Positions 1 to 64,000 of a stretch of 64,000 nucleotides of DNA are shown here, piece by piece. The first letter of the stretch is position 1. The number at the start of each line of letters is the position of its first letter. A program made the translations under genes and the position numbers. Below the pieces are notes generated by a model, which was not told the DNA's origin, searched no databases, and saw only the letters and a program-made list of their open reading frames with translations. The DNA is taken from assembly GCA_031178005.1 (NCBI GenBank), contig JAPSJV010000015.1, forward strand, positions 1 to 64,000. The letters are read 5' to 3'. Source of the stretch: Pseudarthrobacter sp. (GTDB lineage: Bacteria; Actinomycetota; Actinomycetes; Actinomycetales; Micrococcaceae).

Positions 1-35
1 GCGTCACCCCTCACCCGCAAAACCCGGTCGCCTAT

Positions 36-93
36 TAAAACAATTCGGCCCGCGGGTTGGGGTGGCCACCTATCACACCCCAACCGGGCGGCC
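36..93 (-). terminator. Hairpin terminator of the VOC gene
   Basis: A 10-bp perfect stem (positions 55-64 with 76-85, GGTTGGGGTG/CACCCCAACC) lies just past the stop codon of the VOC gene. Flanking G/C-rich bases extend it. Read on the minus strand it is followed by a short T-rich run at about 36-46, as in an intrinsic terminator. Confidence 0.6.
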
Positions 94-109
94 GAAGCTT
101 TGAAGATGG

Positions 110-742
110 TCAGATCGTAACGGCGCCCGATGCTGATTCGAACGTAACGGACAGGATGCCGGGCGTACCGTGCGGTGCCATCCAATTGACCGAGACATCC
201 TCCAGCGGCTTCTCCACGGGTTCACCCAGCCACTCGGTGACGCGTTCTGCGGAACCGGCAATGGTGAGGGCGGACATCTTGACGTTGCTCTCATAGGCAT
301 TGGACGGGTGAAGTGCCGGGTCACCCTCCCACTTGAGCAGGTACGGCACCTGCGGATCGGCGATCAGTCCAAGGATGCCGATCTGCTTCCATACCAGTTC
401 ACGGCCATCCGGGAACTTGCGGTTGCCGTTGACGGCGGAGCGGCCAAGCCGGGCCTCAAATGGAGCCAGGTCGTCGACTTCGACGCACCAGCCCATCCAG
501 CCGCCGCCGGCTGCGGAGCGGGCACGGACGGCCTGGCCAAAGGGTGCTTTATCTGATGCAGGGTGGTCGAGCACTTCCACTACTTCAAGGTACTTGTGGC
601 CGGCCAGGGGAATAATCATGTTCCTGGTGCCAAAGCGTGGGTGGACTCCGCCCTTCACGGCGTCGACTCCCAATGCAGCGGAGATGCGTTCGGTGGTGGC
701 AGCGAGGCCATCGTGTTCACAGGCGTAAGAGACGTGATCCAT
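110..742 (-). CDS. VOC-family (glyoxalase-like) protein
   Basis: The product is about 210 aa and starts MDHVSYAC, then has a long beta-alpha-beta-rich body, as in the glyoxalase-like VOC superfamily (Glyoxalase_3 type). His near the N-terminus and the segment YLEVVEVLDHP fit the metal-binding VOC pattern; the substrate cannot be read from sequence. An in-frame ATG at 748 exists, but GAAGG sits only 2 nt before it and 8 nt before the ATG at 742, so 742 is preferred. The gene is divergent from metY. No enzymatic role is assigned. Confidence 0.8.
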   Translation of the reverse strand: MDHVSYACEHDGLAATTERISAALGVDAVKGGVHPRFGTRNMIIPLAGHKYLEVVEVLDHPASDKAPFGQAVRARSAAGGGWMGWCVEVDDLAPFEARLGRSAVNGNRKFPDGRELVWKQIGILGLIADPQVPYLLKWEGDPALHPSNAYESNVKMSALTIAGSAERVTEWLGEPVEKPLEDVSVNWMAPHGTPGILSVTFESASGAVTI

Positions 743-829
743 GCGCATGCCTTCATCTTGGCACTTTGTGATGAGGCTCTCAGCTTAGGTAACCCTTAGC
801 TGATTTTTCCCGACCATTCTGGCACTGGT

Positions 830-845
830 TGCGAAATTCGTCACA
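830..845. promoter_or_regulatory. CRP/GlxR-like half-palindrome upstream of metY
   Basis: TGCGA-N6-TCACA matches the CRP-family consensus TGTGA-N6-TCACA at 9 of 10 defined positions. It lies in the divergent region between the VOC gene and metY, about 40 bp upstream of a TAGACT -10-like hexamer at 871-876. A single near-match is weak evidence. Confidence 0.3.
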
Positions 846-879
846 TTGGCCCATCTGCCGCCAGGTTTCCTAGACTGGG

Positions 880-970
880 TCCAGGTCATGAGTGCCAGCG
901 CATTGCCCCGGCTTGCTGGCCGGCAACCCTCCATCCGCGGTGGGGTGCCCCGGGTGAAGACCAGGCCGTC
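880..970 (+). promoter_or_regulatory. SAM-IV-type riboswitch upstream of metY
   Basis: The leader starts with GGTCATGAGTGCCAGCG, has the GCTTGCTGGCCGGCAACC core and the GGTGGGGTGCCCCGGGTGA block, and closes with GACC pairing to the opening GGTC (884-887 with 959-962). This layout is recognised as the actinobacterial SAM-IV aptamer, which shares its core with SAM-I. A near-identical copy precedes metX at 2432. A TAGACT -10-like hexamer (871-876) would place the transcript start at the aptamer 5' end. A later hairpin at about 993-1018 (CCCGG/CCGGG arms), close to the metY ribosome site, may be the expression platform. SAM binding should lower metY expression. Confidence 0.88.
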
Positions 971-1035
971 CGGCAACCGCCGTGTGGCAAGCGCGTCCCG
1001 GCCCACTATGGTCCGGGCATTCTCCAGGAGCTTCA

Positions 1036-2352
1036 ATGTCCAATGCATGGTCCTTCGAAACCCGCCAGATCCACGCAGGGCAGGAGCCTGACGCCGCCAC
1101 CGGCGCCCGTGCACTGCCTATCTACCAGACCACGTCCTTTGTTTTTCCTTCGGCTGAGAGCGCGGCCAACCGCTTTGCCCTGACTGAGCTTGCACCTATC
1201 TACACGCGCATCGGCAACCCCACACAGGATGCCGTGGAGCAGCGGATTGCCAGCCTGGAAGGTGGCTTGGGCGCCCTGCTGCTGAGCTCCGGACAGGCGG
1301 CGGAAACCTTCGCGATCCTGAACGTCGCCGAATCGGGCGACCACGTCGTGGCCAGTCCCAGCCTGTATGGCGGCACCTACAACCTGCTGGCACACACGCT
1401 GAAGCGGTTCGGTATTTCCGTGACCTTTGTGGAGGACCCGGACAACCTGGACCAGTGGCGCGACGCCGTCCAGGACAACACCAAGCTCTTCTTTGCCGAG
1501 GTTGTGTCCAACCCCCGCCAGGACGTCCTGGACATTGAAGGCGTCTCGGCTGTAGCCCATGCCGCAGGCGTTCCGCTGATTGTGGACAACACCCTTGCCA
1601 CCCCGTACCTGATCCGGCCCATCGAATGGGGCGCGGACATTGTGGTGCACTCCGCCACCAAATACCTGGGCGGCCACGGCACCGCGATCGCCGGCGTCAT
1701 CGTGGATTCAGGCAACTTCGATTTCGGCAAGGATCCGGAGCGTTTCCCCGGCTTCAACACCCCTGACGCCAGCTACAACGGCCTGGTCTATGCCCGGGAC
1801 CTCGGTGCCAATGGCCTCCTGGGCGCCAACCTCTCGTACATCCTCAAGGCCAGGGTCCAGCTGCTGCGCGATCTGGGTTCCAGCGTGGCGCCGTTTAATG
1901 CGTTCCTGATTGCACAGGGCTTGGAAACGCTGAGCCTGCGCGTGGAGCGGCATGTCGCCAATGCCGTCACCGTTGCCAATTGGCTTGAGGCCAGGTCCGA
2001 CGTCGAATCGGTCGCCTACGCAGGCCTGGAATCCAGTCCCTGGTACCAGCGGGGGCAGAAGTATGGGCCCCGGGGCACGGGGGCCGTAGTGTCCTTCAAC
2101 CTGGCCGGGGGAGCAGAAGCCGGGAAGGCATTTGTTGACGCCTTGGAGCTGCACTCCCACGTGGCAAACATCGGCGACGTACGCTCCCTGGTGATCCACC
2201 CGGCGTCGACAACGCACAGCCAGCTGACGCCGGAACAGCAGGCGGTAGCCGGCGTAACACCCGGACTTGTGCGGCTTTCGGTAGGCCTGGAGCACATTGA
2301 CGACATCCTCGCGGACCTCGAAGCCGGTTTCCGGGCAGCCAAGGAAGCCTGA
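1036..2352 (+). CDS. metY: O-acetylhomoserine sulfhydrylase (PLP-dependent)
   Basis: The product is 438 aa, normal for MetY. It converts O-acetylhomoserine and sulfide to homocysteine in the cytoplasm. The N-terminus WSFETRQIHAGQEPD and the PLP-binding segment HSATKYLGGHG (Lys209) are typical of the Cys/Met metabolism PLP family, and the longer C-terminal half separates it from MetB/MetC. An upstream in-frame ATG at 982 lies within the riboswitch expression region; the ATG at 1036 has CAGGAG 5 nt upstream and gives the family-typical N-terminus. It sits directly before metX, which supplies its substrate, and each gene has its own SAM-IV riboswitch. Confidence 0.95.
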   Translation: MSNAWSFETRQIHAGQEPDAATGARALPIYQTTSFVFPSAESAANRFALTELAPIYTRIGNPTQDAVEQRIASLEGGLGALLLSSGQAAETFAILNVAESGDHVVASPSLYGGTYNLLAHTLKRFGISVTFVEDPDNLDQWRDAVQDNTKLFFAEVVSNPRQDVLDIEGVSAVAHAAGVPLIVDNTLATPYLIRPIEWGADIVVHSATKYLGGHGTAIAGVIVDSGNFDFGKDPERFPGFNTPDASYNGLVYARDLGANGLLGANLSYILKARVQLLRDLGSSVAPFNAFLIAQGLETLSLRVERHVANAVTVANWLEARSDVESVAYAGLESSPWYQRGQKYGPRGTGAVVSFNLAGGAEAGKAFVDALELHSHVANIGDVRSLVIHPASTTHSQLTPEQQAVAGVTPGLVRLSVGLEHIDDILADLEAGFRAAKEA

Positions 2353-2362
2353 ACCTGATCGG

Positions 2363-2414
2363 TGAAAAGGCGGAGCTGGCGTCAAAAACGTCATACGCTT
2401 CGCCTTTTCACTGC
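2363..2414 (+). terminator. Possible terminator between metY and metX
   Basis: Ten-base perfect arms TGAAAAGGCG (2363-2372) and CGCCTTTTCA (2401-2410) flank a 28-nt loop just past the metY stop. The 3' arm ends in a short T run. The long loop makes this moderate evidence. It would separate metY from the metX riboswitch unit. Confidence 0.5.
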
Positions 2415-2431
2415 CCCGTTTCGTAGAATCG

Positions 2432-2522
2432 GGGCAGGTCATGAGTGCCAGCGACAGCCCCGGCTTGCTGGCCGGCAACCCTCCTTCGCGGTGGGGTGCC
2501 CCGGGTGAAGACCTGGCCTTCA
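2432..2522 (+). promoter_or_regulatory. SAM-IV-type riboswitch upstream of metX
   Basis: This is a second aptamer, near-identical to the one at 880: GGTCATGAGTGCCAGCG, the GCTTGCTGGCCGGCAACC core and GGTGGGGTGCCCCGGGTGA, closed by CAGGTC/GACCTG (P1, 2435-2440 with 2510-2515). A TAGAAT -10-like hexamer at 2424-2429 lies just upstream, so metX probably has its own SAM-controlled transcript. Confidence 0.88.
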
Positions 2523-2564
2523 CGTCAGCCGACGGAAGGCAATCGCGAAGAAAAGGCACCAATC

Positions 2565-3725
2565 ATGACGATTACCGTCTCCCGTACCGCTACCCCCGGC
2601 ACTGCTCCTGCGGACCCAACAGACCCAACAGACTCCGTCGACGGTACCCTCCGCCACCTTTCAATTGGAGCCCTGGACCTTGAAGCGGGCGGCCACCTTC
2701 CAGAAGTGACCCTGGCCTATGAAACCTGGGGTGAGCTCAATGCTGACCGAAGCAATGCGGTCCTGATCGAACACGCCCTGACCGGCAGCACCCATGTCAC
2801 CCGTGGCGGCAGCGATGAAGACGGCTGGTGGGAACAACTTGCCGGACCGGGAGCGCCTGTTGATACCAGCCGCTTCTTCGTGGTTTCCATCAACATTGTG
2901 GGTGGCTGTTACGGATCCACGGGTCCGGCTTCCCCGGCTCCCGATGGCAGGCCGTGGGGTTCACGCTTTCCCCTCGTCACTCTTCGCGACAGCACTGAAG
3001 CGGAGGCCCGGCTGGCTGACCACCTGGGCATCAAATCGTGGTACGCCGTGATTGGCGGATCCATGGGAGGAGCCCGGGCCCTGGAATGGGCAGTGTCCTA
3101 CCCGCAACGGGTGGAGCGCTGCGGTGTTATTTCGGTGGGCGCCAGCAGTACGGCTGAACAGATTGCCTTTGCCCAGGCGCAAACCCTGGCCATCCGGCAG
3201 GACCCGGATTTCCAGGGCGGCGACTACTACTCGGGTGCGGCACCCGAGGCTGGATTGGCTCTGGCCCGCAGGATTGCGCATATCACCTACCGTTCCGCGC
3301 ATGAGCTGGATACCAGGTTCGGGCGCCGCGGACAGGACCCGGAGTCCCCCCTGCAGCAGGCAACGTTGGGGGAGCGGGGACGCTACCAGGTGGAGAGCTA
3401 CCTGGACCACCAAGGAAGCAAGCTGGTCCAGCGGTTTGACGCGAACAGCTACATCGCCATCACGGAGTCACTCATGAGCCATGACATCTGCCGGGGCCGC
3501 GGACCACTCGAAGACGTCCTGCGGGACGTCACGGCGAAGTTCTTCATAGCCACTGTGGATTCGGACCGGTTGTACTTTCCGGCGCAGTCCCACGAGCTTG
3601 CCGGTGCTTTGCCTGGCACCGTCCCGGTCCACGTTATTTCGGCGCCGATCGGGCACGACGGCTTCCTGACCGAGATCGGGCAGCTGGACCGGGAGCTTCG
3701 CGCGGCCTTCTTCGAGCAGCCGTAG
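2565..3725 (+). CDS. metX: Homoserine O-acetyltransferase
   Basis: The product is 386 aa with an alpha/beta-hydrolase fold. It acetylates homoserine with acetyl-CoA in methionine synthesis. The nucleophile elbow GGSMGG places the catalytic Ser at 166; DSDRLYFP and GHDGFL near the C-terminus carry the Asp and His of the triad. LIEHALTGSTH near the N-terminus is typical of MetX. An upstream in-frame ATG at 2445 lies inside the riboswitch, so the ATG at 2565 is chosen; AAAAGG lies about 8 nt before it. An acetyl rather than succinyl donor is inferred from family and the metY partner. Confidence 0.95.
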   Translation: MTITVSRTATPGTAPADPTDPTDSVDGTLRHLSIGALDLEAGGHLPEVTLAYETWGELNADRSNAVLIEHALTGSTHVTRGGSDEDGWWEQLAGPGAPVDTSRFFVVSINIVGGCYGSTGPASPAPDGRPWGSRFPLVTLRDSTEAEARLADHLGIKSWYAVIGGSMGGARALEWAVSYPQRVERCGVISVGASSTAEQIAFAQAQTLAIRQDPDFQGGDYYSGAAPEAGLALARRIAHITYRSAHELDTRFGRRGQDPESPLQQATLGERGRYQVESYLDHQGSKLVQRFDANSYIAITESLMSHDICRGRGPLEDVLRDVTAKFFIATVDSDRLYFPAQSHELAGALPGTVPVHVISAPIGHDGFLTEIGQLDRELRAAFFEQP

Positions 3726-3765
3726 GGGCAGTCGGCCCTAGGACAGGGCCCCGTAAGATTTGCGG

Positions 3766-4242
3766 CTAGCCCCGCATGATTTCGTCGCGCTGGGCCATGT
3801 AGTCCTCCATGGCCAGCTCGCCTGCGCTGAACTTCGCATCCAGTTCAGCCAGCTTCCGGGCCCGGTAGCCCTGGGGGCCGGAGGGGACGGCAGGCGGTGT
3901 GGGCTCAACAGGCGGCTGGGCCTCCCGGGGATTTGAGGCGGGCTGCTGCGGCAGTTGCTCTGCCGGCGGTGCGCCCTGCCAGGTGGGAATCATTGGTGGG
4001 AGGTCCTGTCGTGGCGGCTGGATCTGCCGGAAACCACCGGCGAAGTAATCCTGCTGCGTGAAGCCGTCCCGGGGCTGGTTGGATGGTCCTCCGAATCCCG
4101 GGCCCGGGTTACCGGGACCGCCCGGGGTGCCCGGGCCGCCGAAGTACCGCTGGCGCTTGCCCTTGGCGGAACGCCGGTACCAGCGCATCAGGAACGGGAT
4201 CAGGAAGGACAGGATAATAATCCAGAAAAACAGGGAACTCAC
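3766..4242 (-). CDS. Membrane-anchored protein with C-terminal SHOCT-like domain
   Basis: The product is about 158 aa. It starts VSSLFFWIIILSFLIPFLMRW, a single membrane segment, followed by a basic stretch, then a long Gly/Pro/Gln-rich disordered linker (residues about 35-120), and ends with a short helix pair, ARKLAELDAKFSAGELAMEDY. That tail resembles the SHOCT module that tethers diverse domains, often for oligomerisation. The open frame extends upstream to 4416, but the GTG at 4242 has GAGAGG 9 nt upstream and puts the membrane segment at the N-terminus. It ends about 40 bp from the metX stop in convergent orientation. Function unknown. Confidence 0.7.
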   Translation of the reverse strand: MSSLFFWIIILSFLIPFLMRWYRRSAKGKRQRYFGGPGTPGGPGNPGPGFGGPSNQPRDGFTQQDYFAGGFRQIQPPRQDLPPMIPTWQGAPPAEQLPQQPASNPREAQPPVEPTPPAVPSGPQGYRARKLAELDAKFSAGELAMEDYMAQRDEIMRG

Positions 4243-4309
4243 GGTGCCGGACCTCTCATCGGTTAAGTCCAGTTTAGTCCCGCTTACTGCCGGCGGGTTT
4301 CGCGGCAGG

Positions 4310-5158
4310 TCAGCGGCGGACTGCCTCGTCGGTGCCCTTGGGGCCCTCGCCGGAACCCAACGGAACGCCCGGACCGAAGACGGGACCCGGCGTCGGACGT
4401 TTTGCCGTAATGCCATCGCCGGACGATTGATGCCTTAACCGCCGGACCACCCAGGGGACGAAGTACTCCCTGGCCCAGACAAGATCGTTGGAACGCGCCT
4501 CCCGCCAGCTGCTGGGCGGCAGGGGCTTGGGCGCCAGTGGCTCCAGCGTGTGCTGGACATTCAAGGAATCCAGGACCATGGCCGCAATCGTGTGATGGCC
4601 CAGCGGCGAGAAGTGCAGTCTGTCGGCGTCCCACATCTGCGGATCGCCCAGCTGGCGCAGTGACCACATGTCCGCAATGATCGCATCATGCCGGGCTGCC
4701 ACGGTCCGCAGATTCTCGTTGTAGATGGCCACCTTGCTGCGGATCCGGCTGAGGACCGACGAGCCGGTGTCCGGGCCGTTGAACAGCACCACGGTGGCTC
4801 CGTTTAAGGAGAGGATCTGAACCACCGAATCAAGTTTCTCCGCCAACGCATCAGGATCCCCGCCTGGCCGGATGAGGTCGTTTCCTCCGGCCGAAATTGT
4901 CACCAGGTCGGGCCTGAGTTCCAGGCACGCAGCCAGTTGCTGGTCCGCAATCTGTTGCAGCAGGCGTCCGCGGACAGCGAGGTTGGCATAGGCAAAGTCC
5001 TCATGTCCTTTGCTCAGTTCCTCCGCCACCCTGTCCGCCCAGCCGCGGTAGCCGCCGGGCCGGGAAGGCTCGGGATCGCCGATGCCTTCAGTGAAGGAGT
5101 CACCCAGTGCCACGTAGCGGTTCCATGGGTGGTTTTCGATGGCTTCCATTTGGCTCAC
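4310..5158 (-). CDS. SGNH/GDSL hydrolase
   Basis: The product is about 282 aa. SGNH-family blocks are in order: GDSFTEG (nucleophile Ser21), a glycine-containing block II region, SAGGNDLIRPGGD with the block III Asn, and DADRLHFSPLGH with the Asp/His pair. These enzymes hydrolyse esters of lipids, sugars or peptidoglycan substituents; the substrate is not predictable. The Arg/Pro-rich C-terminal 60 residues are probably disordered. No signal peptide is seen, so it is likely cytoplasmic. GTG at 5158 is preferred over the internal ATG at 5149 because AGGA lies 7 nt before it. Divergent from the esterase at 5227. Confidence 0.85.
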   Translation of the reverse strand: MSQMEAIENHPWNRYVALGDSFTEGIGDPEPSRPGGYRGWADRVAEELSKGHEDFAYANLAVRGRLLQQIADQQLAACLELRPDLVTISAGGNDLIRPGGDPDALAEKLDSVVQILSLNGATVVLFNGPDTGSSVLSRIRSKVAIYNENLRTVAARHDAIIADMWSLRQLGDPQMWDADRLHFSPLGHHTIAAMVLDSLNVQHTLEPLAPKPLPPSSWREARSNDLVWAREYFVPWVVRRLRHQSSGDGITAKRPTPGPVFGPGVPLGSGEGPKGTDEAVRR

Positions 5159-5203
5159 GCCCCTATCCTGCCTTCTACTCTTCAAGCTACGCCACCGTAG
5201 GTT

Positions 5204-5219
5204 GTTACCAACGGGTAAC
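5204..5219. promoter_or_regulatory. Inverted repeat in the SGNH/esterase divergent region
   Basis: GTTACC and GGTAAC form perfect 6-bp arms around a 4-bp spacer. The site ends 7 bp before the esterase ATG and 45 bp upstream of the SGNH gene start, where a repressor could affect both. It shares the outer GTTA-N8-TAAC shape of the sites at 20998 and 40757 but lacks their conserved inner T and A. Confidence 0.4.
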
Positions 5220-5226
5220 TGCAACA

Positions 5227-5886
5227 ATGGAAACCATGACAAACGCCCCAGTATTTCCTGCTCCAGTCGTTGTGTGGTCCCAGCCGGAGGAGGTCCGCGC
5301 CGGAAAGCCGCTGCTGGTTTTCCTCCACGGCTACGGAGCCAATGAGCACGATCTCCTGAGCCTCGCGGACATGCTTCCGGCGGAGTTCGCCGTGGCCTCG
5401 GTACGGGCGCCGATTGCCATGGGTGCAGGATTTACCTGGTTTCCGCTGACAGGCAGCCTGGACTACTCGCTGGACGCGGTAAGGAACGCGGCGGTGCATG
5501 TCCAGGACTGGCTGGACACCGTGAAGGCCGACCACCCGTCGGTAACCCTGTTGGGTTTCTCCATGGGCATGGCCATGGCCACCACGCTGCTGCGGTACCG
5601 GCCTACCGACTACGCAGCCGTCGTCGGGCTTTCAGGGTTTGTGGTGGATGCCGGCGGTGATCCGGACTTTCATGACGACAAGCTGGATGGCACGGTGCCG
5701 TTTTTCTGGGGCCGTGACCAGCAGGATCCGGTCATCACACCGGACAAGGTCGAGTACTCAATGGGCTGGCTGCGGAACCACGTCAAATTGACCAAAGTGC
5801 TTTACACAGGCATGTGGCACGGAATCAACCAACAGGAAATCGGCCATGTTTCGGAATTCCTCACCCATGAGGTCTTGAATCCCTGA
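5227..5886 (+). CDS. Phospholipase/carboxylesterase-type alpha/beta hydrolase
   Basis: The product is 219 aa with a compact serine-esterase fold. VFLHGYGANEHDLLSLADML is the family oxyanion-loop region, GFSMGMA gives nucleophile Ser112, DPVI gives Asp167 and WHGI gives His198. It belongs to the bacterial carboxylesterase/phospholipase group and has no signal peptide, so it acts in the cytosol on small acyl esters. The ATG at 5236 is an alternative start with a slightly better ribosome site. It lies head-to-head with the SGNH hydrolase, with a palindrome between them, so the two hydrolases may be co-regulated. Confidence 0.85.
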   Translation: METMTNAPVFPAPVVVWSQPEEVRAGKPLLVFLHGYGANEHDLLSLADMLPAEFAVASVRAPIAMGAGFTWFPLTGSLDYSLDAVRNAAVHVQDWLDTVKADHPSVTLLGFSMGMAMATTLLRYRPTDYAAVVGLSGFVVDAGGDPDFHDDKLDGTVPFFWGRDQQDPVITPDKVEYSMGWLRNHVKLTKVLYTGMWHGINQQEIGHVSEFLTHEVLNP

Positions 5887-5905
5887 CATCCGACGGCGGC
5901 GCCTT

Positions 5906-5930
5906 CCCGCAGCCCCTATGGTGCTGCGGG
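5906..5930. terminator. Hairpin between convergent esterase and S4 genes
   Basis: CCCGCAGC (5906-5913) and GCTGCGGG (5923-5930) form an 8-bp perfect stem with a 9-nt loop in the 51-bp convergent gap. No T run follows on either strand, so termination is only probable. Confidence 0.4.
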
Positions 5931-5937
5931 CGGGGAT

Positions 5938-6192
5938 TCAGTCTGCGGCGGGAGCGGAAATGCGCACCGTCCGGCCGTTGACCGTGACGGTATCTCCATT
6001 GTGCAGCTGCCGGCCACGCCGCTCGTCGATCTCTCCGTTGACCTTTACCAGCCCGTTCTTGATCAGCTCGGCGGCTTCCACGCCGTCTTCCACCAGGTCC
6101 GCCAGCTTCAAAAGCTGGCCGAGCCGGATCATGCTGTCCCGCAGAGGAATTTCTTCAGTGTTGCCTTCGTCCATAGCCATGCCGTTAATCAT
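5938..6192 (-). CDS. Small S4-domain RNA-binding protein
   Basis: The product is 84 aa and consists almost entirely of one S4 RNA-binding domain: IRLGQLLKLADLVEDGVEAAELIKNGLVKVNGEIDERRGRQL (described by its helix-turn and Gly-Leu-Val-x-Val-Asn-Gly core). Proteins of this kind (RlbA/YaaA-like) bind structured rRNA or tRNA. The start may instead be Met5 or Met7 (6174); no strong ribosome site distinguishes them. It is divergent from the transporter at 6214 with only 21 bp between starts, and convergent with the esterase. Confidence 0.8.
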   Translation of the reverse strand: MINGMAMDEGNTEEIPLRDSMIRLGQLLKLADLVEDGVEAAELIKNGLVKVNGEIDERRGRQLHNGDTVTVNGRTVRISAPAAD

Positions 6193-6213
6193 GCCCGACG
6201 CCGGGTCCCGCCA

Positions 6214-7218
6214 GTGACGGCGCGCACCCTTCCGGCCCTGGCCGGGCTGCCGTTGGCAGTCGCCGCGGGCCTTGCCATTCCCGTCCAGGGCCGGATCAAC
6301 GGTGCATTGGGCGTGCGGTTGAACGATGGAATCGGTGCTGCAGTGGTCAGCTTCAGCACCGGGCTGATCCTGATGCTGGCCGTTTCGTTTGCCTTGCCCG
6401 CCGGCCGGGCGAGTCTCTCCCGTGTTCTTCCCGCCCTCCGCAGCAGGGCGTTCCCGCGGATCTACGTCCTTGCCGGCGTGATCGGGGCGCTCTTTGTGTT
6501 TGCCCAGTCCTTGACCGTGGGCATCATCGGCGTGGCGCTGTTCACGGTAGCGACTGTCACCGGCCAGACAGTCAGCGGCCTGTTGGTGGACAGCCTCGGC
6601 ATCGGTCCCGCAGGCCGGAAACGCCTCACCCGGATCCGCGTGCTGGGTTGCGTCCTGACGGTGGCTGCCGTCCTGCTGGCGGTGTCACCGCGCCTGGGAG
6701 CTGCGGGAATGTCCGACGGCGGTCCAGGGGGCGGCGGACTGGCCGCCCTTTTGGCGGTACTGCTTCTGCCGGTCCTGGCAGGGTTTCTGATGAGCTTCCA
6801 GCAGGCCATGAACGGAACGGCCACCATGCACTACGGGAGCCCCCTTGCAGCCACACTGATCAATTTCATCACCGGGGCCTCGGTGCTCTGGATCGCATGG
6901 CTGGTCAAGACGGCTGTTATCGGCCCGGGAAATCCGCTGCCGGGGGAGTGGTGGTACTACCTCGGAGGACCAATGGGCTGCATCTTCATAGGCGTCGGGG
7001 CGCTCCTGGTCCGTAGCCTGGGAGTCCTGCTGACCGGTCTGGGAATGATCGCGGGGCAGCTGGTGGGATCACTGGTCCTTGACCTGGTGGTTCCGACTGC
7101 CGGTTCCGTGGTGGCACCGGCTACGGTCATCGGCACTTTGTTGACGCTGGCGGCTATTATCCTCGCCACACTGCCTTGGCCCCGGGGAGCCTTCCGGCGT
7201 CGCGGGCCGGTAGGCTAG
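6214..7218 (+). CDS. YdcZ-like (DUF606) DMT-family transporter
   Basis: The product is about 334 aa with roughly ten hydrophobic segments in two homologous halves, each starting with an AVQGRING-like or QQAMNGT-like motif (AIPVQGRINGALG and MSFQQAMNG). This pattern marks the YdcZ/DUF606 branch of drug/metabolite transporters; the substrate is unknown. The open frame runs back to 6001 antisense to the S4 gene; GTG at 6214, in VTARTLPALAGLPLAVAAG, is the most downstream start that keeps the first membrane segment. Its ribosome site is weak, so the start is uncertain. Confidence 0.75.
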   Translation: MTARTLPALAGLPLAVAAGLAIPVQGRINGALGVRLNDGIGAAVVSFSTGLILMLAVSFALPAGRASLSRVLPALRSRAFPRIYVLAGVIGALFVFAQSLTVGIIGVALFTVATVTGQTVSGLLVDSLGIGPAGRKRLTRIRVLGCVLTVAAVLLAVSPRLGAAGMSDGGPGGGGLAALLAVLLLPVLAGFLMSFQQAMNGTATMHYGSPLAATLINFITGASVLWIAWLVKTAVIGPGNPLPGEWWYYLGGPMGCIFIGVGALLVRSLGVLLTGLGMIAGQLVGSLVLDLVVPTAGSVVAPATVIGTLLTLAAIILATLPWPRGAFRRRGPVG

Positions 7219-7333
7219 GTCACGCAGCTTTCCTGCAGTATTTCCCCCACGCACCACCCCGCCTGCATTTCGCCGGGCCAGGGGCCAGAACCACGGACCG
7301 CACCCAGCGGCCCTGTAGAAATTGGAGTCTTCC

Positions 7334-8719
7334 ATGGCAGCAAAATCCGTTCTCGACCAGGTCATTTCCCTCTCCAAGCGGAGGGGCTTTGTGTTCCAGG
7401 CCGGTGAGATCTACGGAGGCTCACGTTCTGCCTGGGACTACGGGCCCCTCGGTGCCGAGCTCAAGGAAAACATCAAGCGCCAGTGGTGGCAGTCCATGGT
7501 CCGCGGCCGCGAAGACGTGGTTGGGCTGGACTCCTCAGTGATCCTTCCACGCCAGGTCTGGGAAGCATCTGGGCATGTGGACGTGTTCTCCGATCCGTTG
7601 GTGGAATGCCTCTCCTGCCACAAGCGTTACCGCGCGGACCACCTTGAAGAGGAATACGAGGAAAAGAAGGGCCGCCCGGCTGAGAACGGCCTCAAGGACA
7701 TTGCCTGCGCCAATTGCGGAACGCGCGGCGAATGGACCGAGCCGCAGGAGTTCTCCGGCCTGCTCAAGACCTTCCTTGGCCCCGTAGCCAGCGAAGAAGG
7801 CATGCACTACCTGCGCCCGGAGACGGCCCAGGGCATCTTCGTGAACTTCAACAACGTCCTCACCACTGCCCGTAAGAAGCCGCCCTTCGGCATCGGCCAG
7901 ATCGGCAAGTCCTTCCGCAACGAGATCACGCCGGGCAACTTCATTTTCCGTACCCGCGAGTTCGAGCAGATGGAAATGGAATTCTTCGTGGAGCCCGGAA
8001 CCGATGAGGAATGGCACAAATACTGGATGAACGAGCGGATGTCCTGGTACACGGAGCTGGGCCTGCGCGCGGAAAACCTCCGGTTCTTCGAGCACCCGCT
8101 GGAAAAGCTCAGCCACTACTCCAAGGGCACTACCGACATCGAATACCGCTTTGGCTTCCAGGGCTCCGAGTGGGGCGAGCTCGAAGGCATCGCCAACCGC
8201 ACGGACTTTGACCTTTCCACCCACGCCAAGGCTTCCGGCACGGATCTTAGCTACTTCAACCAGGCCACCAACGAGCGCTACACGCCGTTCGTGATTGAGC
8301 CCGCCGCCGGCCTGACCCGTTCCTTCATGGCCTTCCTGATCGATGCCTACACCGAGGATGAAGCCCCCAACGCCAAGGGTGGGGTGGACGTCCGCACAGT
8401 CCTCAAGCTGGATCCGCGCCTGGCTCCCGTCAAGGCCGCCGTCCTGCCGCTCAGCCGTAACGAGGACCTGTCACCCAAGGCCAAGGCGCTGGGTGCCCAG
8501 CTGCGCAAGAACTGGAACATCGACTTTGACGACGCCGGTGCAATCGGTCGCCGTTACCGCCGCCAGGATGAGATCGGTACGCCGTTCTGCATCACGGTGG
8601 ACTTCGACACCCTTGAGGACCAGGCCGTCACCATCCGCGAACGGGACACCATGGCGCAGGAACGTGTGTCCTTGGACAAGGTGGAAGGCTACCTGGCTGC
8701 ACGACTGATCGGAGCCTGA
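7334..8719 (+). CDS. glyS: Glycyl-tRNA synthetase, alpha2 type
   Basis: The product is 461 aa, the usual length of the single-chain dimeric bacterial GlyRS. It charges tRNA-Gly in the cytosol. Class II features are visible: YGPLG near the N-terminus, [21 protein letters not shown] as motif 2, and [10 protein letters not shown] as motif 3. Cys pairs in CLSCHKRY and CANCGTRG may bind zinc. The C-terminal 100 residues are the anticodon-binding domain. GGAG at 7324-7327 supports the ATG at 7334 over the TTG at 7322. It ends 2 nt before the GNAT gene, so the two are co-transcribed. Confidence 0.96.
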
Positions 8720-8721
8720 TC

Positions 8722-9738
8722 ATGGGCATCGAATACCGCGAATGGCGCGACGGCGACGACCTCGCATTATTGGAAGTCTGGGGCGACCCGGAAACCTCAC
8801 AGGCCGGCCAGTTCCGTGGCGCGCTGACGGTGTCATCCTCGGGGGCACAAGGCGAACCCTGGCGGCGCTGCATTGTTGCCGAAGACGTAGTGGACGGCAT
8901 TGGCATCCCGGTGGCGGCCGGTGTTGTCTACGAGGCCGCCCTGCACCCCGAACGCCTCTGGGCGTACATCGAGGTGGCGCGGGACCACCGGCGCACCGGT
9001 ATTGGCGCCACCCTGCTGACCATGCTGCGCCGCGAGGCCGAGGAATCGCCGTCGGGTGTTTCCAGGCTCCGGGCCAAGGTCCAGCCGGGAACACCCGGCG
9101 CGGCGTTCGCGGAAACCTTCGGCCTGAAACCGATCCAGCGTTCCCGCCTGGTGGTGGTGGATGCCGCGGCGCTGCGCCTGCCGGTCTTCCCGTCGTCGGG
9201 GGACGCCGGCGGCCGGCCGGCCAATGACGAAGATGCCGGCTCGGACGTTGTGATGGATCTTGCCACCGGCTCCGTGGAACTCAGCGATGTGGTGGGCCGG
9301 TACTACAGCTCCATCCATGGCTGGGACTCGCCGGGCAGCCTGGGTGTCGGCCAGGTGCAGAAGCTGTTCCTGGATGAGCTCACGGGCGCGCACGGCGCCA
9401 TTGTGCTGCGAGCCCGGCCGGAGTCCGCATTTGGAAGCGCCGTGGCCCCCACCAAGAAGGGCCGGATCAGGGCGTTTGCCGTGAGCTACGCCCAGGCGGG
9501 CCAGGTTGAGGAAGGATCGGGGCAGCCCACCGACGTTTTTATTGGCCACGAGCCGGACCTGGAACCGGAGGACGCCGCTGAGGCCGTACGGGACCTGCTG
9601 TCCCTGGTGGCCTACCAGCACCCGGTCATGCTGGAACTGGACGATTCCATGACTGCCCTGCGTGCCGCCGTCGAGCCTTTGCTTGCCGGTGGCAAGGCGC
9701 GGCCCGCGGAGGCCGAAACCCTCATCGTTTCAGACTGA
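8722..9738 (+). CDS. GNAT-family N-acetyltransferase with C-terminal extension
   Basis: The product is 338 aa. The GNAT acetyl-CoA loop is VARDHRRTGIGATLL (residues about 86-100), in an N-terminal domain of about 150 aa. The C-terminal 170 aa contains a second alpha/beta region that might be a degenerate second GNAT-like domain. The acceptor is unknown. It starts 2 nt after glyS stops and probably uses translational coupling. Genes of this type often follow glyS in related genomes, but their role is not established from sequence. Confidence 0.8.
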   Translation: MGIEYREWRDGDDLALLEVWGDPETSQAGQFRGALTVSSSGAQGEPWRRCIVAEDVVDGIGIPVAAGVVYEAALHPERLWAYIEVARDHRRTGIGATLLTMLRREAEESPSGVSRLRAKVQPGTPGAAFAETFGLKPIQRSRLVVVDAAALRLPVFPSSGDAGGRPANDEDAGSDVVMDLATGSVELSDVVGRYYSSIHGWDSPGSLGVGQVQKLFLDELTGAHGAIVLRARPESAFGSAVAPTKKGRIRAFAVSYAQAGQVEEGSGQPTDVFIGHEPDLEPEDAAEAVRDLLSLVAYQHPVMLELDDSMTALRAAVEPLLAGGKARPAEAETLIVSD

Positions 9739-9781
9739 CTCAACGCCACCACTATCAAGGACTAATGGGGTCAAACAACTG

Positions 9782-11209
9782 ATGGGCTCAGGACACTCGC
9801 ACGGCCACGGCCAGGTTACCGAACCAACGCCCAGGTCCCGCGCCATGCGGCGGAAGGCCAATGTGGTCCTGGCCGTGATCCTCATTCCGCTGGCGCTGCT
9901 GACGGTTGCGGGGATGGCCATGTTGTGGCCCTCCGGCAGCAAGGAAGGCATGACACTGTCCAGCCCGTATTCGGCTGCGCCCGGTGTCACCTTTGACACC
10001 GGCCGCGTCCAGCGGGTCAGCACCGAGCCCTGCGTCGAGAGCATGCCCAGTACTGCTCCGGACGCGGCACCCACGCCGCAGGGCTCGGACTGCCTGTTCG
10101 CCTACACCCAGCCGGATGCCGGCGGCAGCCCCGTCAAGGTGGTGATCAACCCTGACGTGGCCAAGTCGGGCGGGGTTTCCGCCGGGGATGACATCAGGTA
10201 CCTCAACCTCTCCAACGCCCAGGGCGCCAACGCGTCCCAAGGGTCGCCGGCATACATTTTTGTGGACTTTGTCCGGACCCTTCCGATTGTGTTCCTGGCC
10301 GTGCTGTATGCCGTGGTGGTGATCGCAGTAGCCCGATGGCGCGGCCTGCGGGCCCTGGTCGGGCTGGTGGGAGCTTACTTTGTGCTGGTGAGCTTTATGC
10401 TGCCCGGCCTGGCGGAAGGCAAGCCGCCGCTCCTGCTGGCGCTGGTGGGATCCACAGTGATCATGATCGGGGTGTTGTACTTTGCCCATGGCTTCTCCGC
10501 CCGGACGTCCACAGCCTTGCTGGGGACCATGTTTGGCCTGTTAATTACCGCGCTGCTCGCTGCCTGGGCCACCGATGCCGCGAACCTGGTGGGGGTGGGC
10601 AGCCATGATGCCACCACCCTGATAAATATCTCCGGCGACATCTCCATTTCCGGCATCATTTTGTGCGGACTGATCATCTCCGGGCTTGGCGTACTGAATG
10701 ACGTCACCATCACCCAGTCCTCGGCTGTGTGGGAGCTGTATGAGCTGGCTCCGGACACCAGCGCACGGAAGCTCTTTACCTCTGCGATGCGGATCGGCCG
10801 CGACCACATCGCGTCCACCGTCTACACCATCGCCTTCGCCTACGCCGGTGCCGCGCTGCCGGTCCTGATCATTGTGATGCTCTATGACCGGCCGCTGGGC
10901 GAGACCCTGACCAGCGCGGAATTGTCCGAGGAAGTGATCCGGACCCTGGTGGGATCCGTCGGCCTGGTGCTGGCCATTCCGGTGACAACTTTGATTGCCG
11001 TCCTTGTGGTCAAGGCCACCGGCATCCGCGCCGCGGTGGCCGGGGAACCCCCGGTTTCGCCGTCGTCACCGGAATCCGAAGGCTTGCTTCCGCCCGGGAT
11101 TAACGACGCCGGCTCGCTGGCTGCCGCCGCAGGTTCGGGCCGGGAGCCGGAACAGGCACGGCGCCGTGGCCGTCGCGCGGACCGCCCGGACCACTCGGAC
11201 CGCTCCTAA
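9782..11209 (+). CDS. YibE/F-family multi-pass membrane protein
   Basis: The product is about 475 aa. It has an N-terminal membrane anchor (residues about 27-50), an extracellular domain to about 165, then seven or so membrane segments and a disordered Arg/Pro-rich tail. The core, with ISGDISISGIILCGLIISGLGVLNDVTITQSSAVWEL (key residues GVLNDV and QSSAVWEL), is the signature of the YibE/F family. Function unknown. The open frame extends to 9662 inside the GNAT gene; the ATG at 9782 gives a His-rich N-terminus MGSGHSHGHG before the anchor, which could bind metal. It follows the GNAT gene after 43 nt. Confidence 0.85.
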   Translation: MGSGHSHGHGQVTEPTPRSRAMRRKANVVLAVILIPLALLTVAGMAMLWPSGSKEGMTLSSPYSAAPGVTFDTGRVQRVSTEPCVESMPSTAPDAAPTPQGSDCLFAYTQPDAGGSPVKVVINPDVAKSGGVSAGDDIRYLNLSNAQGANASQGSPAYIFVDFVRTLPIVFLAVLYAVVVIAVARWRGLRALVGLVGAYFVLVSFMLPGLAEGKPPLLLALVGSTVIMIGVLYFAHGFSARTSTALLGTMFGLLITALLAAWATDAANLVGVGSHDATTLINISGDISISGIILCGLIISGLGVLNDVTITQSSAVWELYELAPDTSARKLFTSAMRIGRDHIASTVYTIAFAYAGAALPVLIIVMLYDRPLGETLTSAELSEEVIRTLVGSVGLVLAIPVTTLIAVLVVKATGIRAAVAGEPPVSPSSPESEGLLPPGINDAGSLAAAAGSGREPEQARRRGRRADRPDHSDRS

Positions 11210-11253
11210 TAGCCGCCGCTGCCCGATTTGCCCGGCTTTGCGACAATGGATGG

Positions 11254-12432
11254 GTGACTGTTGCAGCAACTCCTCCCGCACCCAAGCTGGAGCTCCCGCC
11301 CCTGAAGCTCGGCCCCATTACCGTGGATACGCCGGTGATCCTGGCTCCCATGGCCGGTATTACCAACTCCGCGTTCCGCCGCCTGTGCCGTGAGTACGGC
11401 GGGGGCATGTACGTCGCGGAGATGGTGACGTCCCGTGCCTTGGTGGAACGGACCCCGGAATCCCTGCGGATCATTTCCCACGATGAGGACGAAAAAGTCC
11501 GGTCCGTGCAGTTGTACGGCGTGGACCCGGTCACCGTGGGGGCGGCGGTGCGCATGCTGGTGGAAGAGAACCACGCGGACCACATCGACCTTAACTTTGG
11601 CTGCCCGGTGCCCAAGGTCACCCGGCGCGGCGGCGGCTCGGCACTGCCCTGGAAGATTGACCTCTTCACCTCGATTGTGCAGACGGCCGTCAAGGAAGCG
11701 TCCAAGGGCAATGTTCCCCTGACCATCAAAATGCGCAAGGGCATCGACGAGGACCACCTCACGTACCTTGAAGCCGGCCGGATTGCCCGCGACGCCGGAG
11801 TGGCCGCAGTTGCCCTCCATGGCCGTACGGCAGCCCAGTTCTACTCAGGCCAGGCCGACTGGTCAGCCATCGCCCGGCTCCGGGAGGCGCTTACGGATGT
11901 TCCGGTCCTGGGGAACGGCGATATCTGGTCCGCCGAAGATGCCGTCCGGATGGTCCGCGAGACCGGAGTGGACGGCGTGGTGGTGGGCCGTGGCTGCCAG
12001 GGCCGGCCATGGCTGTTCGGCGATCTGCAGGCGGCCTTCGAAGGCAGCGATGTCCGGCACAAGCCGAATCTGGCGAAGGTGGCGGAGAGCGTCTACCGGC
12101 ACGCCGAACTGATGGTGGAAACGTTCGGGGACGAGGGCAAGGCCCTGCGCGAAATCCGCAAGCACATGGCCTGGTATTTCAAAGGCTACGTGGTGGGCGG
12201 TGAACTCCGCACAAAGCTGGCCCTGGTGACCAGCCTCGAGGTGCTCCGCGAAACACTGGACCAACTGGACCTCGAATCGCCGTACCCGGGCCTCGACGCG
12301 GAAGGACCCAGGGGCCGGGCCGGATCGCCCAAAAAGCCAGCGCTCCCCAAGGACTGGCTGGAATCACGGGCACTGAACCTGGAGCAGTCGCGGGACATCG
12401 CGGCAGCGGAACTGGATGTTTCCGGTGGCTGA
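11254..12432 (+). CDS. dusB: tRNA-dihydrouridine synthase
   Basis: The product is 392 aa, a flavoenzyme that reduces specific uridines in the tRNA D-loop. The FMN-binding TIM barrel starts with PVILAPMAGITN; NFGCPVPKV carries the catalytic Cys, and MRKGID, ALHGRTAAQFYSG and GNGDIWS are Dus signature regions. The C-terminal helical domain binds tRNA. The start is GTG at 11254 (MTVAATPPAP). The 3' end overlaps the dgt start by 17 nt, so the genes are coupled; dusB-dgt-dnaG reads as one operon. Confidence 0.92.
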   Translation: MTVAATPPAPKLELPPLKLGPITVDTPVILAPMAGITNSAFRRLCREYGGGMYVAEMVTSRALVERTPESLRIISHDEDEKVRSVQLYGVDPVTVGAAVRMLVEENHADHIDLNFGCPVPKVTRRGGGSALPWKIDLFTSIVQTAVKEASKGNVPLTIKMRKGIDEDHLTYLEAGRIARDAGVAAVALHGRTAAQFYSGQADWSAIARLREALTDVPVLGNGDIWSAEDAVRMVRETGVDGVVVGRGCQGRPWLFGDLQAAFEGSDVRHKPNLAKVAESVYRHAELMVETFGDEGKALREIRKHMAWYFKGYVVGGELRTKLALVTSLEVLRETLDQLDLESPYPGLDAEGPRGRAGSPKKPALPKDWLESRALNLEQSRDIAAAELDVSGG

Positions 12433-13726
12433 TGGCGCAGTGACAGGCCAACTGCTCGGTTCTTCGGTCCCAGGGTACGAACCCCGCGACTCGGAGCGCT
12501 GGGTGCAGGAAGCCGCCAAAACCACTTACCGCTCCGACTTTGAGCGGGACCGCGCCCGGGTTCTGCACTCATCGGCACTCCGCCGCCTGGGAGCCAAAAC
12601 GCAGGTTGTGGCACCGGATACCGACGACTTTGTGCGCACCCGCCTCACGCACAGCCTGGAAGTGGCACAGGTGGGCCGGGAACTTGGCCGGACCCTGGGC
12701 TGCGACCCGGATGTTGTGGACACCGCCTGCCTCAGCCATGACTTGGGGCATCCGCCTTTTGGCCACAACGGCGAGTCAGCGCTGAACGAGTTGGCTGCCG
12801 GAATCGGCGGGTTCGAAGGAAACGCCCAGACGCTGCGGTTGCTCACCCGCCTGGAACCTAAAGTCCTGGATGGAAGCGGGCTGCCGGCCGGCCTCAACCT
12901 CACCCGGGCCAGCCTTGATGCGGCGTCCAAGTACCCGTGGTCGGCCCTCGAAGCGCCGGTCATCCATGGCCAGCGCACCAGCAAGTTCGGTGCCTACGAG
13001 GACGACCTCCCCATTTTCAACTGGATCCGGGAAGGGGCTCCGGAACGCCGGACCTGCCTCGAAGCGCAGGTTATGGACCTGGCGGACGACATCTCCTATT
13101 CCGTGCATGACGTTGAGGATGCCATTGTGGCCGGGCACTTCCAGCTCCGCTGGATGGACAACCCGGACCACCGTGCCCGTGTGGTTGGCTACGCACGGCA
13201 GTGGTACCTGCCGCACAACGATCCGGCTGCGATCGACGCTGCGCTGGCCAGGCTGGAGGCCACGGATGTGTGGGTTCCGGAAGCCGACGGCAGCCGCAAG
13301 TCCATGGCCGCCCTGAAGAACATGACCAGCCAGCTGATCGGCCGGTTCTGCCAGAGCGCACTGGAGACCACCCGCGCCGTCTACGGGCCGGAAAACCTCA
13401 CGCGCTACAACGCCGAGCTGATGGTCCCGGATGAGACCGTGATGGAAATCGCGGTGATGAAGGGCCTGGCTACCACCTTCGTGATGACCACTGAGCATCG
13501 GCAGCCCATCTACGAGCGCCAGCGCGAAGTGCTGCACGCGCTCGTCACTGCGCTGAACGCCACGGGGGACAGGCACCTGGAACCGATGTTCGCCGCGGAC
13601 TGGCGGGATGCGCCCGACGACGCCGCCCGGCTTCGCGTTGTCATCGACCAGGTGGCCTCACTCACGGACGCCTCGGCACTGGCCCTGTACGAACGACTGG
13701 TTGGCAGCCTGCCTTCCCTGTGGTGA
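12416..13726 (+). CDS. dgt: dNTP triphosphohydrolase (dGTPase-like)
   Basis: The product is 436 aa. HD-domain residues are clear: RLTHSLEVAQVGRELG and CLSHDLGHPPFGHNGE contain the metal-binding His and His-Asp. These enzymes cleave dNTPs to deoxynucleosides and triphosphate, and may tune nucleotide pools before replication. MTSQLIGRF and HRQPIYERQREV fall in the C-terminal region. The start may be the ATG at 12416 or the GTG at 12425, both inside dusB. It sits 37 nt before dnaG, as is common in actinobacteria. Confidence 0.92.
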   Translation: MFPVADGAVTGQLLGSSVPGYEPRDSERWVQEAAKTTYRSDFERDRARVLHSSALRRLGAKTQVVAPDTDDFVRTRLTHSLEVAQVGRELGRTLGCDPDVVDTACLSHDLGHPPFGHNGESALNELAAGIGGFEGNAQTLRLLTRLEPKVLDGSGLPAGLNLTRASLDAASKYPWSALEAPVIHGQRTSKFGAYEDDLPIFNWIREGAPERRTCLEAQVMDLADDISYSVHDVEDAIVAGHFQLRWMDNPDHRARVVGYARQWYLPHNDPAAIDAALARLEATDVWVPEADGSRKSMAALKNMTSQLIGRFCQSALETTRAVYGPENLTRYNAELMVPDETVMEIAVMKGLATTFVMTTEHRQPIYERQREVLHALVTALNATGDRHLEPMFAADWRDAPDDAARLRVVIDQVASLTDASALALYERLVGSLPSLW

Positions 13727-13763
13727 CCGGTCCAGCTCCTGCCCGCACCGTTAGGATGGCTAA

Positions 13764-15680
13764 GTGGCCGGCCTGATCAAACGTGAAGATATTGAAGAAG
13801 TACGCCAGCGGACGGACATCAAGGAAGTCGTTGACGGCTATGTCACGCTGAAGGGCGCCGGGCTTGGCACGTACAAGGGCCTCTGCCCCTTCCACGACGA
13901 GCGCTCGCCGTCGTTCACTGTGCGCCCGCAGGTGGGCCGCTACCACTGCTTCGGCTGCGGTGAGGACGGCGACGTCATCTCCTTTGTGCAGAAGCAGGAC
14001 CATTCGTCCTTCTCCGAGGCCGTGGAGAAACTCGCCTCCCGCATTGGCTACGAACTCCGCTATGAAGACGGCGGGACCGGGCCCAACCGTGAAGAAGTGG
14101 GCCGCCGGCAGCGGCTGCTGGATGCCCATAAAATTGCTGCGGAGTTTTTCCGGGCGCAGCTGCTGACTGCCGGTGCCGCCGAGGGCCGGAATTTCCTGCA
14201 GGGCCGCGGCTTTGACCGCGCGGCAGCTGAGCATTTCGGCGTGGGCTACGCGCCGCAGGGCTGGGACGCGCTGCTCAAGCACCTCCGCGGAAGGGGCTTC
14301 ACAGACGCCGAGCTGAAGCTGACCGGAATGTTTTCTGAAGGCAACCGGGGAATTTACGACCGCTTCCGGGGCCGCCTCATCTGGCCCATCCGGGATATCG
14401 CGGGGGACACCATCGGCTTCGGAGCGCGCAAACTTTACGAGGACGATCAGGGCCCCAAGTACCTGAATACCCCGGAGACCACGCTCTACAAAAAATCCCA
14501 GGTGCTGTACGGGATCGACCTCGCCAAGCGGACCATCGCCAAGGACCGCCAACTGGTGGTGGTGGAGGGGTACACGGACGTGATGGCCTGCCACCTTGCA
14601 GGAATCACGACGGCGGTGGCCACCTGTGGAACCGCGTTCGGCACCGAACACATCAAGATAGCCCGGCGGCTGCTCTCGGACGACGGCTCGGGCGGCGAGG
14701 TGGTCTTCACGTTCGACGGCGATGCCGCGGGCCAGAAGGCGGCGCTGCGCGCCTTCGAAGAGGACCAGCGCTTCGTCGCACAGACGTACGTGGCCGTGGA
14801 GCCCACCGGCGCGGATCCGTGCGACCTGAGGCTCAGCCGCGGGGACGAAGCCGTCCGGGAACTCATCAACAGCCGCCGTCCGCTGTTCGAGTTCGCCATC
14901 AAGGCATCCCTGCGCAGGCACAACCTGGACACCGTGGAAGGCCGGGTGGCAGCCCTCCGGGAGGCAGCGCCGGTGGTGGCGCAGATCCGCGATGCCAGCA
15001 TGCGGCCTGCCTACGCCCGCGAGCTGGCCGGCTGGCTGGGCATGTCGGTGGAAGAGGTCAACCGTGCCGTGGGCGTCGCGATCAAACGTGCCGGCACTCC
15101 CGGCGCGGGGGGCACTCCGGCCGGCAGCGGCCCGGGGCAGCACGTCCAAAGGCCTGCGCCCGGCGTTGCTGAGCCCCCGCCGTCGGAAGTCACGCCTTCC
15201 TTCCACCGGCCCGATCCCCGGGATCCGGTGGCGTCCATGGAGCGGCAGGCCATCGAAGTAGCCCTGCAGGAACCGTCGGTCCTGGGTGGGAGCAACTGGG
15301 AGCGCTTCAGCGCCGCCCGGTTCGCGACTCCGGTCTTCCAGGCCATTCACGATGCCATGCGGGCGGCGGGGATTGCCGTGACAGCAGATCCCGCCCGCTG
15401 GGTGGAGCAGGTCATGCATGAGGTACCGGAGCCGCTGCGGGCATTGGTGTCGGAGCTCTCCGTAGTGCCGCTGCCGGCCAGCAATGAGGAGGCCGTGCTG
15501 AGGTACTGCCGCGACATCCTGGCCCGCCTGTTCGAACTGCAGATCACCAGGGTCAAGGCAGACAAGATGGGCCAGTTGCAGCGTCTCGATGCCACTGCCA
15601 ATCCGGAACTGTTCCAGCAGCTGAACCGCGAGTTGATGATGCTTGAAATGGAGCGCCGCACCTTTCGCTCCGACGCCTGA
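13764..15680 (+). CDS. dnaG: DNA primase
   Basis: The product is 638 aa. It makes RNA primers at the replication fork. The N-terminal zinc ribbon has C41, H44, C62 and C65 (CPFH...CFGC). The catalytic core follows, with the Toprim motif VVVEGYTDVMACH and downstream FDGDAAG. The C-terminal 170 residues form the helicase-binding domain, after a Pro/Gly-rich linker at about 440-490. The GTG start gives MAGLIKREDIEEVR, which matches the family N-terminus, and AGGA lies just upstream. Last gene of the dusB-dgt-dnaG set. Confidence 0.96.
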   Translation: MAGLIKREDIEEVRQRTDIKEVVDGYVTLKGAGLGTYKGLCPFHDERSPSFTVRPQVGRYHCFGCGEDGDVISFVQKQDHSSFSEAVEKLASRIGYELRYEDGGTGPNREEVGRRQRLLDAHKIAAEFFRAQLLTAGAAEGRNFLQGRGFDRAAAEHFGVGYAPQGWDALLKHLRGRGFTDAELKLTGMFSEGNRGIYDRFRGRLIWPIRDIAGDTIGFGARKLYEDDQGPKYLNTPETTLYKKSQVLYGIDLAKRTIAKDRQLVVVEGYTDVMACHLAGITTAVATCGTAFGTEHIKIARRLLSDDGSGGEVVFTFDGDAAGQKAALRAFEEDQRFVAQTYVAVEPTGADPCDLRLSRGDEAVRELINSRRPLFEFAIKASLRRHNLDTVEGRVAALREAAPVVAQIRDASMRPAYARELAGWLGMSVEEVNRAVGVAIKRAGTPGAGGTPAGSGPGQHVQRPAPGVAEPPPSEVTPSFHRPDPRDPVASMERQAIEVALQEPSVLGGSNWERFSAARFATPVFQAIHDAMRAAGIAVTADPARWVEQVMHEVPEPLRALVSELSVVPLPASNEEAVLRYCRDILARLFELQITRVKADKMGQLQRLDATANPELFQQLNRELMMLEMERRTFRSDA

Positions 15681-15748
15681 CGTTCATCGCCTGCATGGGC
15701 CCGATTTCGTACCTGGCCCGGTGTTTGCTAGGCTTATACCCGCTTCAT

Positions 15749-15821
15749 TCCTCCTTAGCTCAATTGGCAGAGCATTCGACTGTTAATCGAAGGGTTGCTG
15801 GTTCAAGTCCAGCAGGAGGAG
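15749..15821 (+). tRNA. tRNA-Asn (GTT), copy 1
   Basis: A 73-nt cloverleaf. The 7-bp acceptor stem TCCTCCT/AGGAGGA, D stem GCTC/GAGC, anticodon stem TTCGA/TCGAA with loop CTGTTAA (anticodon GTT) and T stem GCTGG/CCAGC are all perfect. Discriminator is G and CCA is not encoded. An identical copy lies 197 bp downstream; both share the upstream block GTTTGCTA...ATACC. Confidence 0.97.
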
Positions 15822-15824
15822 CGC

Positions 15825-15880
15825 GCAGTCCCCGTTCCGGCCTCCGGAACGGGGACTTTTTATACCCCGAAAGGGTATAA
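15825..15880 (+). terminator. Terminator after tRNA-Asn copy 1
   Basis: A 14-bp perfect stem (AGTCCCCGTTCCGG at 15825-15838 with its complement at 15842-15855) with a 3-nt loop runs into TTTTT. A second perfect stem, TTTATACCC (15857-15865) with GGGTATAAA (15871-15879), follows at once. Confidence 0.85.
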
Positions 15881-15945
15881 AAGGCCTTCATTGGCGCCGA
15901 TTTCCCATACGCGCAAAACGTTTGCTAATGTCATACCTGCTTCAT

Positions 15946-16018
15946 TCCTCCTTAGCTCAATTGGCAGAGCATTCGACTGTTAATCGAAGGGTTGCTGGTT
16001 CAAGTCCAGCAGGAGGAG
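15946..16018 (+). tRNA. tRNA-Asn (GTT), copy 2
   Basis: Identical over all 73 nt to the copy at 15749, with the same GTTTGCTA...ATACC upstream block at 15920, so the promoter region was duplicated with the gene. Its own, different terminator follows. Perfect identity points to recent duplication or gene conversion. Confidence 0.97.
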
Positions 16019-16027
16019 CCAGCCGCG

Positions 16028-16065
16028 AAACCCCGCTTCCATTTCTGGAAGCGGGGTTTTTCTTT
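16028..16065 (+). terminator. Terminator after tRNA-Asn copy 2
   Basis: Stem AAACCCCGCTTCC (16028-16040) with GGAAGCGGGGTTT (16047-16059), a 6-nt loop and a T run. Its position against the convergent gene ending at 16069 suggests that it serves both strands. Confidence 0.8.
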
Positions 16066-16068
16066 GGT

Positions 16069-16476
16069 TCAGACAAAATCCATTTCCACCTGCAGGAAAC
16101 GCTCCGCTTCGGCGACAGTTGCGGCGAAGGCTTCCTGCTCGGTGGGCTGCTTCCGCGGCTGCCGGGGATACCACTCATGCGGCTCGCAATGGACCCTGAC
16201 AAACCCGGCGTCCGGCGGCGCGTAGAAGATGGCAAAACGTTGCACAGGCCATTCAGGCGTGGTTTCCGGCGCCACCAGGAGGGCAGCATTGAACGCGGGA
16301 TTAAACCATTGGGCTATTGGCCGGCGCCGGTCTTCGCCAAACAGCCCGCCGGCGAACAATGCCGCCGACTGCAGGCTGGTCTGGGCGCAAAGGCGGTCCC
16401 ACCACAGGGGCAGGATGTGCTCGTCACAGCGCTGCCATGTGGCCGGATGCGGTGGATGTTCCTGCCGGTTGGGCAC
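16069..16476 (-). CDS. Conserved-looking hypothetical protein
   Basis: The product is 135 aa from a GTG start. It looks globular and soluble, with a Trp-rich N-terminal half (LPLWWDRLCA, IAQWFNPAFN), a central strand pair around RFAIFYAPP and RVHCEPHEWYP, and a C-terminal helix EAFAATVAEAERFLQVEM. No family is recognised. The reading frame has normal high-GC third positions and stops right at the tRNA terminator. GGGAAG lies too close to the GTG, so the start is unsure. Confidence 0.55.
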   Translation of the reverse strand: MPNRQEHPPHPATWQRCDEHILPLWWDRLCAQTSLQSAALFAGGLFGEDRRRPIAQWFNPAFNAALLVAPETTPEWPVQRFAIFYAPPDAGFVRVHCEPHEWYPRQPRKQPTEQEAFAATVAEAERFLQVEMDFV

Positions 16477-16528
16477 CTTCCCATTTTACCGGGGTAGGCA
16501 GGTGCGGCAGCAAGGCCAGCGGCTGTGT

Positions 16529-16765
16529 TCAGTCACGGTTCCAGGGCCCGGGGTTCAGCCTGTAGAGCAGGGCTGAACCCATAAGGGCGCCGAAGATAAT
16601 GCCGTAACCCGCACTTCCAACAGCCCGTCCGACGAAATAACCGGCAATGCCGCCCACAACGGCACCCAGGAAGAGGCCGCGGGGATTCCGGTGCGGACGC
16701 TTCCCGGGGGACCGGTTGGACCTGCTTGTAGCCTCGCGTGGCCGGCGCCTGAAGATATTCACCAT
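16529..16765 (-). CDS. Small glycine-rich membrane protein
   Basis: The product is 78 aa. A basic N-terminal half (FRRRPREATSRSNRSPGKR) precedes two short hydrophobic segments (GLFLGAVVGGIAGYFVG and GYGIIFGALMGSALLY) rich in small residues, like glycine-zipper hairpins. The ATG at 16765 is chosen because the upstream extension to 16864 is Arg/Pro-rich and lacks a ribosome site. Function unknown. Confidence 0.6.
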   Translation of the reverse strand: MVNIFRRRPREATSRSNRSPGKRPHRNPRGLFLGAVVGGIAGYFVGRAVGSAGYGIIFGALMGSALLYRLNPGPWNRD

Positions 16766-16984
16766 GTAAAGCCTGCTGCCGTGGTTCGAAGAATGGGGGC
16801 GGACCCATCCTAGACGTGCCAACGGTGTGACCGGGACGCCCAAGGGCCGCCAGCCGCGCCGCAAGCAGGGCTCGCGGAGAATGTACTAAGCCTGAATGAT
16901 AGTTTTGTGGGCGGGACTGTGCAGCTGCACCGGCCCGGCACGTGCGGAGGCTGAAACAACGATGGATCCAGTTAGGCGGTACCG

Positions 16985-17836
16985 ATGAGTGGACGTCACA
17001 CCGGGCACACAGGCAAGAACTTACGTTTTACTGCGCTGCCCGCAACCCTGCGGCTGATCTTCAGGCTGGCTCCCCGCCAGCTCAACGACGAAATTGCCCT
17101 GGCCAAAGTCGAACTCAAGCGCAAGGGCATCCAGGTCGGTGTCGCCGCCGCACTCTTTGTTGTGGCACTGGTTTTTGTCGGCCTGCTGGTCATTGCCTTG
17201 GTGGTCGCCGCAATCATGGGCCTGGCCACGATCATGCCCGCTTGGCTCGCCGCGTTGCTGGTTTCGGCGTTCTTCCTTGTCCTGGCAGGAATTGGCGCGC
17301 TGATTGGCCTGGCCAAGTTCAAGAAGGCCATGCCGTTGATGCCTGAGGAGACCATCCGGGGCATCCGGCACGATCTTGGCGTGGCCAAGGAAGGCTCTGC
17401 CTTCAACCCCGCAGTCCTCGATCCGAAGAGCCCGGAAGCGAAGGCTGCCAAGGCCGCCAAGGAAGAAGCGAAGGTCAAGGCCAAGGCTGAGAAGGAAGCC
17501 AAGGCCAAAGAGCAGGAGAAAGAGCTGCCGCCCGCTACCGAAGCCGAATTGCACCGCAGGCTCTCCATGCGCCGCAACCACCTCACCGACGTCCGCGACG
17601 ACCTCGGCGAAGAGCTGGACGTCAAGACGCAGTTTGGCGTGGTCAAGGCTGCAGCTGCCCAGCAGCTGCAGGCCGGACGGCGCTTGCTGCATGAGGGCAA
17701 GGAGCGCGTCGGCGGGGGTGCCCGGAACCTCAATGACTCCGGTGGGCTGGATCGGCGCTGGAAGCCGCTGCTGGCACTGGCAGCTTCAGCTACGGTGCTG
17801 GTGGTACTGGTCCGGCGACTGGTCAAAGGCCAGTAG
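16985..17836 (+). CDS. Holin-family (Phage_holin_3_6-like) membrane protein with coiled coil
   Basis: The product is 283 aa. After a soluble N-terminus there are two long hydrophobic segments (residues about 50-80 and 85-110), as in the actinobacterial holin-X/Phage_holin_3_6 family. An Ala/Lys/Glu-rich charged helix (about 150-185) follows, then HRRLSMRRNHLTDVRDDLGEEL, which resembles the DUF3618 helical repeat, and a C-terminal membrane segment. There is no phage gene near it; such proteins are chromosomal and are probably envelope-associated. It ends 41 nt before the phosphatidyltransferase, so a membrane-lipid link is possible but inferred. Confidence 0.75.
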   Translation: MSGRHTGHTGKNLRFTALPATLRLIFRLAPRQLNDEIALAKVELKRKGIQVGVAAALFVVALVFVGLLVIALVVAAIMGLATIMPAWLAALLVSAFFLVLAGIGALIGLAKFKKAMPLMPEETIRGIRHDLGVAKEGSAFNPAVLDPKSPEAKAAKAAKEEAKVKAKAEKEAKAKEQEKELPPATEAELHRRLSMRRNHLTDVRDDLGEELDVKTQFGVVKAAAAQQLQAGRRLLHEGKERVGGGARNLNDSGGLDRRWKPLLALAASATVLVVLVRRLVKGQ

Positions 17837-17877
17837 GGCCGCGGCCACCTGCAGCAGTTACCAATAATGGGGGAGTG

Positions 17878-18549
17878 ATGAGATTCATCGGTGCCGGCTC
17901 ACGGCCGGGACACGACCAGGTCGACCACGACCTGATTTTCACCGTGCCCAATTTCCTCACCATCGTCCGGTTTATGGGCGTTCCGCTCTTTATGTGGCTG
18001 GTCCTGGCCCGCCAGGACTACGGCCTGGGCGTGGTTGTCCTGGTGGTGATGGCCGGGACCGATTGGGTGGACGGCTACATTGCCCGGCGCTTCAACCAGG
18101 CGTCCAGGCTGGGGCGAGTACTGGACCCCCTTGCGGACCGGCTCGCGCTGATTACCGTGGCAGTCACCCTCGTGGCAGCAGGAGTCATCCATTGGCTCTA
18201 CCTGTTTGCCCTGCTGGTTCCCGATGCCCTCCTCCTGGTCATGACCCTTTCGTACTTCCACGGACATCCGGACCTGCCGGTGAGTGTCGTTGGCAAGATC
18301 CGCACGGGGTTGCTGCTGGTGGGAACCCCGCTGCTGCTGCTGTCCAAGCTGGACCTGCCGGGGTCAGGCGCTCTCTATGTGGCCGCGTGGATTGTCCTGG
18401 GGCTGGGCCTCGTGGGCCATTGGATTGCCGCCTACAACTACTTCTGGGCCATTCTTCGGAAGGGCCGGAAGCTGCGTTCCGGGCAGGCAGGCTCCTCCGA
18501 AACCGATCCCGCACGTCCAAAGCGGCACCCCGACGCCGGTAGCAACTGA
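17878..18549 (+). CDS. CDP-alcohol phosphatidyltransferase family enzyme
   Basis: The product is 223 aa, a polytopic inner-membrane enzyme that joins a CDP-diacylglycerol (or CDP-alcohol) to an alcohol acceptor. The signature D-G-x2-A-R-x8-G-x3-D-x3-D is complete in VDGYIARRFNQASRLGRVL followed by DPLAD (residues about 58-82). It has about six membrane segments. Which phospholipid it makes is not clear; PgsA-like synthesis is possible. GGGGGAG precedes a GTG at 17875 and the ATG at 17878. Its stop overlaps the next start by 1 nt. Confidence 0.88.
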   Translation: MRFIGAGSRPGHDQVDHDLIFTVPNFLTIVRFMGVPLFMWLVLARQDYGLGVVVLVVMAGTDWVDGYIARRFNQASRLGRVLDPLADRLALITVAVTLVAAGVIHWLYLFALLVPDALLLVMTLSYFHGHPDLPVSVVGKIRTGLLLVGTPLLLLSKLDLPGSGALYVAAWIVLGLGLVGHWIAAYNYFWAILRKGRKLRSGQAGSSETDPARPKRHPDAGSN

Positions 18550-19457
18550 TGGTGTGGATCGCCGTCGTACTTGCCGTCCTGGGTGCGTTCTGCCTGGCAT
18601 TGGGTGCCCAGCGGCAGGGCAGTGCCGTCAAAGCCGATACCGGTGGCCTGGCCCTGAACTCAGCGGGATTCCTGCGACTCCTGCGTAATCCCCGGTGGGT
18701 GTTCGGGCTTCTGCTGCTCGTTGCCGGCATGGGGATGAATGCGGTTGCGCTCGTCTCGGCGCCCTTGACGGTGGTGCAGCCAATCGGTGCGATAGCGCTG
18801 GTGATCACCACGGTGGTTAATGCCAAGGACCAAGGCATCACGATCAACCGGGCCACGGTGGTTGCCATCTCGGCATGCGTCACCGGTTCGGCACTTTTTG
18901 TGTTGCTGGCCGTCAATGCCACGCAGGAGAACCACCACGTCAACCTCGAGGACGAGCTGACGATTGTGCTGTTGCTCGCGTTGGCGGTGGGGGTCTTCGG
19001 GTCCCTGGCCGCGGTTTTCAAACACCGGATGAGTGCCTTTGTCTACATACTTGGTGCCGGTGTGCTTTTCGGGTTTGTCGCCGTGCTGACCAGGATCATT
19101 GGTAAACACCTGCTGGACCCAAACGGTCTGTTCCTCGCCAATGTCCAGTGGTACAGCGTGGTCGCCATTATTGCTGCAGGCGGCCTGGGTTCATGGTTTG
19201 TGCAGAGTGCGTACTCGGGCGGACCGCCGGACCTGGTGATTGCCGGCCTGACAGTCATAGACCCGATTGTGGGGATTGCCATCGGCATCGCCATCCTCGG
19301 AGAACTGCGTCCGGATGTCCACGCCGTGCTGGCGATTGCCATGGCCACGGCCGCCTTCATTGCTATCGTTGGGGTGATCGCACTGTCCAGGCATCATCCC
19401 GAGGTCACGAAGCGCAAGAAGGAAGCGCGGAAGGCCGCCGGCAGTCCGAGCCATTAG
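18549..19457 (+). CDS. EamA-type DMT-family transporter
   Basis: The product is 302 aa with nine or ten hydrophobic segments in two EamA-like halves; APLTVVQPIGAIALVITTVV and IAGLTVIDPIVGIAIGIAILGE are equivalent positions in the two halves. The substrate is not predictable. It starts inside the stop of the phosphatidyltransferase and ends 95 nt before a glycosyltransferase, so the three probably form one envelope-related operon. Confidence 0.82.
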   Translation: MVWIAVVLAVLGAFCLALGAQRQGSAVKADTGGLALNSAGFLRLLRNPRWVFGLLLLVAGMGMNAVALVSAPLTVVQPIGAIALVITTVVNAKDQGITINRATVVAISACVTGSALFVLLAVNATQENHHVNLEDELTIVLLLALAVGVFGSLAAVFKHRMSAFVYILGAGVLFGFVAVLTRIIGKHLLDPNGLFLANVQWYSVVAIIAAGGLGSWFVQSAYSGGPPDLVIAGLTVIDPIVGIAIGIAILGELRPDVHAVLAIAMATAAFIAIVGVIALSRHHPEVTKRKKEARKAAGSPSH

Positions 19458-19552
19458 CCGATTCTTCATCAGCGGCCCGGCGAACCACGCCAACGGCCAG
19501 TGGGCGGCAGGGGCATCAACCCCGGCGCCCTGACCATCAGGAGCACTTTTAC

Positions 19553-20749
19553 GTGACGACGCCCGCCAACCAGCGCCCCTTGACCATCCTGATCGCAGCG
19601 GACACTTATCCGCCCGACGTTAACGGTGCTGCCCAGTTCGGCTACCGCCTGGCCAAGGGAATGACCGCCCGGGGACACAACGTCCACGTCCTGGCCAGCC
19701 GCGCCGATCGGGGCAAGGCCTTCAGCGAATTCCGCTCCGAGGCCACCGTGCATCGGCTTCGCTCCCGCAAGGCATTTACGCATGAGTATTTTCGCATTTG
19801 CCTGCCCTGGGAGATCAAGAAGGACATCAGCTTGCTGTTTGACCGCATCAACCCTGATGTGGTCCACATCCAAAGCCATTACATGGTGGGCGAGCACGTG
19901 CTCTACGAAGCCGTGAAGCGGGGTATCCGCGTCGTCGCCACGAACCACTTCATGCCGGAGAACCTGAACCCGTTCCTGCCGTTTCCCCAGTGGTTCAAGG
20001 ACATCGTGGGCAAGGTTTCGTGGCGGGATATGGGCAGGGTGATGGGCAAGGCTGACGTTATCACCACCCCCACGCCGCTCGCGGCCAAGGCCATGCACGA
20101 CCACGCCTTCCTGGCCAAGGTCCTGCCGCTGTCCAACGGCATCGACTCTGCCGCGTACGAACTGCAGCCCGGCGAAGTGATCGAGCCGCACCCGTATCCC
20201 ACCGTTCTCTTTGCCGGCAGGCTGGCAGAGGAGAAGCACGTGGATGTGCTGATCAAGGCCGTGGCGGCAACGCCGGCGGAGCTCAACGTGCACCTCGAGA
20301 TCGTGGGCGGCGGCGAGGTCCGGCCAGACCTGGAAAGCCTCGTGAAGCGACTGGACCTGCAGGATCGGGTGAAGTTCCTGGGGCTGGCCAGCGACGAAGA
20401 GTTGAGGGAGGCCTACATAAAGGCCGATCTCTTCTGCATGCCCGGTACCGCAGAGCTCCAGTCTCTGGTGACCCTCGAAGCTATGTCGGCATCCACCCCG
20501 GTGGTGCTGGCCAACGCCATGGCCCTGCCACACCTGGTTCGGGACGGCGAGAACGGGTACCTTTTTACGCCCATGGACACGGAAGACCTGGCAGCCAAGA
20601 TCACCGGCATCCTGGAACTTCCGGCAGATGAACGGGCGGCGATGGGGAAAGCAAGCCGTGCAATGGTGGAGCCACACAGCATCGAATCCACCCTGCAGAC
20701 TTTCGAAGACCTGTACCGCGGCGCCCGGTACGAGGACAAAGTGGTCTGA
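19553..20749 (+). CDS. GT4-family glycosyltransferase
   Basis: The product is 398 aa with a GT-B fold. It starts ILIAADTYPPDVNGAAQFGYRLA, the acceptor-side glycine-rich loop of GT4 enzymes; the donor site has FAGRLAEEKHVDVLIKAV and the E-x7-E pair in PGTAELQSLVTLEAM. VVHIQSHYMVGEHVLYEA resembles lipid-linked mannosyl/glucosyl transferases. Donor and acceptor are unknown, but the upstream phosphatidyltransferase hints at a glycolipid. The GTG at 19553 has CAGGAG 9 nt upstream; the frame extends upstream to 19148 but only as antisense-like sequence inside the EamA gene. Confidence 0.9.
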   Translation: MTTPANQRPLTILIAADTYPPDVNGAAQFGYRLAKGMTARGHNVHVLASRADRGKAFSEFRSEATVHRLRSRKAFTHEYFRICLPWEIKKDISLLFDRINPDVVHIQSHYMVGEHVLYEAVKRGIRVVATNHFMPENLNPFLPFPQWFKDIVGKVSWRDMGRVMGKADVITTPTPLAAKAMHDHAFLAKVLPLSNGIDSAAYELQPGEVIEPHPYPTVLFAGRLAEEKHVDVLIKAVAATPAELNVHLEIVGGGEVRPDLESLVKRLDLQDRVKFLGLASDEELREAYIKADLFCMPGTAELQSLVTLEAMSASTPVVLANAMALPHLVRDGENGYLFTPMDTEDLAAKITGILELPADERAAMGKASRAMVEPHSIESTLQTFEDLYRGARYEDKVV

Positions 20750-20828
20750 GGCCGTCCTTCGGTTTGCTAGAGTGTTTTTGCCCCTGCGCAGGGAGGCCGC
20801 TTGCCGCGGCCGCCATACCGGGGGCGGA

Positions 20829-20905
20829 GGGGCTATAGCTCAGCTGGTTAGAGCGCGGGACTCATAATCCTAAGGTCCTCGGTTCAAGTCCGAGTAGCCC
20901 TACCA
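20829..20905 (+). tRNA. tRNA with CAU anticodon (elongator Met, possibly Ile2)
   Basis: A 77-nt gene with CCA encoded (20903-20905). D stem GCTC/GAGC, anticodon loop CTCATAA (CAT) and T stem CTCGG/CCGAG are clear. It lacks the GGG/CCC anticodon stem of the initiator. The acceptor stem starts with a G1-U72 wobble and the anticodon stem has a C27-A43 mismatch. Met-elongator is more likely; tRNA-Ile2 read by lysidine is the alternative. Confidence 0.9.
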
Positions 20906-20933
20906 CGGTGGATCCCGGCATACCGCTGATCCA

Positions 20934-20982
20934 AAGGGAACCCAGGCAGATCAATGATCTGCCTGGGTTCCTTTTCTTTTTC
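20934..20982 (+). terminator. Terminator after the CAU tRNA
   Basis: A 16-bp perfect stem, GGAACCCAGGCAGATC (20937-20952) with its complement at 20956-20971, has a 3-nt loop and runs into TTTTCTTTTT. A strong intrinsic terminator. Confidence 0.93.
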
Positions 20983-20993
20983 CCACAGCTGCG

Positions 20994-21017
20994 GTAAGTT
21001 ACTGGTCAGTAACTTAC
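20994..21017. promoter_or_regulatory. Perfect 11-bp-arm palindrome, TetR-type operator upstream of the acyl-CoA dehydrogenase
   Basis: GTAAGTTACTG (20994-21004) and CAGTAACTTAC (21007-21017) are perfect inverted arms separated by 2 bp. The core at 20998-21013 is GTTA-CTGGTCAG-TAAC. It has the same GTTAnTnG-to-AnTAAC pattern as two sites in front of accD1. It lies 51 bp before the dehydrogenase ATG. Confidence 0.8.
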
Positions 21018-21068
21018 GTTTTCCGTTCCGGGTTTCCCGGTCAGTGCTGATCCCTGTGGAGGAACGCC

Positions 21069-22259
21069 ATGTCCAAGTCCGCTCCTGACATCAACAACCT
21101 GCCTTATGCCGACGGTGATTTCTTCGCGTTCGAGCAGTTGCTCAGCGAAAAGGAGCGCGACAGGCTTGCTGAGATCCGGGACTTCCTGGCCCGTGAGGTC
21201 AAGCCCATTGCCGTGGATTATTGGAACCGGGCCGAATTCCCGTTTGAGCTGATCCCGAAGCTGGCTGAGATCGATCTGGTCAGCCCCGTCCGCCGGCAGG
21301 GCCACTCCAACCTCTTTGCGGGGTTGGTCCACGCGGAGTTCACCCGCGCCGATACGTCCATTGCCACGTTTATGGGCGTCCACGACGGCCTGTTCACCGG
21401 CTCGATTGAGGCGCTGGCATCCAAAGAGCAGCAGGAAGCCTGGCTCCCGGACATCTACTCGCTCAAGAAGATCGGGGCGTTCGGGCTGACGGAGCCGTTG
21501 GGCGGATCGGACGTCGCGGGCGGCACGCGGACCACTGCCCGCCGGGAAGGTGGCAGCTGGGTTCTCAACGGGGCCAAGCGCTGGATCGGCAATGCCACGT
21601 TCTCCGACTGGGTCGTCATTTACGCCCGCGACCTTGCTGACAACCAGGTCAAGGGCTTCCTGGTGGACACAAAGCTGTCAGGCTACTCCGCCACAAAGAT
21701 CGAGAACAAGATCTCGCTGCGGACGGTGCAGAATGCGGACATCACGCTGGAGAACGTCGTGGTGCCCGACTTCTTCAAGCTGGCCCACGCCAACAGCTTC
21801 CGCGACACCAACAAGGTACTCAAGGTCACGCGCCTCTCCGTGGCGTGGCAGGCGGTAGGCCAGCAGTTGGCGGCCTTTGACGTTGCCCGCCGGTACGCCG
21901 TGGAGCGTCACCAGTTCGGCCGGCCGTTGGCGTCCTTCCAACTGGTCCAAAGCCAGCTGGTCCAGATCCTGGGCAACGCCGTCAGTTCCATGGGCATGAT
22001 GGTCCGTCTGTCCCAACTGGAGGATGCGGGACAGGCCAAGGATGAACAGTCGGCCCTGGCCAAGGCCTTCACCACTGCGCGGATGCGCGAGAGCGTGGCC
22101 ATCGGCCGGAGCCTGCTGGGCGGTAACGGCATCGTGACGGATTTCGAAATGGCCAAGATCTTCTCAGATGCCGAGGCCATCTACTCCTATGAAGGCACCC
22201 ACGAGGTCAATACGCTGGTCACCGGCCGGGCGATCACCGGAATCTCGGCCATCGTCTGA
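21069..22259 (+). CDS. Acyl-CoA dehydrogenase family protein
   Basis: The product is 396 aa, a flavoprotein that introduces a 2,3-double bond in an acyl-CoA. GAFGLTEPLGGSDVAGGTRTT is the FAD-binding loop, RHQFGRPLASFQLVQSQLV the helical C-terminal domain, and YEGTHEVN carries the catalytic Glu. The sequence resembles the glutaryl-CoA dehydrogenase-like branch, but the substrate is not fixed by sequence. TGGAGGAA precedes the ATG. The palindrome at 20994 suggests TetR control shared with the leucine operon at 40 kb, so it may act on branched-chain or organic-acid intermediates. Confidence 0.88.
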   Translation: MSKSAPDINNLPYADGDFFAFEQLLSEKERDRLAEIRDFLAREVKPIAVDYWNRAEFPFELIPKLAEIDLVSPVRRQGHSNLFAGLVHAEFTRADTSIATFMGVHDGLFTGSIEALASKEQQEAWLPDIYSLKKIGAFGLTEPLGGSDVAGGTRTTARREGGSWVLNGAKRWIGNATFSDWVVIYARDLADNQVKGFLVDTKLSGYSATKIENKISLRTVQNADITLENVVVPDFFKLAHANSFRDTNKVLKVTRLSVAWQAVGQQLAAFDVARRYAVERHQFGRPLASFQLVQSQLVQILGNAVSSMGMMVRLSQLEDAGQAKDEQSALAKAFTTARMRESVAIGRSLLGGNGIVTDFEMAKIFSDAEAIYSYEGTHEVNTLVTGRAITGISAIV

Positions 22260-22276
22260 CCCGGACGCAACCCGTT

Positions 22277-22840
22277 TCAGCCCCTGCGGACTACCGGCAA
22301 GAGGACTGAAGGCCTGAGATCCAGGAAGAAGCTGAGCGGATCAATGTATTCGCCGTTCTTCCTGACGCCCCAGTGGACGCACGGTATGGCAGCGCAATGG
22401 CCCGCATTCACGCTCCCGATGGCGTCGCCGGTGCCCACGGAGGCCCCGGCGACGAGAAAACCGGAAACTGGTTCGAAGCTGCTCTTGAGGCCACCCCCAT
22501 GATCGATCGTAATAACCGGACGGTCCACTACGACTCCAGCAAAACTTACGATGCCGGAGGCCGGCGAGGTGACCACAGCGCCGTCGGACGCTGTTCGAAG
22601 GTCCACTCCGCGGTGGCCGCTCAGCCACGGCTTGTCCGGGGGATCAAAATCACGGAGGACGGCGCCGCGCAGATCGGCCGGTTGAGGACCGACCGGCCAC
22701 TCCCATGGTTGTGCTGCCGTGGCGTTTGCGGAGGAGCCCAAAGCCGGGAAGGCCAGTGCTGCGCTCTGTCCCGGCATGGTGGAAGCCGTAAGGGCCATGG
22801 TGAACAGTGCAGAGCGCAGGATCTTCAGAATGGGTTTCAT
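22277..22840 (-). CDS. Secreted M23-family metallopeptidase (LytM-like)
   Basis: The product is 187 aa with a signal peptide (residues about 1-30, ending near ALAFP). The peptidase domain has GHRGVDL and HWGVRKNGEYIDPL, the conserved zinc-site His residues; the region between them has the typical beta-rich GIVSFAGVVVDRPVITIDHG. M23 enzymes cleave peptidoglycan cross-bridges. It is short, with no SPOR or LysM module seen. It is divergent from rpsB and convergent with the acyl-CoA dehydrogenase (17 bp apart). Confidence 0.87.
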   Translation of the reverse strand: MKPILKILRSALFTMALTASTMPGQSAALAFPALGSSANATAAQPWEWPVGPQPADLRGAVLRDFDPPDKPWLSGHRGVDLRTASDGAVVTSPASGIVSFAGVVVDRPVITIDHGGGLKSSFEPVSGFLVAGASVGTGDAIGSVNAGHCAAIPCVHWGVRKNGEYIDPLSFFLDLRPSVLLPVVRRG

Positions 22841-23269
22841 CCATCCACCCTGCGGTGTCCAGGTTATTGGCGGTACCCCGGTGCGGGCCTATGTGGATAT
22901 CGCGTGTTTCCTGGGCCTTGGGAAAGCGCCCGCTGTAGTACACTAGGTGGAGCAGTTTGCTGTGCCCTCAACGTTTTTCATGAGAACTCTTCAGTAGAGA
23001 AGTTTTCATGGACACGTCGGCACGTCTCATTCAGAGGTGTGGGGGAACAGTGGCTGACTACGCGTATCCACACCTCCTTCAATTAAGCCCTTGGGTTTAG
23101 GCAGGGGAGGGTTGTGCCTCCCGCGGTCATCGCTTTGGTGGTGAGGGGAAGCGCAAAGGATGCCAGGAGCCGAGTCCAAACCGGGCAAAGCTAAATAACC
23201 GTCAACTATTGGCAGGGTAAGAGAGCCCCCGGGCTTTCTCATGAATGACCTGCCGGAAGGAGCGCCGGC
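22841..23269 (+). promoter_or_regulatory. Long rpsB 5' region with structured leader
   Basis: A 429-bp stretch without a gene. Near 22917-22942, TTGGGA and TAGTACACT resemble a promoter with a loose fit. The 3' half has a 9-bp perfect stem GAGGTGTGG (23034-23042) with CCACACCTC (23068-23076), then GGGAGG (23105-23110) with CCTCCC (23117-23122), and a GAGAGCCC/GGGCTTTCTC hairpin (23221-23240) 30 bp before the ATG. A leader of this sort upstream of rpsB could mediate S2 feedback, but no Rfam family is recognised. Confidence 0.45.
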
Positions 23270-24142
23270 ATGCCCGTCGTAACTATGCGCCAGCTGCTTG
23301 ACAGCGGCGTCCACTTTGGACACCAGACCCGCCGTTGGAACCCGAAGATGAAGCGATTCATCTTCACGGAGCGCAACGGCATCTACATCATTGACCTTCA
23401 GCAGTCACTGTCCTACATCGACCGTGCCTACGAGTTCGTGAAGGCCACCGTTGCACACGGCGGCACCGTACTCTTCGTCGGCACCAAAAAGCAGGCCCAG
23501 GAATCCATTGCTGAGCAGGCCACCCGCGTTGGCCAGCCCTATGTGAACCAGCGCTGGCTCGGCGGTATGCTCACCAACTTCCAGACCGTTTCCAAGCGCA
23601 TCCAGCGCATGAAGGAACTGGAAGAGATCGACTTCGACGACGTCGCCGGCTCCGCGTACACCAAGAAGGAACTGCTGCTCCTTCGCCGTGAACTCACCAA
23701 GCTGGAGACCAACCTCGGCGGTATCCGCAACCTGACCAAGGCACCTTCCGTGCTCTGGATCGTGGACACCAAGAAGGAACACCTCGCCGTTGACGAGGCC
23801 AAGAAGCTGAACATCCCCGTTGTTGCCATCCTGGACACCAACTGCGATCCCGACGAAGTCGACTTCCCGATCCCGGGTAACGACGACGCCATCCGTTCGG
23901 TAAACCTCCTGACCCGCGTTGTTGCCGACGCCGTTGCCGAAGGCCTCATCGCCCGCAACCAGCGCGCCACCGGCACCACCGAGGCTCCGGAAGAGCCGCT
24001 GGCCGAGTGGGAGCGCGAGCTCCTCGAAGGCAACAAGACCGAAGAGGCTGCCCCGGCAGAAGAGGCCGCAGCACCGGCCGCTGAAGCAGAGGCTGCAGCA
24101 CCCGCTGCTGCCGAAGAGGCTCCCGTCGAGAGCGCCAAGTAA
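23270..24142 (+). CDS. rpsB: 30S ribosomal protein S2
   Basis: The product is 290 aa. It starts [27 protein letters not shown] and contains [20 protein letters not shown]-like and [10 protein letters not shown]-like signatures (here [12 protein letters not shown]). The C-terminal 45 residues are an Ala/Glu-rich tail beyond the E. coli length, as in other actinobacteria. GGAAGGAG precedes the ATG. First gene of rpsB-tsf-pyrH-frr-cdsA. Confidence 0.97.
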
Positions 24143-24159
24143 CAACTCAATCGGGTTTT

Positions 24160-24231
24160 CCCGGGCCTGACTTCAGCGCCCGGGTCACTGACAGGATGGC
24201 CGCCCGCACACCGGGCTGCTGTCCTGTCAGT
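24160..24231 (+). promoter_or_regulatory. Two hairpins between rpsB and tsf
   Basis: CCCGGGC (24160-24166) pairs with GCCCGGG (24178-24184); ACTGACAGGA (24187-24196) pairs with TCCTGTCAGT (24222-24231). Neither is followed by a T run, so they may be processing sites or partial attenuators that set rpsB:tsf ratios. Confidence 0.45.
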
Positions 24232-24269
24232 CCGTACACACCATAAATTTTCTAGACAGAGGGGTTCAC

Positions 24270-25106
24270 ATGGCGAACTACACTGCCGCAGACATCAAGG
24301 CGCTGCGCGAGCGCACCGGCGCCGGCATGATGGATGTCAAGAAGGCTCTCGACGAGGCCAACGGCGACGCCGAGAAGGCCATCGAGATCATCCGCATCAA
24401 GGGCCTCAAGGGTGCCACCAAGCGCGAAGGCCGTTCCACGGCCGAAGGCCTGGTTGCAGCCAAGGTTGACGCCGGCGTTGGCGTAATGGTCGAGGTCAAC
24501 TGCGAGACCGACTTCGTCGCCAAGGCTGACAAGTTCATCCAGCTGGCCGACAAGGTCCTGGCCGTTGCCATCGAGTCCGGCGCAGCCGATCTCGATGCAC
24601 TCCTGGCCACCGAGGTTGACGGCAAGCCGCTTTCCGAGGTTGTCATCGAAGAAGGCGCAGTCCTGGGCGAAAAGGTTGTTGTACGCCGCATTGCGCGCAT
24701 CGAAGGCGCAACGGTTGACGCTTACCTGCACAAGACCTCCAAGGACCTCCCGGCACAGGTCGGCGTTCTGTTCGCTGTTGACGGTGAAGGCGAAGCCGCT
24801 GCCACCGCCGCACACGACGTCGCCGTCCACGTTGCAGCCATGGCTCCCAACTACCTCAGCCGCGAGGACGTTCCGGCCGAGCTGGTTGAGTCCGAGCGAC
24901 GCATCGCCGAGGAAACCGCCAAGGCCGAGGGCAAGCCGGAAGCTGCCCTCACCAAGATCGTGGAAGGCCGTGTAACGGGCTTCTACAAGGGCGAGGTCCT
25001 CCTCGACCAGGCATTCGCCAAGGATGCCAAGAAGTCAGTAGCACAGGTTCTCTCCGAGGCCGGCGTCAAGGCAACCGCCTTCGCGCGGTTCCGCGTAGGC
25101 GCCTAG
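24270..25106 (+). CDS. tsf: Elongation factor Ts
   Basis: The product is 278 aa, the nucleotide exchange factor for EF-Tu. The N-terminal UBA-like segment [20 protein letters not shown] and the EF-Tu contact CETDFVAK are both present, and the C-terminal signature [23 protein letters not shown] follows. AGAGGGG precedes the ATG. It is 127 nt after rpsB. Confidence 0.97.
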
Positions 25107-25114
25107 TCATTTCC

Positions 25115-25151
25115 GCAAAGGGGTGGTCACTTCGGTGGCTGCCCCTTTTGC
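25115..25151 (+). terminator. Hairpin between tsf and pyrH
   Basis: GCAAAGGGG...CCCCTTTTGC arms flank a loop containing GGTCACTTCGGTGGC, with a TTTT run in the 3' arm. It is probably a terminator or partial attenuator separating rpsB-tsf from pyrH-frr-cdsA. Confidence 0.6.
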
Positions 25152-25239
25152 ATGCGCGGCGCACACCGGGTTGAACACCGGTGGGACCTTTGGCCGTGCT
25201 CAGGATAATCTTTTCAAAGTTCATCAACGGGAAGGCATC

Positions 25240-25977
25240 ATGGAAGCCGACAACACTTCACCCCAACCAGAGAAGAGCAGGCGGCGGGTTCTCCTCAAGC
25301 TGTCCGGCGAGGTCTTCGGCGGCGGCAAGCTCGGCGTCGATCCCGAAACCGTCCGGGCCACCGCCAAGCAGATCGCGGCGGCTGTCCCTGACGTCGAAGT
25401 TGCCATCGTGGTGGGTGGCGGCAACTTCTTCCGCGGGGCAGAACTGTCCCAGAGCGGCATGGACCGCTCACGGGCGGACTACATGGGCATGCTCGGAACT
25501 GTTATGAACTGCCTGGCGCTGCAGGATTTCCTGGAGCAGGCAGGTGTGGAAACCCGTGTCCAGAGCGCCATCACCATGGGCCAGGTGGCTGAGGCCTACA
25601 TCCCGCGCCGTGCGATCCGGCACATGGAAAAGGGCCGCGTCGTGATTTTCGGTGCCGGTGCCGGCCTCCCTTACTTCTCCACTGACACCGTTGCCGCGCA
25701 GCGCGCACTCGAGGTACATGCCGACGTCGTACTTATGGCCAAGAGCGGCGTGGACGGCGTCTACACTGCAGACCCCAAGAAGGACCCCACCGCACAGAAG
25801 CTGGACGTCCTGAGCTACGATGACGCGCTGCGCCGCGATATCCGCGTGATGGACCAGACCGCCATGACCATGTGCAAGGACAACAACCTTTCCATGGTGG
25901 TGTTCGGCATGGAAGGCGAAGGCAACGTTACCCGCGCCATCCTGGGCGAAGAGCTGGGCACGTTGGTGACCCCCTAG
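25240..25977 (+). CDS. pyrH: UMP kinase
   Basis: The product is 245 aa. It phosphorylates UMP to UDP with ATP and is a hexamer of the amino-acid kinase fold. [14 protein letters not shown] is the N-terminal phosphate loop, [12 protein letters not shown] the UMP-binding turn, and [17 protein letters not shown] and [16 protein letters not shown] are family signatures. The open frame extends to 25123, but the ATG at 25240 has GGGAAGG 5 nt upstream. It is 51 nt before frr. Confidence 0.97.
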
Positions 25978-26028
25978 CACCGGCTAGGATAAATTCAGGA
26001 AGTTCCGCCCATTTCTAGAGGAGAAACC

Positions 26029-26586
26029 GTGATCGAAGAAACCTTGCTCGAAGCCGAGGACAAAATGGACAAGGCCGTCGAGGTAGCCAAGGAAGACTTC
26101 GCCTCGATCCGCACCGGACGGGCCAACCCCGGACTGTACAACAAGGTACTGGTGGACTACTACGGCTCACCGACGCCGCTGCAGCAGCTGGCGTCGTTTG
26201 CCATCCCCGACGCCCGGACCATCCTGATCACGCCGTTCGACAAGACCGCGCTCCGGGACATCGAGCGCGCCCTGAGTGACTCCGAGGTCGGAGCGAACCC
26301 GTCCAACGACGGCAACGTCATCCGCGTAACCATCCCGGAACTGACCCAGGAACGCCGCAAGGAGTACGTCAAGATCGTCAAGTCCAAGGGCGAAGACGCA
26401 AAGATCTCCATCCGGAGCATCCGCCGTAAGGCCAAGGAAACACTGGACCGCCTGGTCAAGGACGGCGAAGCCGGCGAGGACGAAGGCTCACGCGCGGAAA
26501 AGGAGCTGGATGTCTTGACCAAGTCCCATGTCGACGGAATCGATGAGCTCCTGAAGCGCAAAGAAGCCGAGCTGCTCGAAGTCTGA
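26029..26586 (+). CDS. frr: Ribosome recycling factor
   Basis: The product is 185 aa, the normal RRF length. With EF-G it splits post-termination ribosomes. [33 protein letters not shown] and [10 protein letters not shown] are family signatures (key residues RTGRA and YYG). It starts with GTG after AGAGGAG, and its stop overlaps the cdsA start by 1 nt. Confidence 0.97.
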
Positions 26587-27506
26587 TGAGTCAGCCAGAG
26601 CAGGCCTCCGGGCGGCCGTCGCGGCTACGTGGCAGGCCGCCCCGGGCCAACCCGACTCCCAAAGCCGGCCGGGATCTCCCTGCGGCAATCGGCGTCGGAC
26701 TCCTGATGCTCGTTGGCGTCCTGGGCGGGCTGCTGTTCCTGCCGCTGGGCTTTGTGGCCGTCACCGCGGGCTTTGCCGTTCTGGGCGTGTGGGAAGTCTT
26801 CCGCGCACTGGAAGCCAACGGCACCCGGATGCCCATCGTTCCCGTGATGACCGGGACGGTGGCAATGCCATTTGCAGCCTACTTCGGCGGGCTCGAGGGA
26901 CTGCTCTTTGCCATGCTGTTGAGCTGTGTGGCTGTCCTCCTGTGGCGCTCCATCGAAAGCCCTGTGGGGTCGGCGAAGAGTATTTTTGCCGGGGTTTTTG
27001 CTCTGGGCTGGATTCCGTTCCTGATCGGCTTTGCCTCGCTGCTTCTCCATTCCACTGATGGTCCGGCCGTCATCGGGTTCTGGCCCGGCGGCGAGATTCC
27101 ACACGGTGCCTGGCAGATTGCGGTGCTCCTCCTGCTGGTGGTGGCAAACGATACCTTCGGTTACCTGCTGGGCGCTTCCTTCGGCAAACACCCGATGGCG
27201 CCCAAGATCAGCCCCAAGAAATCCTGGGAAGGCTTTGCCGGGTCAGTCGCCGGAGCCGTCGTAGTGGGCATCCTGGCCACCATCTTCCTGCTGGACCGGC
27301 CTTGGTGGATGGGGATCATTCTTGCGGTGGGAATGGTTGCTGCGGCCACGGCGGGCGATCTTGCCGAGTCAATGGTTAAACGTGAGCTGGGCGTCAAGGA
27401 CATGAGCAGCATCCTGCCGGGCCATGGAGGCGTCATGGACCGGCTTGATTCGATCGTATTCGCGGCGCCGGTAGCGTATGTCCTCTTTGTTCTGATCGGC
27501 GCCTGA
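26586..27506 (+). CDS. cdsA: Phosphatidate cytidylyltransferase
   Basis: The product is 306 aa with a soluble, basic N-terminus and about eight membrane segments. It makes CDP-diacylglycerol, the precursor of bacterial phospholipids. The C-terminal signature is complete: SMVKRELGVKDMSSILPGHGG followed by VMDRLDS. It starts inside the frr stop codon, so it is translationally coupled. Confidence 0.95.
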   Translation: MSQPEQASGRPSRLRGRPPRANPTPKAGRDLPAAIGVGLLMLVGVLGGLLFLPLGFVAVTAGFAVLGVWEVFRALEANGTRMPIVPVMTGTVAMPFAAYFGGLEGLLFAMLLSCVAVLLWRSIESPVGSAKSIFAGVFALGWIPFLIGFASLLLHSTDGPAVIGFWPGGEIPHGAWQIAVLLLLVVANDTFGYLLGASFGKHPMAPKISPKKSWEGFAGSVAGAVVVGILATIFLLDRPWWMGIILAVGMVAAATAGDLAESMVKRELGVKDMSSILPGHGGVMDRLDSIVFAAPVAYVLFVLIGA

Positions 27507-27570
27507 TGATCGGCGCCGGCCAAACACCTATTATGGTTCCCACCCGTCCGGGCCGGGAAGTGGAGAAGGA

Positions 27571-28161
27571 ATGAATTCAACTGTGAGTAGTCAACGCCAG
27601 GTTCCAGCGTCTTTTCAGCGAGTGCCACGTACCGAATACGGATACAACGCCAAGCAAGTGGACCAGTTCCTTCAGCGCGCCCGGGTTTCACTGGAAAACC
27701 CGGTGGCGGCAGAGAAGGCCGTGACCAGCACCGATGTGCGCTCCATTGCCTTCGATCCGGTCAAGGGAGGCTACTCGGCGGCAGTGGTTGATGCTGCCCT
27801 GGATCGCTTGGAGGATGCCTTCGCCCGGCGCGAGCGCGACGAGCTGATCGCTGCCAGCGGCGAGGACGCCTGGCTGCGGGACATTGGCCAGCTGTCTGGA
27901 ATCCTGCGCGGCCGGCTGCACCGTCCGGACGGAGAGCGCTTCCGCCGTCCCTCCAAATCGAAGGCACGCAGCTACAACACCAGCGACGTCGACAACCTGT
28001 GCCACGAACTCATCGGATACCTCGAGGAGGACAAGCCGCTCAGCGTGGACAGCATCCGGAGGGCCGTGTTCCGTCCGGCCACCGGCGCGGACGGCTACGA
28101 GGAAACCCAGGTTGATGCCTTCCTGGACCGGGTAGTCGAACTGATGGCTGCCATCGACTGA
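27571..28161 (+). CDS. Small DivIVA-domain-like protein
   Basis: The product is 196 aa and contains three DivIVA-like short modules: RVPRTEYGYNAKQVDQFLQRA (residues about 18-38), VRSIAFDPVKGGYSAAVVDAAL-DRLEDAF (about 57-85) and VFRPATGADGYEETQVDAFL (about 170-188), each with a GY/Y-x-x-x-x-VD core. It lacks the long coiled coil of true DivIVA/Wag31. It may recognise membrane curvature or a division partner. It is 64 nt after cdsA and probably in the same operon. Confidence 0.75.
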   Translation: MNSTVSSQRQVPASFQRVPRTEYGYNAKQVDQFLQRARVSLENPVAAEKAVTSTDVRSIAFDPVKGGYSAAVVDAALDRLEDAFARRERDELIAASGEDAWLRDIGQLSGILRGRLHRPDGERFRRPSKSKARSYNTSDVDNLCHELIGYLEEDKPLSVDSIRRAVFRPATGADGYEETQVDAFLDRVVELMAAID

Positions 28162-28164
28162 CAG

Positions 28165-28845
28165 TCACAAGGGGCTTGGCGATACCGGTATGTGGCCCGC
28201 CCATACGGTGGTGTAGCGCCGGTAGCCCACCCGGACGGACCAGGCCAGGAAGGCCGTTGCGCAGACCGCACCGATCGCGATTGCTGCCTCGAGGGGGATC
28301 CTCGCCGACGCTGCCAGGACGCCTGCCAGGATTCCCAGCAGCGCGGCGTTCGCAGTGGCCATAAAGATCATGCTGCTTCCTGCCACCTGGCTGAAACTCG
28401 TCCGGGTGGCCAGGAAGTCGTAGGTATGCCGGGATCCGGCCTGGTCGTCGTGCGGGGACGCCATCAGGTACCGGGCAACGCCGGGATCCAGCTCCACGTA
28501 GGCTGCCCGGAGGCGGTTCATGGCCAGGACGTACATCAGGTCTTCCAATGCCACATTGACCACCCGCAGCTGGGTCAGCAAACCCATGGTGGCGTCAATG
28601 GCCAGGACAATGACTGCAAGCATCACAAACGGGCCGGTGAAACCGGTGGCCTGGCCCACCAGGGCCAGACTGACAAGGCTTGCCGAAGTAAACATCAGGA
28701 ACATGCTGATCCGCGTCAGCACCTCGGCCTGGGCTGTGCTTCGGGAGGCCAGGAGACCCCAGTGCTCCGTGGCCAGCAGCTGCGCCCGTGCAGGGGAAGG
28801 CGGATGCGGGACGCCGTCGGGAGACGTGGTGCCGGAGATGGCCAT
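28165..28845 (-). CDS. Four-TM membrane protein of unknown function
   Basis: The product is about 226 aa. Hydrophobic segments lie at roughly 45-67, 70-92, 150-172 and 178-200, with soluble ends. No catalytic motif is seen and no family is recognised. It follows the symporter at 28891 after 45 nt on the same strand and may be part of that operon. The start is ambiguous: ATG at 28845 or GTG at 28860; neither has a strong ribosome site. It ends 3 bp from the convergent DivIVA-like stop. Confidence 0.6.
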   Translation of the reverse strand: MAISGTTSPDGVPHPPSPARAQLLATEHWGLLASRSTAQAEVLTRISMFLMFTSASLVSLALVGQATGFTGPFVMLAVIVLAIDATMGLLTQLRVVNVALEDLMYVLAMNRLRAAYVELDPGVARYLMASPHDDQAGSRHTYDFLATRTSFSQVAGSSMIFMATANAALLGILAGVLAASARIPLEAAIAIGAVCATAFLAWSVRVGYRRYTTVWAGHIPVSPSPL

Positions 28846-28890
28846 GCCGTCATTGTGCACCCGCCGGGGGCCTGCTGCCAGTCCCTGCAA

Positions 28891-30357
28891 CTAGCGGCTT
28901 GTGGACAGCGGCCGTTCCGGGGTGTGCAGCCGGGTCATCACCCTGGTGAGGGTCCGCGGAATGCGTCCGCGGGTGGCACGGGAGGCCAGCACCATGACGG
29001 CGAAGGCGGCGGGAACCGTCCAGGCAGCAGGTTGCGCGAGCCACACCGGTGTATCACCGGCACCCAGGAATGCGCCGGCCACCATGGCGCCGCCGCACAG
29101 AAGTGCTCCGGTGAGGATTCCACTGATGGCGCCTATATCGGTAAGCCCCCGCCACCAGATCCCCAGCAGCAGGACCGGGCAGACGGTTGACGCCGTGAAC
29201 GCAAAGACCATTCCCACACTTCCGGCCAGCGCCAAGGAGTCGGTGAGAAAAGCAAAACCGAGCGGTACCAGGGCCGAGAGTACCGCGGCCAGCCGGAATC
29301 CCCGCACGCTTCCGTCCAGGACGTCCTGGCTGATCACGCCGGCCAGTGACACCACCAGGCCTGACGTTGTGGACAGGAAAGCGGCGAACGCACCCGCCAC
29401 GACCAGCGCGGATAAGAGCTCACCGGCCACACCGCCCACCAGGTAGCCAGGCATCAGCAGCACCACGGCGTCTGCCCTGCCGGTGCTTGCGAGTTCCGGT
29501 GCGAACATACGCGCGGCCATGCCCAACGCGGTGGGGAAGAGGTAGAAGAGGGACAGCAATCCCAGCACGATCAAGGTGGTCCGGCGGGCGGACTGCCCGT
29601 CCGGGTTTGTATAGAAGCGCACCAGGACGTGCGGCAGGCCAAGGGTGCCAAAGAGCAGCGCCACCAGCAGGGAGACATTTTGGTAGAGTCCGCCGGGTGG
29701 TTGACCGGTGGGATTTACCGCGGCGGGGGCCACTGGCTGCGCGCCGTTACCGGCCAGGACCAGGAGAACGAAGATCACGGGAACGGCCAGCGCTGTTAGC
29801 TTGAGCCAATACTGGAAGGCCTGGACGAAGGTAATGGACCGCATTCCGCCGGCCACCACTGTCAGGCAGACCACTATGACGACGGCTACTGGACCAACCC
29901 AGGACGGCAGCCCGGTGGTGGCCCGGATGGTCAGGGCGGCGCCATGCAGCTGGGGCACGATGTACAGCCAGCCGACGATGACGACGACCGCACTCGTCAC
30001 CCGCCGGACCACCCGTGAATCGAGCCTTGCCTCGGTGAAGTCCGGGATGGTGTACGCGCCGGAGCGGCGCAACGGGGCAGCCACAAAAAGCAGCAGCATC
30101 AGGTAGCCGGCGGTGTAGCCGATAGGGAACCATAACGCATCGGTGCCGGAGAGCAGAATGAGGCCGGCCACACCCAGGAAGCTGGCGGCGGATAGGTATT
30201 CACCGCCAATGGCCGAAGCATTCCACCAGGGGCGGACCGTCCTTGAGGCCACGTAGAAATCGCCGGTGGTCCGGGAAATCCGCAGGCCGTGGAAACCGAT
30301 CGCAGCGGTGGCGATGGACACGGCCGCAAAAGCGGCGATGGCGATTGCCGGATTCAT
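28891..30357 (-). CDS. Sodium/solute symporter (SSS family)
   Basis: The product is about 488 aa with about 13 membrane segments. SSS features: GDFYVASRTVRPWWNASAIGGEYLSAASFLG at the start of the core and GLPHVLVRFYTNPD in the middle, both as in acetate/monocarboxylate members (ActP/MctC-like). The frame extends to 30429, but the ATG at 30357 has AAGGCGG upstream and gives the normal N-terminus. It is downstream of the two-component genes and of a small two-TM gene that ends 13 nt before it. Substrate by family: probably a short-chain carboxylate. Confidence 0.87.
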   Translation of the reverse strand: MNPAIAIAAFAAVSIATAAIGFHGLRISRTTGDFYVASRTVRPWWNASAIGGEYLSAASFLGVAGLILLSGTDALWFPIGYTAGYLMLLLFVAAPLRRSGAYTIPDFTEARLDSRVVRRVTSAVVVIVGWLYIVPQLHGAALTIRATTGLPSWVGPVAVVIVVCLTVVAGGMRSITFVQAFQYWLKLTALAVPVIFVLLVLAGNGAQPVAPAAVNPTGQPPGGLYQNVSLLVALLFGTLGLPHVLVRFYTNPDGQSARRTTLIVLGLLSLFYLFPTALGMAARMFAPELASTGRADAVVLLMPGYLVGGVAGELLSALVVAGAFAAFLSTTSGLVVSLAGVISQDVLDGSVRGFRLAAVLSALVPLGFAFLTDSLALAGSVGMVFAFTASTVCPVLLLGIWWRGLTDIGAISGILTGALLCGGAMVAGAFLGAGDTPVWLAQPAAWTVPAAFAVMVLASRATRGRIPRTLTRVMTRLHTPERPLSTSR

Positions 30358-30370
30358 GCGGGCACCGCCT

Positions 30371-30721
30371 TCACCGGTCGTCAGCGAGGTCGCGGTAGCG
30401 GGCCTCATTCCGGTTGGCGGCCCGGACAAACAGCCAAGCGCTGAGTCCTATTACGGGGTAGAGGCCAATCCCCAACATCAACCAGTCGAAGGGAATCCCG
30501 GCGACGGTGGTTTCTGCCAGCCCGGGGACTAAGGCAAGCAACGCGGGAAATGCACCGAGGATCACCAGGAACCCCAAGGCAACCACCACGGCAAGGCGCA
30601 GCTGGGAACGGATGAGGGAGCGGACAAACAGTTGCCCCACTTCGGTCTGCTCGGCACTTTCGGCGCGCTCCGGCGTCGTCCGTGCCGACGACCTGGGCGC
30701 CACCACCCTGACGCGGGTCAT
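30371..30721 (-). CDS. Small two-TM partner of the symporter
   Basis: The product is 116 aa. Two hydrophobic segments (residues about 45-68 and 78-102) follow a soluble N-terminus. It precedes an SSS symporter exactly as the DUF485 gene at 32894 does in the divergent operon, so it is probably the analogous small subunit. Its ATG overlaps the LytTR regulator stop by 4 nt (ATGA). The frame extends upstream, but only as antisense-like sequence. Confidence 0.7.
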   Translation of the reverse strand: MTRVRVVAPRSSARTTPERAESAEQTEVGQLFVRSLIRSQLRLAVVVALGFLVILGAFPALLALVPGLAETTVAGIPFDWLMLGIGLYPVIGLSAWLFVRAANRNEARYRDLADDR

Positions 30722-31440
30722 GGCTGCGGCCGGACGCGGGTGGCCTCCAGCTTTTCGCGGACGGTCGGCAGGTGGCGGCGGCTGATGGGAACGGCCGCCC
30801 CGGCCACCGTGACATGCGGATTGTCCGAGGAAAGCCGGATCTGGCTGACCTGCTTGAGGGCCACGAGGTAGGACCGGTGGGTGCGGATGAATCCGGCCTC
30901 GGCCCATTGCTGCTCGAGGTCCGCCAGCGGAACCCGGACCAGGTAGCTTGATTCGGCGGTGTGCAGCCGGGCGTAGTCACCCTGCGCCTGGACGTAGAGG
31001 ATGTCGTCCCGCCTGATCATCCGGGTGGTGCCGCCTTGGTCAACAGTGATCATTTCGACGGCGGGCGCACCGCCGTCGCGCAGCAGTTCCGCGATCCGCC
31101 CGATGGTCCGGGTGAGCCGTTCCGTGCGCACGGGTTTGAGGAGGTAATCGACGGCCGCGAGTTCGAAGGCTTCCAGGGCGCAGTCCTCGTCGGCCGTGAC
31201 AAAAACGATCAGGGGCTGCCTGGCACGTCCGGAGATGGCGCGGGCAATGTCCAGGCCGGAAACGGCCGGCATGTGGATATCCAGGAAGACGGCATCAGGG
31301 GAGTGTGTGGCCAGAATACGCAGCGCCTCACTCCCGGAAGATGCACGGTGGATGGTTCCTATGCGGTCATCCCTTCCCAGGAGGAAGGCAAGCTCTTCAA
31401 TTGCGGGCAACTCGTCGTCGGCGACGAGGACATTGATCAT
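30718..31440 (-). CDS. LytTR-family response regulator
   Basis: The product is 240 aa. The receiver domain has the acidic pair DDE at 9-11 region, phospho-acceptor Asp54 in VFLDIHMP, and the conserved Lys in LLKPV near 102. The C-terminal half is a LytTR DNA-binding domain: VEMITVDQGGTTRMIRRDDILYVQAQGDYARLHT and FIRTHRSYLVALKQVSQI. It pairs with the LytS-type kinase encoded 18 nt upstream and precedes the symporter it probably controls. Confidence 0.92.
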   Translation of the reverse strand: MINVLVADDELPAIEELAFLLGRDDRIGTIHRASSGSEALRILATHSPDAVFLDIHMPAVSGLDIARAISGRARQPLIVFVTADEDCALEAFELAAVDYLLKPVRTERLTRTIGRIAELLRDGGAPAVEMITVDQGGTTRMIRRDDILYVQAQGDYARLHTAESSYLVRVPLADLEQQWAEAGFIRTHRSYLVALKQVSQIRLSSDNPHVTVAGAAVPISRRHLPTVREKLEATRVRPQP

Positions 31441-31458
31441 GTTCCTACAGTAACCGGA

Positions 31459-32649
31459 TCAGGCGTTATGGCCGGGCTGGGATTTTGGTACCCGAAGGGT
31501 GATGAGGGTCCCCTCGCCGGGTGCCGTCTCGATGACCAGGCCGTTGTCGTCGCCATAGACCTGGCGCAGCCGGGCATCAACGTTGCGCAGCCCCACATGG
31601 TCTCCATCGCTGTGCCCGGCGAGCAGGGACCGCAGGTATTCCGGATCCATCCCCACGCCGTCGTCCTCGATCATGACTTCCGCGTAGGCACCGGAGTCAT
31701 GGGCGGTGATGTTGATGTGGCCCGGCCCTTCCTTCGCCTCAAGGCCGTGGCGTACGGCGTTCTCCACCAACGGCTGCAGGCTCAGGAACGGAATCACGGT
31801 GCTGAGTACTTCGGGCGCCACCTGCAGGCTGACCTGCACCCGCTCGCCGAACCTGGCGCGCTCCAGGAGCAGGTAGCGGTCGATGCAGCGCAGTTCCTCG
31901 GCCAGGGTGGTGAAATCACCATGGCGGCGGAACGAGTAGCGCGTGAAGTCGGCAAATTCCACCACCAGTTCCCGCGCGCGGGCGGGGTCCGTGTTGATGA
32001 ATGAGGCGATGGCATTCAGCGAGTTGTAGATGAAGTGCGGGCTGATCTGGGCACGGAGTGCGCGGACCTCGGCCTCCATCAGCATGGTCCTTGAGGCATC
32101 CAGTTCGGCCAGCTCCACTTGTACCGCTACCCAGTCCGCCACCTCTCCGGTGGCACGGGCAAGTCCGGCTCCGGCGTGCGGTGCAAACGCTGCCACGCAG
32201 CCAACAACCCGTGAACCTGCCCGGATCGGGGCTATGACCGCGGCGGGCGCCGGGTCCTGGCCCGGATTCGGCCACGACCCCGGCTGCAGGACTACAGAAC
32301 GTCCTTCCCGCAGCACCTCCTCGGCCAGCTCCATAAGGCGTGGGCGGAGCTGTTCATGGGCGCCGTCCCAGGCGAGGACTCCTGTGGTGTCGGTAATGGC
32401 CAGGGCCTCGCAGCCCAGAAGTGCACGCAGCTGCCGGCTGGCCTTCGCGGCGCCGGCCGGATGCAGTCCGGTCCGGAGGTGCTGTCCTGCCCGGGACGCC
32501 GCGTGCAGGGTGTTGTAGGTGGCCCGCTCGGCATCACTTCCCAGGTCCCGGAAGGAGCGCAGGACCTTTAATCCGACGGCGACGACGGCGGCGATCGCCA
32601 GGGTGATCAGGGCGATGGCGGCGGCGGTGAACAGGGGCGAGTCGGGCAT
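31459..32649 (-). CDS. LytS-type sensor histidine kinase
   Basis: The product is 396 aa. One N-terminal membrane segment (residues 8-30), a GAF-like domain (about 45-180), the His_kinase segment RALRAQISPHFIYNSLNAIASF with His205, and an HATPase domain with PLVENAVRHGLE. The layout matches LytS/BtsS-type kinases except that this one has a single membrane anchor rather than several. The ligand is unknown; a carboxylate is plausible given the neighbouring symporters. It is divergent from the DUF485-symporter operon. Confidence 0.9.
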   Translation of the reverse strand: MPDSPLFTAAAIALITLAIAAVVAVGLKVLRSFRDLGSDAERATYNTLHAASRAGQHLRTGLHPAGAAKASRQLRALLGCEALAITDTTGVLAWDGAHEQLRPRLMELAEEVLREGRSVVLQPGSWPNPGQDPAPAAVIAPIRAGSRVVGCVAAFAPHAGAGLARATGEVADWVAVQVELAELDASRTMLMEAEVRALRAQISPHFIYNSLNAIASFINTDPARARELVVEFADFTRYSFRRHGDFTTLAEELRCIDRYLLLERARFGERVQVSLQVAPEVLSTVIPFLSLQPLVENAVRHGLEAKEGPGHINITAHDSGAYAEVMIEDDGVGMDPEYLRSLLAGHSDGDHVGLRNVDARLRQVYGDDNGLVIETAPGEGTLITLRVPKSQPGHNA

Positions 32650-32813
32650 GCTGACAGCGTAGTCGGCACCCTTGGCGATCCTGTAGCCGCCGACGTCCCG
32701 CGCAGCGCCCGGTCGTCATCCAAGGGCCCGACCGCCGCCGCTCGCCGCAACGCCGCAACCGTTTGGCGACGGCGGCCCGAGGCTGGCAGCAAATCGCCTT
32801 GCCTACCCGGCAG

Positions 32814-32829
32814 AGTGATTGCAGTCACA
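32814..32829. promoter_or_regulatory. CRP/GlxR-like site between the symporter operons
   Basis: AGTGA-TTGCAG-TCACA matches TGTGA-N6-TCACA at 9 of 10 positions. It lies 65 bp before the DUF485 start and 165 bp before the kinase start in the 244-bp divergent region. Acetate uptake is under CRP/GlxR control in related actinobacteria, which supports the call. Confidence 0.6.
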
Positions 32830-32893
32830 TTGGCGGACCTCATGGGCGTGGAGCGCCCGCCGCTTCGACTCAGGCAAGACTCAATGAGGAGGA

Positions 32894-33277
32894 ATGATGG
32901 GTAGCGATGCACCCACTCGGGACGCAGCGGAGTCCGTGGACTTCGTTCAGGTCCAGTCGACGGAGCAGTTCAAGGAACTGCGTAAACGTCACCGCAGTTT
33001 TGTTTTCCCTATGGCAGTGGCTTTCCTGCTGTGGTATTTCGCGTATGTCCTGCTGGCCGACTACGCGGTGGAGTTTATGTCCACCAAGGTGTGGGGCAAC
33101 ATCAACGTGGGCCTGATCCTGGGGCTGCTGCAGTTTGTCTCCACGTTCGCCATCACGGGCTGGTACGTCAGCTACTCGAACCGCCGGCTGGATCCCATCG
33201 CCACGGAGATCCGGCAGGGCATTGAGGGCCATGAATTCGACAAGGACGGCGTTGCCGTGAGCGGAGGAAAGAAGTGA
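32894..33277 (+). CDS. DUF485 membrane protein
   Basis: The product is 127 aa. It has a soluble N-terminus with STEQFKELRKRHRSFVFPMAVAFLLWYF (key residues RKRHRSF) and two membrane segments, matching DUF485 (YjcH-like) proteins that precede acetate symporters. GAGGAGG lies before the adjacent ATGs at 32894 and 32897. Its stop overlaps the symporter GTG by 4 nt, so the two are translationally coupled. Confidence 0.9.
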   Translation: MMGSDAPTRDAAESVDFVQVQSTEQFKELRKRHRSFVFPMAVAFLLWYFAYVLLADYAVEFMSTKVWGNINVGLILGLLQFVSTFAITGWYVSYSNRRLDPIATEIRQGIEGHEFDKDGVAVSGGKK

Positions 33278-34890
33278 TTGCCATTCCAGCCGCGGTTGAC
33301 GTCGCCGCACTGAAAGACACCACCCTGTTGAACATGGGGATATTCGGCCTGTTTGTGGCCGTCACCATGGTGATTGTGTTCCGGGCCAGCCGCAACAACA
33401 AAACGGCTGCTGACTACTATGCGGCAGGCAGGTCCTTTACCGGCTCGCAGAACGGTACCGCCATTGCCGGGGACTACCTGTCTGCGGCGTCATTCCTCGG
33501 AATTACCGGGGCCATCGCCATCAACGGCTACGACGGCTTTATGTATTCGATCGGCTTCCTGGTGGCGTGGCTCGTGGCGCTGCTGCTGGTGGCCGAACTG
33601 CTGCGCAATACCGGCAAGTTCACCATGGCCGACGTGTTGTCTTTCCGGCTCAAGCAGCGTCCAGTCCGCATCGCAGCGGCAATTTCGACGCTGGCGGTCT
33701 GCTTCTTCTACTTGCTGGCACAGATGGCCGGTGCCGGCAGCCTGATCTCGCTGCTCCTGGGCATCAGCGACTGGGGTGGACAGGCCCTGGTGATCATCGT
33801 CGTCGGCGCCCTCATGATCATGTACGTACTGATCGGCGGCATGAAGGGCACCACCTGGGTACAGATCATCAAGGCCATCCTGCTGATAGCCGGAGCCGCG
33901 GTGATGACGTTCTGGGTGCTGGCCATCTATGGCTTCAACTTCTCCGCGCTTCTCGGCGGCGCCGTGGAGACAGCAAACAACCCGGCGGTGCTGAACCCCG
34001 GCCTGCAGTACGGCAAGTCGGACGCTTCCAAGCTGGACTTTATGTCCCTTGGCCTGGCGTTGGTCCTGGGCACCGCGGCCCTGCCGCACGTGCTGATGCG
34101 CTTCTACACGGTCCCCACGGCCAAGGAAGCCCGCAAATCGGTGGTCTGGTCCATCTGGCTGATCGGCCTGTTCTACCTGTTCACGCTGGTCCTGGGCTAC
34201 GGAGCCGCGGCGCTGGTTGGCGCAGAGACCATCAAGTCGGCCCCGGGCGGCGTTAATTCCGCAGCCCCGCTGCTTGCCTTCTTCCTGGGTGGTCCGCTGC
34301 TGCTGGGCTTTATCTCCGCCGTCGCGTTCGCCACTATCCTTGCCGTGGTGGCAGGGTTGACCATTACCGCGGCAGCCTCTTTCGCCCATGACATCTACGC
34401 CAGCGTCATCGCCAAGGGCAAGGCCGACGCCGAAACTGAAGTCAAGGTGGCCCGCCGCACTGTTGTAGTGATTGGCGTCCTCGCCATCGTGGGCGGCATC
34501 TTCGCCAATGGCCAGAACGTAGCATTCCTCGTGGCGCTCGCGTTCGCCGTGGCAGCTTCCGCGAACCTGCCCACCATCATCTATTCACTGTTCTGGCGCC
34601 GGTTCACCACCCAGGGTGCGATCTGGAGCATGTACGGCGGCCTCGGCTCGGCGATCATCCTGATCGCGCTGTCCCCGGTGGTCTCCGGTTCGGCTACGTC
34701 CATGATCAAGGACGCGAATTTCGCGCTCTTCCCGCTCAGCAACCCAGGCATTGTGTCCATACCGCTCGCGTTCCTGCTGGGCTGGTTGGGAACCGTCCTG
34801 GACAAGAACCGCGAAGACACCACCAAGCAGGCGGAAATGGAAGTCCGTTCCCTCACCGGAATCGGCGCCGAGAAGGCCGTGGACCACTAG
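33274..34890 (+). CDS. Cation/acetate-type symporter (SSS family)
   Basis: The product is 538 aa with about 13 membrane segments. YYAAGRSFTGSQNGTAIAGDYLSAASFLG and ALPHVLMRFYTVPTAKEARKSV are the ActP/MctC hallmark regions. It imports acetate or related monocarboxylates with a cation. The GTG start overlaps the DUF485 stop (GTGA). A strong bidirectional terminator follows at 34929. Confidence 0.9.
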   Translation: MIAIPAAVDVAALKDTTLLNMGIFGLFVAVTMVIVFRASRNNKTAADYYAAGRSFTGSQNGTAIAGDYLSAASFLGITGAIAINGYDGFMYSIGFLVAWLVALLLVAELLRNTGKFTMADVLSFRLKQRPVRIAAAISTLAVCFFYLLAQMAGAGSLISLLLGISDWGGQALVIIVVGALMIMYVLIGGMKGTTWVQIIKAILLIAGAAVMTFWVLAIYGFNFSALLGGAVETANNPAVLNPGLQYGKSDASKLDFMSLGLALVLGTAALPHVLMRFYTVPTAKEARKSVVWSIWLIGLFYLFTLVLGYGAAALVGAETIKSAPGGVNSAAPLLAFFLGGPLLLGFISAVAFATILAVVAGLTITAAASFAHDIYASVIAKGKADAETEVKVARRTVVVIGVLAIVGGIFANGQNVAFLVALAFAVAASANLPTIIYSLFWRRFTTQGAIWSMYGGLGSAIILIALSPVVSGSATSMIKDANFALFPLSNPGIVSIPLAFLLGWLGTVLDKNREDTTKQAEMEVRSLTGIGAEKAVDH

Positions 34891-34928
34891 TAAAGCCCAT
34901 CGTTCCCAACTGGATTGTTCCCAAACAA

Positions 34929-34971
34929 AAAGACCGGCCCCGCACCAGATGGTGCGGGGCCGGTCTTTCTT
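34929..34971. terminator. Bidirectional terminator after the symporter
   Basis: An 18-bp perfect stem, AAAGACCGGCCCCGCACC (34929-34946) with its complement at 34951-34968, has a 4-nt loop and T/A tracts on both sides. It separates the symporter from the convergent gene at 34989. Confidence 0.95.
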
Positions 34972-34988
34972 GGATGCGGGCCGGGTGG

Positions 34989-35639
34989 CTACTCCGACGG
35001 CTTCAGCTTGATGTTGATCATCTTCAGGTCGTCCGTGCCCTCGAACCGGTAAGCAAGATCAATGCGGGTTTCCCCGCAGGTGATGAGGCCTGCCACGTCT
35101 GCGGATTTGACGCCGTTCTCGGTGGCGGCGCTGACGCTGTTGTAGGCCGGCGTGCAGGACTCGTCCATGTTCAGGGTGGCGATGCCGGATACAAAGTCCT
35201 CGTGGGAAATCTGTTCCTGCAACGCCGGATCCAGGTAGTCGTACGCCCTGTCCGATTCGCCGGCTATGACCAGCTTGGTGAAGTCATCCGCGAGGTCCTT
35301 GGCCTGGCCGGTAGCACCGCCGGCGATACCGACCAGGACAAAAACGCCGACGCCCACCAGGACGATGCCTGCGGCGACGATGCCGAGGATGATGTAGAGG
35401 CCCTTTCGGCTCTTGGGCCGGGGCTGCTGTCCGGGAAGGCCGAAGGGCGGCGGCGGTGCTTGCTGGCCGTAAGGCGGCGGTGGCTGCTGGCCGTAGGACG
35501 ACGGGGCGTAGCTTCCCTGCTGTTCCGGCGGAGGTCCGTAGGAAGTTGCCGCCGACGACGGAGGAGCCGGGGGAGCGGGAGGCGGCGTCAGGCCGGCCTC
35601 CGGGGAACCCGGCTGGTACGGTTCCTGGGGACTGCTCAA
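34989..35639 (-). CDS. Pro-rich membrane-anchored protein with extracellular domain
   Basis: The product is about 216 aa. Residues 1-75 are Pro/Gln/Tyr-rich and disordered, then a Lys/Arg cluster PRPKSRKG and one membrane segment (about 80-105), then an outside domain of about 105 aa with two Cys (SCTPAY and ITCGE) that may form a disulfide; it resembles DUF4878-like lumazine-binding folds. A TTG at 35639 has GGAAAGG 7 nt upstream; a GTG at 35705 is in frame without a ribosome site. Function unknown. Confidence 0.7.
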   Translation of the reverse strand: MSSPQEPYQPGSPEAGLTPPPAPPAPPSSAATSYGPPPEQQGSYAPSSYGQQPPPPYGQQAPPPPFGLPGQQPRPKSRKGLYIILGIVAAGIVLVGVGVFVLVGIAGGATGQAKDLADDFTKLVIAGESDRAYDYLDPALQEQISHEDFVSGIATLNMDESCTPAYNSVSAATENGVKSADVAGLITCGETRIDLAYRFEGTDDLKMINIKLKPSE

Positions 35640-35752
35640 GGTGGAGCCTTTCCGGCGGGATCTAAAAAATCCGCCTGGTTGCTTGGACCGCCAGGCCCGC
35701 CGCACTTATTTCAACGTGTAACAGCCTATAGCCCCGCCGGTCCTTCCAGTGG

Positions 35753-36220
35753 CTAGCCCTGCCCGCGGTCCAGCAGCGGCTGCACCCTGTACGGGATCAT
35801 CTCCCGCATGGCAAGGGCTGTGTCCGTCCGGTCAACGCCGTCGCAGGCCAGGATTTTCCCATTGATGCGGAACAGGTCCTCGGCGTCGACGGCCACCACC
35901 CTGAGCAGGAGGTCTGCCGAGCCGGTCAGCCCGAACCCTTCGAGAATCTCCGGAATGCCGGCCAGGTCCTTCGCCAGCGCACCGAGCTTTTGCTGCTGGA
36001 CGTGAACGGAGATAAACGCCATCAGCGGGTAGCCCAGCGACGTCGGATTGATCCGGCGTTCGAAGGACAGGAAGACGTGTTTCTTCTCCAGTTGGGCCAT
36101 CCGGGCCTGGACAGTGTTGCGGGACAGCCCCAACTTTTGGGCAAGGGCCACCACTGTGCGGGCGGGGTCCTTGGCCAGTGCCGAAAGGAGTCGTGTGTCC
36201 GTGCCATCCAAAGCTTGCAT
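35753..36220 (-). CDS. Lrp/AsnC-family transcriptional regulator
   Basis: The product is 155 aa. An N-terminal helix-turn-helix (TVVALAQKLGLSRNTVQARMAQLE) precedes an Lrp/AsnC ligand-binding RAM domain (ISVHVQQQKLGALAKDLAGIPEI and GSADLLLRVVAVDAEDL). It is divergent from bkdABC, like BkdR next to the bkd operon of Pseudomonas, so it probably senses a branched-chain amino acid or keto acid. The ATG at 36220 gives the typical short N-terminus; ATG at 36241 is possible. Confidence 0.9.
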   Translation of the reverse strand: MQALDGTDTRLLSALAKDPARTVVALAQKLGLSRNTVQARMAQLEKKHVFLSFERRINPTSLGYPLMAFISVHVQQQKLGALAKDLAGIPEILEGFGLTGSADLLLRVVAVDAEDLFRINGKILACDGVDRTDTALAMREMIPYRVQPLLDRGQG

Positions 36221-36304
36221 AATGCGCAAGGCTAGCACGGTCATTCGACCCAAAATAGGGCACTTTGCTCAGTTTTAGCCGGATCAGTTGTACCCCTTGT
36301 TCAT

Positions 36305-36320
36305 TGTGAGTAGGGTCACA
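36305..36320. promoter_or_regulatory. Perfect CRP/GlxR consensus site before bkdA
   Basis: TGTGA-GTAGGG-TCACA matches all ten defined positions of the CRP-family consensus. It lies between the divergent lrp and bkdA genes, about 100 bp before the bkdA start and 85 bp before the lrp start. Carbon-source control of branched-chain keto acid oxidation is likely. Confidence 0.75.
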
Positions 36321-36411
36321 AATAACGGGTAAAGGTGCCCGGCGGACCTGCCGCGGCGGGATCACAAGTCCCTCTGCGAACGGTCAAAAAGGACGTCGGA
36401 GGTTGACGAAC

Positions 36412-37542
36412 GTGATCACAGAACACAAGGGAGCCCGGCATCCAGGGCTGGTCCAGTTGATAACTCCGGACGGGGAGCGGGTCAGCCACCCTGAATACGA
36501 TCCATGGGTGCAGGACGTTGGCGACGATCAGCTGGTGGGCCTGTATACGGACATGGTCATCGTCCGCCGCATTGACACCGAGGCCACGGCTTTGCAACGC
36601 CAGGGCGAGTTGGCCCTGTGGCCGCCGCTGCTGGGCCAGGAAGCGGCCCAGGTAGGTTCCGCGCGGGTGGTCCGTACCGAGGACTTCATCTTTTCCAGCT
36701 ACCGGGAAAACGGCGTGGCCTGGTGCCGCGGAGTGGAACTTCCAGACATCATCCGGATGTGGCGGGGCAACGCCGCCTCCGGTTGGGATCCCTACACGGT
36801 CAACATGGCGGCGCCGCAGATCATCATTGGCGCCCAGACCCTCCATGCCACCGGATATGCCATGGGCATCCAGTTTGACGGTGCAGATACTGCCGCCATC
36901 ACCTACTTCGGCGATGGCGCTACAAGCCAGGGCGACGTCAACGAGGCCCTGGTCTTTGCCGCCAGTTTCCAGGTGCCTGTGGTGTTTTTCTGCCAGAACA
37001 ACCACTGGGCCATCTCCGAGCCGGTGGCACTGCAGGCCCATACCCGTATTGCAGACCGGGCCCCGGGCTTTGGTATCCCGTCAATGCAGGTGGACGGCAA
37101 CGATGTCCTTGCCGTGATGGCTGCCACCCGGATCGCCATGGACCGGGCCCGGCGCGGCGGCGGGCCAACCTTCATCGAGGCAGTGACGTACAGGATGGGT
37201 CCGCACACCACGGCAGACGATCCCACCCGCTACCGTGACCCCAACGAGCTGGAAGACTGGGCCGCCAAGGATCCGTTGAAGCGGGTCAAAGCACTGCTGG
37301 AGCGGAAGGGGCTGCTCACGGACCAGTTGCTGGACGAGGTGGAAGGCAAGGCCAACGACGTGGCCCGCCAGCTGCGCAAAGCCTGCGTGGAGATGCCGGA
37401 CCCGGCGCCGTCGGATGTTTTCCGGCACGTCTACAGCACTCCGAATACCTGGCTGGACCGCCAGGAGGAGCATTACTCCCGCTATCTGGCCTCCCTCGGT
37501 GATCCCGCGGCGGCCAACCAGGCTGAAGGAGCCACGCGATGA
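36412..37542 (+). CDS. bkdA: Branched-chain 2-oxoacid dehydrogenase E1 alpha
   Basis: The product is 376 aa. The thiamine diphosphate motif GDG-x(n)-NN is complete (GDGATSQGDVNEALVFAA ... QNNHWAIS). With BkdB it decarboxylates branched-chain 2-oxoacids. SYRENGVAW and YRMGPHTTADDPTRYR are E1 alpha signatures. The bkd rather than pdh assignment rests on the divergent Lrp and the adjacent leucine operon. GTG at 36412 is 9 nt after GGAGG; the TTG at 36403 is too close to it. Confidence 0.9.
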   Translation: MITEHKGARHPGLVQLITPDGERVSHPEYDPWVQDVGDDQLVGLYTDMVIVRRIDTEATALQRQGELALWPPLLGQEAAQVGSARVVRTEDFIFSSYRENGVAWCRGVELPDIIRMWRGNAASGWDPYTVNMAAPQIIIGAQTLHATGYAMGIQFDGADTAAITYFGDGATSQGDVNEALVFAASFQVPVVFFCQNNHWAISEPVALQAHTRIADRAPGFGIPSMQVDGNDVLAVMAATRIAMDRARRGGGPTFIEAVTYRMGPHTTADDPTRYRDPNELEDWAAKDPLKRVKALLERKGLLTDQLLDEVEGKANDVARQLRKACVEMPDPAPSDVFRHVYSTPNTWLDRQEEHYSRYLASLGDPAAANQAEGATR

Positions 37543-38549
37543 CCACCATGACTTTCGGCGCCGCCATCAACGCCGGACTCCGCAAATCCCTGGAAAACGA
37601 TCCCAAGGTTGTCCTGATGGGCGAGGACATCGGAACCCTGGGCGGGGTCTTCAGGATTACCGACGGGCTGCAGAAGGACTTCGGCAAGCACCGCGTTATT
37701 GATACCCCGCTCGCTGAGTCCGGAATCATGGGCACGGCCGTGGGCCTGGCTTACCGTGGATACCGTCCCGTGGTGGAGATACAGTTTGACGGCTTCATCT
37801 ACCCGGCCTTTGACCAGATTGTCTGCCAGGTGGCCAAGATGCATTACCGGACCCGCGGCGCAGTGACCCTGCCCATCACCATCCGGGTGCCTTTCGGCGG
37901 CGGCATCGGTTCACCCGAGCACCACTCCGAATCCCCGGAGGCCTACTTCACGCACACCTCAGGCCTGCGCGTGGTCAGCGTATCCAACCCCCAGGACGCC
38001 TACACCATGGTCCAGCAGGCCATCAGCTGCAACGATCCCGTCCTGTTCTTCGAGCCCAAGCGCCGCTATCACGACAAGGGCGAGGTGGACCTCGGAATAG
38101 ACCCGGCGAGTGCCCCGGATATGGGATCCGCGGCGGTGGCCACTCCGGGAACTGATGTCACGCTGGTCACCTACGGGCCACTCGTCAAGACGGCACGGGA
38201 TGCCGCACTGGCGGCCGCGGACGACGGCATTTCCATCGAAGTCATTGACCTGCGCTCGCTGTCGCCGGTGGACTACTCCACCGTGGAAGCCTCCGTGCGG
38301 AAAACCGGCCGGCTGGTGATCACCCATGAAGCGGGCCAGTCCGGCGGTGTTGGTGCGGAGGTCGCGGCCAGCATCACCGAACGCTGCTTCCATTACCTGG
38401 AGTCCGCGCCCGTCCGGGTTACCGGTTTCGATATCCCGTACCCCTATTCCAAGCTGGAGATGCATCATCTTCCGGACCTGGACCGCATCCTGGATGGCGT
38501 GGACCGTGCCCTGAACCGGCCCAATTCCCTGAGCGGACTGGAAGGATGA
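37539..38549 (+). CDS. bkdB: Branched-chain 2-oxoacid dehydrogenase E1 beta
   Basis: The product is 336 aa. GEDIGTLGGVFRITDGLQKDFG and PLAESGIMGTAVGLAYRGYRPVVEIQF are E1 beta signatures, and PSHHSESPEA-like EHHSESPEAYF and FDIPYPYSKLE (end) complete it. It pairs with BkdA to form E1. Its ATG overlaps the bkdA stop by 4 nt, for coupled translation. Confidence 0.93.
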   Translation: MTTMTFGAAINAGLRKSLENDPKVVLMGEDIGTLGGVFRITDGLQKDFGKHRVIDTPLAESGIMGTAVGLAYRGYRPVVEIQFDGFIYPAFDQIVCQVAKMHYRTRGAVTLPITIRVPFGGGIGSPEHHSESPEAYFTHTSGLRVVSVSNPQDAYTMVQQAISCNDPVLFFEPKRRYHDKGEVDLGIDPASAPDMGSAAVATPGTDVTLVTYGPLVKTARDAALAAADDGISIEVIDLRSLSPVDYSTVEASVRKTGRLVITHEAGQSGGVGAEVAASITERCFHYLESAPVRVTGFDIPYPYSKLEMHHLPDLDRILDGVDRALNRPNSLSGLEG

Positions 38550-39904
38550 GCGCCACCATGATCAAGGAATTCAGGCTTCCCGACCTGGGCGAAGGCCTCA
38601 CCGAATCCGAAATCCTCAACTGGCGCGTCAACGTCGGGGACACCGTCACGCTTAACCAGGTGATTGCCGAGGTGGAAACGGCGAAGGCCGTGGTGGAACT
38701 GCCCTCGCCATTTGCCGGCGTTGTGACAGCCCTCCATGAATCTCCCGGAACCGTGGTGGAGGTAGGAAAGCCGATCGTTTCCTTTGAAGTGCCGGACGAC
38801 GGCGGCACCCAACCAAGTGCCAACGGGACCGGTGCTGCCGCGGACGAAGCGGCCGGTGCAGAGGCTAACCCCGCAAACGGGAGCGCGAAACGCGAGCCCA
38901 ACCTGGTGGGGTACGGCGCCATGGTGGAGCATTCCGGGCGGCCGCAGCGCCGTCGTCGTGCGGGCATTGCGCCGGCAGTTCCAGCGGCCCCAGTGGCACC
39001 CGAGGCGACTGCTTCAACCAGTGCGGCGGAGCCTGCCGAAAGGCCGCGCTCCACGCCGCCGGTCAGGAAGCTGGCCAGGGACCTGGGAGTGGACCTCGCA
39101 TCAGTGGCCGGCAGCGGCGACCGCGGATTGATTACCAGGGAGGATGTGCTGGGTGCGGCCGGGAAGGCATCTGAATCGGGCACGGCTGCACCGTCGGACG
39201 GGCAGCGGGAAACCCGGACGCCGATCAAGGGCGTGCGCAAGGCAACAGCCTCCGCCATGGTGGCCAGTGCCTTCACCGCGCCGCACGTCACGGAGTTCCT
39301 CACGGTGGATGTCACCCCTGCCATGGAATTCCTGGACCGGCTGAGGTCCGGCAAGGAGTTTGCCGGGGTGAAACTCACCCCGCTGACCTTGGTGGCACGG
39401 GCTGTCCTGATTGCGCTGAAACGGAATCCGGCACTGAATTCGGCCTGGGACGAGGCCGGCCAGGAGATCATCCAGTTCAACTACGTCAACCTGGGCATCG
39501 CAGCGGCGACGCCCAGGGGGCTGCTGGTCCCCAATATCAAGGACGCGGACGCGCTCTCCTTCCAGGACCTGGCCGAGGCCCTTGCCGGGCTCGCAGAAAC
39601 GGCACGCGCCGGGAAGACCAGTCCCGCACAGCTCAGCGGCGGCACCATCTCCATCACTAATATCGGCGTATTTGGTATTGATGCGGGAACGCCCATCCTG
39701 AATCCTGGCGAGGCCGCGATCCTGGCTGTCGGCGCCGTGCGGCGGATGCCGTGGGAGTACAGGGGCAAAGTCAAGCTGCGGCAGGTCCTGACGCTCAGCC
39801 TGTCCTTCGACCACCGCCTGGTGGATGGCGAACAGGGTTCACGTTTCCTGGCCGAGGTCGGCAGGCTGCTGGCCGATCCGGCGCTGGCCCTGACCATGGC
39901 ATAG
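38546..39904 (+). CDS. bkdC: Branched-chain 2-oxoacid dehydrogenase E2 (dihydrolipoyl acyltransferase)
   Basis: The product is 452 aa. One lipoyl domain with lipoyl-Lys47 in VETAKAVVE, an Ala/Pro-rich linker, a peripheral subunit-binding domain (PPVRKLARDLGVDLASVAGSG, about 170-205), and a catalytic domain with SFDHRLVDG (His423, Asp427). It transfers the acyl group to CoA. It overlaps bkdB by 4 nt. No E3 (lpd) gene is in the window, so E3 must come from elsewhere. A second in-frame ATG at 38558 is possible. Confidence 0.93.
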   Translation: MSATMIKEFRLPDLGEGLTESEILNWRVNVGDTVTLNQVIAEVETAKAVVELPSPFAGVVTALHESPGTVVEVGKPIVSFEVPDDGGTQPSANGTGAAADEAAGAEANPANGSAKREPNLVGYGAMVEHSGRPQRRRRAGIAPAVPAAPVAPEATASTSAAEPAERPRSTPPVRKLARDLGVDLASVAGSGDRGLITREDVLGAAGKASESGTAAPSDGQRETRTPIKGVRKATASAMVASAFTAPHVTEFLTVDVTPAMEFLDRLRSGKEFAGVKLTPLTLVARAVLIALKRNPALNSAWDEAGQEIIQFNYVNLGIAAATPRGLLVPNIKDADALSFQDLAEALAGLAETARAGKTSPAQLSGGTISITNIGVFGIDAGTPILNPGEAAILAVGAVRRMPWEYRGKVKLRQVLTLSLSFDHRLVDGEQGSRFLAEVGRLLADPALALTMA

Positions 39905-39949
39905 GGCGCCGCTGCCGCCTGGCCCTGGACCGCTTGAGCCTCTCCCGCA

Positions 39950-40013
39950 TGAGCGGCCCTGGCCCGCAAAAGCGGTGCTGGCCAGCAACGCTTTTGCGGG
40001 CCAGGGCCGCTCA
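39950..40013. repeat. 64-bp nested perfect palindrome
   Basis: Perfect 25-bp inverted arms (39950-39974 with 39989-40013) start TGAGCGGCCCTGGCCCGCAA and flank a 14-nt centre that itself contains the 12-bp palindrome TGCTGGCCAGCA (39976-39987). It lies between the convergent bkdC and TetR genes, where it could terminate both; no T run follows. It resembles a REP-type dispersed element. Copy number elsewhere cannot be seen here. Confidence 0.85.
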
Positions 40014-40035
40014 CATCGGCAGGGCCGCTTGGCGG

Positions 40036-40692
40036 TCAGGCCACCATCAGGGCGGCCAAGGCCATCCGTTCCAGCACCGGGGCGGCGGATTTCACTGCGA
40101 TCCGCCGCCCGTGGGCGCGCACCGAATGTGGTGTGGAGTTGATCAGGCCGAAGGCCGCATGTGCGCGCATCCGCAGTTCGGCAGTGTCCAGCTTCGGATG
40201 GATGGCGGTGAGCACGTCCACCCAAAGTTCCACATACTGCCGCTGCAATTGACGGACTTTAGCCTGGTCCTCGCCGGTCAGGCTGCTGAAATCCCGGTCC
40301 TGGACCCGGATGACGTCCGGCTGGTTCAGAGCGAAGTCCACCTGGAAGGCCACGAGTCCCTCCAAAGCCGCCATGCCGCCGTCGGCAGCGGAAACCACGG
40401 ATTGTCCGCCGGACAACAGGTCTTGGCTGACGGAAAGCAGCAGGGCACCCAGGACTGCCTGCTTGCCCGGGAAATGCCGGTAGACGGCGGGCCCGCTGAC
40501 GCCGGCGGCCGCACCAAGGTCCTCAATGGAGACGCGGCTGAAGCCTTCGCGGGCGAACAGCGCGGACGCGGCGGAAAGCAGTGCCTGGCGGCGGTTCTCT
40601 TTCGCCTGGCTCCGTTGTGTTGGGGGAGCGCTCAGTGCAGTGCCGGATGCGGCCTGGACCGGCGGCTCGGAGCGGGGAAGTGGTGCGGGCAT
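40036..40692 (-). CDS. TetR-family transcriptional regulator
   Basis: The product is 218 aa. A long disordered N-terminus precedes the helix-turn-helix (ALLSAASALFAREGFSRVSIEDLGAAAGVSGPAVYRHFPGK, key residues GFSRVS and VYRHF; about 30-75), and the ligand domain follows. ATG at 40692 has AGGAGG 4 nt upstream. It is divergent from the leucine-degradation operon, with two GTTA-N8-TAAC sites between them, and probably represses accD1-citE until an acyl-CoA inducer binds. Confidence 0.9.
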   Translation of the reverse strand: MPAPLPRSEPPVQAASGTALSAPPTQRSQAKENRRQALLSAASALFAREGFSRVSIEDLGAAAGVSGPAVYRHFPGKQAVLGALLLSVSQDLLSGGQSVVSAADGGMAALEGLVAFQVDFALNQPDVIRVQDRDFSSLTGEDQAKVRQLQRQYVELWVDVLTAIHPKLDTAELRMRAHAAFGLINSTPHSVRAHGRRIAVKSAAPVLERMALAALMVA

Positions 40693-40756
40693 TTTGCCTC
40701 CTGGGAGCTGCTTAATCCACCGTGCCGGCGCGGCTTTGCGTGTGGTGGACTTCACA

Positions 40757-40772
40757 GTTAATAGAGACTAAC
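40757..40772. promoter_or_regulatory. TetR-type operator site 1 upstream of accD1
   Basis: GTTA-ATAGAGAC-TAAC. It shares outer GTTA/TAAC and inner T (position 6) and A (position 11) with the sites at 40783 and 20998, and lies 26 bp (centre to centre) from the second site. Confidence 0.65.
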
Positions 40773-40782
40773 CTGAATTACA

Positions 40783-40798
40783 GTTATTCGTCATTAAC
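40783..40798. promoter_or_regulatory. TetR-type operator site 2 upstream of accD1
   Basis: GTTA-TTCGTCAT-TAAC. Same pattern as site 1 and as the palindrome at 20998 (GTTA-CTGGTCAG-TAAC). TTAACCGA also occurs twice here (40794 and 40810) as direct repeats. Confidence 0.65.
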
Positions 40799-40890
40799 CG
40801 AAACTTATGTTAACCGACACAGCTGCCACTCACTGAAACTGCTGTACGGAGGGACCCCGCTGGGGCCGCCGGCAGGGAGGACGTTCGTCA

Positions 40891-42498
40891 ATGGAGACAC
40901 TCGCCAGCCGCGTGGATGCCGGAAGCCCGGAGTTCGCGGCAAATGCCAAGGCGCAGGCCGGCCTTGCAGATGAGTTGCGTACCCGGCTGGCGGAAACCGC
41001 CCAGGGCGGGCCCGCGGCTTCCAGGGAGCGGCACCTGGCCCGCGGCAAACTCCTGCCGAGGGAACGGATTGAACAACTGCTGGATAACAGCAGCCCTTTC
41101 CTGGAAATTGCCCCGCTGGCGGCCACCGGGATGTACAACGACGAATCTCCCGGAGCCGGTGTCATCGCAGGCATCGGCCTGGTGCATGGCCGCCACGTGC
41201 TGGTCATCTCGAACGACGCCACCGTCAAGGGCGGAACGTATTACCCGCTGACGGTCAAGAAGCACCTCCGGGCGCAGGAAATCGCCCTTGAGAACAGGCT
41301 GCCGTGCATCTACCTGGTGGACTCCGGCGGCGCTTTCCTTCCCAAACAGGACGAGGTCTTCCCTGACCGGGACCACTTCGGCAGGATTTTCTACAACCAG
41401 GCGAGGATGTCTGCCGCCAAAATCCCGCAACTGGCGGCCGTATTGGGCTCGTGCACAGCCGGTGGCGCGTACGTTCCCGCGATGAGCGATGAAACGGTGA
41501 TTGTCCGCAACCAGGGCACCATCTTCCTGGGCGGACCACCGCTGGTGAAGGCCGCCATCGGCGAAATTGTCACCGCGGAGGAGCTTGGCGGCGGCGAGGT
41601 GCACTCAAAAATCTCCGGCGTTACCGACCACCTTGCCGAAAACGACGAGCATGCCCTGCAGATCATCAGGGACATCGTCGCCACCCTGCCCAAACCGGCG
41701 GCGTCGGCCTGGGAGGTGGCGGCCGCCGTCGAACCATCCGTTGACCCTGCAGGGCTTTATGGTGCGGTGCCCGTGGACGTCAATGCGCAGTACGACGTTC
41801 ACGAGGTGATTGCCCGGCTGGTGGACGGCAGCAGGTTCCACGAATTCAAGAAGGAGTATGGAACAACCCTCGTCACCGGATTCGCCTGGATCCACGGACA
41901 CCCGGTAGGCATAGTCGCCAACAACGGTGTCCTGTTCAGCGAATCGTCCCTGAAGGGTGCGCATTTCATCGAACTCTGCGACCAACGGGGGATCCCGCTG
42001 CTGTTCCTGCAGAATATTTCCGGATTTATGGTGGGCAAGGACGCGGAGCAGGGCGGCATTGCCCGTAACGGGGCTAAGATGGTCACCGCCGTTGCCACCG
42101 CCAGGGTTCCAAAACTCACAGTGGTAATCGGCGGCTCCTTCGGCGCCGGCAACTACTCCATGTGCGGCAGGGCCTACTCCCCACGGTTCCTCTGGATGTG
42201 GCCCGCAGCCCGCATCTCGGTCATGGGCGGCAACCAGGCCTCAAGCGTCCTGGCAACGGTCAAACGCGACCAGTTCGACGCTGCCGGCAAGGAATGGTCC
42301 GCCGTGGAAGAGGAAGCCTTTAAAGCTCCCATCCGGCAGCAGTACGAGGACCAGGGAAGTCCGTACTATTCAACGGCCCGGCTCTGGGACGATGCCGTCA
42401 TCGATCCCTCGGATACCCGCACCGTCCTGGGACTGGCCCTGGACGTCGTCTCCCGCAGCCCGTTGCCGGAGACCTCCTTCGGCCTCTTCAGGATGTGA
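40891..42498 (+). CDS. accD1: Acyl-CoA carboxylase beta subunit (methylcrotonyl-CoA type)
   Basis: The product is 535 aa. It carries carboxyl transfer from biotin to 3-methylcrotonyl-CoA. [57 protein letters not shown] and [27 protein letters not shown] all match the MCC beta branch, unlike AccD5-type propionyl carboxylases. GGGAGG precedes the ATG. First gene of a seven-gene operon ending at 48889. Confidence 0.92.
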
Positions 42499-42502
42499 CC
42501 GC

Positions 42503-44716
42503 ATGAGCCATGACCTTCCCTCCCCGCCCGCAGGAACAACAAGGGTTGTTCCCTTCCACACAGTACTGATCGCCAACCGGGGTGAGATCGCCTGTCGGAT
42601 CATCAGGACGCTGCGGCGGATGGGCATCCGCTCCGTCGCCGTGTACAGCGACGCCGACGCCGGTGCGCGCCACGTGCAGGAGGCTGACGCTGCCGTCCGG
42701 ATCGGCACCGCCGCGGCGGCAGAGAGTTACCTCAACATAGATGCTTTGGTACGGGCCTGCAAAGAGTCGGGGGCGGAGGCGGTCCACCCGGGCTACGGCT
42801 TCCTCAGCGAGAACGCGCTTTTTGCTGAAGCACTCCAGGCCGCGGGGGTCACCTTCATCGGGCCGCCGGTGGATGCGCTCACTGTCATGGGGGACAAGAT
42901 CCGCTCCAAGAACCATGTGGCCGGCTATGGGGTGCCGGTGGTTCCGGGCATAGCGAAGCCGGGGCTTACCGACGCGGACCTGGCCGCGGCTGCCGACGAG
43001 GTGGGGTACCCGCTCCTGATCAAGCCCTCCGCAGGTGGCGGGGGCAAGGGCATGCATGTGGTGATGCAGCCCGCTGACCTCCCCGGGACGCTCCTCACCG
43101 CACGGCGGGTGGCCGCGGCCGCTTTCGGCGACGACACGTTGTTCCTGGAACGACTGGTGCGGACGCCGCGCCACATTGAAGTCCAGATCCTGGCCGACGC
43201 CCACGGCAACGTCATCCACCTGGGGGAGCGCGAGTGCTCCCTGCAGCGCCGCCACCAGAAGGTCATTGAGGAAGCACCGTCACCGTTGCTGGAGTCGTTG
43301 CCCAACGGCGGGGCCATCCGCGCCAGGATCGGGGAGGCTGCCTGCCAGGCCGCCCGCAGCGTCAGCTATACGGGCGCCGGAACTGTTGAGTTCCTGGTCT
43401 CCGATGAGGCGCCGGAGGAGTTCTTCTTTATGGAGATGAACACCCGGCTCCAGGTGGAGCACCCGGTCACCGAGCTGGTCACCGGCTATGACCTGGTGGA
43501 ATGGCAGGTACGGATCGCCGCCGGCGAGGAGCTGACGGTGCGGCAGTCCGACGTCGGGCTTTACGGCCACGCGGTTGAAGCGCGTGTCTACGCCGAGCGT
43601 CCGGACCGCGACTTCCTGCCTTCCGCGGGCTCGGTCCTGCTGTTGGAGGAACAGCAGGACGGCGCCGGCGTCCCGGTGCCGCCGGCGTTGGCCGGTGCGC
43701 CCGTGATCCGGGTGGACTCATCCCTCTTGCAGGGCCTGGAAGTGTCTTCGAGCTACGACCCCATGCTCGCCAAGGTCATTGCCTGGTCCACAGACAGGCA
43801 ATCTGCTCTGGATGCCCTGGACAGTGCGCTCGCCGGCTACACAGCACTCGGGATCCACACCAATGTTGAGTATCTCCGGCTCCTTGTCAACGACGCCGAC
43901 GTCCGGGCCGGAAGGCTGGATACCGGATTGATCGAGCGGAAGCTGCCCGACCTCGCCTTCCGCACGGCGGCTGAGGCTGAATTGATCGCGGCAGCCTTAT
44001 CCGTCCAGGGCGAGGACGATGCCCGAAGGGCTGCGCCGGGTGCCCCAGCCGGTCCTTGGCACAGTGCCCGGGGGTGGAGGCTTGGCAGGCACTCGCCCTG
44101 GCGGATCAACCTGGCGCTTCCATCAGGGGAGCTTGTGACTGTCAGGCTGACGCCGGACGGCGGATCGTCCGGAACCTTCACGGTCCAGGTGGGTTCCGGC
44201 AGCGTACACCGTGCCTCCCTGCAATCCACCCGCTCCGGACACGCAGTCCTGACGCTCGACGGCGAATCCCTGGCATATGCGCTCGCCGCGGCTCCTGCCA
44301 CCGGTACCGGAGTCCGTGAACTGTTCCTGGGCGCCGAAGGCTGGTCCTGCCGCCTTGAGGTCCTGGACCGGGAAGCCCGGCTGGCAAGGGTGCTGGCCGC
44401 CGTCGAACGCGGGGCGGGGGCTGCCGATCCTGAAGTCCGCTCGCCTATGACGGGCACGGTGGTCCAGCTGGCGGTCCGGGACGGCGAGCACGTGGCGTCG
44501 GGCCAGGCGTTGGTGACCGTCGAAGCCATGAAGATGGAACACCAGCTGACTGCAGAGCTGGCCGGGGTGGTCCACCTCAGCGCCGAAACCGGGGACCTGG
44601 TCAGGGCCGGCCAGGTGCTGGCCACCATCCATCCGGGCCCGGAAACGGATCCGGAATCCGTAGCAGAGACACCCGAAATTCCAGAAGCCACCAACGGCAA
44701 GGGAGACCGGCCATGA
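42503..44716 (+). CDS. accA1: Acyl-CoA carboxylase biotin-carrying alpha subunit
   Basis: The product is 737 aa. It combines a biotin carboxylase ([20 protein letters not shown] at the start, [14 protein letters not shown] as the ATP-grasp loop, [15 protein letters not shown]) with a C-terminal biotinyl domain in which biotin attaches to EAMKMEH. It loads CO2 onto biotin for AccD1. The frame extends to 42392, but the ATG at 42503 lies 4 nt after the accD1 stop and gives the family N-terminus. It overlaps fadE19 by 4 nt. Confidence 0.93.
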
Positions 44717-45876
44717 CAGATATGCAACTCAGCGAGGAGTACCAGGACCTCAGCGATACCGTGCGGGCTTTTGCCGACGACGTAGTGGCCCCGGTCTCGG
44801 CGCACCACGATGAAACGCACACCTTCCCGTACGAGGTGATTTCCCAGATGGCGGACATGGGCCTGTTCGGCCTGCCGTTCCCGGAGGAGTACGGCGGCAT
44901 GGGCGGCGACTACTTCGCGTTGTCGCTTGCCCTGGAGCAACTGGGCCGGGTGGACCAATCCGTAGCCATCACCCTTGAAGCCGGCGTCTCGCTCGGCGCC
45001 ATGCCCATCCACCGGTTTGGCACTGCAGAGCAGAAACAGGAATGGCTCCCGCTGCTGGCCTCCGGAAAAGCGCTCGCAGGCTTTGGACTCACCGAATCCG
45101 AGGCGGGCTCCGATGCCGGGGGAACCAAGACGGCGGCCATGCTGGACGAGGACACCTGGACCATCAACGGCACCAAGGAATTCATCACCAACTCGGGAAC
45201 CGACATCACCAAGCTGGTCACTGTCACCGCGGTCACCGGGCGGGAAGAACGCCCGGACGGGACGGTGAAGAAGGAAATATCCACCATCCTGGTGCCCACC
45301 GACACTCCGGGCTTCACGGCGGAAAAGGCCTACAACAAGGTGGGCTGGAACGCTTCGGACACCCACCCGCTGACCCTCAAGGACGTCAAGGTCCCCGAAG
45401 CCAACCTGCTGGGCGAGCGCGGCCGGGGGTACGCCAACTTCCTGTCCATCCTGGACGAGGGGAGGATCGCCATCGCGGCGCTGGCCACCGGAGCCGCCCA
45501 AGGCTGCGTCGATTTGTCCGTGAAATATGCCAAGGAGCGCTCGGCCTTTGGGCAGAACATCGGCAAGCACCAAGCGGTGGCCTTCAAGATCGCGAGAATG
45601 CAGGCCAGGGCCCATACTGCCCGGCTTACCTACTACGATGCCGCCGCCCGCATGCTGGCCGGCAAGCCGTTCAAGACGGAAGCGGCCATCGCTAAGATGG
45701 TCGCAGGTGAGGCGGCCATGGACAATGCGCGCGATGCCACCCAGGTATTTGGCGGCTATGGCTTTATCAACGAATTCACCGTTGCGCGGCACTACCGGGA
45801 CTCAAAAATCCTGGAGATCGGAGAGGGCACCACAGAAGTCCAACTGATGCTGATCGCCCGCCAACTGGGTCTCTAG
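44713..45876 (+). CDS. fadE19: Acyl-CoA dehydrogenase (FadE19-like, branched-chain acyl-CoA)
   Basis: The product is 387 aa. [18 protein letters not shown] is the FAD-site loop and [23 protein letters not shown] the helical domain. In this operon it would oxidise isovaleryl-CoA to methylcrotonyl-CoA. The catalytic Glu is in GEGTTEVQ, at the site used by MCAD/SCAD; true isovaleryl-CoA dehydrogenases lack Glu there, so it is closer to SBCAD/FadE19 proteins. Substrate is therefore inferred from context. Confidence 0.88.
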
Positions 45877-45943
45877 TCACCGCTGCTCGAGCCTGTCACC
45901 GGCGGTCGAGCCTGTCTCACCGGTGGTCGAGCCTGTCGAGACC
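45877..45943. repeat. Three tandem TCGAGCCTG repeats
   Basis: Units at 45877-45895, 45896-45914 and 45917-45935 share TCACCGnnGnTCGAGCCTG; the last continues TCGAGACC. The core GGTCGAGCCTGTCGAGACC resembles an intergenic repeat seen often in Micrococcales genomes (from memory). The unit inserts about 100 bp in an otherwise tight operon. Confidence 0.8.
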
Positions 45944-45978
45944 TCGAGGGCCCCACACCCGGAACCCTGAAAGGATCA

Positions 45979-46764
45979 ATGATGATTAACAAGGTTGTTG
46001 CCAGTCCGGCGGAGGCCGTTGCGGACATTCCCGACGGCGCTTCGCTGGCGGTGGGTGGGTTTGGCTTGTGTGGTATTCCTGTGACGTTGATCGACGCCCT
46101 GCACAGCCGTGGGACCAGGAACCTCGAGACGGTCAGCAACAACTGCGGGGTGGATGACTGGGGATTGGGCATCCTGCTCAAGGACGGCAGGATCCGGCGG
46201 ACCATCAGTTCCTATGTGGGGGAGAACAAAGAGTTCGCCCGGCAGTACCTCAGCGGAGAGCTGGAGGTTGTCCTGACGCCGCAGGGAACACTGGCGGAAA
46301 AGCTCAGGGCGGGTGGCGCCGGCATCCCGGCTTTTTACACCCGTGCCGGGGTTGGTACCCAGGTGTCCGACGGCGGCCTGCCGCAGAAGTACGATTCCGA
46401 CGGTGGGATTGCCATAGCCTCCGCGCCGAAGGAGGTGCGGACCTTCAACGGCATCGACTACGTGCTGGAAGAGTCCCTCACGCCGGACTTCGGCCTGGTT
46501 CACGCCTGGAAAGGCGACCGGCACGGAAACCTCGTGTTCCACGCCACCGCGATGAACTTTAATCCGCTGTGCGCCATGGCTGGAAAGATCACCATCGCGG
46601 AGGTGGAGGAGCTGGTGGAACCCGGCGAGCTGGATCCTGAGCGTGTCCACATCCCGGGGATTTTTGTCCAGCGTGTGGTCCTGGCTGCGAGCAATGAGAA
46701 ACGGATCGAGAAACGGACGGTGTCCACCGTGCCGGCCACTGGAACAACCCAGGCAGGAGCGTAA
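45979..46764 (+). CDS. scoA: 3-oxoacid CoA-transferase subunit A
   Basis: The product is 261 aa. [17 protein letters not shown] is the glycine-rich CoA-site loop, and [51 protein letters not shown] and [21 protein letters not shown] are family blocks. With ScoB it moves CoA from succinyl-CoA to acetoacetate, the product of leucine breakdown. AAAGGA precedes the adjacent ATGs at 45979/45982. Confidence 0.92.
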
Positions 46765-46768
46765 CGCC

Positions 46769-47517
<749 letters not shown>

Positions 47518-47521
<4 letters not shown>

Positions 47522-48018
47522 GGCGCGTGATCGAACAGCGGGGCCTGTACTTCGAGGAGCTGGACCAGGACGTGGTCTACGCGCACCGCCCTGGGCGCAC
47601 CGTGACCGACGCGGACAACGTGCTGTTCACCACCATGACCATGAACACCCAGGCGTTGCACCTTGATGCCGCCTGGAGTGCGGAGCAGCCATTCGGGCAG
47701 CGCCTGGTCAACTCGATGTTCACCCTGGCCACGGTGGTGGGGCAATCGGTGACCCAGCTGACCCAGGGGACCATCATCGCCCAGCTGGGCCTCACCGATG
47801 TGACCTTCCCGAACCCGCTGTATCTAGGGGACACCCTGTACACGGAAACTGTGGTCACGGAAAAGCGTCCCTCCGCATCCCGCCCGGGACAGGGCGTGGT
47901 GACCATGCAGCACACGGGCCGCAACCAGGATGGCCAGGTGGTGGCCCTGGCAACCCGGACTTGCCTGATGTGGACTGCCGCGGCACACCGTGCAGCCACT
48001 GAATCCACGGGACGTTGA
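47518..48018 (+). CDS. MaoC-type dehydratase (hot-dog fold), likely 3-methylglutaconyl-CoA hydratase
   Basis: The product is 166 aa. Hot-dog layout with [26 protein letters not shown] (the hydratase Asp/His region) and [16 protein letters not shown]. In M. tuberculosis, Rv2499c is the MaoC protein next to the CitE-like lyase Rv2498c; this gene has the same position. It would hydrate 3-methylglutaconyl-CoA with R stereochemistry. This is inferred from synteny. It overlaps scoB by 4 nt. Confidence 0.8.
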
Positions 48019-48034
48019 GAGGCAGAATGTTGTT

Positions 48035-48889
48035 ATGACGTTTCTGATGGGACCCGCGCTGCTGTTCTGCCCCGCCGACAGGCCGGAGCGGTTCCACAAA
48101 GCCGCGCAGCGGGCCGACGCCGTCATCCTGGATCTTGAGGATGCGGTGGCCCCCGCCGATAAAAAGCGGGCGCGCGGAGCCATCCTGGCGCAGTTGGGTA
48201 CCACTGGAGAGATTCCGGAGCTTGAGCCCAGCTGCACCATCGTCAGGGTCAACCCGGTAGGTACCGAAGATTTCGAGAGGGACCTCCACTGCCTGGCCCA
48301 CACGCCGTACCGAACGGTAATGCTGGCTAAGGCCGAAGATCCGGCGCAACTGGCCCGGCTGGAGGGTTACAACGTCATTGCGCTGTGCGAAACTGCGGCG
48401 GGGATCCTGAACGCACCCGCCATTGCGGCCGCCCCTAATGTAGTGGCGCTGATGTGGGGCGCCGAGGACCTCCTGGCCTCACTCGGCGGGACTTCCAGCC
48501 GGCAGGCATCCGGAGTCTACCGGGACGTCGCCCTCCACTCGAGGTCTACGGTACTGCTGGCTGCAAGCGCCAATGGCAAGGAAGCCATCGATTCCGTCTA
48601 CGTGGATATCCCGGACCTGGCCGGACTGGCGCTGGAGGCGAGTGACGCCGTCGCCTCAGGCTTTGGTTCGAAGGCTTGTATCCATCCCACGCAGGTTGCC
48701 GTGGTCCGCGCCGCCTATGCACCTTCTGAAGCGGAAGTGACCGCAGCTGCGGCGCTCCTGGACGCGGCCAGGAGCGCCGGGTCAGGGGTTTTCCAGCACG
48801 GCGGCAAGATGGTGGACGGCCCGGTCCTCAAACATGCCGAGGCTACCTTGCGACGGGCAGCTGCCCAGGTGCCGCCGGCGGAGCAGTGA
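48035..48889 (+). CDS. citE: CitE-like beta-hydroxyacyl-CoA lyase
   Basis: The product is 284 aa, HpcH/HpaI-CitE family. ALLFCPADRPERF at the start, DAVILDLEDAVAPADK (metal Asp/Glu), ALCETAAGI and GAEDL are family motifs, and FGSKACIHPTQVAVV near the end. It matches Rv2498c of M. tuberculosis, which cleaves (R)-3-hydroxy-3-methylglutaryl-CoA and related acids. The ATG at 48035 has GAGAGG 12 nt upstream. Last gene of the leucine operon. Confidence 0.85.
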   Translation: MTFLMGPALLFCPADRPERFHKAAQRADAVILDLEDAVAPADKKRARGAILAQLGTTGEIPELEPSCTIVRVNPVGTEDFERDLHCLAHTPYRTVMLAKAEDPAQLARLEGYNVIALCETAAGILNAPAIAAAPNVVALMWGAEDLLASLGGTSSRQASGVYRDVALHSRSTVLLAASANGKEAIDSVYVDIPDLAGLALEASDAVASGFGSKACIHPTQVAVVRAAYAPSEAEVTAAAALLDAARSAGSGVFQHGGKMVDGPVLKHAEATLRRAAAQVPPAEQ

Positions 48890-48940
48890 CGCCCGCCCTG
48901 CGGTAAATTCGTGGGGTTGTAAATGCGGGATACTTGATCA

Positions 48941-50125
48941 ATGCAGCCACGCAAAATTGTCCTCCTCGGATCCACCGGCTCCATTGGCACACAGGCGATT
49001 GACGTCGTCGACGGCGCCCCGCACCTCTTTGAGGTGGTGGCGCTGAGCGCGGGCGGCGGGAAGCCTGAACTCCTGGCCCGGCAGGCCGTCCATACCGGTG
49101 CATCCGTTGTTGGCATGGCCAGCGGTGACGCCGCCCGGCTTGATGGGCTGATCCGGGAGGCCGCCCTGGCAGCCGGGCGCTCCGGATACCGTCCGGAGAT
49201 CATCGTCGGCCCGGACGCCGCGGCCAGGGTTGCCGCCGTTCCGGCGGACGTGGTCCTTAACGGCATCACCGGTTCCATTGGGCTGGCGCCCACTCTGGCA
49301 GCCCTTAAATCCGGGGCGGTGCTGGCATTGGCCAACAAAGAATCCCTGATCGTCGGCGGGTCCCTGGTCACCACAGCAGCCGCACCAGGTCAGATCGTCC
49401 CGGTTGATTCCGAGCACTCGGCAATTGCCCAATGCCTGCGTTCGGGCCGCGCTGACGAGGTGGAGAAGCTGATTCTTACGGCTTCCGGCGGGCCCTTCCG
49501 CGGCCGGAACCGTGCTGAACTCCATGACGTATCGCCGGCCGAGGCGCTGGCCCATCCAACCTGGGATATGGGTCCCATGGTCACCACCAACTCGGCCACG
49601 CTGGTCAACAAGGGGCTGGAGGTCATTGAAGCGCATCTGCTGTTTGATATTCCGCTGGACCGGATCGACGTTGTGGTGCACCCGCAGTCGGTGGTGCATT
49701 CCATGGTGCAGTTCCTGGACGGCTCCACCATTGCCCAGGCATCCCCGCCGGACATGCGCCTGCCGATCGCCCTCGGCATGGGGTGGCCTGACAGGGTGCC
49801 CAAGGCGGCGGTGGCCTGCGACTGGACCAAGGCAGCCGCCTGGACCTTCGAACCACTGGACGCCGTGGCCTTCCCGGCCGTAGCCCTCGCCAAGGACGCG
49901 GCCAAGCAGGGCAGTACCTTCCCCGCCGTGTTCAACGCCGCCAACGAGGAAGCCGTCCTGGCCTTCCATGACGGCCGCATCCGCTTCACGGACATCGTGG
50001 ACACCATCGACGCCGTCCTCAGCGAACACACAGGGTCCTCCGGGCTCACTGTGGAATCAGTATTGGATGCTGAAAAGTGGGCACGCGCGCGGGCCCAGGA
50101 ACGTTTAGCACTCAGCAGTCTCTAA
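48941..50125 (+). CDS. dxr: 1-deoxy-D-xylulose 5-phosphate reductoisomerase
   Basis: The product is 394 aa, the second step of the MEP isoprenoid pathway. [16 protein letters not shown] is the NADPH loop, [12 protein letters not shown] and [13 protein letters not shown] the substrate-site loop with the metal Asp/Glu/His cluster, and [18 protein letters not shown] a family block. It starts 51 nt after citE and is 18 nt before rseP. ispG (53194) is the later step in the same pathway. Confidence 0.96.
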
Positions 50126-50143
50126 GGAAGCAGTAACAAACGT

Positions 50144-51475
50144 ATGAGCCCGGTCCTTCTTTTTATCCTCGGTGTGGTCTTTGTGGCCATCGGCATTGCC
50201 GTGTCCATTGCCCTCCACGAGGTGGGTCACCTGTTGCCTGCCAAACTGTTCAAGGTACGGGTCACCAAGTACATGATCGGCTTCGGCCCTACGCTCTGGT
50301 CGCGCCGTAGAGGTGAAACGGAGTACGGAATCAAGGCCATCCCGCTGGGCGGCTACGTGTCCATGATCGGGATGTACCCGCCCAACAAGGACGACGGCGG
50401 TGTCCGGCCGTCCAGCACCGGAATGTTCCAGACGCTTGCTACCGAGGCCCGCTCTTTGGCGCATGAAGAAGTGGGCCCGGCGGACCAAGACAGGGTGTTC
50501 TACAAGCTCCCGGTCTGGAAAAAAGTCATTGTGATGCTGGGCGGCCCCGCCATGAACCTGCTGATCGGTGTCGCGCTGACCGCAGTGCTGCTGATGGGTT
50601 TCGGTGCGGCTACGGCAACCACCACTATCTCCGATGTTTCCAAGTGCCAGGTGGCGGAGGGGCAGACGGTGGATCCGGAGTCCGCTGACTGCCGGCCCAC
50701 GCCCGCTGCTGCCGCCGGGCTGCTGCCCAACGACGTCGTGACGTCCTTTGACGGCAGGGCTGTCACCGAATGGAGCGAACTCACCGAGTGGATCCGGGCT
50801 GCAGCCGGCCGCGAAGTGGCAATTACCGTGGAGCGCGCAGGAGCCCAGGTTTCCACCACGGTGACCCCCGTCCTGACCGCCCGTCCGGTGGTTGGTCCGG
50901 ACGGCCTGCAGGCAAAGGACGACGCCGGGCAACCGCTGTACCAGGACGTCGGGTTCCTGGGCATCGGCGCCAAGACCGCCTTGGTTCCCCAGCCGGCGTC
51001 GAGCGTCCTGCCAATGGCGGGGGAGAACATCCGCCAGGTGGCCGGCGTCATCCTGAATCTGCCCGCGAGGGTGGTGGGAGTAGCCCAGGCGGCCTTCAGC
51101 TCCGAACCGCGTGACCCCAACGGGCCCATCAGTGTTGTGGGTGTTGGCCGGGTAGCCGGCGAGGTGGCTGCCATGGAGGAGATCCCCGTTGATGCGAGGG
51201 TGGCCACCCTGGTGGGATTGTTGGCCGGCCTCAACTTTGCCTTGGCCGTCTTCAATTTGGTGCCGTTGCTGCCGCTGGATGGCGGGCACGTGGCCGGGGC
51301 CCTCTATGAGGGTGCGCGCAGGCAGGTTGCACGGCTGTTCAGGAAGCCCGATCCGGGTGCTTTTGATATCGCCCGCCTTCTGCCGCTGACCTATGTTGTG
51401 GCGGTCCTGCTGATGGGTTTGAGCGCCCTGTTGATCTACGCCGACATCGTAAAGCCGATTAACCTCTTCGGATAG
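50144..51475 (+). CDS. rseP: Site-2 intramembrane metalloprotease
   Basis: The product is 443 aa. HEVGH in LHEVGHLLPAK (about residues 25-29) is the zinc site, and NLVPLLPLDGGH near the C-terminus the third ligand. A PDZ-like domain lies between about 150 and 280. It cleaves membrane anti-sigma factors after a first cut; Rip1 is the actinobacterial relative. It follows dxr as in other genomes. A strongly A/T-rich region follows the stop. Confidence 0.92.
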   Translation: MSPVLLFILGVVFVAIGIAVSIALHEVGHLLPAKLFKVRVTKYMIGFGPTLWSRRRGETEYGIKAIPLGGYVSMIGMYPPNKDDGGVRPSSTGMFQTLATEARSLAHEEVGPADQDRVFYKLPVWKKVIVMLGGPAMNLLIGVALTAVLLMGFGAATATTTISDVSKCQVAEGQTVDPESADCRPTPAAAAGLLPNDVVTSFDGRAVTEWSELTEWIRAAAGREVAITVERAGAQVSTTVTPVLTARPVVGPDGLQAKDDAGQPLYQDVGFLGIGAKTALVPQPASSVLPMAGENIRQVAGVILNLPARVVGVAQAAFSSEPRDPNGPISVVGVGRVAGEVAAMEEIPVDARVATLVGLLAGLNFALAVFNLVPLLPLDGGHVAGALYEGARRQVARLFRKPDPGAFDIARLLPLTYVVAVLLMGLSALLIYADIVKPINLFG

Positions 51476-51477
51476 AT

Positions 51478-51497
51478 ATCAACTATATACGGTTGAT
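51478..51497. promoter_or_regulatory. Inverted repeat before satD
   Basis: ATCAAC-N8-GTTGAT (51478-51497) with another GTTGAT at 51548-51553, 2 bp before the ATG. The 80-bp gap is A/T-rich, unlike its neighbours, and has no clear ribosome site before the satD ATG, so the mRNA might be leaderless or start elsewhere. The repeats may be an autoregulatory operator. Confidence 0.45.
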
Positions 51498-51555
51498 TAT
51501 CCAAAATAAGACAAATTTGATTGATTGTTTCTGATAAGCCGGTTACGGTTGATCC

Positions 51556-52257
51556 ATGTACGTCCTGACGATCGACCAGCGTGGAAGCAGATCTGACCGG
51601 GACCGGGTTCCGGCGCTGCTGGAGGAGTTGCGGGCGCTCGGATTTCCGGCATTTGAACGATCTGTGGGTGATGAGCTCCAAGGTGTTGTTGGCGGGGCGG
51701 CCGACGCCGTCGACATTGCATTGCATGCCCTGCGGAGCGGTCACTGGTACGTGGGAATCGGCCTGGGAGACGCAACGGTGCCCGACGGCGGAAGTCCCCG
51801 GGAGGGCATCGGCCCCGCCTTTGTGGCTGCACGCACGGCAGTTGAACTCGCCAAGGCCGCAGCAAGCCGGGTCCCCTTGTCAGTGGTGGCCGGCATACTG
51901 GTCCCGAAGAACGCAGGGGAGGCGGACATGGTGGTTGATTCGGCAGATGGTACAGATGCCAAGCTGGCCAGTGCGGACGCGGAGGCAGTGCTGCGGTTGA
52001 TTGGAAAGCTTCGCCAGGAGCGTACTGACGCGCAGTGGAAAGTTGTTGACACACTGCAGGCATTGGAGGGTGGCACATTCCACGGCGTCCAGAAACAGGC
52101 AGCGGAACGCCTTGGCGTCACTGAACAGTCCGTCAGCCGGACTCTCCTCCGATCCGGATGGCAGGAAGAGAAAGCAGCGCGCCCGGCGGCCGCACGCCTG
52201 CTTTGCCTCGCACACCGGGCAGTGCTTAGTGCCACGACTGATACGGAGAAAAGCTGA
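51556..52257 (+). CDS. SatD-family protein with C-terminal helix-turn-helix
   Basis: The product is 233 aa. N-terminal region TIDQRGSRSD (Asp7), FERSVGDELQG (Asp39-Glu40), WYVGIGLGD and GIGPAFVAARTAV match the SatD-family pattern. These blocks also look like the metal Asp, GDE and strand of nucleotidyl-cyclase/GGDEF folds. The C-terminus has a helix-turn-helix (GVQKQAAERLGVTEQSVSRT, about 177-196). SatD was named in the acid-tolerance locus of Streptococcus mutans. The gene overlaps the membrane gene at 52257 by 1 nt. Confidence 0.75.
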   Translation: MYVLTIDQRGSRSDRDRVPALLEELRALGFPAFERSVGDELQGVVGGAADAVDIALHALRSGHWYVGIGLGDATVPDGGSPREGIGPAFVAARTAVELAKAAASRVPLSVVAGILVPKNAGEADMVVDSADGTDAKLASADAEAVLRLIGKLRQERTDAQWKVVDTLQALEGGTFHGVQKQAAERLGVTEQSVSRTLLRSGWQEEKAARPAAARLLCLAHRAVLSATTDTEKS

Positions 52258-52790
52258 TGGATGCTGCCTGGCTTGATGCACTGTGGGTTGCCGGAACTTT
52301 GCTGGCTGCGGGCTTTGCCGGCTGGCCGGTGACAGTCGGAGTCTTTCGCCTGGCGCGGAGCATTGACGAGAAAACCGATGAGCCCCTTCCTGGACCGGAT
52401 TCAACGGCCCTGATCAATGATCCGGCGGCCGATGTCACCGTCGACATTGCGCGGGCGGACACGGCCGCGCCTGCCGGAACCGCGGCATCCGATAGTACCG
52501 AAAGCACTGACGTCCACCCGGTTGAACTTCCGCCCGCCGTTCCCGTCACCGAAACCATCCTTCGGGGTGGCGCCATTATCGGCGTGCTGGAGCGGCTGGC
52601 GGTCGCCGTTGCCATCCTGGCCGGTCAGCCGGTGGCCATTGCCTACGTCGTGGCGATCAAGGGGTTGGGGCGGTTCGCCGAGCTGAAGGAAACTCCGGCG
52701 GCAGCCGAACGGTTCATCATTGGCACGTTGACCTCCATGCTTTGGGCAGCCGGTGTGGCCGCGGTGGTCAAGGTTGTGGTCTTGGGCTGA
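52257..52790 (+). CDS. Membrane partner of SatD (DUF3307 C-terminal-like)
   Basis: The product is 177 aa. One N-terminal membrane segment (residues about 10-30), a disordered acidic linker (about 36-95), then GGAIIGVLERLAVAVAILAGQPVAIAYVVAIKGLGRFAELKE and a last membrane segment. That C-terminal block recalls DUF3307 proteins, which often sit beside satD. It starts in the satD stop codon, so the two are expressed together. Function unknown. Confidence 0.7.
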   Translation: MDAAWLDALWVAGTLLAAGFAGWPVTVGVFRLARSIDEKTDEPLPGPDSTALINDPAADVTVDIARADTAAPAGTAASDSTESTDVHPVELPPAVPVTETILRGGAIIGVLERLAVAVAILAGQPVAIAYVVAIKGLGRFAELKETPAAAERFIIGTLTSMLWAAGVAAVVKVVVLG

Positions 52791-52857
52791 GGCCGGCAAG
52801 CATCCGGCCGGCCGCTTCGGATCGGCGGAGGGGTCGCCGGGGCGTTAGGGTATCCAT

Positions 52858-53151
52858 ATGACTGTTTTTGCCGTTGAGTACGTGTATACCGCCGATGCCA
52901 CCGAACTCCGGGACGAGGCCCGTCCTGCTCACAGGGAGTGGCTGGCCGGGCTGGAAAGCGAAGGCCAGCTGTTGGCCAGCGGGCCCTACGGGGACGGCGA
53001 AGGTGCGCTGCTCATCTTCAAGGCATCCAGCGAATCGGACCTGACGGAGCTCCTCAAGCAGGACCCGTTCGCCACCGCCGGCGTCATTGCCGGCATCCGG
53101 ACTACTGAGTGGAAGCCGATCATCGGCCTGCTCGCGTCCCACGCTTCCTAG
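52858..53151 (+). CDS. YciI-family protein
   Basis: The product is 97 aa with a small ferredoxin-like fold. YVYTADATELRDEARPAHREWLAGLESEGQLLASGPYGDGEG (key residues R-x-H-x(5)-L and SGP) is the YciI pattern. Its role is unknown; YciI-like enzymes occur in degradation pathways. It ends 42 nt before ispG. Confidence 0.85.
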   Translation: MTVFAVEYVYTADATELRDEARPAHREWLAGLESEGQLLASGPYGDGEGALLIFKASSESDLTELLKQDPFATAGVIAGIRTTEWKPIIGLLASHAS

Positions 53152-53193
53152 CCCAGAATTCCCCCACCCGTTCCACCCAATCAAGGAGTCCAC

Positions 53194-54360
53194 GTGACCT
53201 CGGTCAGCCTGGGAATGCCGGCAGCCCCGCCACCCGTTCTCGCACCCCGCCGCAAGACGCGGCAGATCAAGGTTGGTTCGGTCGGTGTTGGTTCCGACTC
53301 GCCGATCAGTGTCCAGTCCATGACGACGACGCCCACTACTGACATCAACGCCACACTCCAGCAGATCGCTGAACTCACGGCGTCCGGATGTGACATTGTC
53401 CGTGTGGCCTGCCCCTCCGCGGATGACGCCGAAGCGCTGCCCATCATTGCCCGGAAATCCCAGATTCCGGTAATTGCTGACATTCACTTCCAGCCCAAAT
53501 ACGTTTTTGCTGCCATTGAGGCTGGCTGTGCTGCCGTCCGTGTTAATCCGGGAAACATCCGGAAGTTTGACGATCAGGTCAAGGAAATCGCGGCCGCGGC
53601 GCGCGATCACGGCACGTCCATCCGGATTGGCGTCAACGCCGGTTCGCTGGAGCCGGGCATTATGAAGAAGTATGGCAAGGCCACGCCGGAAGCGCTGGTT
53701 GAGTCAGCGGTTTGGGAAGCGTCGCTGTTCGAAGAGCACGGCTTCCATGACTTCAAGATCTCCGTGAAGCACAACGACCCCGTAATCATGGTGGCAGCCT
53801 ACGAAATGCTCGCCGAACAGGGTGACTGGCCGCTGCACCTTGGCGTCACCGAGGCCGGTCCGGCGTTCCAGGGCACCATCAAGTCCGCCACGGCGTTCGG
53901 CGCACTGCTGGCACGGGGCATTGGCGACACCATCCGGGTTTCCCTGTCCGCTCCTCCCGTGGAGGAGATCAAGGTGGGCAACCAGATCCTGCAGTCGCTG
54001 AACCTGCGTCCGCGCAAGCTTGAGATTGTTTCCTGCCCGTCCTGTGGCCGCGCCCAGGTGGACGTGTACACGCTCGCCGAGCAGGTTACCGCAGGGCTCG
54101 AGGGCATGGAAGTGCCGCTGCGTGTTGCTGTTATGGGCTGTGTGGTCAACGGACCTGGTGAAGCCAGGGAAGCGGACCTCGGAGTCGCATCCGGGAATGG
54201 CAAGGGCCAGATCTTTGTGAAGGGCGAGGTCATCAAGACTGTGCCGGAGAACCAGATTGTTGAGACACTGATCGAAGAAGCAATGAGACTGGCAGAGGAG
54301 ATGGGGGAGGCCGATGGCGAAGATGCTGTCAAGGGCGGCCCCGTGGTCAGCGTCTCGTAG
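53194..54360 (+). CDS. ispG: 4-hydroxy-3-methylbut-2-en-1-yl diphosphate synthase
   Basis: The product is 388 aa, an Fe-S enzyme of the MEP pathway. [18 protein letters not shown] near the start, [28 protein letters not shown] and [17 protein letters not shown] contain the conserved Cys residues for the [4Fe-4S] cluster. GTG at 53194 has AAGGAG 4 nt upstream. The GNAT gene starts 47 nt before its end. Confidence 0.96.
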
Positions 54361-55213
54361 GAGCGCGGCGGCGCCGGATGCTGTTACCGTCCGGGTCCTG
54401 GGGGACTCGGATACTGCTGCCCTGGGGGAGTTGGCGGGCCGTGATCCGATAGCCAACGTGTTCATCCTGGCCCATCTGGCGTCCATCGGAACTGCTGCGC
54501 CCACCACGGGCGGCGCCTCAATTTTCGGAGTGTTCGACGCAGATACCCTGGTGGGTGCCTGCTGGTCGGGGGCCAACATCGTCCCGATCCAGATGTCTCC
54601 GGAATGGGCAGGTCCGGTAGCTGCAGCCGCCAGCCGGTCCGGGCGCCGGTTTGCTTCCGCCTTCGGGCCTGCCGACGCGGTTCTGGCCCTTCACAGCGGC
54701 CTGCTGGAACTCGGTCACACCGCCCAGGAGCTTCGTGCCGAACAACCCTTGATGGTGATCGACGGCCCGCCGCGCCTGGCCGCCGACCCCGCCGTGCGCC
54801 GCGGGACCATGGCGGATTTCGAACGTATCCTGCCTGCCTGTGCGGCAATGTTCGAAGAGGAAGTCGGCTACTCCCCGTTCCTGGGTGGCCGTGATTTTTA
54901 CAGCCGCAGGGTAGAAGGCCTGGTCAGGCAGGGCCACTCAATGGTGCTGATGGGCCCTGCCGGCGAGGTGGTCTTCAAAGCCGAACTGGGTGCCGTTACA
55001 CCGGAGGTCACGCAGGTCCAGGGCGTCTGGATGAATCCCGAATACCGGGGTCGCGGGCTGGGCGCTGCCTACATGGCTGCGGTGGTGGAGCTGGCCCAGG
55101 AAGTTGCGCCGGTGACCAGCCTCTACGTCAATGATTACAACTCCCGGGCACGTGCTGTGTACCAGCGCGTAGGCTTCCGCACCGTGGGCACGTTCGCTAC
55201 AGTTCTCTTCTAG
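54314..55213 (+). CDS. GNAT-family acetyltransferase with DUF4081-type N-terminal domain
   Basis: The product is 299 aa. GNAT motif A is [20 protein letters not shown] (about 238-257) and [19 protein letters not shown] is motif B. The N-terminal half (about 25-150) resembles DUF4081, which is often fused to this kind of GNAT. The acceptor is unknown. GGGGGAGG precedes the ATG; it overlaps ispG by 47 nt. Confidence 0.82.
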
Positions 55214-55266
55214 TTGCTCAGCTGTTAAAGCAGGCAAAGCCCTGCACCCGCCCAACGCAGCCCACA

Positions 55267-55908
55267 CTACTGTTGCGCCGCCGTCGGGAGTTCCCCGGTC
55301 ATGTACCTCTGGATGGTGGGGGAGAGCAGCGCCACTACTTCCTCGGGGGAGAGCGAGGCCAGCGGTTCGAGCCGGACCACGTATCGCGCCATCATCAGCC
55401 CCACCATTTGGCTGGCTACGAGGTTTCCCCGCAGCGCCACCTCTTCCGGACTTCCCGGAACGCCGGACATTACCCGGGAGAGGACGGTACGGGTGACTGT
55501 TTGGCGCAGCAGGACCGTTCTGGTGCGGGAACCAATGGTGCCCCGGATGAAAGCGATGAGGCTGCGTTGGGCCGGGCTTTCCCACAATCGGACCACTGCG
55601 CGCACCACTGCCTCGGCGCGCATTCCTGGGTCCTGTTCTCCGACGCCGCGAAGCACTTCTGCGGGATCGGCCGGAAGGGCCACACACTGGGCGAAGAGCT
55701 CCTCCTTGCCCTTGAAGAAGTGATGAACCATAGCGGGGTCCAGGCCGGCTTCCCTGGCGATCTGCCGCAGGCTGGTGCCGTCGTAGCCGTGCTCGGCAAA
55801 GAGTCTGCCTGCCGCGGCGAGGATGGCATCGCGGGAATCCGCGCTTCCGGGATTTCGGTTCCGGCGTCCTCGGCGTGCTCCTCCGGCGATGGCATCCCGT
55901 TGCGTCAT
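55267..55908 (-). CDS. TetR-family regulator of the adjacent ABC exporter
   Basis: The product is 213 aa. Helix-turn-helix: DSRDAILAAAGRLFAEHG followed by YDGTSLRQIAREAG and MVHHFFKGK (about 24-70). A long Arg/Gly-rich N-terminus precedes it. The frame extends to 55989, but the ATG at 55908 overlaps the permease stop by 4 nt. It is the last gene of an ATPase-permease-TetR operon and the palindrome at 57478 is its likely operator. Confidence 0.9.
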   Translation of the reverse strand: MTQRDAIAGGARRGRRNRNPGSADSRDAILAAAGRLFAEHGYDGTSLRQIAREAGLDPAMVHHFFKGKEELFAQCVALPADPAEVLRGVGEQDPGMRAEAVVRAVVRLWESPAQRSLIAFIRGTIGSRTRTVLLRQTVTRTVLSRVMSGVPGSPEEVALRGNLVASQMVGLMMARYVVRLEPLASLSPEEVVALLSPTIQRYMTGELPTAAQQ

Positions 55909-56660
55909 GAGGTGCGCCGTCGAAGGGTCAGCGACGCCAGGACCAGCACCACCAGGACGATGGCGACCATGATTCCGGCGTCGTTCCACATAGTCCCGGT
56001 TGCCTCACTGTTCATGGCGATTTCCGTCAGGGCATCCACCGAGAATGTCAGCGGAAGAACGTTCGAAATTGATTCCAGGACCTCATTCATTTGATCGCGT
56101 GCAACAAACAAGCCGCAAAGGAGGATCTGGGGCACCACCACCACCGGCATAAACTGCACCGCCTGGAACTCCGTCCGTGCGAAGGCCGAACACAGCAGGC
56201 CCAGCGCAACACCCAGGACGGAATTGATGACAGCGATCATCACCACCAGGGCCGGGCTGCCTGCAATGTCGAGGTTGAAGATCCAGTAAGCGACGGCGGT
56301 GGCCACCAGGGACTGCAAGGTGGCCATGATGGAGAAGGCTAGTCCGTAACCAAACAGCAGGTCGGTTTTATGGATCGGAGTGGTCAACAGACGCTCCAGG
56401 GTGCCGGAGGTCCGTTCCCGCAGCATGGTGATGGACGTGACCAGGAACATCACCACAAACGGGAAAATCGCCAGCATCATCAGGCCCACACGGTCGAATG
56501 TGCGTGGTGCGCCGGGCGGCAGCACCTCGTTCTCGAAAAGGTAGTAGACGGCGGTCAGCAGCAAGGCGGGAACCGCCAGGATGAGGGCTATGCTGCGGTG
56601 GTCGTGGCGGAGCTGTTCCAGCACCCGGCGGGCGGTGGCCAGCATCATCTGGATGTTCAT
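55905..56660 (-). CDS. ABC-2-type exporter permease
   Basis: The product is 251 aa with six membrane segments. LRERTSGTLERLLTTPIHKTDLLFGYGLAF is the ABC-2 permease signature, and QFMPVVVVPQILLCGLFVARDQM follows in the second half. It pairs with the ATPase at 56657; both overlap by 4 nt. Drug or lipid export is typical for this family. Confidence 0.92.
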   Translation of the reverse strand: MNIQMMLATARRVLEQLRHDHRSIALILAVPALLLTAVYYLFENEVLPPGAPRTFDRVGLMMLAIFPFVVMFLVTSITMLRERTSGTLERLLTTPIHKTDLLFGYGLAFSIMATLQSLVATAVAYWIFNLDIAGSPALVVMIAVINSVLGVALGLLCSAFARTEFQAVQFMPVVVVPQILLCGLFVARDQMNEVLESISNVLPLTFSVDALTEIAMNSEATGTMWNDAGIMVAIVLVVLVLASLTLRRRTS

Positions 56661-57457
56661 GGCCGTACCTCACTTGTTTCAGCTCCGGAGCCGGCGCCGG
56701 TAAGGCCGGCGGCGAGGGAGGGCTTGAGGATGAGATTCAGGAAAGCCCGCTCCAGGTCCTGGCTGGAGCCCCGCCTGCTCAGCTCTGCGGGTGTCAGCTG
56801 CGCCAGCAGCCTGCCTTCGCGCAAAAGCAGCAGCGATGCGCAGTGGCTGGCCTCCTCCATCACGTGACTGGACACCAGAAGTGTAGTTCCGGCGTCGGCC
56901 ATCTTCCGGAAGCGTTCCCAAAGCTCAGCGCGCAGGACCGGGTCCAGGCCGACTGTCGGTTCGTCCAGGACCAGCAGATGCGGTTTGGCTACCAGTGCGC
57001 AGGCGAGGGAAACCCGGCTGAGCTGCCCTCCGGAAAGGTCGGCAGTTTTCTGCCGTGACTGTTTTTCCAGTCCGACGGCGGCAATCGCCTCTAGTGTGTC
57101 GTTACGGTTTTTGCGGTGCATGGCTCCGAAGTACCGGACGTTGGCCTCAACGCTCAGGTCCGGATAGACGCTGGGTGCCTGCGTGACGTAGCCGATGTGG
57201 TGGCGGAGGGAGGGGTGGCCTGCAGGCCTGCCAAGCACCTGTACAGAGCCGGCGTTGATCTTCTGCACCCCGACGATGGCGCGCATCAGGGTGGTCTTGC
57301 CGCTGCCTGAGGGCCCCAGAAGCCCCGTGATCCGGCCGGCCGGAATGCCGAAATTCAGGTCATCGAGGACCTGGTGACCGCCGCGGCTCACCGCGAGCTT
57401 CCGGACTTCCACCGCTTCGGATGAGGGTTTCGGCGGCAGGACTGTGGAGTGGGACAT
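56657..57457 (-). CDS. ABC exporter ATP-binding protein
   Basis: The product is 266 aa. Walker A GPSGSGKTT, the Q-loop in GYVTQAPSVYPDLSV, signature LSGGQLSRVS, Walker B LLVLDEPT and the H-loop in SSHVMEEA are all intact. ATG at 57457 has GGGAGG 5 nt upstream; the earlier in-frame starts at 57484-57487 lie in the operator palindrome. First gene of the TetR-controlled exporter operon. Confidence 0.94.
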   Translation of the reverse strand: MSHSTVLPPKPSSEAVEVRKLAVSRGGHQVLDDLNFGIPAGRITGLLGPSGSGKTTLMRAIVGVQKINAGSVQVLGRPAGHPSLRHHIGYVTQAPSVYPDLSVEANVRYFGAMHRKNRNDTLEAIAAVGLEKQSRQKTADLSGGQLSRVSLACALVAKPHLLVLDEPTVGLDPVLRAELWERFRKMADAGTTLLVSSHVMEEASHCASLLLLREGRLLAQLTPAELSRRGSSQDLERAFLNLILKPSLAAGLTGAGSGAETSEVRP

Positions 57458-57477
57458 TAGGCCTCCCTGCGGAGAAT

Positions 57478-57497
57478 AATTCATCACCTGATGAATT
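57478..57497. promoter_or_regulatory. Perfect palindrome at the ABC-TetR operon start
   Basis: AATTCATCA (57478-57486) and TGATGAATT (57489-57497) are perfect 9-bp arms with a 2-bp spacer. It lies just upstream of the exporter ATPase gene. This is a good TetR-type operator, and the operon's own TetR gene is the obvious ligand. Confidence 0.8.
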
Positions 57498-57549
57498 AAA
57501 AATAGGGCGCTTCAGGCAGTCCGTCAACGGATCCGGCCGATAATTTTCC

Positions 57550-57578
57550 TTGTGTTGGAGCCGCCCATCACATAGGTT
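57550..57578 (+). promoter_or_regulatory. Putative sigma-70-type promoter
   Basis: TTGTGT (57550-57555) and TAGGTT (57573-57578) are spaced by 17 bp. The -10 overlaps a short inverted repeat TAGGT/ACCTA (57573-57585). It would start a transcript near 57586 toward a short ORF and then proS. Confidence 0.45.
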
Positions 57579-57630
57579 CGACCTAGTCGTGCCGCTGGGG
57601 TCCGGTTGGTTTTGAGAGGAAGCATGCACC

Positions 57631-57714
57631 GTGCACAAAATCTGTGAATTGGGCAGCAACAAATTCTTCGCAGCCGCAGGTGTGCTGTTCGCCCTGGAGG
57701 GCAAGGCCACCTAG
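57631..57714 (+). CDS. Candidate 27-aa micropeptide
   Basis: From GTG, 27 residues beginning MHKICELGSNKFFAAAGVLF and ending EGKAT. GAGAGGA lies 10 nt upstream. A 7-aa ORF from ATG at 57624 overlaps it and shares the same ribosome site (3 nt away). Promoter-like elements precede it and a strong hairpin follows, but no homology or composition test is available. It may be a leader ORF or not be translated. Confidence 0.3.
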   Translation: MHKICELGSNKFFAAAGVLFALEGKAT

Positions 57715-57753
57715 ATCCCTGGGCAGATGGCGCGCGCGGCCCTAGGGTCGCCC

Positions 57754-57820
57754 GGCCACGCCGTCGCCGGATGACCAGCCGCTTGCGGCCAGGGGCTTCC
57801 GGCGTCGACGTGGCCTTTCT
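57754..57820 (+). terminator. Strong hairpin before proS
   Basis: Arms 57754-57770 and 57799-57815 pair at 15 of 17 positions (GGCCACG...CCGG with CCGGCG...GTGGCC), with an inner smaller hairpin and TTTCT after. Could be a terminator of the small unit or an attenuator of proS. Apart from this, the candidate promoter and the short ORF, the stretch 57498-57966 holds nothing recognised. Confidence 0.55.
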
Positions 57821-57966
57821 GTGTCCGACCGGGCTGCAACGATGGATCGGCGGGCAACCGCCGGCGCCAGGAGGCGGCTGCCAGCCCGCTTGCCGGTAGA
57901 TTAGTACCCAGAAAGAAACGCCGGCGCTGCCTCACGGCAGCATTCCCCAGAAATGGATATCCACCC

Positions 57967-59778
57967 GTGGTCACAAGACTGTCCCACCTTTTCCTGCGCA
58001 CATTGCGTGAAGATCCCGTTGATGCAGAGGTGGCCAGCCACAGGCTCCTGGTCCGCGCCGGGTACATCCGACGGGCAGCACCCGGGATCTACACCTGGCT
58101 GCCGCTGGGGCTGAGCGTACTCCGCAAGGTTGAGCAGATTATCCGCGAGGAAATGAACGCAATTGGTGCCCAGGAAGTGCACTTTCCGGCACTGCTGCCC
58201 CGCGAGCCTTACGAGGCCACCAACCGCTGGACCGAATACGGCGAAGGCCTGTTCCGCCTCCAGGACCGCAAGGGCGCCGACTACCTGCTGGCCCCCACGC
58301 ACGAGGAAATGTTCACTCTCCTGGTCAAGGACCTGTACTCGTCCTACAAGGACCTGCCGCTGAGCCTCTACCAGATCCAGAACAAGTACCGTGACGAAGC
58401 ACGTCCCCGCGCGGGCCTGCTGCGCGGCCGGGAATTCATCATGAAGGACTCCTACTCTTTCGACGTCGATGACGCCGGCCTGGACGCCAGCTACGTCGCC
58501 CACCGCGCCGCGTATGTGAAGATCTTCGCCCGGCTCGGCTTGGAAGTTGTCCCCGTAGCAGCAACTGCCGGCGCCATGGGTGGATCCAAGAGCGAGGAAT
58601 TCCTGCACCCCACCGAGATTGGTGAGGACACGTTCGTCCGCTCCGCCGGCGGGTACGCAGCAAACGTCGAGGCGGTCACCACGGTGGTGCCCGACGACAT
58701 CGACTTCACGGATTTCCCGGCCGCGCAGGTCCTGGACACCCCGGGCACTCCCACCATCGATACCCTCGTCACCGCTGCCAACCAGCTGGCCCCCCGCAAC
58801 GAGGCCGACGGGGGTGCCTGGACTGCGGCGGATACCCTCAAGAACGTGGTCCTGGCCGTTACGCTGCCCACCGGGGAGCGCCAGATCGTCGTGATCGGCC
58901 TTCCCGGGGACCGTGCCGTGGACCTCAAACGGGTGGAAGCCAACATTGGTTCATTCCTGCCCATCGCTGGCGAGATTGGCCTGGAGGCCGCAGGAGAAGA
59001 GGACCTCAAGAAGAATCCGCTGATTGTCAAGGGCTACCTTGGCCCCGGACTGACGCCGGAGGAACCGCTGCTGGGACTGGAAAGCGCCAGCAAGCTGCTC
59101 TATCTGGTGGATCCGCGGGTTGTGTCCGGAACCCGCTGGGTAACGGGCGCGAATGTGGACGGCAAGCACGTCTTCGGCCTGGTGGCCGGCCGCGACTTTA
59201 CGTGGGATGGCGTCATCGAATGCACCGATGTGCGCGCCGGCGATCCAGCACCTGATGGTTCCGGTCCCCTGGAGATCGCCCGCGGCATCGAAATGGGCCA
59301 CGTTTTCCAGCTTGGCCGTAAGTATGCCGAAGCCTTGGAACTGAAGGTCCTGGATCAGAACGGCAAGCAGGTTGTGGTCACCATGGGCTCCTACGGCGTT
59401 GGCGTGACCCGCGCCGTGGCTGCGTTGGCTGAGGCCAATCATGATGACCGCGGCTTGGTGTGGCCACGCCAGGTAGCTCCTGCCGACGTACACGTCGTCG
59501 CTGTCGGCCGTGGCGACGACATCTTCGCGGCCGCGGAGAAGCTGTCCTCCGAGCTGCATGCAGCCGGACTGGACGTCATCTTCGATGACCGGCCGAAGGT
59601 TTCTCCGGGCGTGAAGTTCGGCGATGCCGAGCTGGTGGGCGTACCCACCATCCTGGCAGTGGGCCGCGGCCTGGCCGACGGCGTCGTCGAAATCAAGGAC
59701 CGCCGCACCGGCGAGGCTGAGAACATCGCCGTTGACCAAGCAGTCGACTACGTCCTGGCTGCCGTCCGCGGACGGTGA
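57967..59778 (+). CDS. proS: Prolyl-tRNA synthetase (bacterial type with insertion domain)
   Basis: The product is 603 aa, typical of the long bacterial ProRS. Class II motifs: [47 protein letters not shown] (motif 2) and [19 protein letters not shown] (motif 3). An insertion of about 170 aa at about 225-395 corresponds to the YbaK-like editing domain that clears Ala-tRNA-Pro. The anticodon domain is at the C-terminus. GTG start. It overlaps the TSUP gene by 4 nt. Confidence 0.96.
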
Positions 59779-60569
59779 TTTCCGGGTTTGAAGCGATTGA
59801 GCCGGCCACCCTTCTCCTGATTGTGGTGGCCGGCCTCGCGGCGGGCTGGATCGACGCCGTGGTGGGCGGGGGAGGCCTGCTCCAGTTGCCGGCACTCCTT
59901 CTGGTACCGGGGATCACGCCGGTCCAGGCGCTGGCAACCAACAAAATGGGATCGATCTTCGGTACCACCACCAGTGCCGTGACGTACTACGGCCGGGTGA
60001 AACCGGATCTGTGGACAGCAGCGCCGATGGCGGTGATCGCGCTGGCGGGCAGCTTCGGCGGTGCCATCCTGGCTACACAACTTCCATCCAGCGTCTTTAA
60101 GCCGATCATTGTGGTGGCACTGGTTGTGGTGGCCGTCTTTACTGCACTGAAGCCCGACGTCGGCGGCATTACGCTGCTGCGGCACAACGGCAAGCGGCAC
60201 TACGTTGTTGCCTGCCTGATCGGTGGTGCCATCGGTTTCTACGATGGGCTGATCGGCCCGGGTACAGGATCCTTCCTGGTCATCGCGCTGGTATCCGCCA
60301 TGGGCTATGCCTTCCTGGAGGCCAGTGCCAAGGCAAAAATCGTAAACATGGCCACGAACGCGGGGGCACTGCTGTTTTTCCTGCCCCATGGCTCGCTGCT
60401 GTGGGGGGTGGGACTGCTGCTGGGCGCTGCCAACATGGTGGGCGGTTACCTCGGGGCCCGTGCCGCGGTGAAACAGGGGAGTCGTTTCATCCGGCTGGTA
60501 TTCCTTGTGGTGGTGGCAGCCCTCATCCTGAAGCTGGGCTATGACGTGTGGGCGGAAAATTTCACCTGA
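59775..60569 (+). CDS. TSUP-family (TauE/SafE) transporter
   Basis: The product is 264 aa with about eight membrane segments in two TauE halves; [21 protein letters not shown] and [20 protein letters not shown] (each a G-G-x-x(n)-P motif) are equivalent loops. TSUP proteins move sulfite, sulfonates or organic anions. The GTG start overlaps the proS stop. Confidence 0.88.
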
Positions 60570-60582
60570 GGGTGCTGTGACA

Positions 60583-60632
60583 GCGGCTGGTCCCGGCATT
60601 GACGATGCCGGGACCAGCCGCCGTCGTTTTTG
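60583..60632 (+). terminator. Terminator after the TSUP gene
   Basis: A 17-bp perfect stem GCGGCTGGTCCCGGCAT (60583-60599) with its complement at 60605-60621, then CGTCG and TTTTT. Lies between the TSUP gene and the convergent surface-protein gene. Confidence 0.93.
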
Positions 60633-60652
60633 AACCGTTGCCGGCTCAGCCC

Positions 60653-62017
60653 CTACTGCGGGATATTCACATTTGCCGGGTGGCCTCCGTAACTCTTGTC
60701 GTCGTAGGCTGCGCCACCGAGGCTGCACAACTGTTCCGACGTGAGTCCGGCCGGAGCCGCGTCGATCGACGTCTTGTCGACGCCGTCAACCGTCACCGTG
60801 CTCGGGTACAGGGAGTTGTTGGATTCCTGGCACACCAGGACAATCACCTTGAAATCACGCGGGTCAACGAAGGTCAGCGTGACGGTGCCGCCGGCTCCGA
60901 CTACGGCCGTTTGCGGGGCCGCCGTGTCATAGCCTGGCGGGGTGGTTGTTTCCACAACCCAGTAGTTGCCGGAGGCGATGTCCACGAACGAGCACTTTCC
61001 GTCGGCCGCTGTGGTGCAGGTAGTACCTGTAGTGGTGTCCTCTGCGCCGGGAGCAGTTCCCAGCGGGGCCACATCGTTGAAGAGTGTAAAGACGGCGCCG
61101 GCCAACGCACCTGCCGGCAGGTTGTCGTCGTTCTTGACGACGTCGATCCTGCCGCACTTGTTAAAGTTCAGCGGTTGCGGGGCGATGAAGTCCTTCACGG
61201 CCGCAGTGAACGAGTCGGAGGAGCGGCTCTTCAAGTAGGCCGTACTGAAGCCGCGGCAGGTGCCTGGCGGGATGATGTTGGCATCTGTCAGGTTAATGGC
61301 TGCCTCGCCAAAGGTACGGACGCTGAGATTGCGCGGAGCGCCTGGCTGGATCGGGTCCACCACCGGCACGGTGTTGATTGATCCTTCGAAGTTGCCGGTC
61401 AGTGGCAGGACCTTGCTCCAACACGGCACGCTGTTGGAGGCTTCGCAGACGTTCCTTCCGTTGCCCGCCGTCATCCAGGTGTGATAGCCCAGAACGGGCG
61501 TTGTACCGCCTTGGGACAGGTCGTACTTGATCAGGACGTCACCGGCGGTGCGGACCGGCGTGACGCCGTTGGCGGACAGTACCGTCGAGGTATTGAACTC
61601 GAAGTCCATGTTCGTGGTACCACTGGGTTCCTGGACCCGCTCCCACGCCAGGTAGGCGTAGTCCTTTCCGTTGGTTTCGGTTACGAGCTTGGTGTAGAAC
61701 CGTGTCAGATCGCTCTTGTTATTGGGGATGGAGCCATCGATGACCGACGGGACGGCGGTGTCTTCTTTGGTGCCGTTGCCGAACGAGTCGTCGGTTTGGC
61801 CGGTGGGCAGGTCTATTCCGCAGCCCGTCCGGGGTACAGATACACAATCGATGCCCACATTAACCCAGTCTTTGGGTTCGTCATTGAGGACAAGGTTTCC
61901 ATCGGCGGCGTCGAAGGGACTTCCGGCAAGGTTGGCTTGCGCGGCTGTAGTTCCGGAAAGTACCAACACCAGACAGGCGAGTGTTGTGCCCAAAAGGGCA
62001 GGGGTTTTCTTATGCAT
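60653..62017 (-). CDS. Secreted protein with SpaA-like prealbumin-fold domain
   Basis: The product is 454 aa with a signal peptide ending near TTAAQA (residues about 1-28). The central part is beta-rich. A SpaA-like domain (about 290-385) has NKCGRIDVVKNDDNLPAGALAGAVFTLF and SGNYWVVETTTPPGYDTAA, as in pilus/adhesin Prealbumin-like folds. There is no LPXTG motif, membrane anchor or repeat domain at the C-terminus, so it is probably released or held by other means. GGAAGCAAG precedes the ATG. Confidence 0.8.
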   Translation of the reverse strand: MHKKTPALLGTTLACLVLVLSGTTAAQANLAGSPFDAADGNLVLNDEPKDWVNVGIDCVSVPRTGCGIDLPTGQTDDSFGNGTKEDTAVPSVIDGSIPNNKSDLTRFYTKLVTETNGKDYAYLAWERVQEPSGTTNMDFEFNTSTVLSANGVTPVRTAGDVLIKYDLSQGGTTPVLGYHTWMTAGNGRNVCEASNSVPCWSKVLPLTGNFEGSINTVPVVDPIQPGAPRNLSVRTFGEAAINLTDANIIPPGTCRGFSTAYLKSRSSDSFTAAVKDFIAPQPLNFNKCGRIDVVKNDDNLPAGALAGAVFTLFNDVAPLGTAPGAEDTTTGTTCTTAADGKCSFVDIASGNYWVVETTTPPGYDTAAPQTAVVGAGGTVTLTFVDPRDFKVIVLVCQESNNSLYPSTVTVDGVDKTSIDAAPAGLTSEQLCSLGGAAYDDKSYGGHPANVNIPQ

Positions 62018-62383
62018 GGGATTACTTGCTTCCAGTCATCGAACCGTGTCGGCGCGCAGCAGGAATCGGAGCCGCGGACCGTGAAATGCCCAGCACGTTC
62101 CAGGAAGTGGTTGGCCACAGCGGACAAGCAGCAGCCGGTGGCTCGGGCCGCGCGGCAATGGACCGACGGCGGGAGTGCAGAGTTCACCGCGGCATCGGCG
62201 CTGTAGGACAACCCGGGTGGTGGATGGTTTGGGAGGGCGATCGAAGGTGTTATGCCTTCTCATGAGGAACAGGCGTCCTTGCCTGGCCCGGACTTCCGGT
62301 TGAAGGACCGGATTCGTTGTCGCTTCCCAGCGGGTTGATTCTAAGGCCGGGAGCAGCCCCAGGCAATGGCTGCCGAAAAAGAA
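62018..62383. other. 366-bp stretch without a recognised gene
   Basis: Between the divergent-looking surface-protein gene and the APH-like gene on the same strand. Checked for ORFs, tRNA shape and inverted repeats on both strands; only a weak 28-codon ORF on the plus strand at about 62251 was seen, with no good ribosome site. It should hold the promoter of the surface-protein gene. Confidence 0.5.
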
Positions 62384-63400
62384 TCAGCCGAAGGACTGTT
62401 CCTGCCCGGGCTCGGGCAGCGCGTGCGGATCAGGCAGCCCTTCCAGGGTTCGTCCGGCGAGTGTGCTGGCAACCCATAGGGACCGGAGCATATCCCCCTG
62501 GTGATGTGGGCTGGTGGCATAACCGAGAGCGTTGTCCACCTCCCGGGCGATGCTCCACTGCCGGGCCACTCCGGCATTGAGGCCCGCCGCAGCACTGAAG
62601 TCCCGGCAGCGCTGACGCAATCCTGCTCCGGGATCGGACCGGGGCAGGTCGGCCAGCCTGTTCCACAACAACGGGGCTACCGCAAATTCGGCCTCGCCGA
62701 TCATAGGCTGCGGATCGATGGCGGCATAGCCACTGCCGTCGAGGCGCGCGAGGATGTTGAGGTAGTGGAAGTCGGTGTTGACCAGGACATCGTAAGCTGA
62801 CCTGCGGCCTACGGCGCCCCGCGTCTGGCAAACCTCCAACGCGGCTTCCAACAGCCACCGCGGGAATGGGCGGCCCAGGCGTTCCCATTCCGCCGGCATC
62901 TCGTCGCTCCATTGTTCGGCGCGGGCGGCAATATGATCCAGCTCCCGCCATTGCGGCCGTTCGTCTGGAACCAGGCTCAGCTGGCGCACCAGGGCGCCCC
63001 ACACCGGGACCGCTGCATCCATGGGCACAGTCTGCAACGACTGGCCAGCGTCCAGGCGTTCGAGCAGCATGGAGCAACTTCCGGCGTCGGATTCCAGGAG
63101 CCGCACGGCGCCCTGCCCATTCCACAACGCCAGGGCATGGCGTTCAACGCGGGCCTCGTCATGAGGAAAGGCGATCTTGAGGGCCGCCGGAACGCCGTTG
63201 GCCATCAACACCGGCAGCACAAGGCCACCGTGGCCATTCCAGGGGAACTGCCCGGGCATCAGATCCACGGTCAGATGCCATTGCTCCAGCCGGTCATTGA
63301 GCAGGCCTGGCAGGGCGGCCAGCCACTCGCGTCCTTCGCGATTACGGCTGTACCGGGCTGTCAGGTCTGGAGGCGTCGGCACTCCTGCAGGCTGGCTCAT
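62384..63400 (-). CDS. Aminoglycoside phosphotransferase-like kinase (APH(6)/hydroxyurea type)
   Basis: The product is 338 aa. The kinase-like signatures are the Brenner-type loop LVNTDFHYLNIL with the catalytic Asp, and AIDPQPMIGEAEF for the metal Asp. The N-terminal lobe has PAALKIAFP and ALALWNGQGAVRLLESD as in APH(6). It may inactivate streptomycin-type or related compounds; a metabolic role is also possible. ATG at 63400. It is 28 bp downstream of the VIT1/CCC1-like gene. Confidence 0.82.
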   Translation of the reverse strand: MSQPAGVPTPPDLTARYSRNREGREWLAALPGLLNDRLEQWHLTVDLMPGQFPWNGHGGLVLPVLMANGVPAALKIAFPHDEARVERHALALWNGQGAVRLLESDAGSCSMLLERLDAGQSLQTVPMDAAVPVWGALVRQLSLVPDERPQWRELDHIAARAEQWSDEMPAEWERLGRPFPRWLLEAALEVCQTRGAVGRRSAYDVLVNTDFHYLNILARLDGSGYAAIDPQPMIGEAEFAVAPLLWNRLADLPRSDPGAGLRQRCRDFSAAAGLNAGVARQWSIAREVDNALGYATSPHHQGDMLRSLWVASTLAGRTLEGLPDPHALPEPGQEQSFG

Positions 63401-63427
63401 CGGTCCCAGCGTAGTGGACTGCGGGCA

Positions 63428-64000
63428 TCAGACCACGCCGGCAGAGCCGAGCAGATTCCCGACGGCGAACGTGGCCGCCAGTGCCAGCGCGCCACCGCAC
63501 ACCACCCGGACGGCAGCGCGTGTTTTTGATCCACCACCGATCCATGCGCCGACGGTGCCGGTCAGGGCCAATGCCACCAGCACGGCCGCAAACGTCAAGG
63601 GAACCCGGATATTCGCGGGCGGCAACAGGATGGCCAGCATCGGCAGAACGGCTCCCACTGTGAATGCAACGGCAGAGGCAAACGCAGCATGCCACGGGCT
63701 GACAATGTCGGATTCGTCAATGTTCAGTTCCGCGTCGAGGTGAGCGGCCAAGGCGTCGTGCGCCGTCAATTCCCTGGCTACCTGGTAAGCAGTCTCGGTG
63801 CTCAGCCCGCGGTCGCGGTACAGCCCGGCAAGCTCGGCCAGTTCCTGCTCGGGGTCTTCGGCCAACTCCCTGCGTTCCTTGTCGATCAGCGCTTTCTGGC
63901 TGTCACTTTGGCTGCTGACGGAAACGTATTCGCCCAATGCCATGGAAATGGCGCCGCCCACCAGGCCGGCGGCGCCGGCGGCCAGGATGGCCCCGGTGTT
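63428..64000 (-). CDS. VIT1/CCC1-family metal transporter, 5' end beyond the window
   Basis: Partial gene, truncated at the right edge; at least 190 aa are present. AGAAGLVGGAISMALGEYVSVSSQSDSQK is the VIT1/CCC1 hallmark in the first membrane segments, and an acidic helical loop with DKERRELAEDPEQELAELAGLYRDRGLS is the metal-binding domain of this family. Three membrane segments follow. Likely iron/manganese transport, inferred from family. An in-frame ATG at 63961 is not the true start. Confidence 0.88.
   Translation of the reverse strand, partial: NTGAILAAGAAGLVGGAISMALGEYVSVSSQSDSQKALIDKERRELAEDPEQELAELAGLYRDRGLSTETAYQVARELTAHDALAAHLDAELNIDESDIVSPWHAAFASAVAFTVGAVLPMLAILLPPANIRVPLTFAAVLVALALTGTVGAWIGGGSKTRAAVRVVCGGALALAATFAVGNLLGSAGVV

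Follow-up and report, generated by a model that had tools for sequence, protein, structure and literature searches.

A divergent SatD relative with a predicted class III cyclase-like fold, a coupled membrane partner and phased palindromes over its predicted promoter in Pseudarthrobacter sp.

The DNA analysed here (the window) is a stretch of 64,000 nucleotides from Pseudarthrobacter sp. (NCBI GenBank assembly GCA_031178005.1, contig JAPSJV010000015.1), whose genome assembly (G000) amounts to 3.1 Mb and is 69% complete. The genes of interest follow the order dxr, rseP, satD, membrane partner, YciI-like gene and ispG, where dxr, rseP and ispG are presumed names. An initial annotation, made from the sequence alone, had described a 233-residue SatD protein coupled to a membrane gene. 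The 233-aa open reading frame is found at 51556-52257 on the plus strand, starts with MYVLTIDQRGS and contains G38-D39-E40 and the blocks WYVGIGLGD and GPAFVAARTAV, while the 177-aa open reading frame of the membrane partner (52257-52790) starts within the satD stop codon (TGATG). A YciI-related gene is located at 52858-53151, between the partner and ispG. The earlier observation holds, and it understates what the locus contains. The features are as follows:

50144-51475, rseP, a site-2-protease gene (Pfam Peptidase_M50 and PDZ)
51476-51555, promoter gap between rseP and satD, with ATCAAC/GTTGAT inverted elements within it
51478-51497, no strand, putative operator site 1, a 20-bp palindrome ATCAAC-N8-GTTGAT
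51506-51525, no strand, putative operator site 2, 20 bp, 28 bp past site 1
51521-51526, predicted -35 element TTGATT, inside the right half of site 2
51534-51553, no strand, putative operator site 3, 20 bp, 28 bp past site 2
51544-51549, predicted -10 element TACGGT, inside the right half of site 3
51556-52257, plus strand, SatD-like protein, 233 aa, stop included
51556-51900, plus strand, class III cyclase-like domain, approximately residues 1-115, with Asp7, Asp39, Glu40 and Arg93
52087-52155, plus strand, helix-turn-helix, residues 178-200
52257-52790, plus strand, membrane partner, 177 aa, its start overlapping the satD stop (TGATG)
52560-52775, plus strand, conserved partner module, residues 102-173, LRGGxxIGxLER ... 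KGLGRFxELK ... ERFIIGTLxS

This arrangement is widely kept among close relatives. In the best 80 of 503 relatives, all from Arthrobacter-like genera, an rseP homologue occupies the same locus in 80/80, and in 73/80 the start of a partner carrying the GGxxIG motif falls between -60 and +150 nt from the satD stop. Two of the seven loci that miss the partner (L117 and L141) end soon after satD; the others include L099, L108 and L147, as well as L152 (on the contig of L009), where the partner starts at +151, and L155 (on the contig of L330), where it lies 1.5 kb further along. On this last contig, the satD-partner interval of about 1.5 kb (L330:2484-4037) contains a 300-aa open reading frame rich in G-V-x-G repeats.

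The name SatD, as used in the initial annotation, stands as a statement of homology and falls short of formal family assignment. The Pfam SatD model (PF16264), which has a gathering score of 29 bits, did not match the window protein at E<=1, nor did it match anything in the genome of origin. The window protein gave only weak HTH-type matches in Pfam and NCBIfam, and for the SatDs and partners scanned nothing in NCBIfam exceeded the cut-off. Homology can nevertheless be traced through profile bridges. A profile built from 16 window-type sequences (A1) matched 18/296 phylum genomes at E<=0.001, compared with 17/296 for PF16264, with at least one of the A1 matches (G358, L049) being to the HTH only, on a response regulator. 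Places found by both profiles occur in G372, G230, G282, G206, G185 and G212. That in G372 has an A1 value of 1.6e-43 and a PF16264 value of 4.5e-6, above the cut-off with its neighbours, while those in G230 and G282, also above the PF16264 cut-off, have A1 values of 4.4e-9 and 4.0e-8. In a 15-row alignment that includes canonical and archaeal SatDs, M1, D7, S11, G38, D39, E40 and G86 are invariant, and 10/15 rows match PF16264 at E<=0.01. Given these bridges and common motifs, the window protein is, on sequence grounds, a divergent SatD relative below the formal cut-off. It shares with PF16264 members the motifs D7, S11, G38-D39-E40 and G86, a C-terminal HTH and, in those examined, a next gene that often carries the C-terminal module of the window partner. 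It differs in reading D-Q in place of the D-[I/V/L] of the 16 canonical members, and in an Arg at position 35.

A SatD homologue can be found in 145/149 genomes of the bacterial family to which the window belongs, often in several copies. One genome carries canonical-type and window-type SatD genes about 1 kb apart (G361:C1:1490064-1491992; L036, L053), and in three loci of one genus (L022, L030 and L023, at about 700-1420 of the locus) a degenerate SatD-like gene with no Asp7 motif lies directly upstream of the satD-partner pair. Searches of viral contigs with the window protein and one canonical protein as queries, and of phages with two canonical proteins, returned no relatives. PADLOC gave no match for the five proteins submitted.

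The initial annotation had also proposed a class III cyclase or GGDEF fold. A related fold is indeed present in the predicted model, in which the class III matches are better than those to GGDEF domains. The AlphaFold model of SatD, based on 65 aligned sequences, has a pLDDT of 92.0 and a pTM of 0.89, and the strands of its cyclase-like domain span residues 2-8, 33-35, 40-45, 64-70 and 108-112. Foldseek returned nothing at E<=0.001 for this model. Its first row, 3onq, is an unrelated polyketide-synthase regulator (E 0.020, probability 0.63, rmsd 18.6), and the next rows are the mycobacterial adenylyl cyclases 1ybu (E 0.022, probability 1.00) and 4wp9 (E 0.038, probability 0.98). In a second structural alignment, rows 1-46 are all nucleotidyl cyclases, with Z from 10.1 to 8.4 and several entries of one protein among them; the best structure, 8qfi, aligns at Z 10.1 with an rmsd of 2.8 over 125 residues, and GTP cyclohydrolase III and GGDEF domains rank below the cyclases at Z 8.2-8.3, in a comparison where best Z values of 7-8 are common in any case. 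The structural alignments mostly cover model residues 1-155. We predict that SatD adopts the class III nucleotidyl-cyclase fold.

Sequence comparison with cyclases depended on the breadth of the profile. The close-relative profile matched a set of 20 class III cyclases (A4) weakly (E 0.022, probability 2%), while a diverse SatD profile matched the same 20 at E 1.4e-4 with a probability of 52.6% and aligned Asp7 and Asp39 with the two metal-binding aspartates. A sequence search of solved structures with the window protein found none at E<=10, and a profile search of the same kind found three at E<=1: a designed helical repeat protein, a chain RBL4 and, over the HTH part, Cro. The viral fold library gave nothing at E<=0.001.

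The residues of the predicted pocket were followed through 184 aligned sequences (138 Asp7, 30 Asn7 and 16 canonical), from which homologues carrying any residue other than Asp or Asn at position 7 had been excluded before counting. Asp39 and Glu40 are invariant (184/184), which bears out one of the two aspartates emphasized initially; the other is kept only in part, with Asp7 in 154/184 and Asn7 in 30 paralogues. Arg93 is retained in 137/138 Asp7, 30/30 Asn7 and 12/16 canonical sequences. Position 89, four residues before this Arg, corresponds to the site at which cyclases carry an Asn that stabilizes the transition state, and it is Asn in 0/184 sequences. Class III cyclases also use a Lys to select the base; its place is taken by Arg in 166/168 sequences of the window group and is mostly hydrophobic in canonical SatDs. 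SatD thus has the fold of the class III cyclases (PF00211; Z up to 10.1 with the predicted model) and both of their metal Asp positions, whereas it lacks the transition-state Asn and the substrate Lys, and the window protein has no PF00211 match. Since the transition-state Asn is absent, the fold does not imply activity and an ordinary cyclase is unlikely. We read this as a pocket that may still accommodate nucleotide and metal, yet is not that of an ordinary cyclase. A GGDEF enzyme was rejected, the motif being SVGDELQG, with no GGDEF/GGEEF signature and no PF00990 match. Two further homologues (L206 and L210) have TFIQ at the place of Asp7 and have thus lost the first metal position as well.

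Residue 7 also divides the homologues by their surroundings. We compared 98 non-redundant genes from family and phylum genomes plus two plasmids (68 Asp7 and 30 Asn7), the classes being defined by residue 7 itself. Ten open reading frames with no T-x-[D/N] motif or usable start were excluded (L186, L038, L210, L206, L072, L043, L056 and the second copies in L022, L030 and L023, the last of which apparently lacks Asp39 too). The partner follows 60/66 Asp7 genes with enough sequence, compared with 0/29 Asn7 genes (Fisher p 8e-19, for sequences that are related and not independent). The genome of origin itself carries an Asn7 paralogue without a partner (L002:1240-1839, contig C58), whose neighbour we take to be a HAD-type hydrolase gene. 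In four Asn7 paralogues (L160, L165, L167 and L174), a single perfect ATCAACC-N6-GGTTGAT palindrome lies at -39, a hint that operators may be common to both classes.

The membrane partner is likewise recognizable through its C-terminal part. In a 46-row alignment, most invariant columns fall within residues 102-163, and residues 102-173 align with the C-terminal ends of ten proteins that accompany other SatDs (probability 98.5, E 2.5e-15, 43% identity over 72 columns). The resemblance to the C-terminal part of DUF3307-type proteins (PF11750) noted initially is therefore real, and it lies outside the Pfam DUF3307 model: Pfam at E<=1 assigns no family, DUF3307 included, to the window partner, and the DUF3307 domain was present in 2/6 other SatD partners scanned (L072 and L048), covering their N-terminal part only. 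This N-terminal domain is what the window partner lacks in comparison with DUF3307 proteins. In Halorientalis and Haloplanus, an annotated DUF3307 gene overlaps the SatD gene. The model of the partner is modest and helical (pLDDT 75.5), and nothing better than E 3.3 was found for it in the PDB. Partner profile matches occur in 111/148 family genomes. Of 34 matches fetched because their SatD neighbour was unlisted or apart, 33 lie downstream of a SatD gene of the same orientation, up to 1.5 kb away, the exception lying near a contig end; the remaining matches were compared with the list of SatD homologues by eye only.

The inverted ATCAAC/GTTGAT elements noticed in the rseP-satD gap proved to be part of a regular array, well above chance. 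When 74 upstream sequences (the window and L076-L148) were aligned at the ATG without gaps, 20-bp palindromes were found at -78 to -59, -50 to -31 and -22 to -3. Over lags of 8-45 bp, the best self-match is at 28 bp (0.541, against a mean of 0.260 and an sd of 0.066), and the window alone has the same best lag (0.560, z 3.3). With ties broken at random, the best lag between 21 and 40 bp is 28 in 77/81 close loci, and it is 28 or 29 in 56/68 Asp7 genes compared with 1/30 Asn7 genes (Fisher p 3e-14); the close loci and the Asp7 genes overlap in organisms (e.g., L004/L130 and L005/L121). The spacing is found in Asp7 genes with rseP in the flank (28/37) and in those without it (28/31). Among 32 upstream sequences collected later around partner matches, 25 have a best lag of 28 or 29, namely 24/25 of the window type and 1/7 canonical ones, the sole canonical case being no better than shuffles. 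In this later set, 31 of the 32 are new, L330 repeating L012/L155, and the start of L316 is probably wrong.

The array also accompanies SatD genes on plasmids. Six of seven named plasmid SatDs have it, each matched by at most 1/200 shuffles, with a spacing of 28 bp in Sphingomonas and Agrobacterium and of 29 bp in Tsukamurella (window-type), Halorientalis, Haloplanus and Natronosalvus, where the stretches of Halorientalis and Haloplanus are near-copies of one another. The seventh, from an Arthrobacter plasmid (L289), is without an array. No uniform picture emerges for canonical actinobacterial SatDs, whose best lag is 28 in 4/12 and 29 in 1/12, scored without shuffles. A two-site pattern at 28 bp with up to three mismatches was found in 72/101 genomes of the genus, compared with 0/101 for the reversed control, and 30/30 of the places fetched lead into satD. 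Single sites in the genome of origin number two at satD and six scattered at up to one mismatch; at up to three mismatches there are 603 against 200 reversed, a difference that could reflect a regulon or base composition. A fourth operator overlapping the end of rseP was rejected, its register being off by one base.

Two of the three palindromes coincide with the predicted promoter. A gap of 17 bp separates the predicted -35 hexamer from the -10 hexamer, which ends 6 nt before the ATG, and a leaderless satD start is predicted. Both features are in line with actinobacterial promoters, although a general sigma-70 promoter scan called no promoter in the gap. Counted from the ATG, T is found at -35 and at -7 in 74/74 aligned sequences each; the right half of site 2 supplies TTGAT at -35 in 70/74, and that of site 3 supplies TA at -12 in 71/74. 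The pairs that these T positions form within the palindromes, -46/-35 (kept in 1/74) and -18/-7 (kept in 4/74), are the least conserved of the seven half-site pairs within their respective sites (2 and 3), while site 1 retains its equivalent pair in 51/74. Other imperfect pairs are -45/-36 (20/74) and -22/-3 (17/74). That the palindrome is weakest at the promoter T positions would be best explained by two overlaid constraints, operator and promoter.

SatD itself is the likely candidate to bind these sites. The C-terminal helix-turn-helix proposed initially is evident in the model, with helices at 178-186 and 190-200, and HTH families are matched in some relatives; the sequence match of the window protein is weak (HTH_8, E 0.0058, below cut-off). 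The half-sites drift across lineages (ATCAGC/GCTGAT, ATCAAC/GTTGAT, ACAAG/CTTGT, TGCAA/TTGCA and TATGCA/TGCATA), and in most rows they appear to track the SatD helix. Out of 68 rows, 59 were scored, 9 being dropped for scores under 17. Rows with an AVSxR helix have C before TTG in 17/22 cases, compared with 1 of 28 rows with other readable helices, which otherwise have G (12), A (7), T (2) or no readable core (6), counts that ignore ancestry. Nine scored rows, the window among them, have no readable helix motif and stand outside both helix groups; two of them count as C, the window (in 2/4 half-sites, without an AVSxR helix) and one other. In the archaeal locus L075, an AVSK helix is paired with GGTTGTA. 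The array argues for DNA binding by SatD.

Published information on SatD, in those parts of the sources available to us, consists of an acid-tolerance label, expression and protein-level data, and essentiality. In the accessible part of one study, satD occurs in 178/249 S. pyogenes genomes and alone among the accessory genes ranks in the uppermost quarter of the essentiality range (PMC11323703). A published sRNA-target entry, as far as it is accessible, annotates SatD as a 'DNA-binding protein'. The literature searched, which excludes most subscription journals and is in part accessible only as excerpts, yielded no study of SatD DNA binding, of the array or of the fold, and no function for the SatD and DUF3307 families. 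Proteins that combine a cyclase domain with an HTH are already known. According to the available portion of the source, Mclx proteins join a cyclase homology domain to a LuxR HTH, so that a cyclase-type domain precedes a C-terminal HTH as in SatD, and two of the three, like SatD, are without some canonical catalytic residues (PMC4452763). Judged against that same portion, SatD differs in having no AAA/NB-ARC part and in its membrane partner and phased operator array.

Taken together, the predicted cyclase fold with its metal-Asp positions, the HTH, the coupled partner and the phased palindromes over the predicted -35 and -10 elements make it probable that SatD is a one-component autorepressor which has a cyclase-like sensor and restrains production of the membrane partner. 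SatD dimers would fill the phased sites cooperatively and thereby block RNA polymerase. The cyclase-like pocket would bind a metal-nucleotide ligand as a sensor and not as an ordinary cyclase, and the state of this ligand would set DNA binding. The membrane partner would be the regulated product, kept low or in balance with SatD. A concrete function would emerge for the family: a DNA-binding protein that regulates its own genes, with a defined operator, a sensor of the cyclase type and a membrane partner closely tied to it. The essentiality of satD in S. pyogenes would fit a SatD that keeps a harmful partner in check as its repressor or antitoxin and, within the accessible part of that screen, offers a possible reason for satD being essential yet accessory; the published result concerns a distant SatD, and dependence on a partner lies outside it.

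Several other readings of the same evidence were weighed. Toxin-antitoxin operons have the regulator first, an overlapping second gene and palindromic operators at their own promoter, and all three properties recur here. SatD could accordingly be an autoregulating antitoxin or repressor in a toxin-antitoxin-like module, with the partner harmful once freed. The antitoxin-first order with its stop/start overlap, the phased palindromes, the SatD upstream of 33/34 fetched partner places and the essential-accessory behaviour of S. pyogenes satD, as described in the excerpts available, lend this some credence as a minority reading. Unlike such operons, however, SatD has a cyclase-like sensor fold and a membrane partner and is widespread in the bacterial family (145/149 genomes, with the partner in 111/148), more like a resident function, and PADLOC recognized nothing. 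An enzymatic role seems improbable; under that reading, SatD would act as a nucleotidyl cyclase or cleave nucleotides in some other way, its product would carry a signal to the partner, and the HTH would be of secondary importance. Cyclases head the structural matches (adenylyl and guanylyl), the two metal-Asp positions are kept and Asp39 and Glu40 are universal (184/184), but position 89 is never Asn (0/184), the base-selecting Lys has given way to Arg (166/168) and PF00211 is not matched.

The remaining two readings concern the array. If SatD activated its own promoter, site 1, upstream of the -35 element, would be suitably placed; sites 2 and 3, however, cover the predicted -35 and -10 elements, which is the usual layout for a repressor and leads us to infer repression rather than activation, so that activation is improbable as well. 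The array might also belong to another regulator and precede satD by chance, binding by SatD being a proposal drawn from sequence. This we regard as very improbable, as the array stays with satD irrespective of rseP (28/37 and 28/31) and also on unrelated plasmids, in most rows its half-site changes along with the SatD helix, and the Asn7 paralogues are without it (1/30).

Autorepression by SatD could also be one instance of a wider design. In a broader and rather speculative version, which we consider unlikely as a whole, SatDs would form a bacterial and archaeal repressor family in which a cyclase-fold metal-nucleotide sensor is set in a regular helical row on the DNA, the spacing being kept while half-site and helix drift together, and in which the restrained partner is harmful when released. 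Harm by the released partner would make satD both accessory and essential. An operator geometry recurring in Alphaproteobacteria, Actinobacteria and haloarchaea with drifting sequence would offer an unusually clear example of how a protein and its DNA sites co-evolve. At an assumed 10.5 bp per turn, the 28-bp spacing would correspond to about 2.67 turns of the helix, and the three sites to eight turns.
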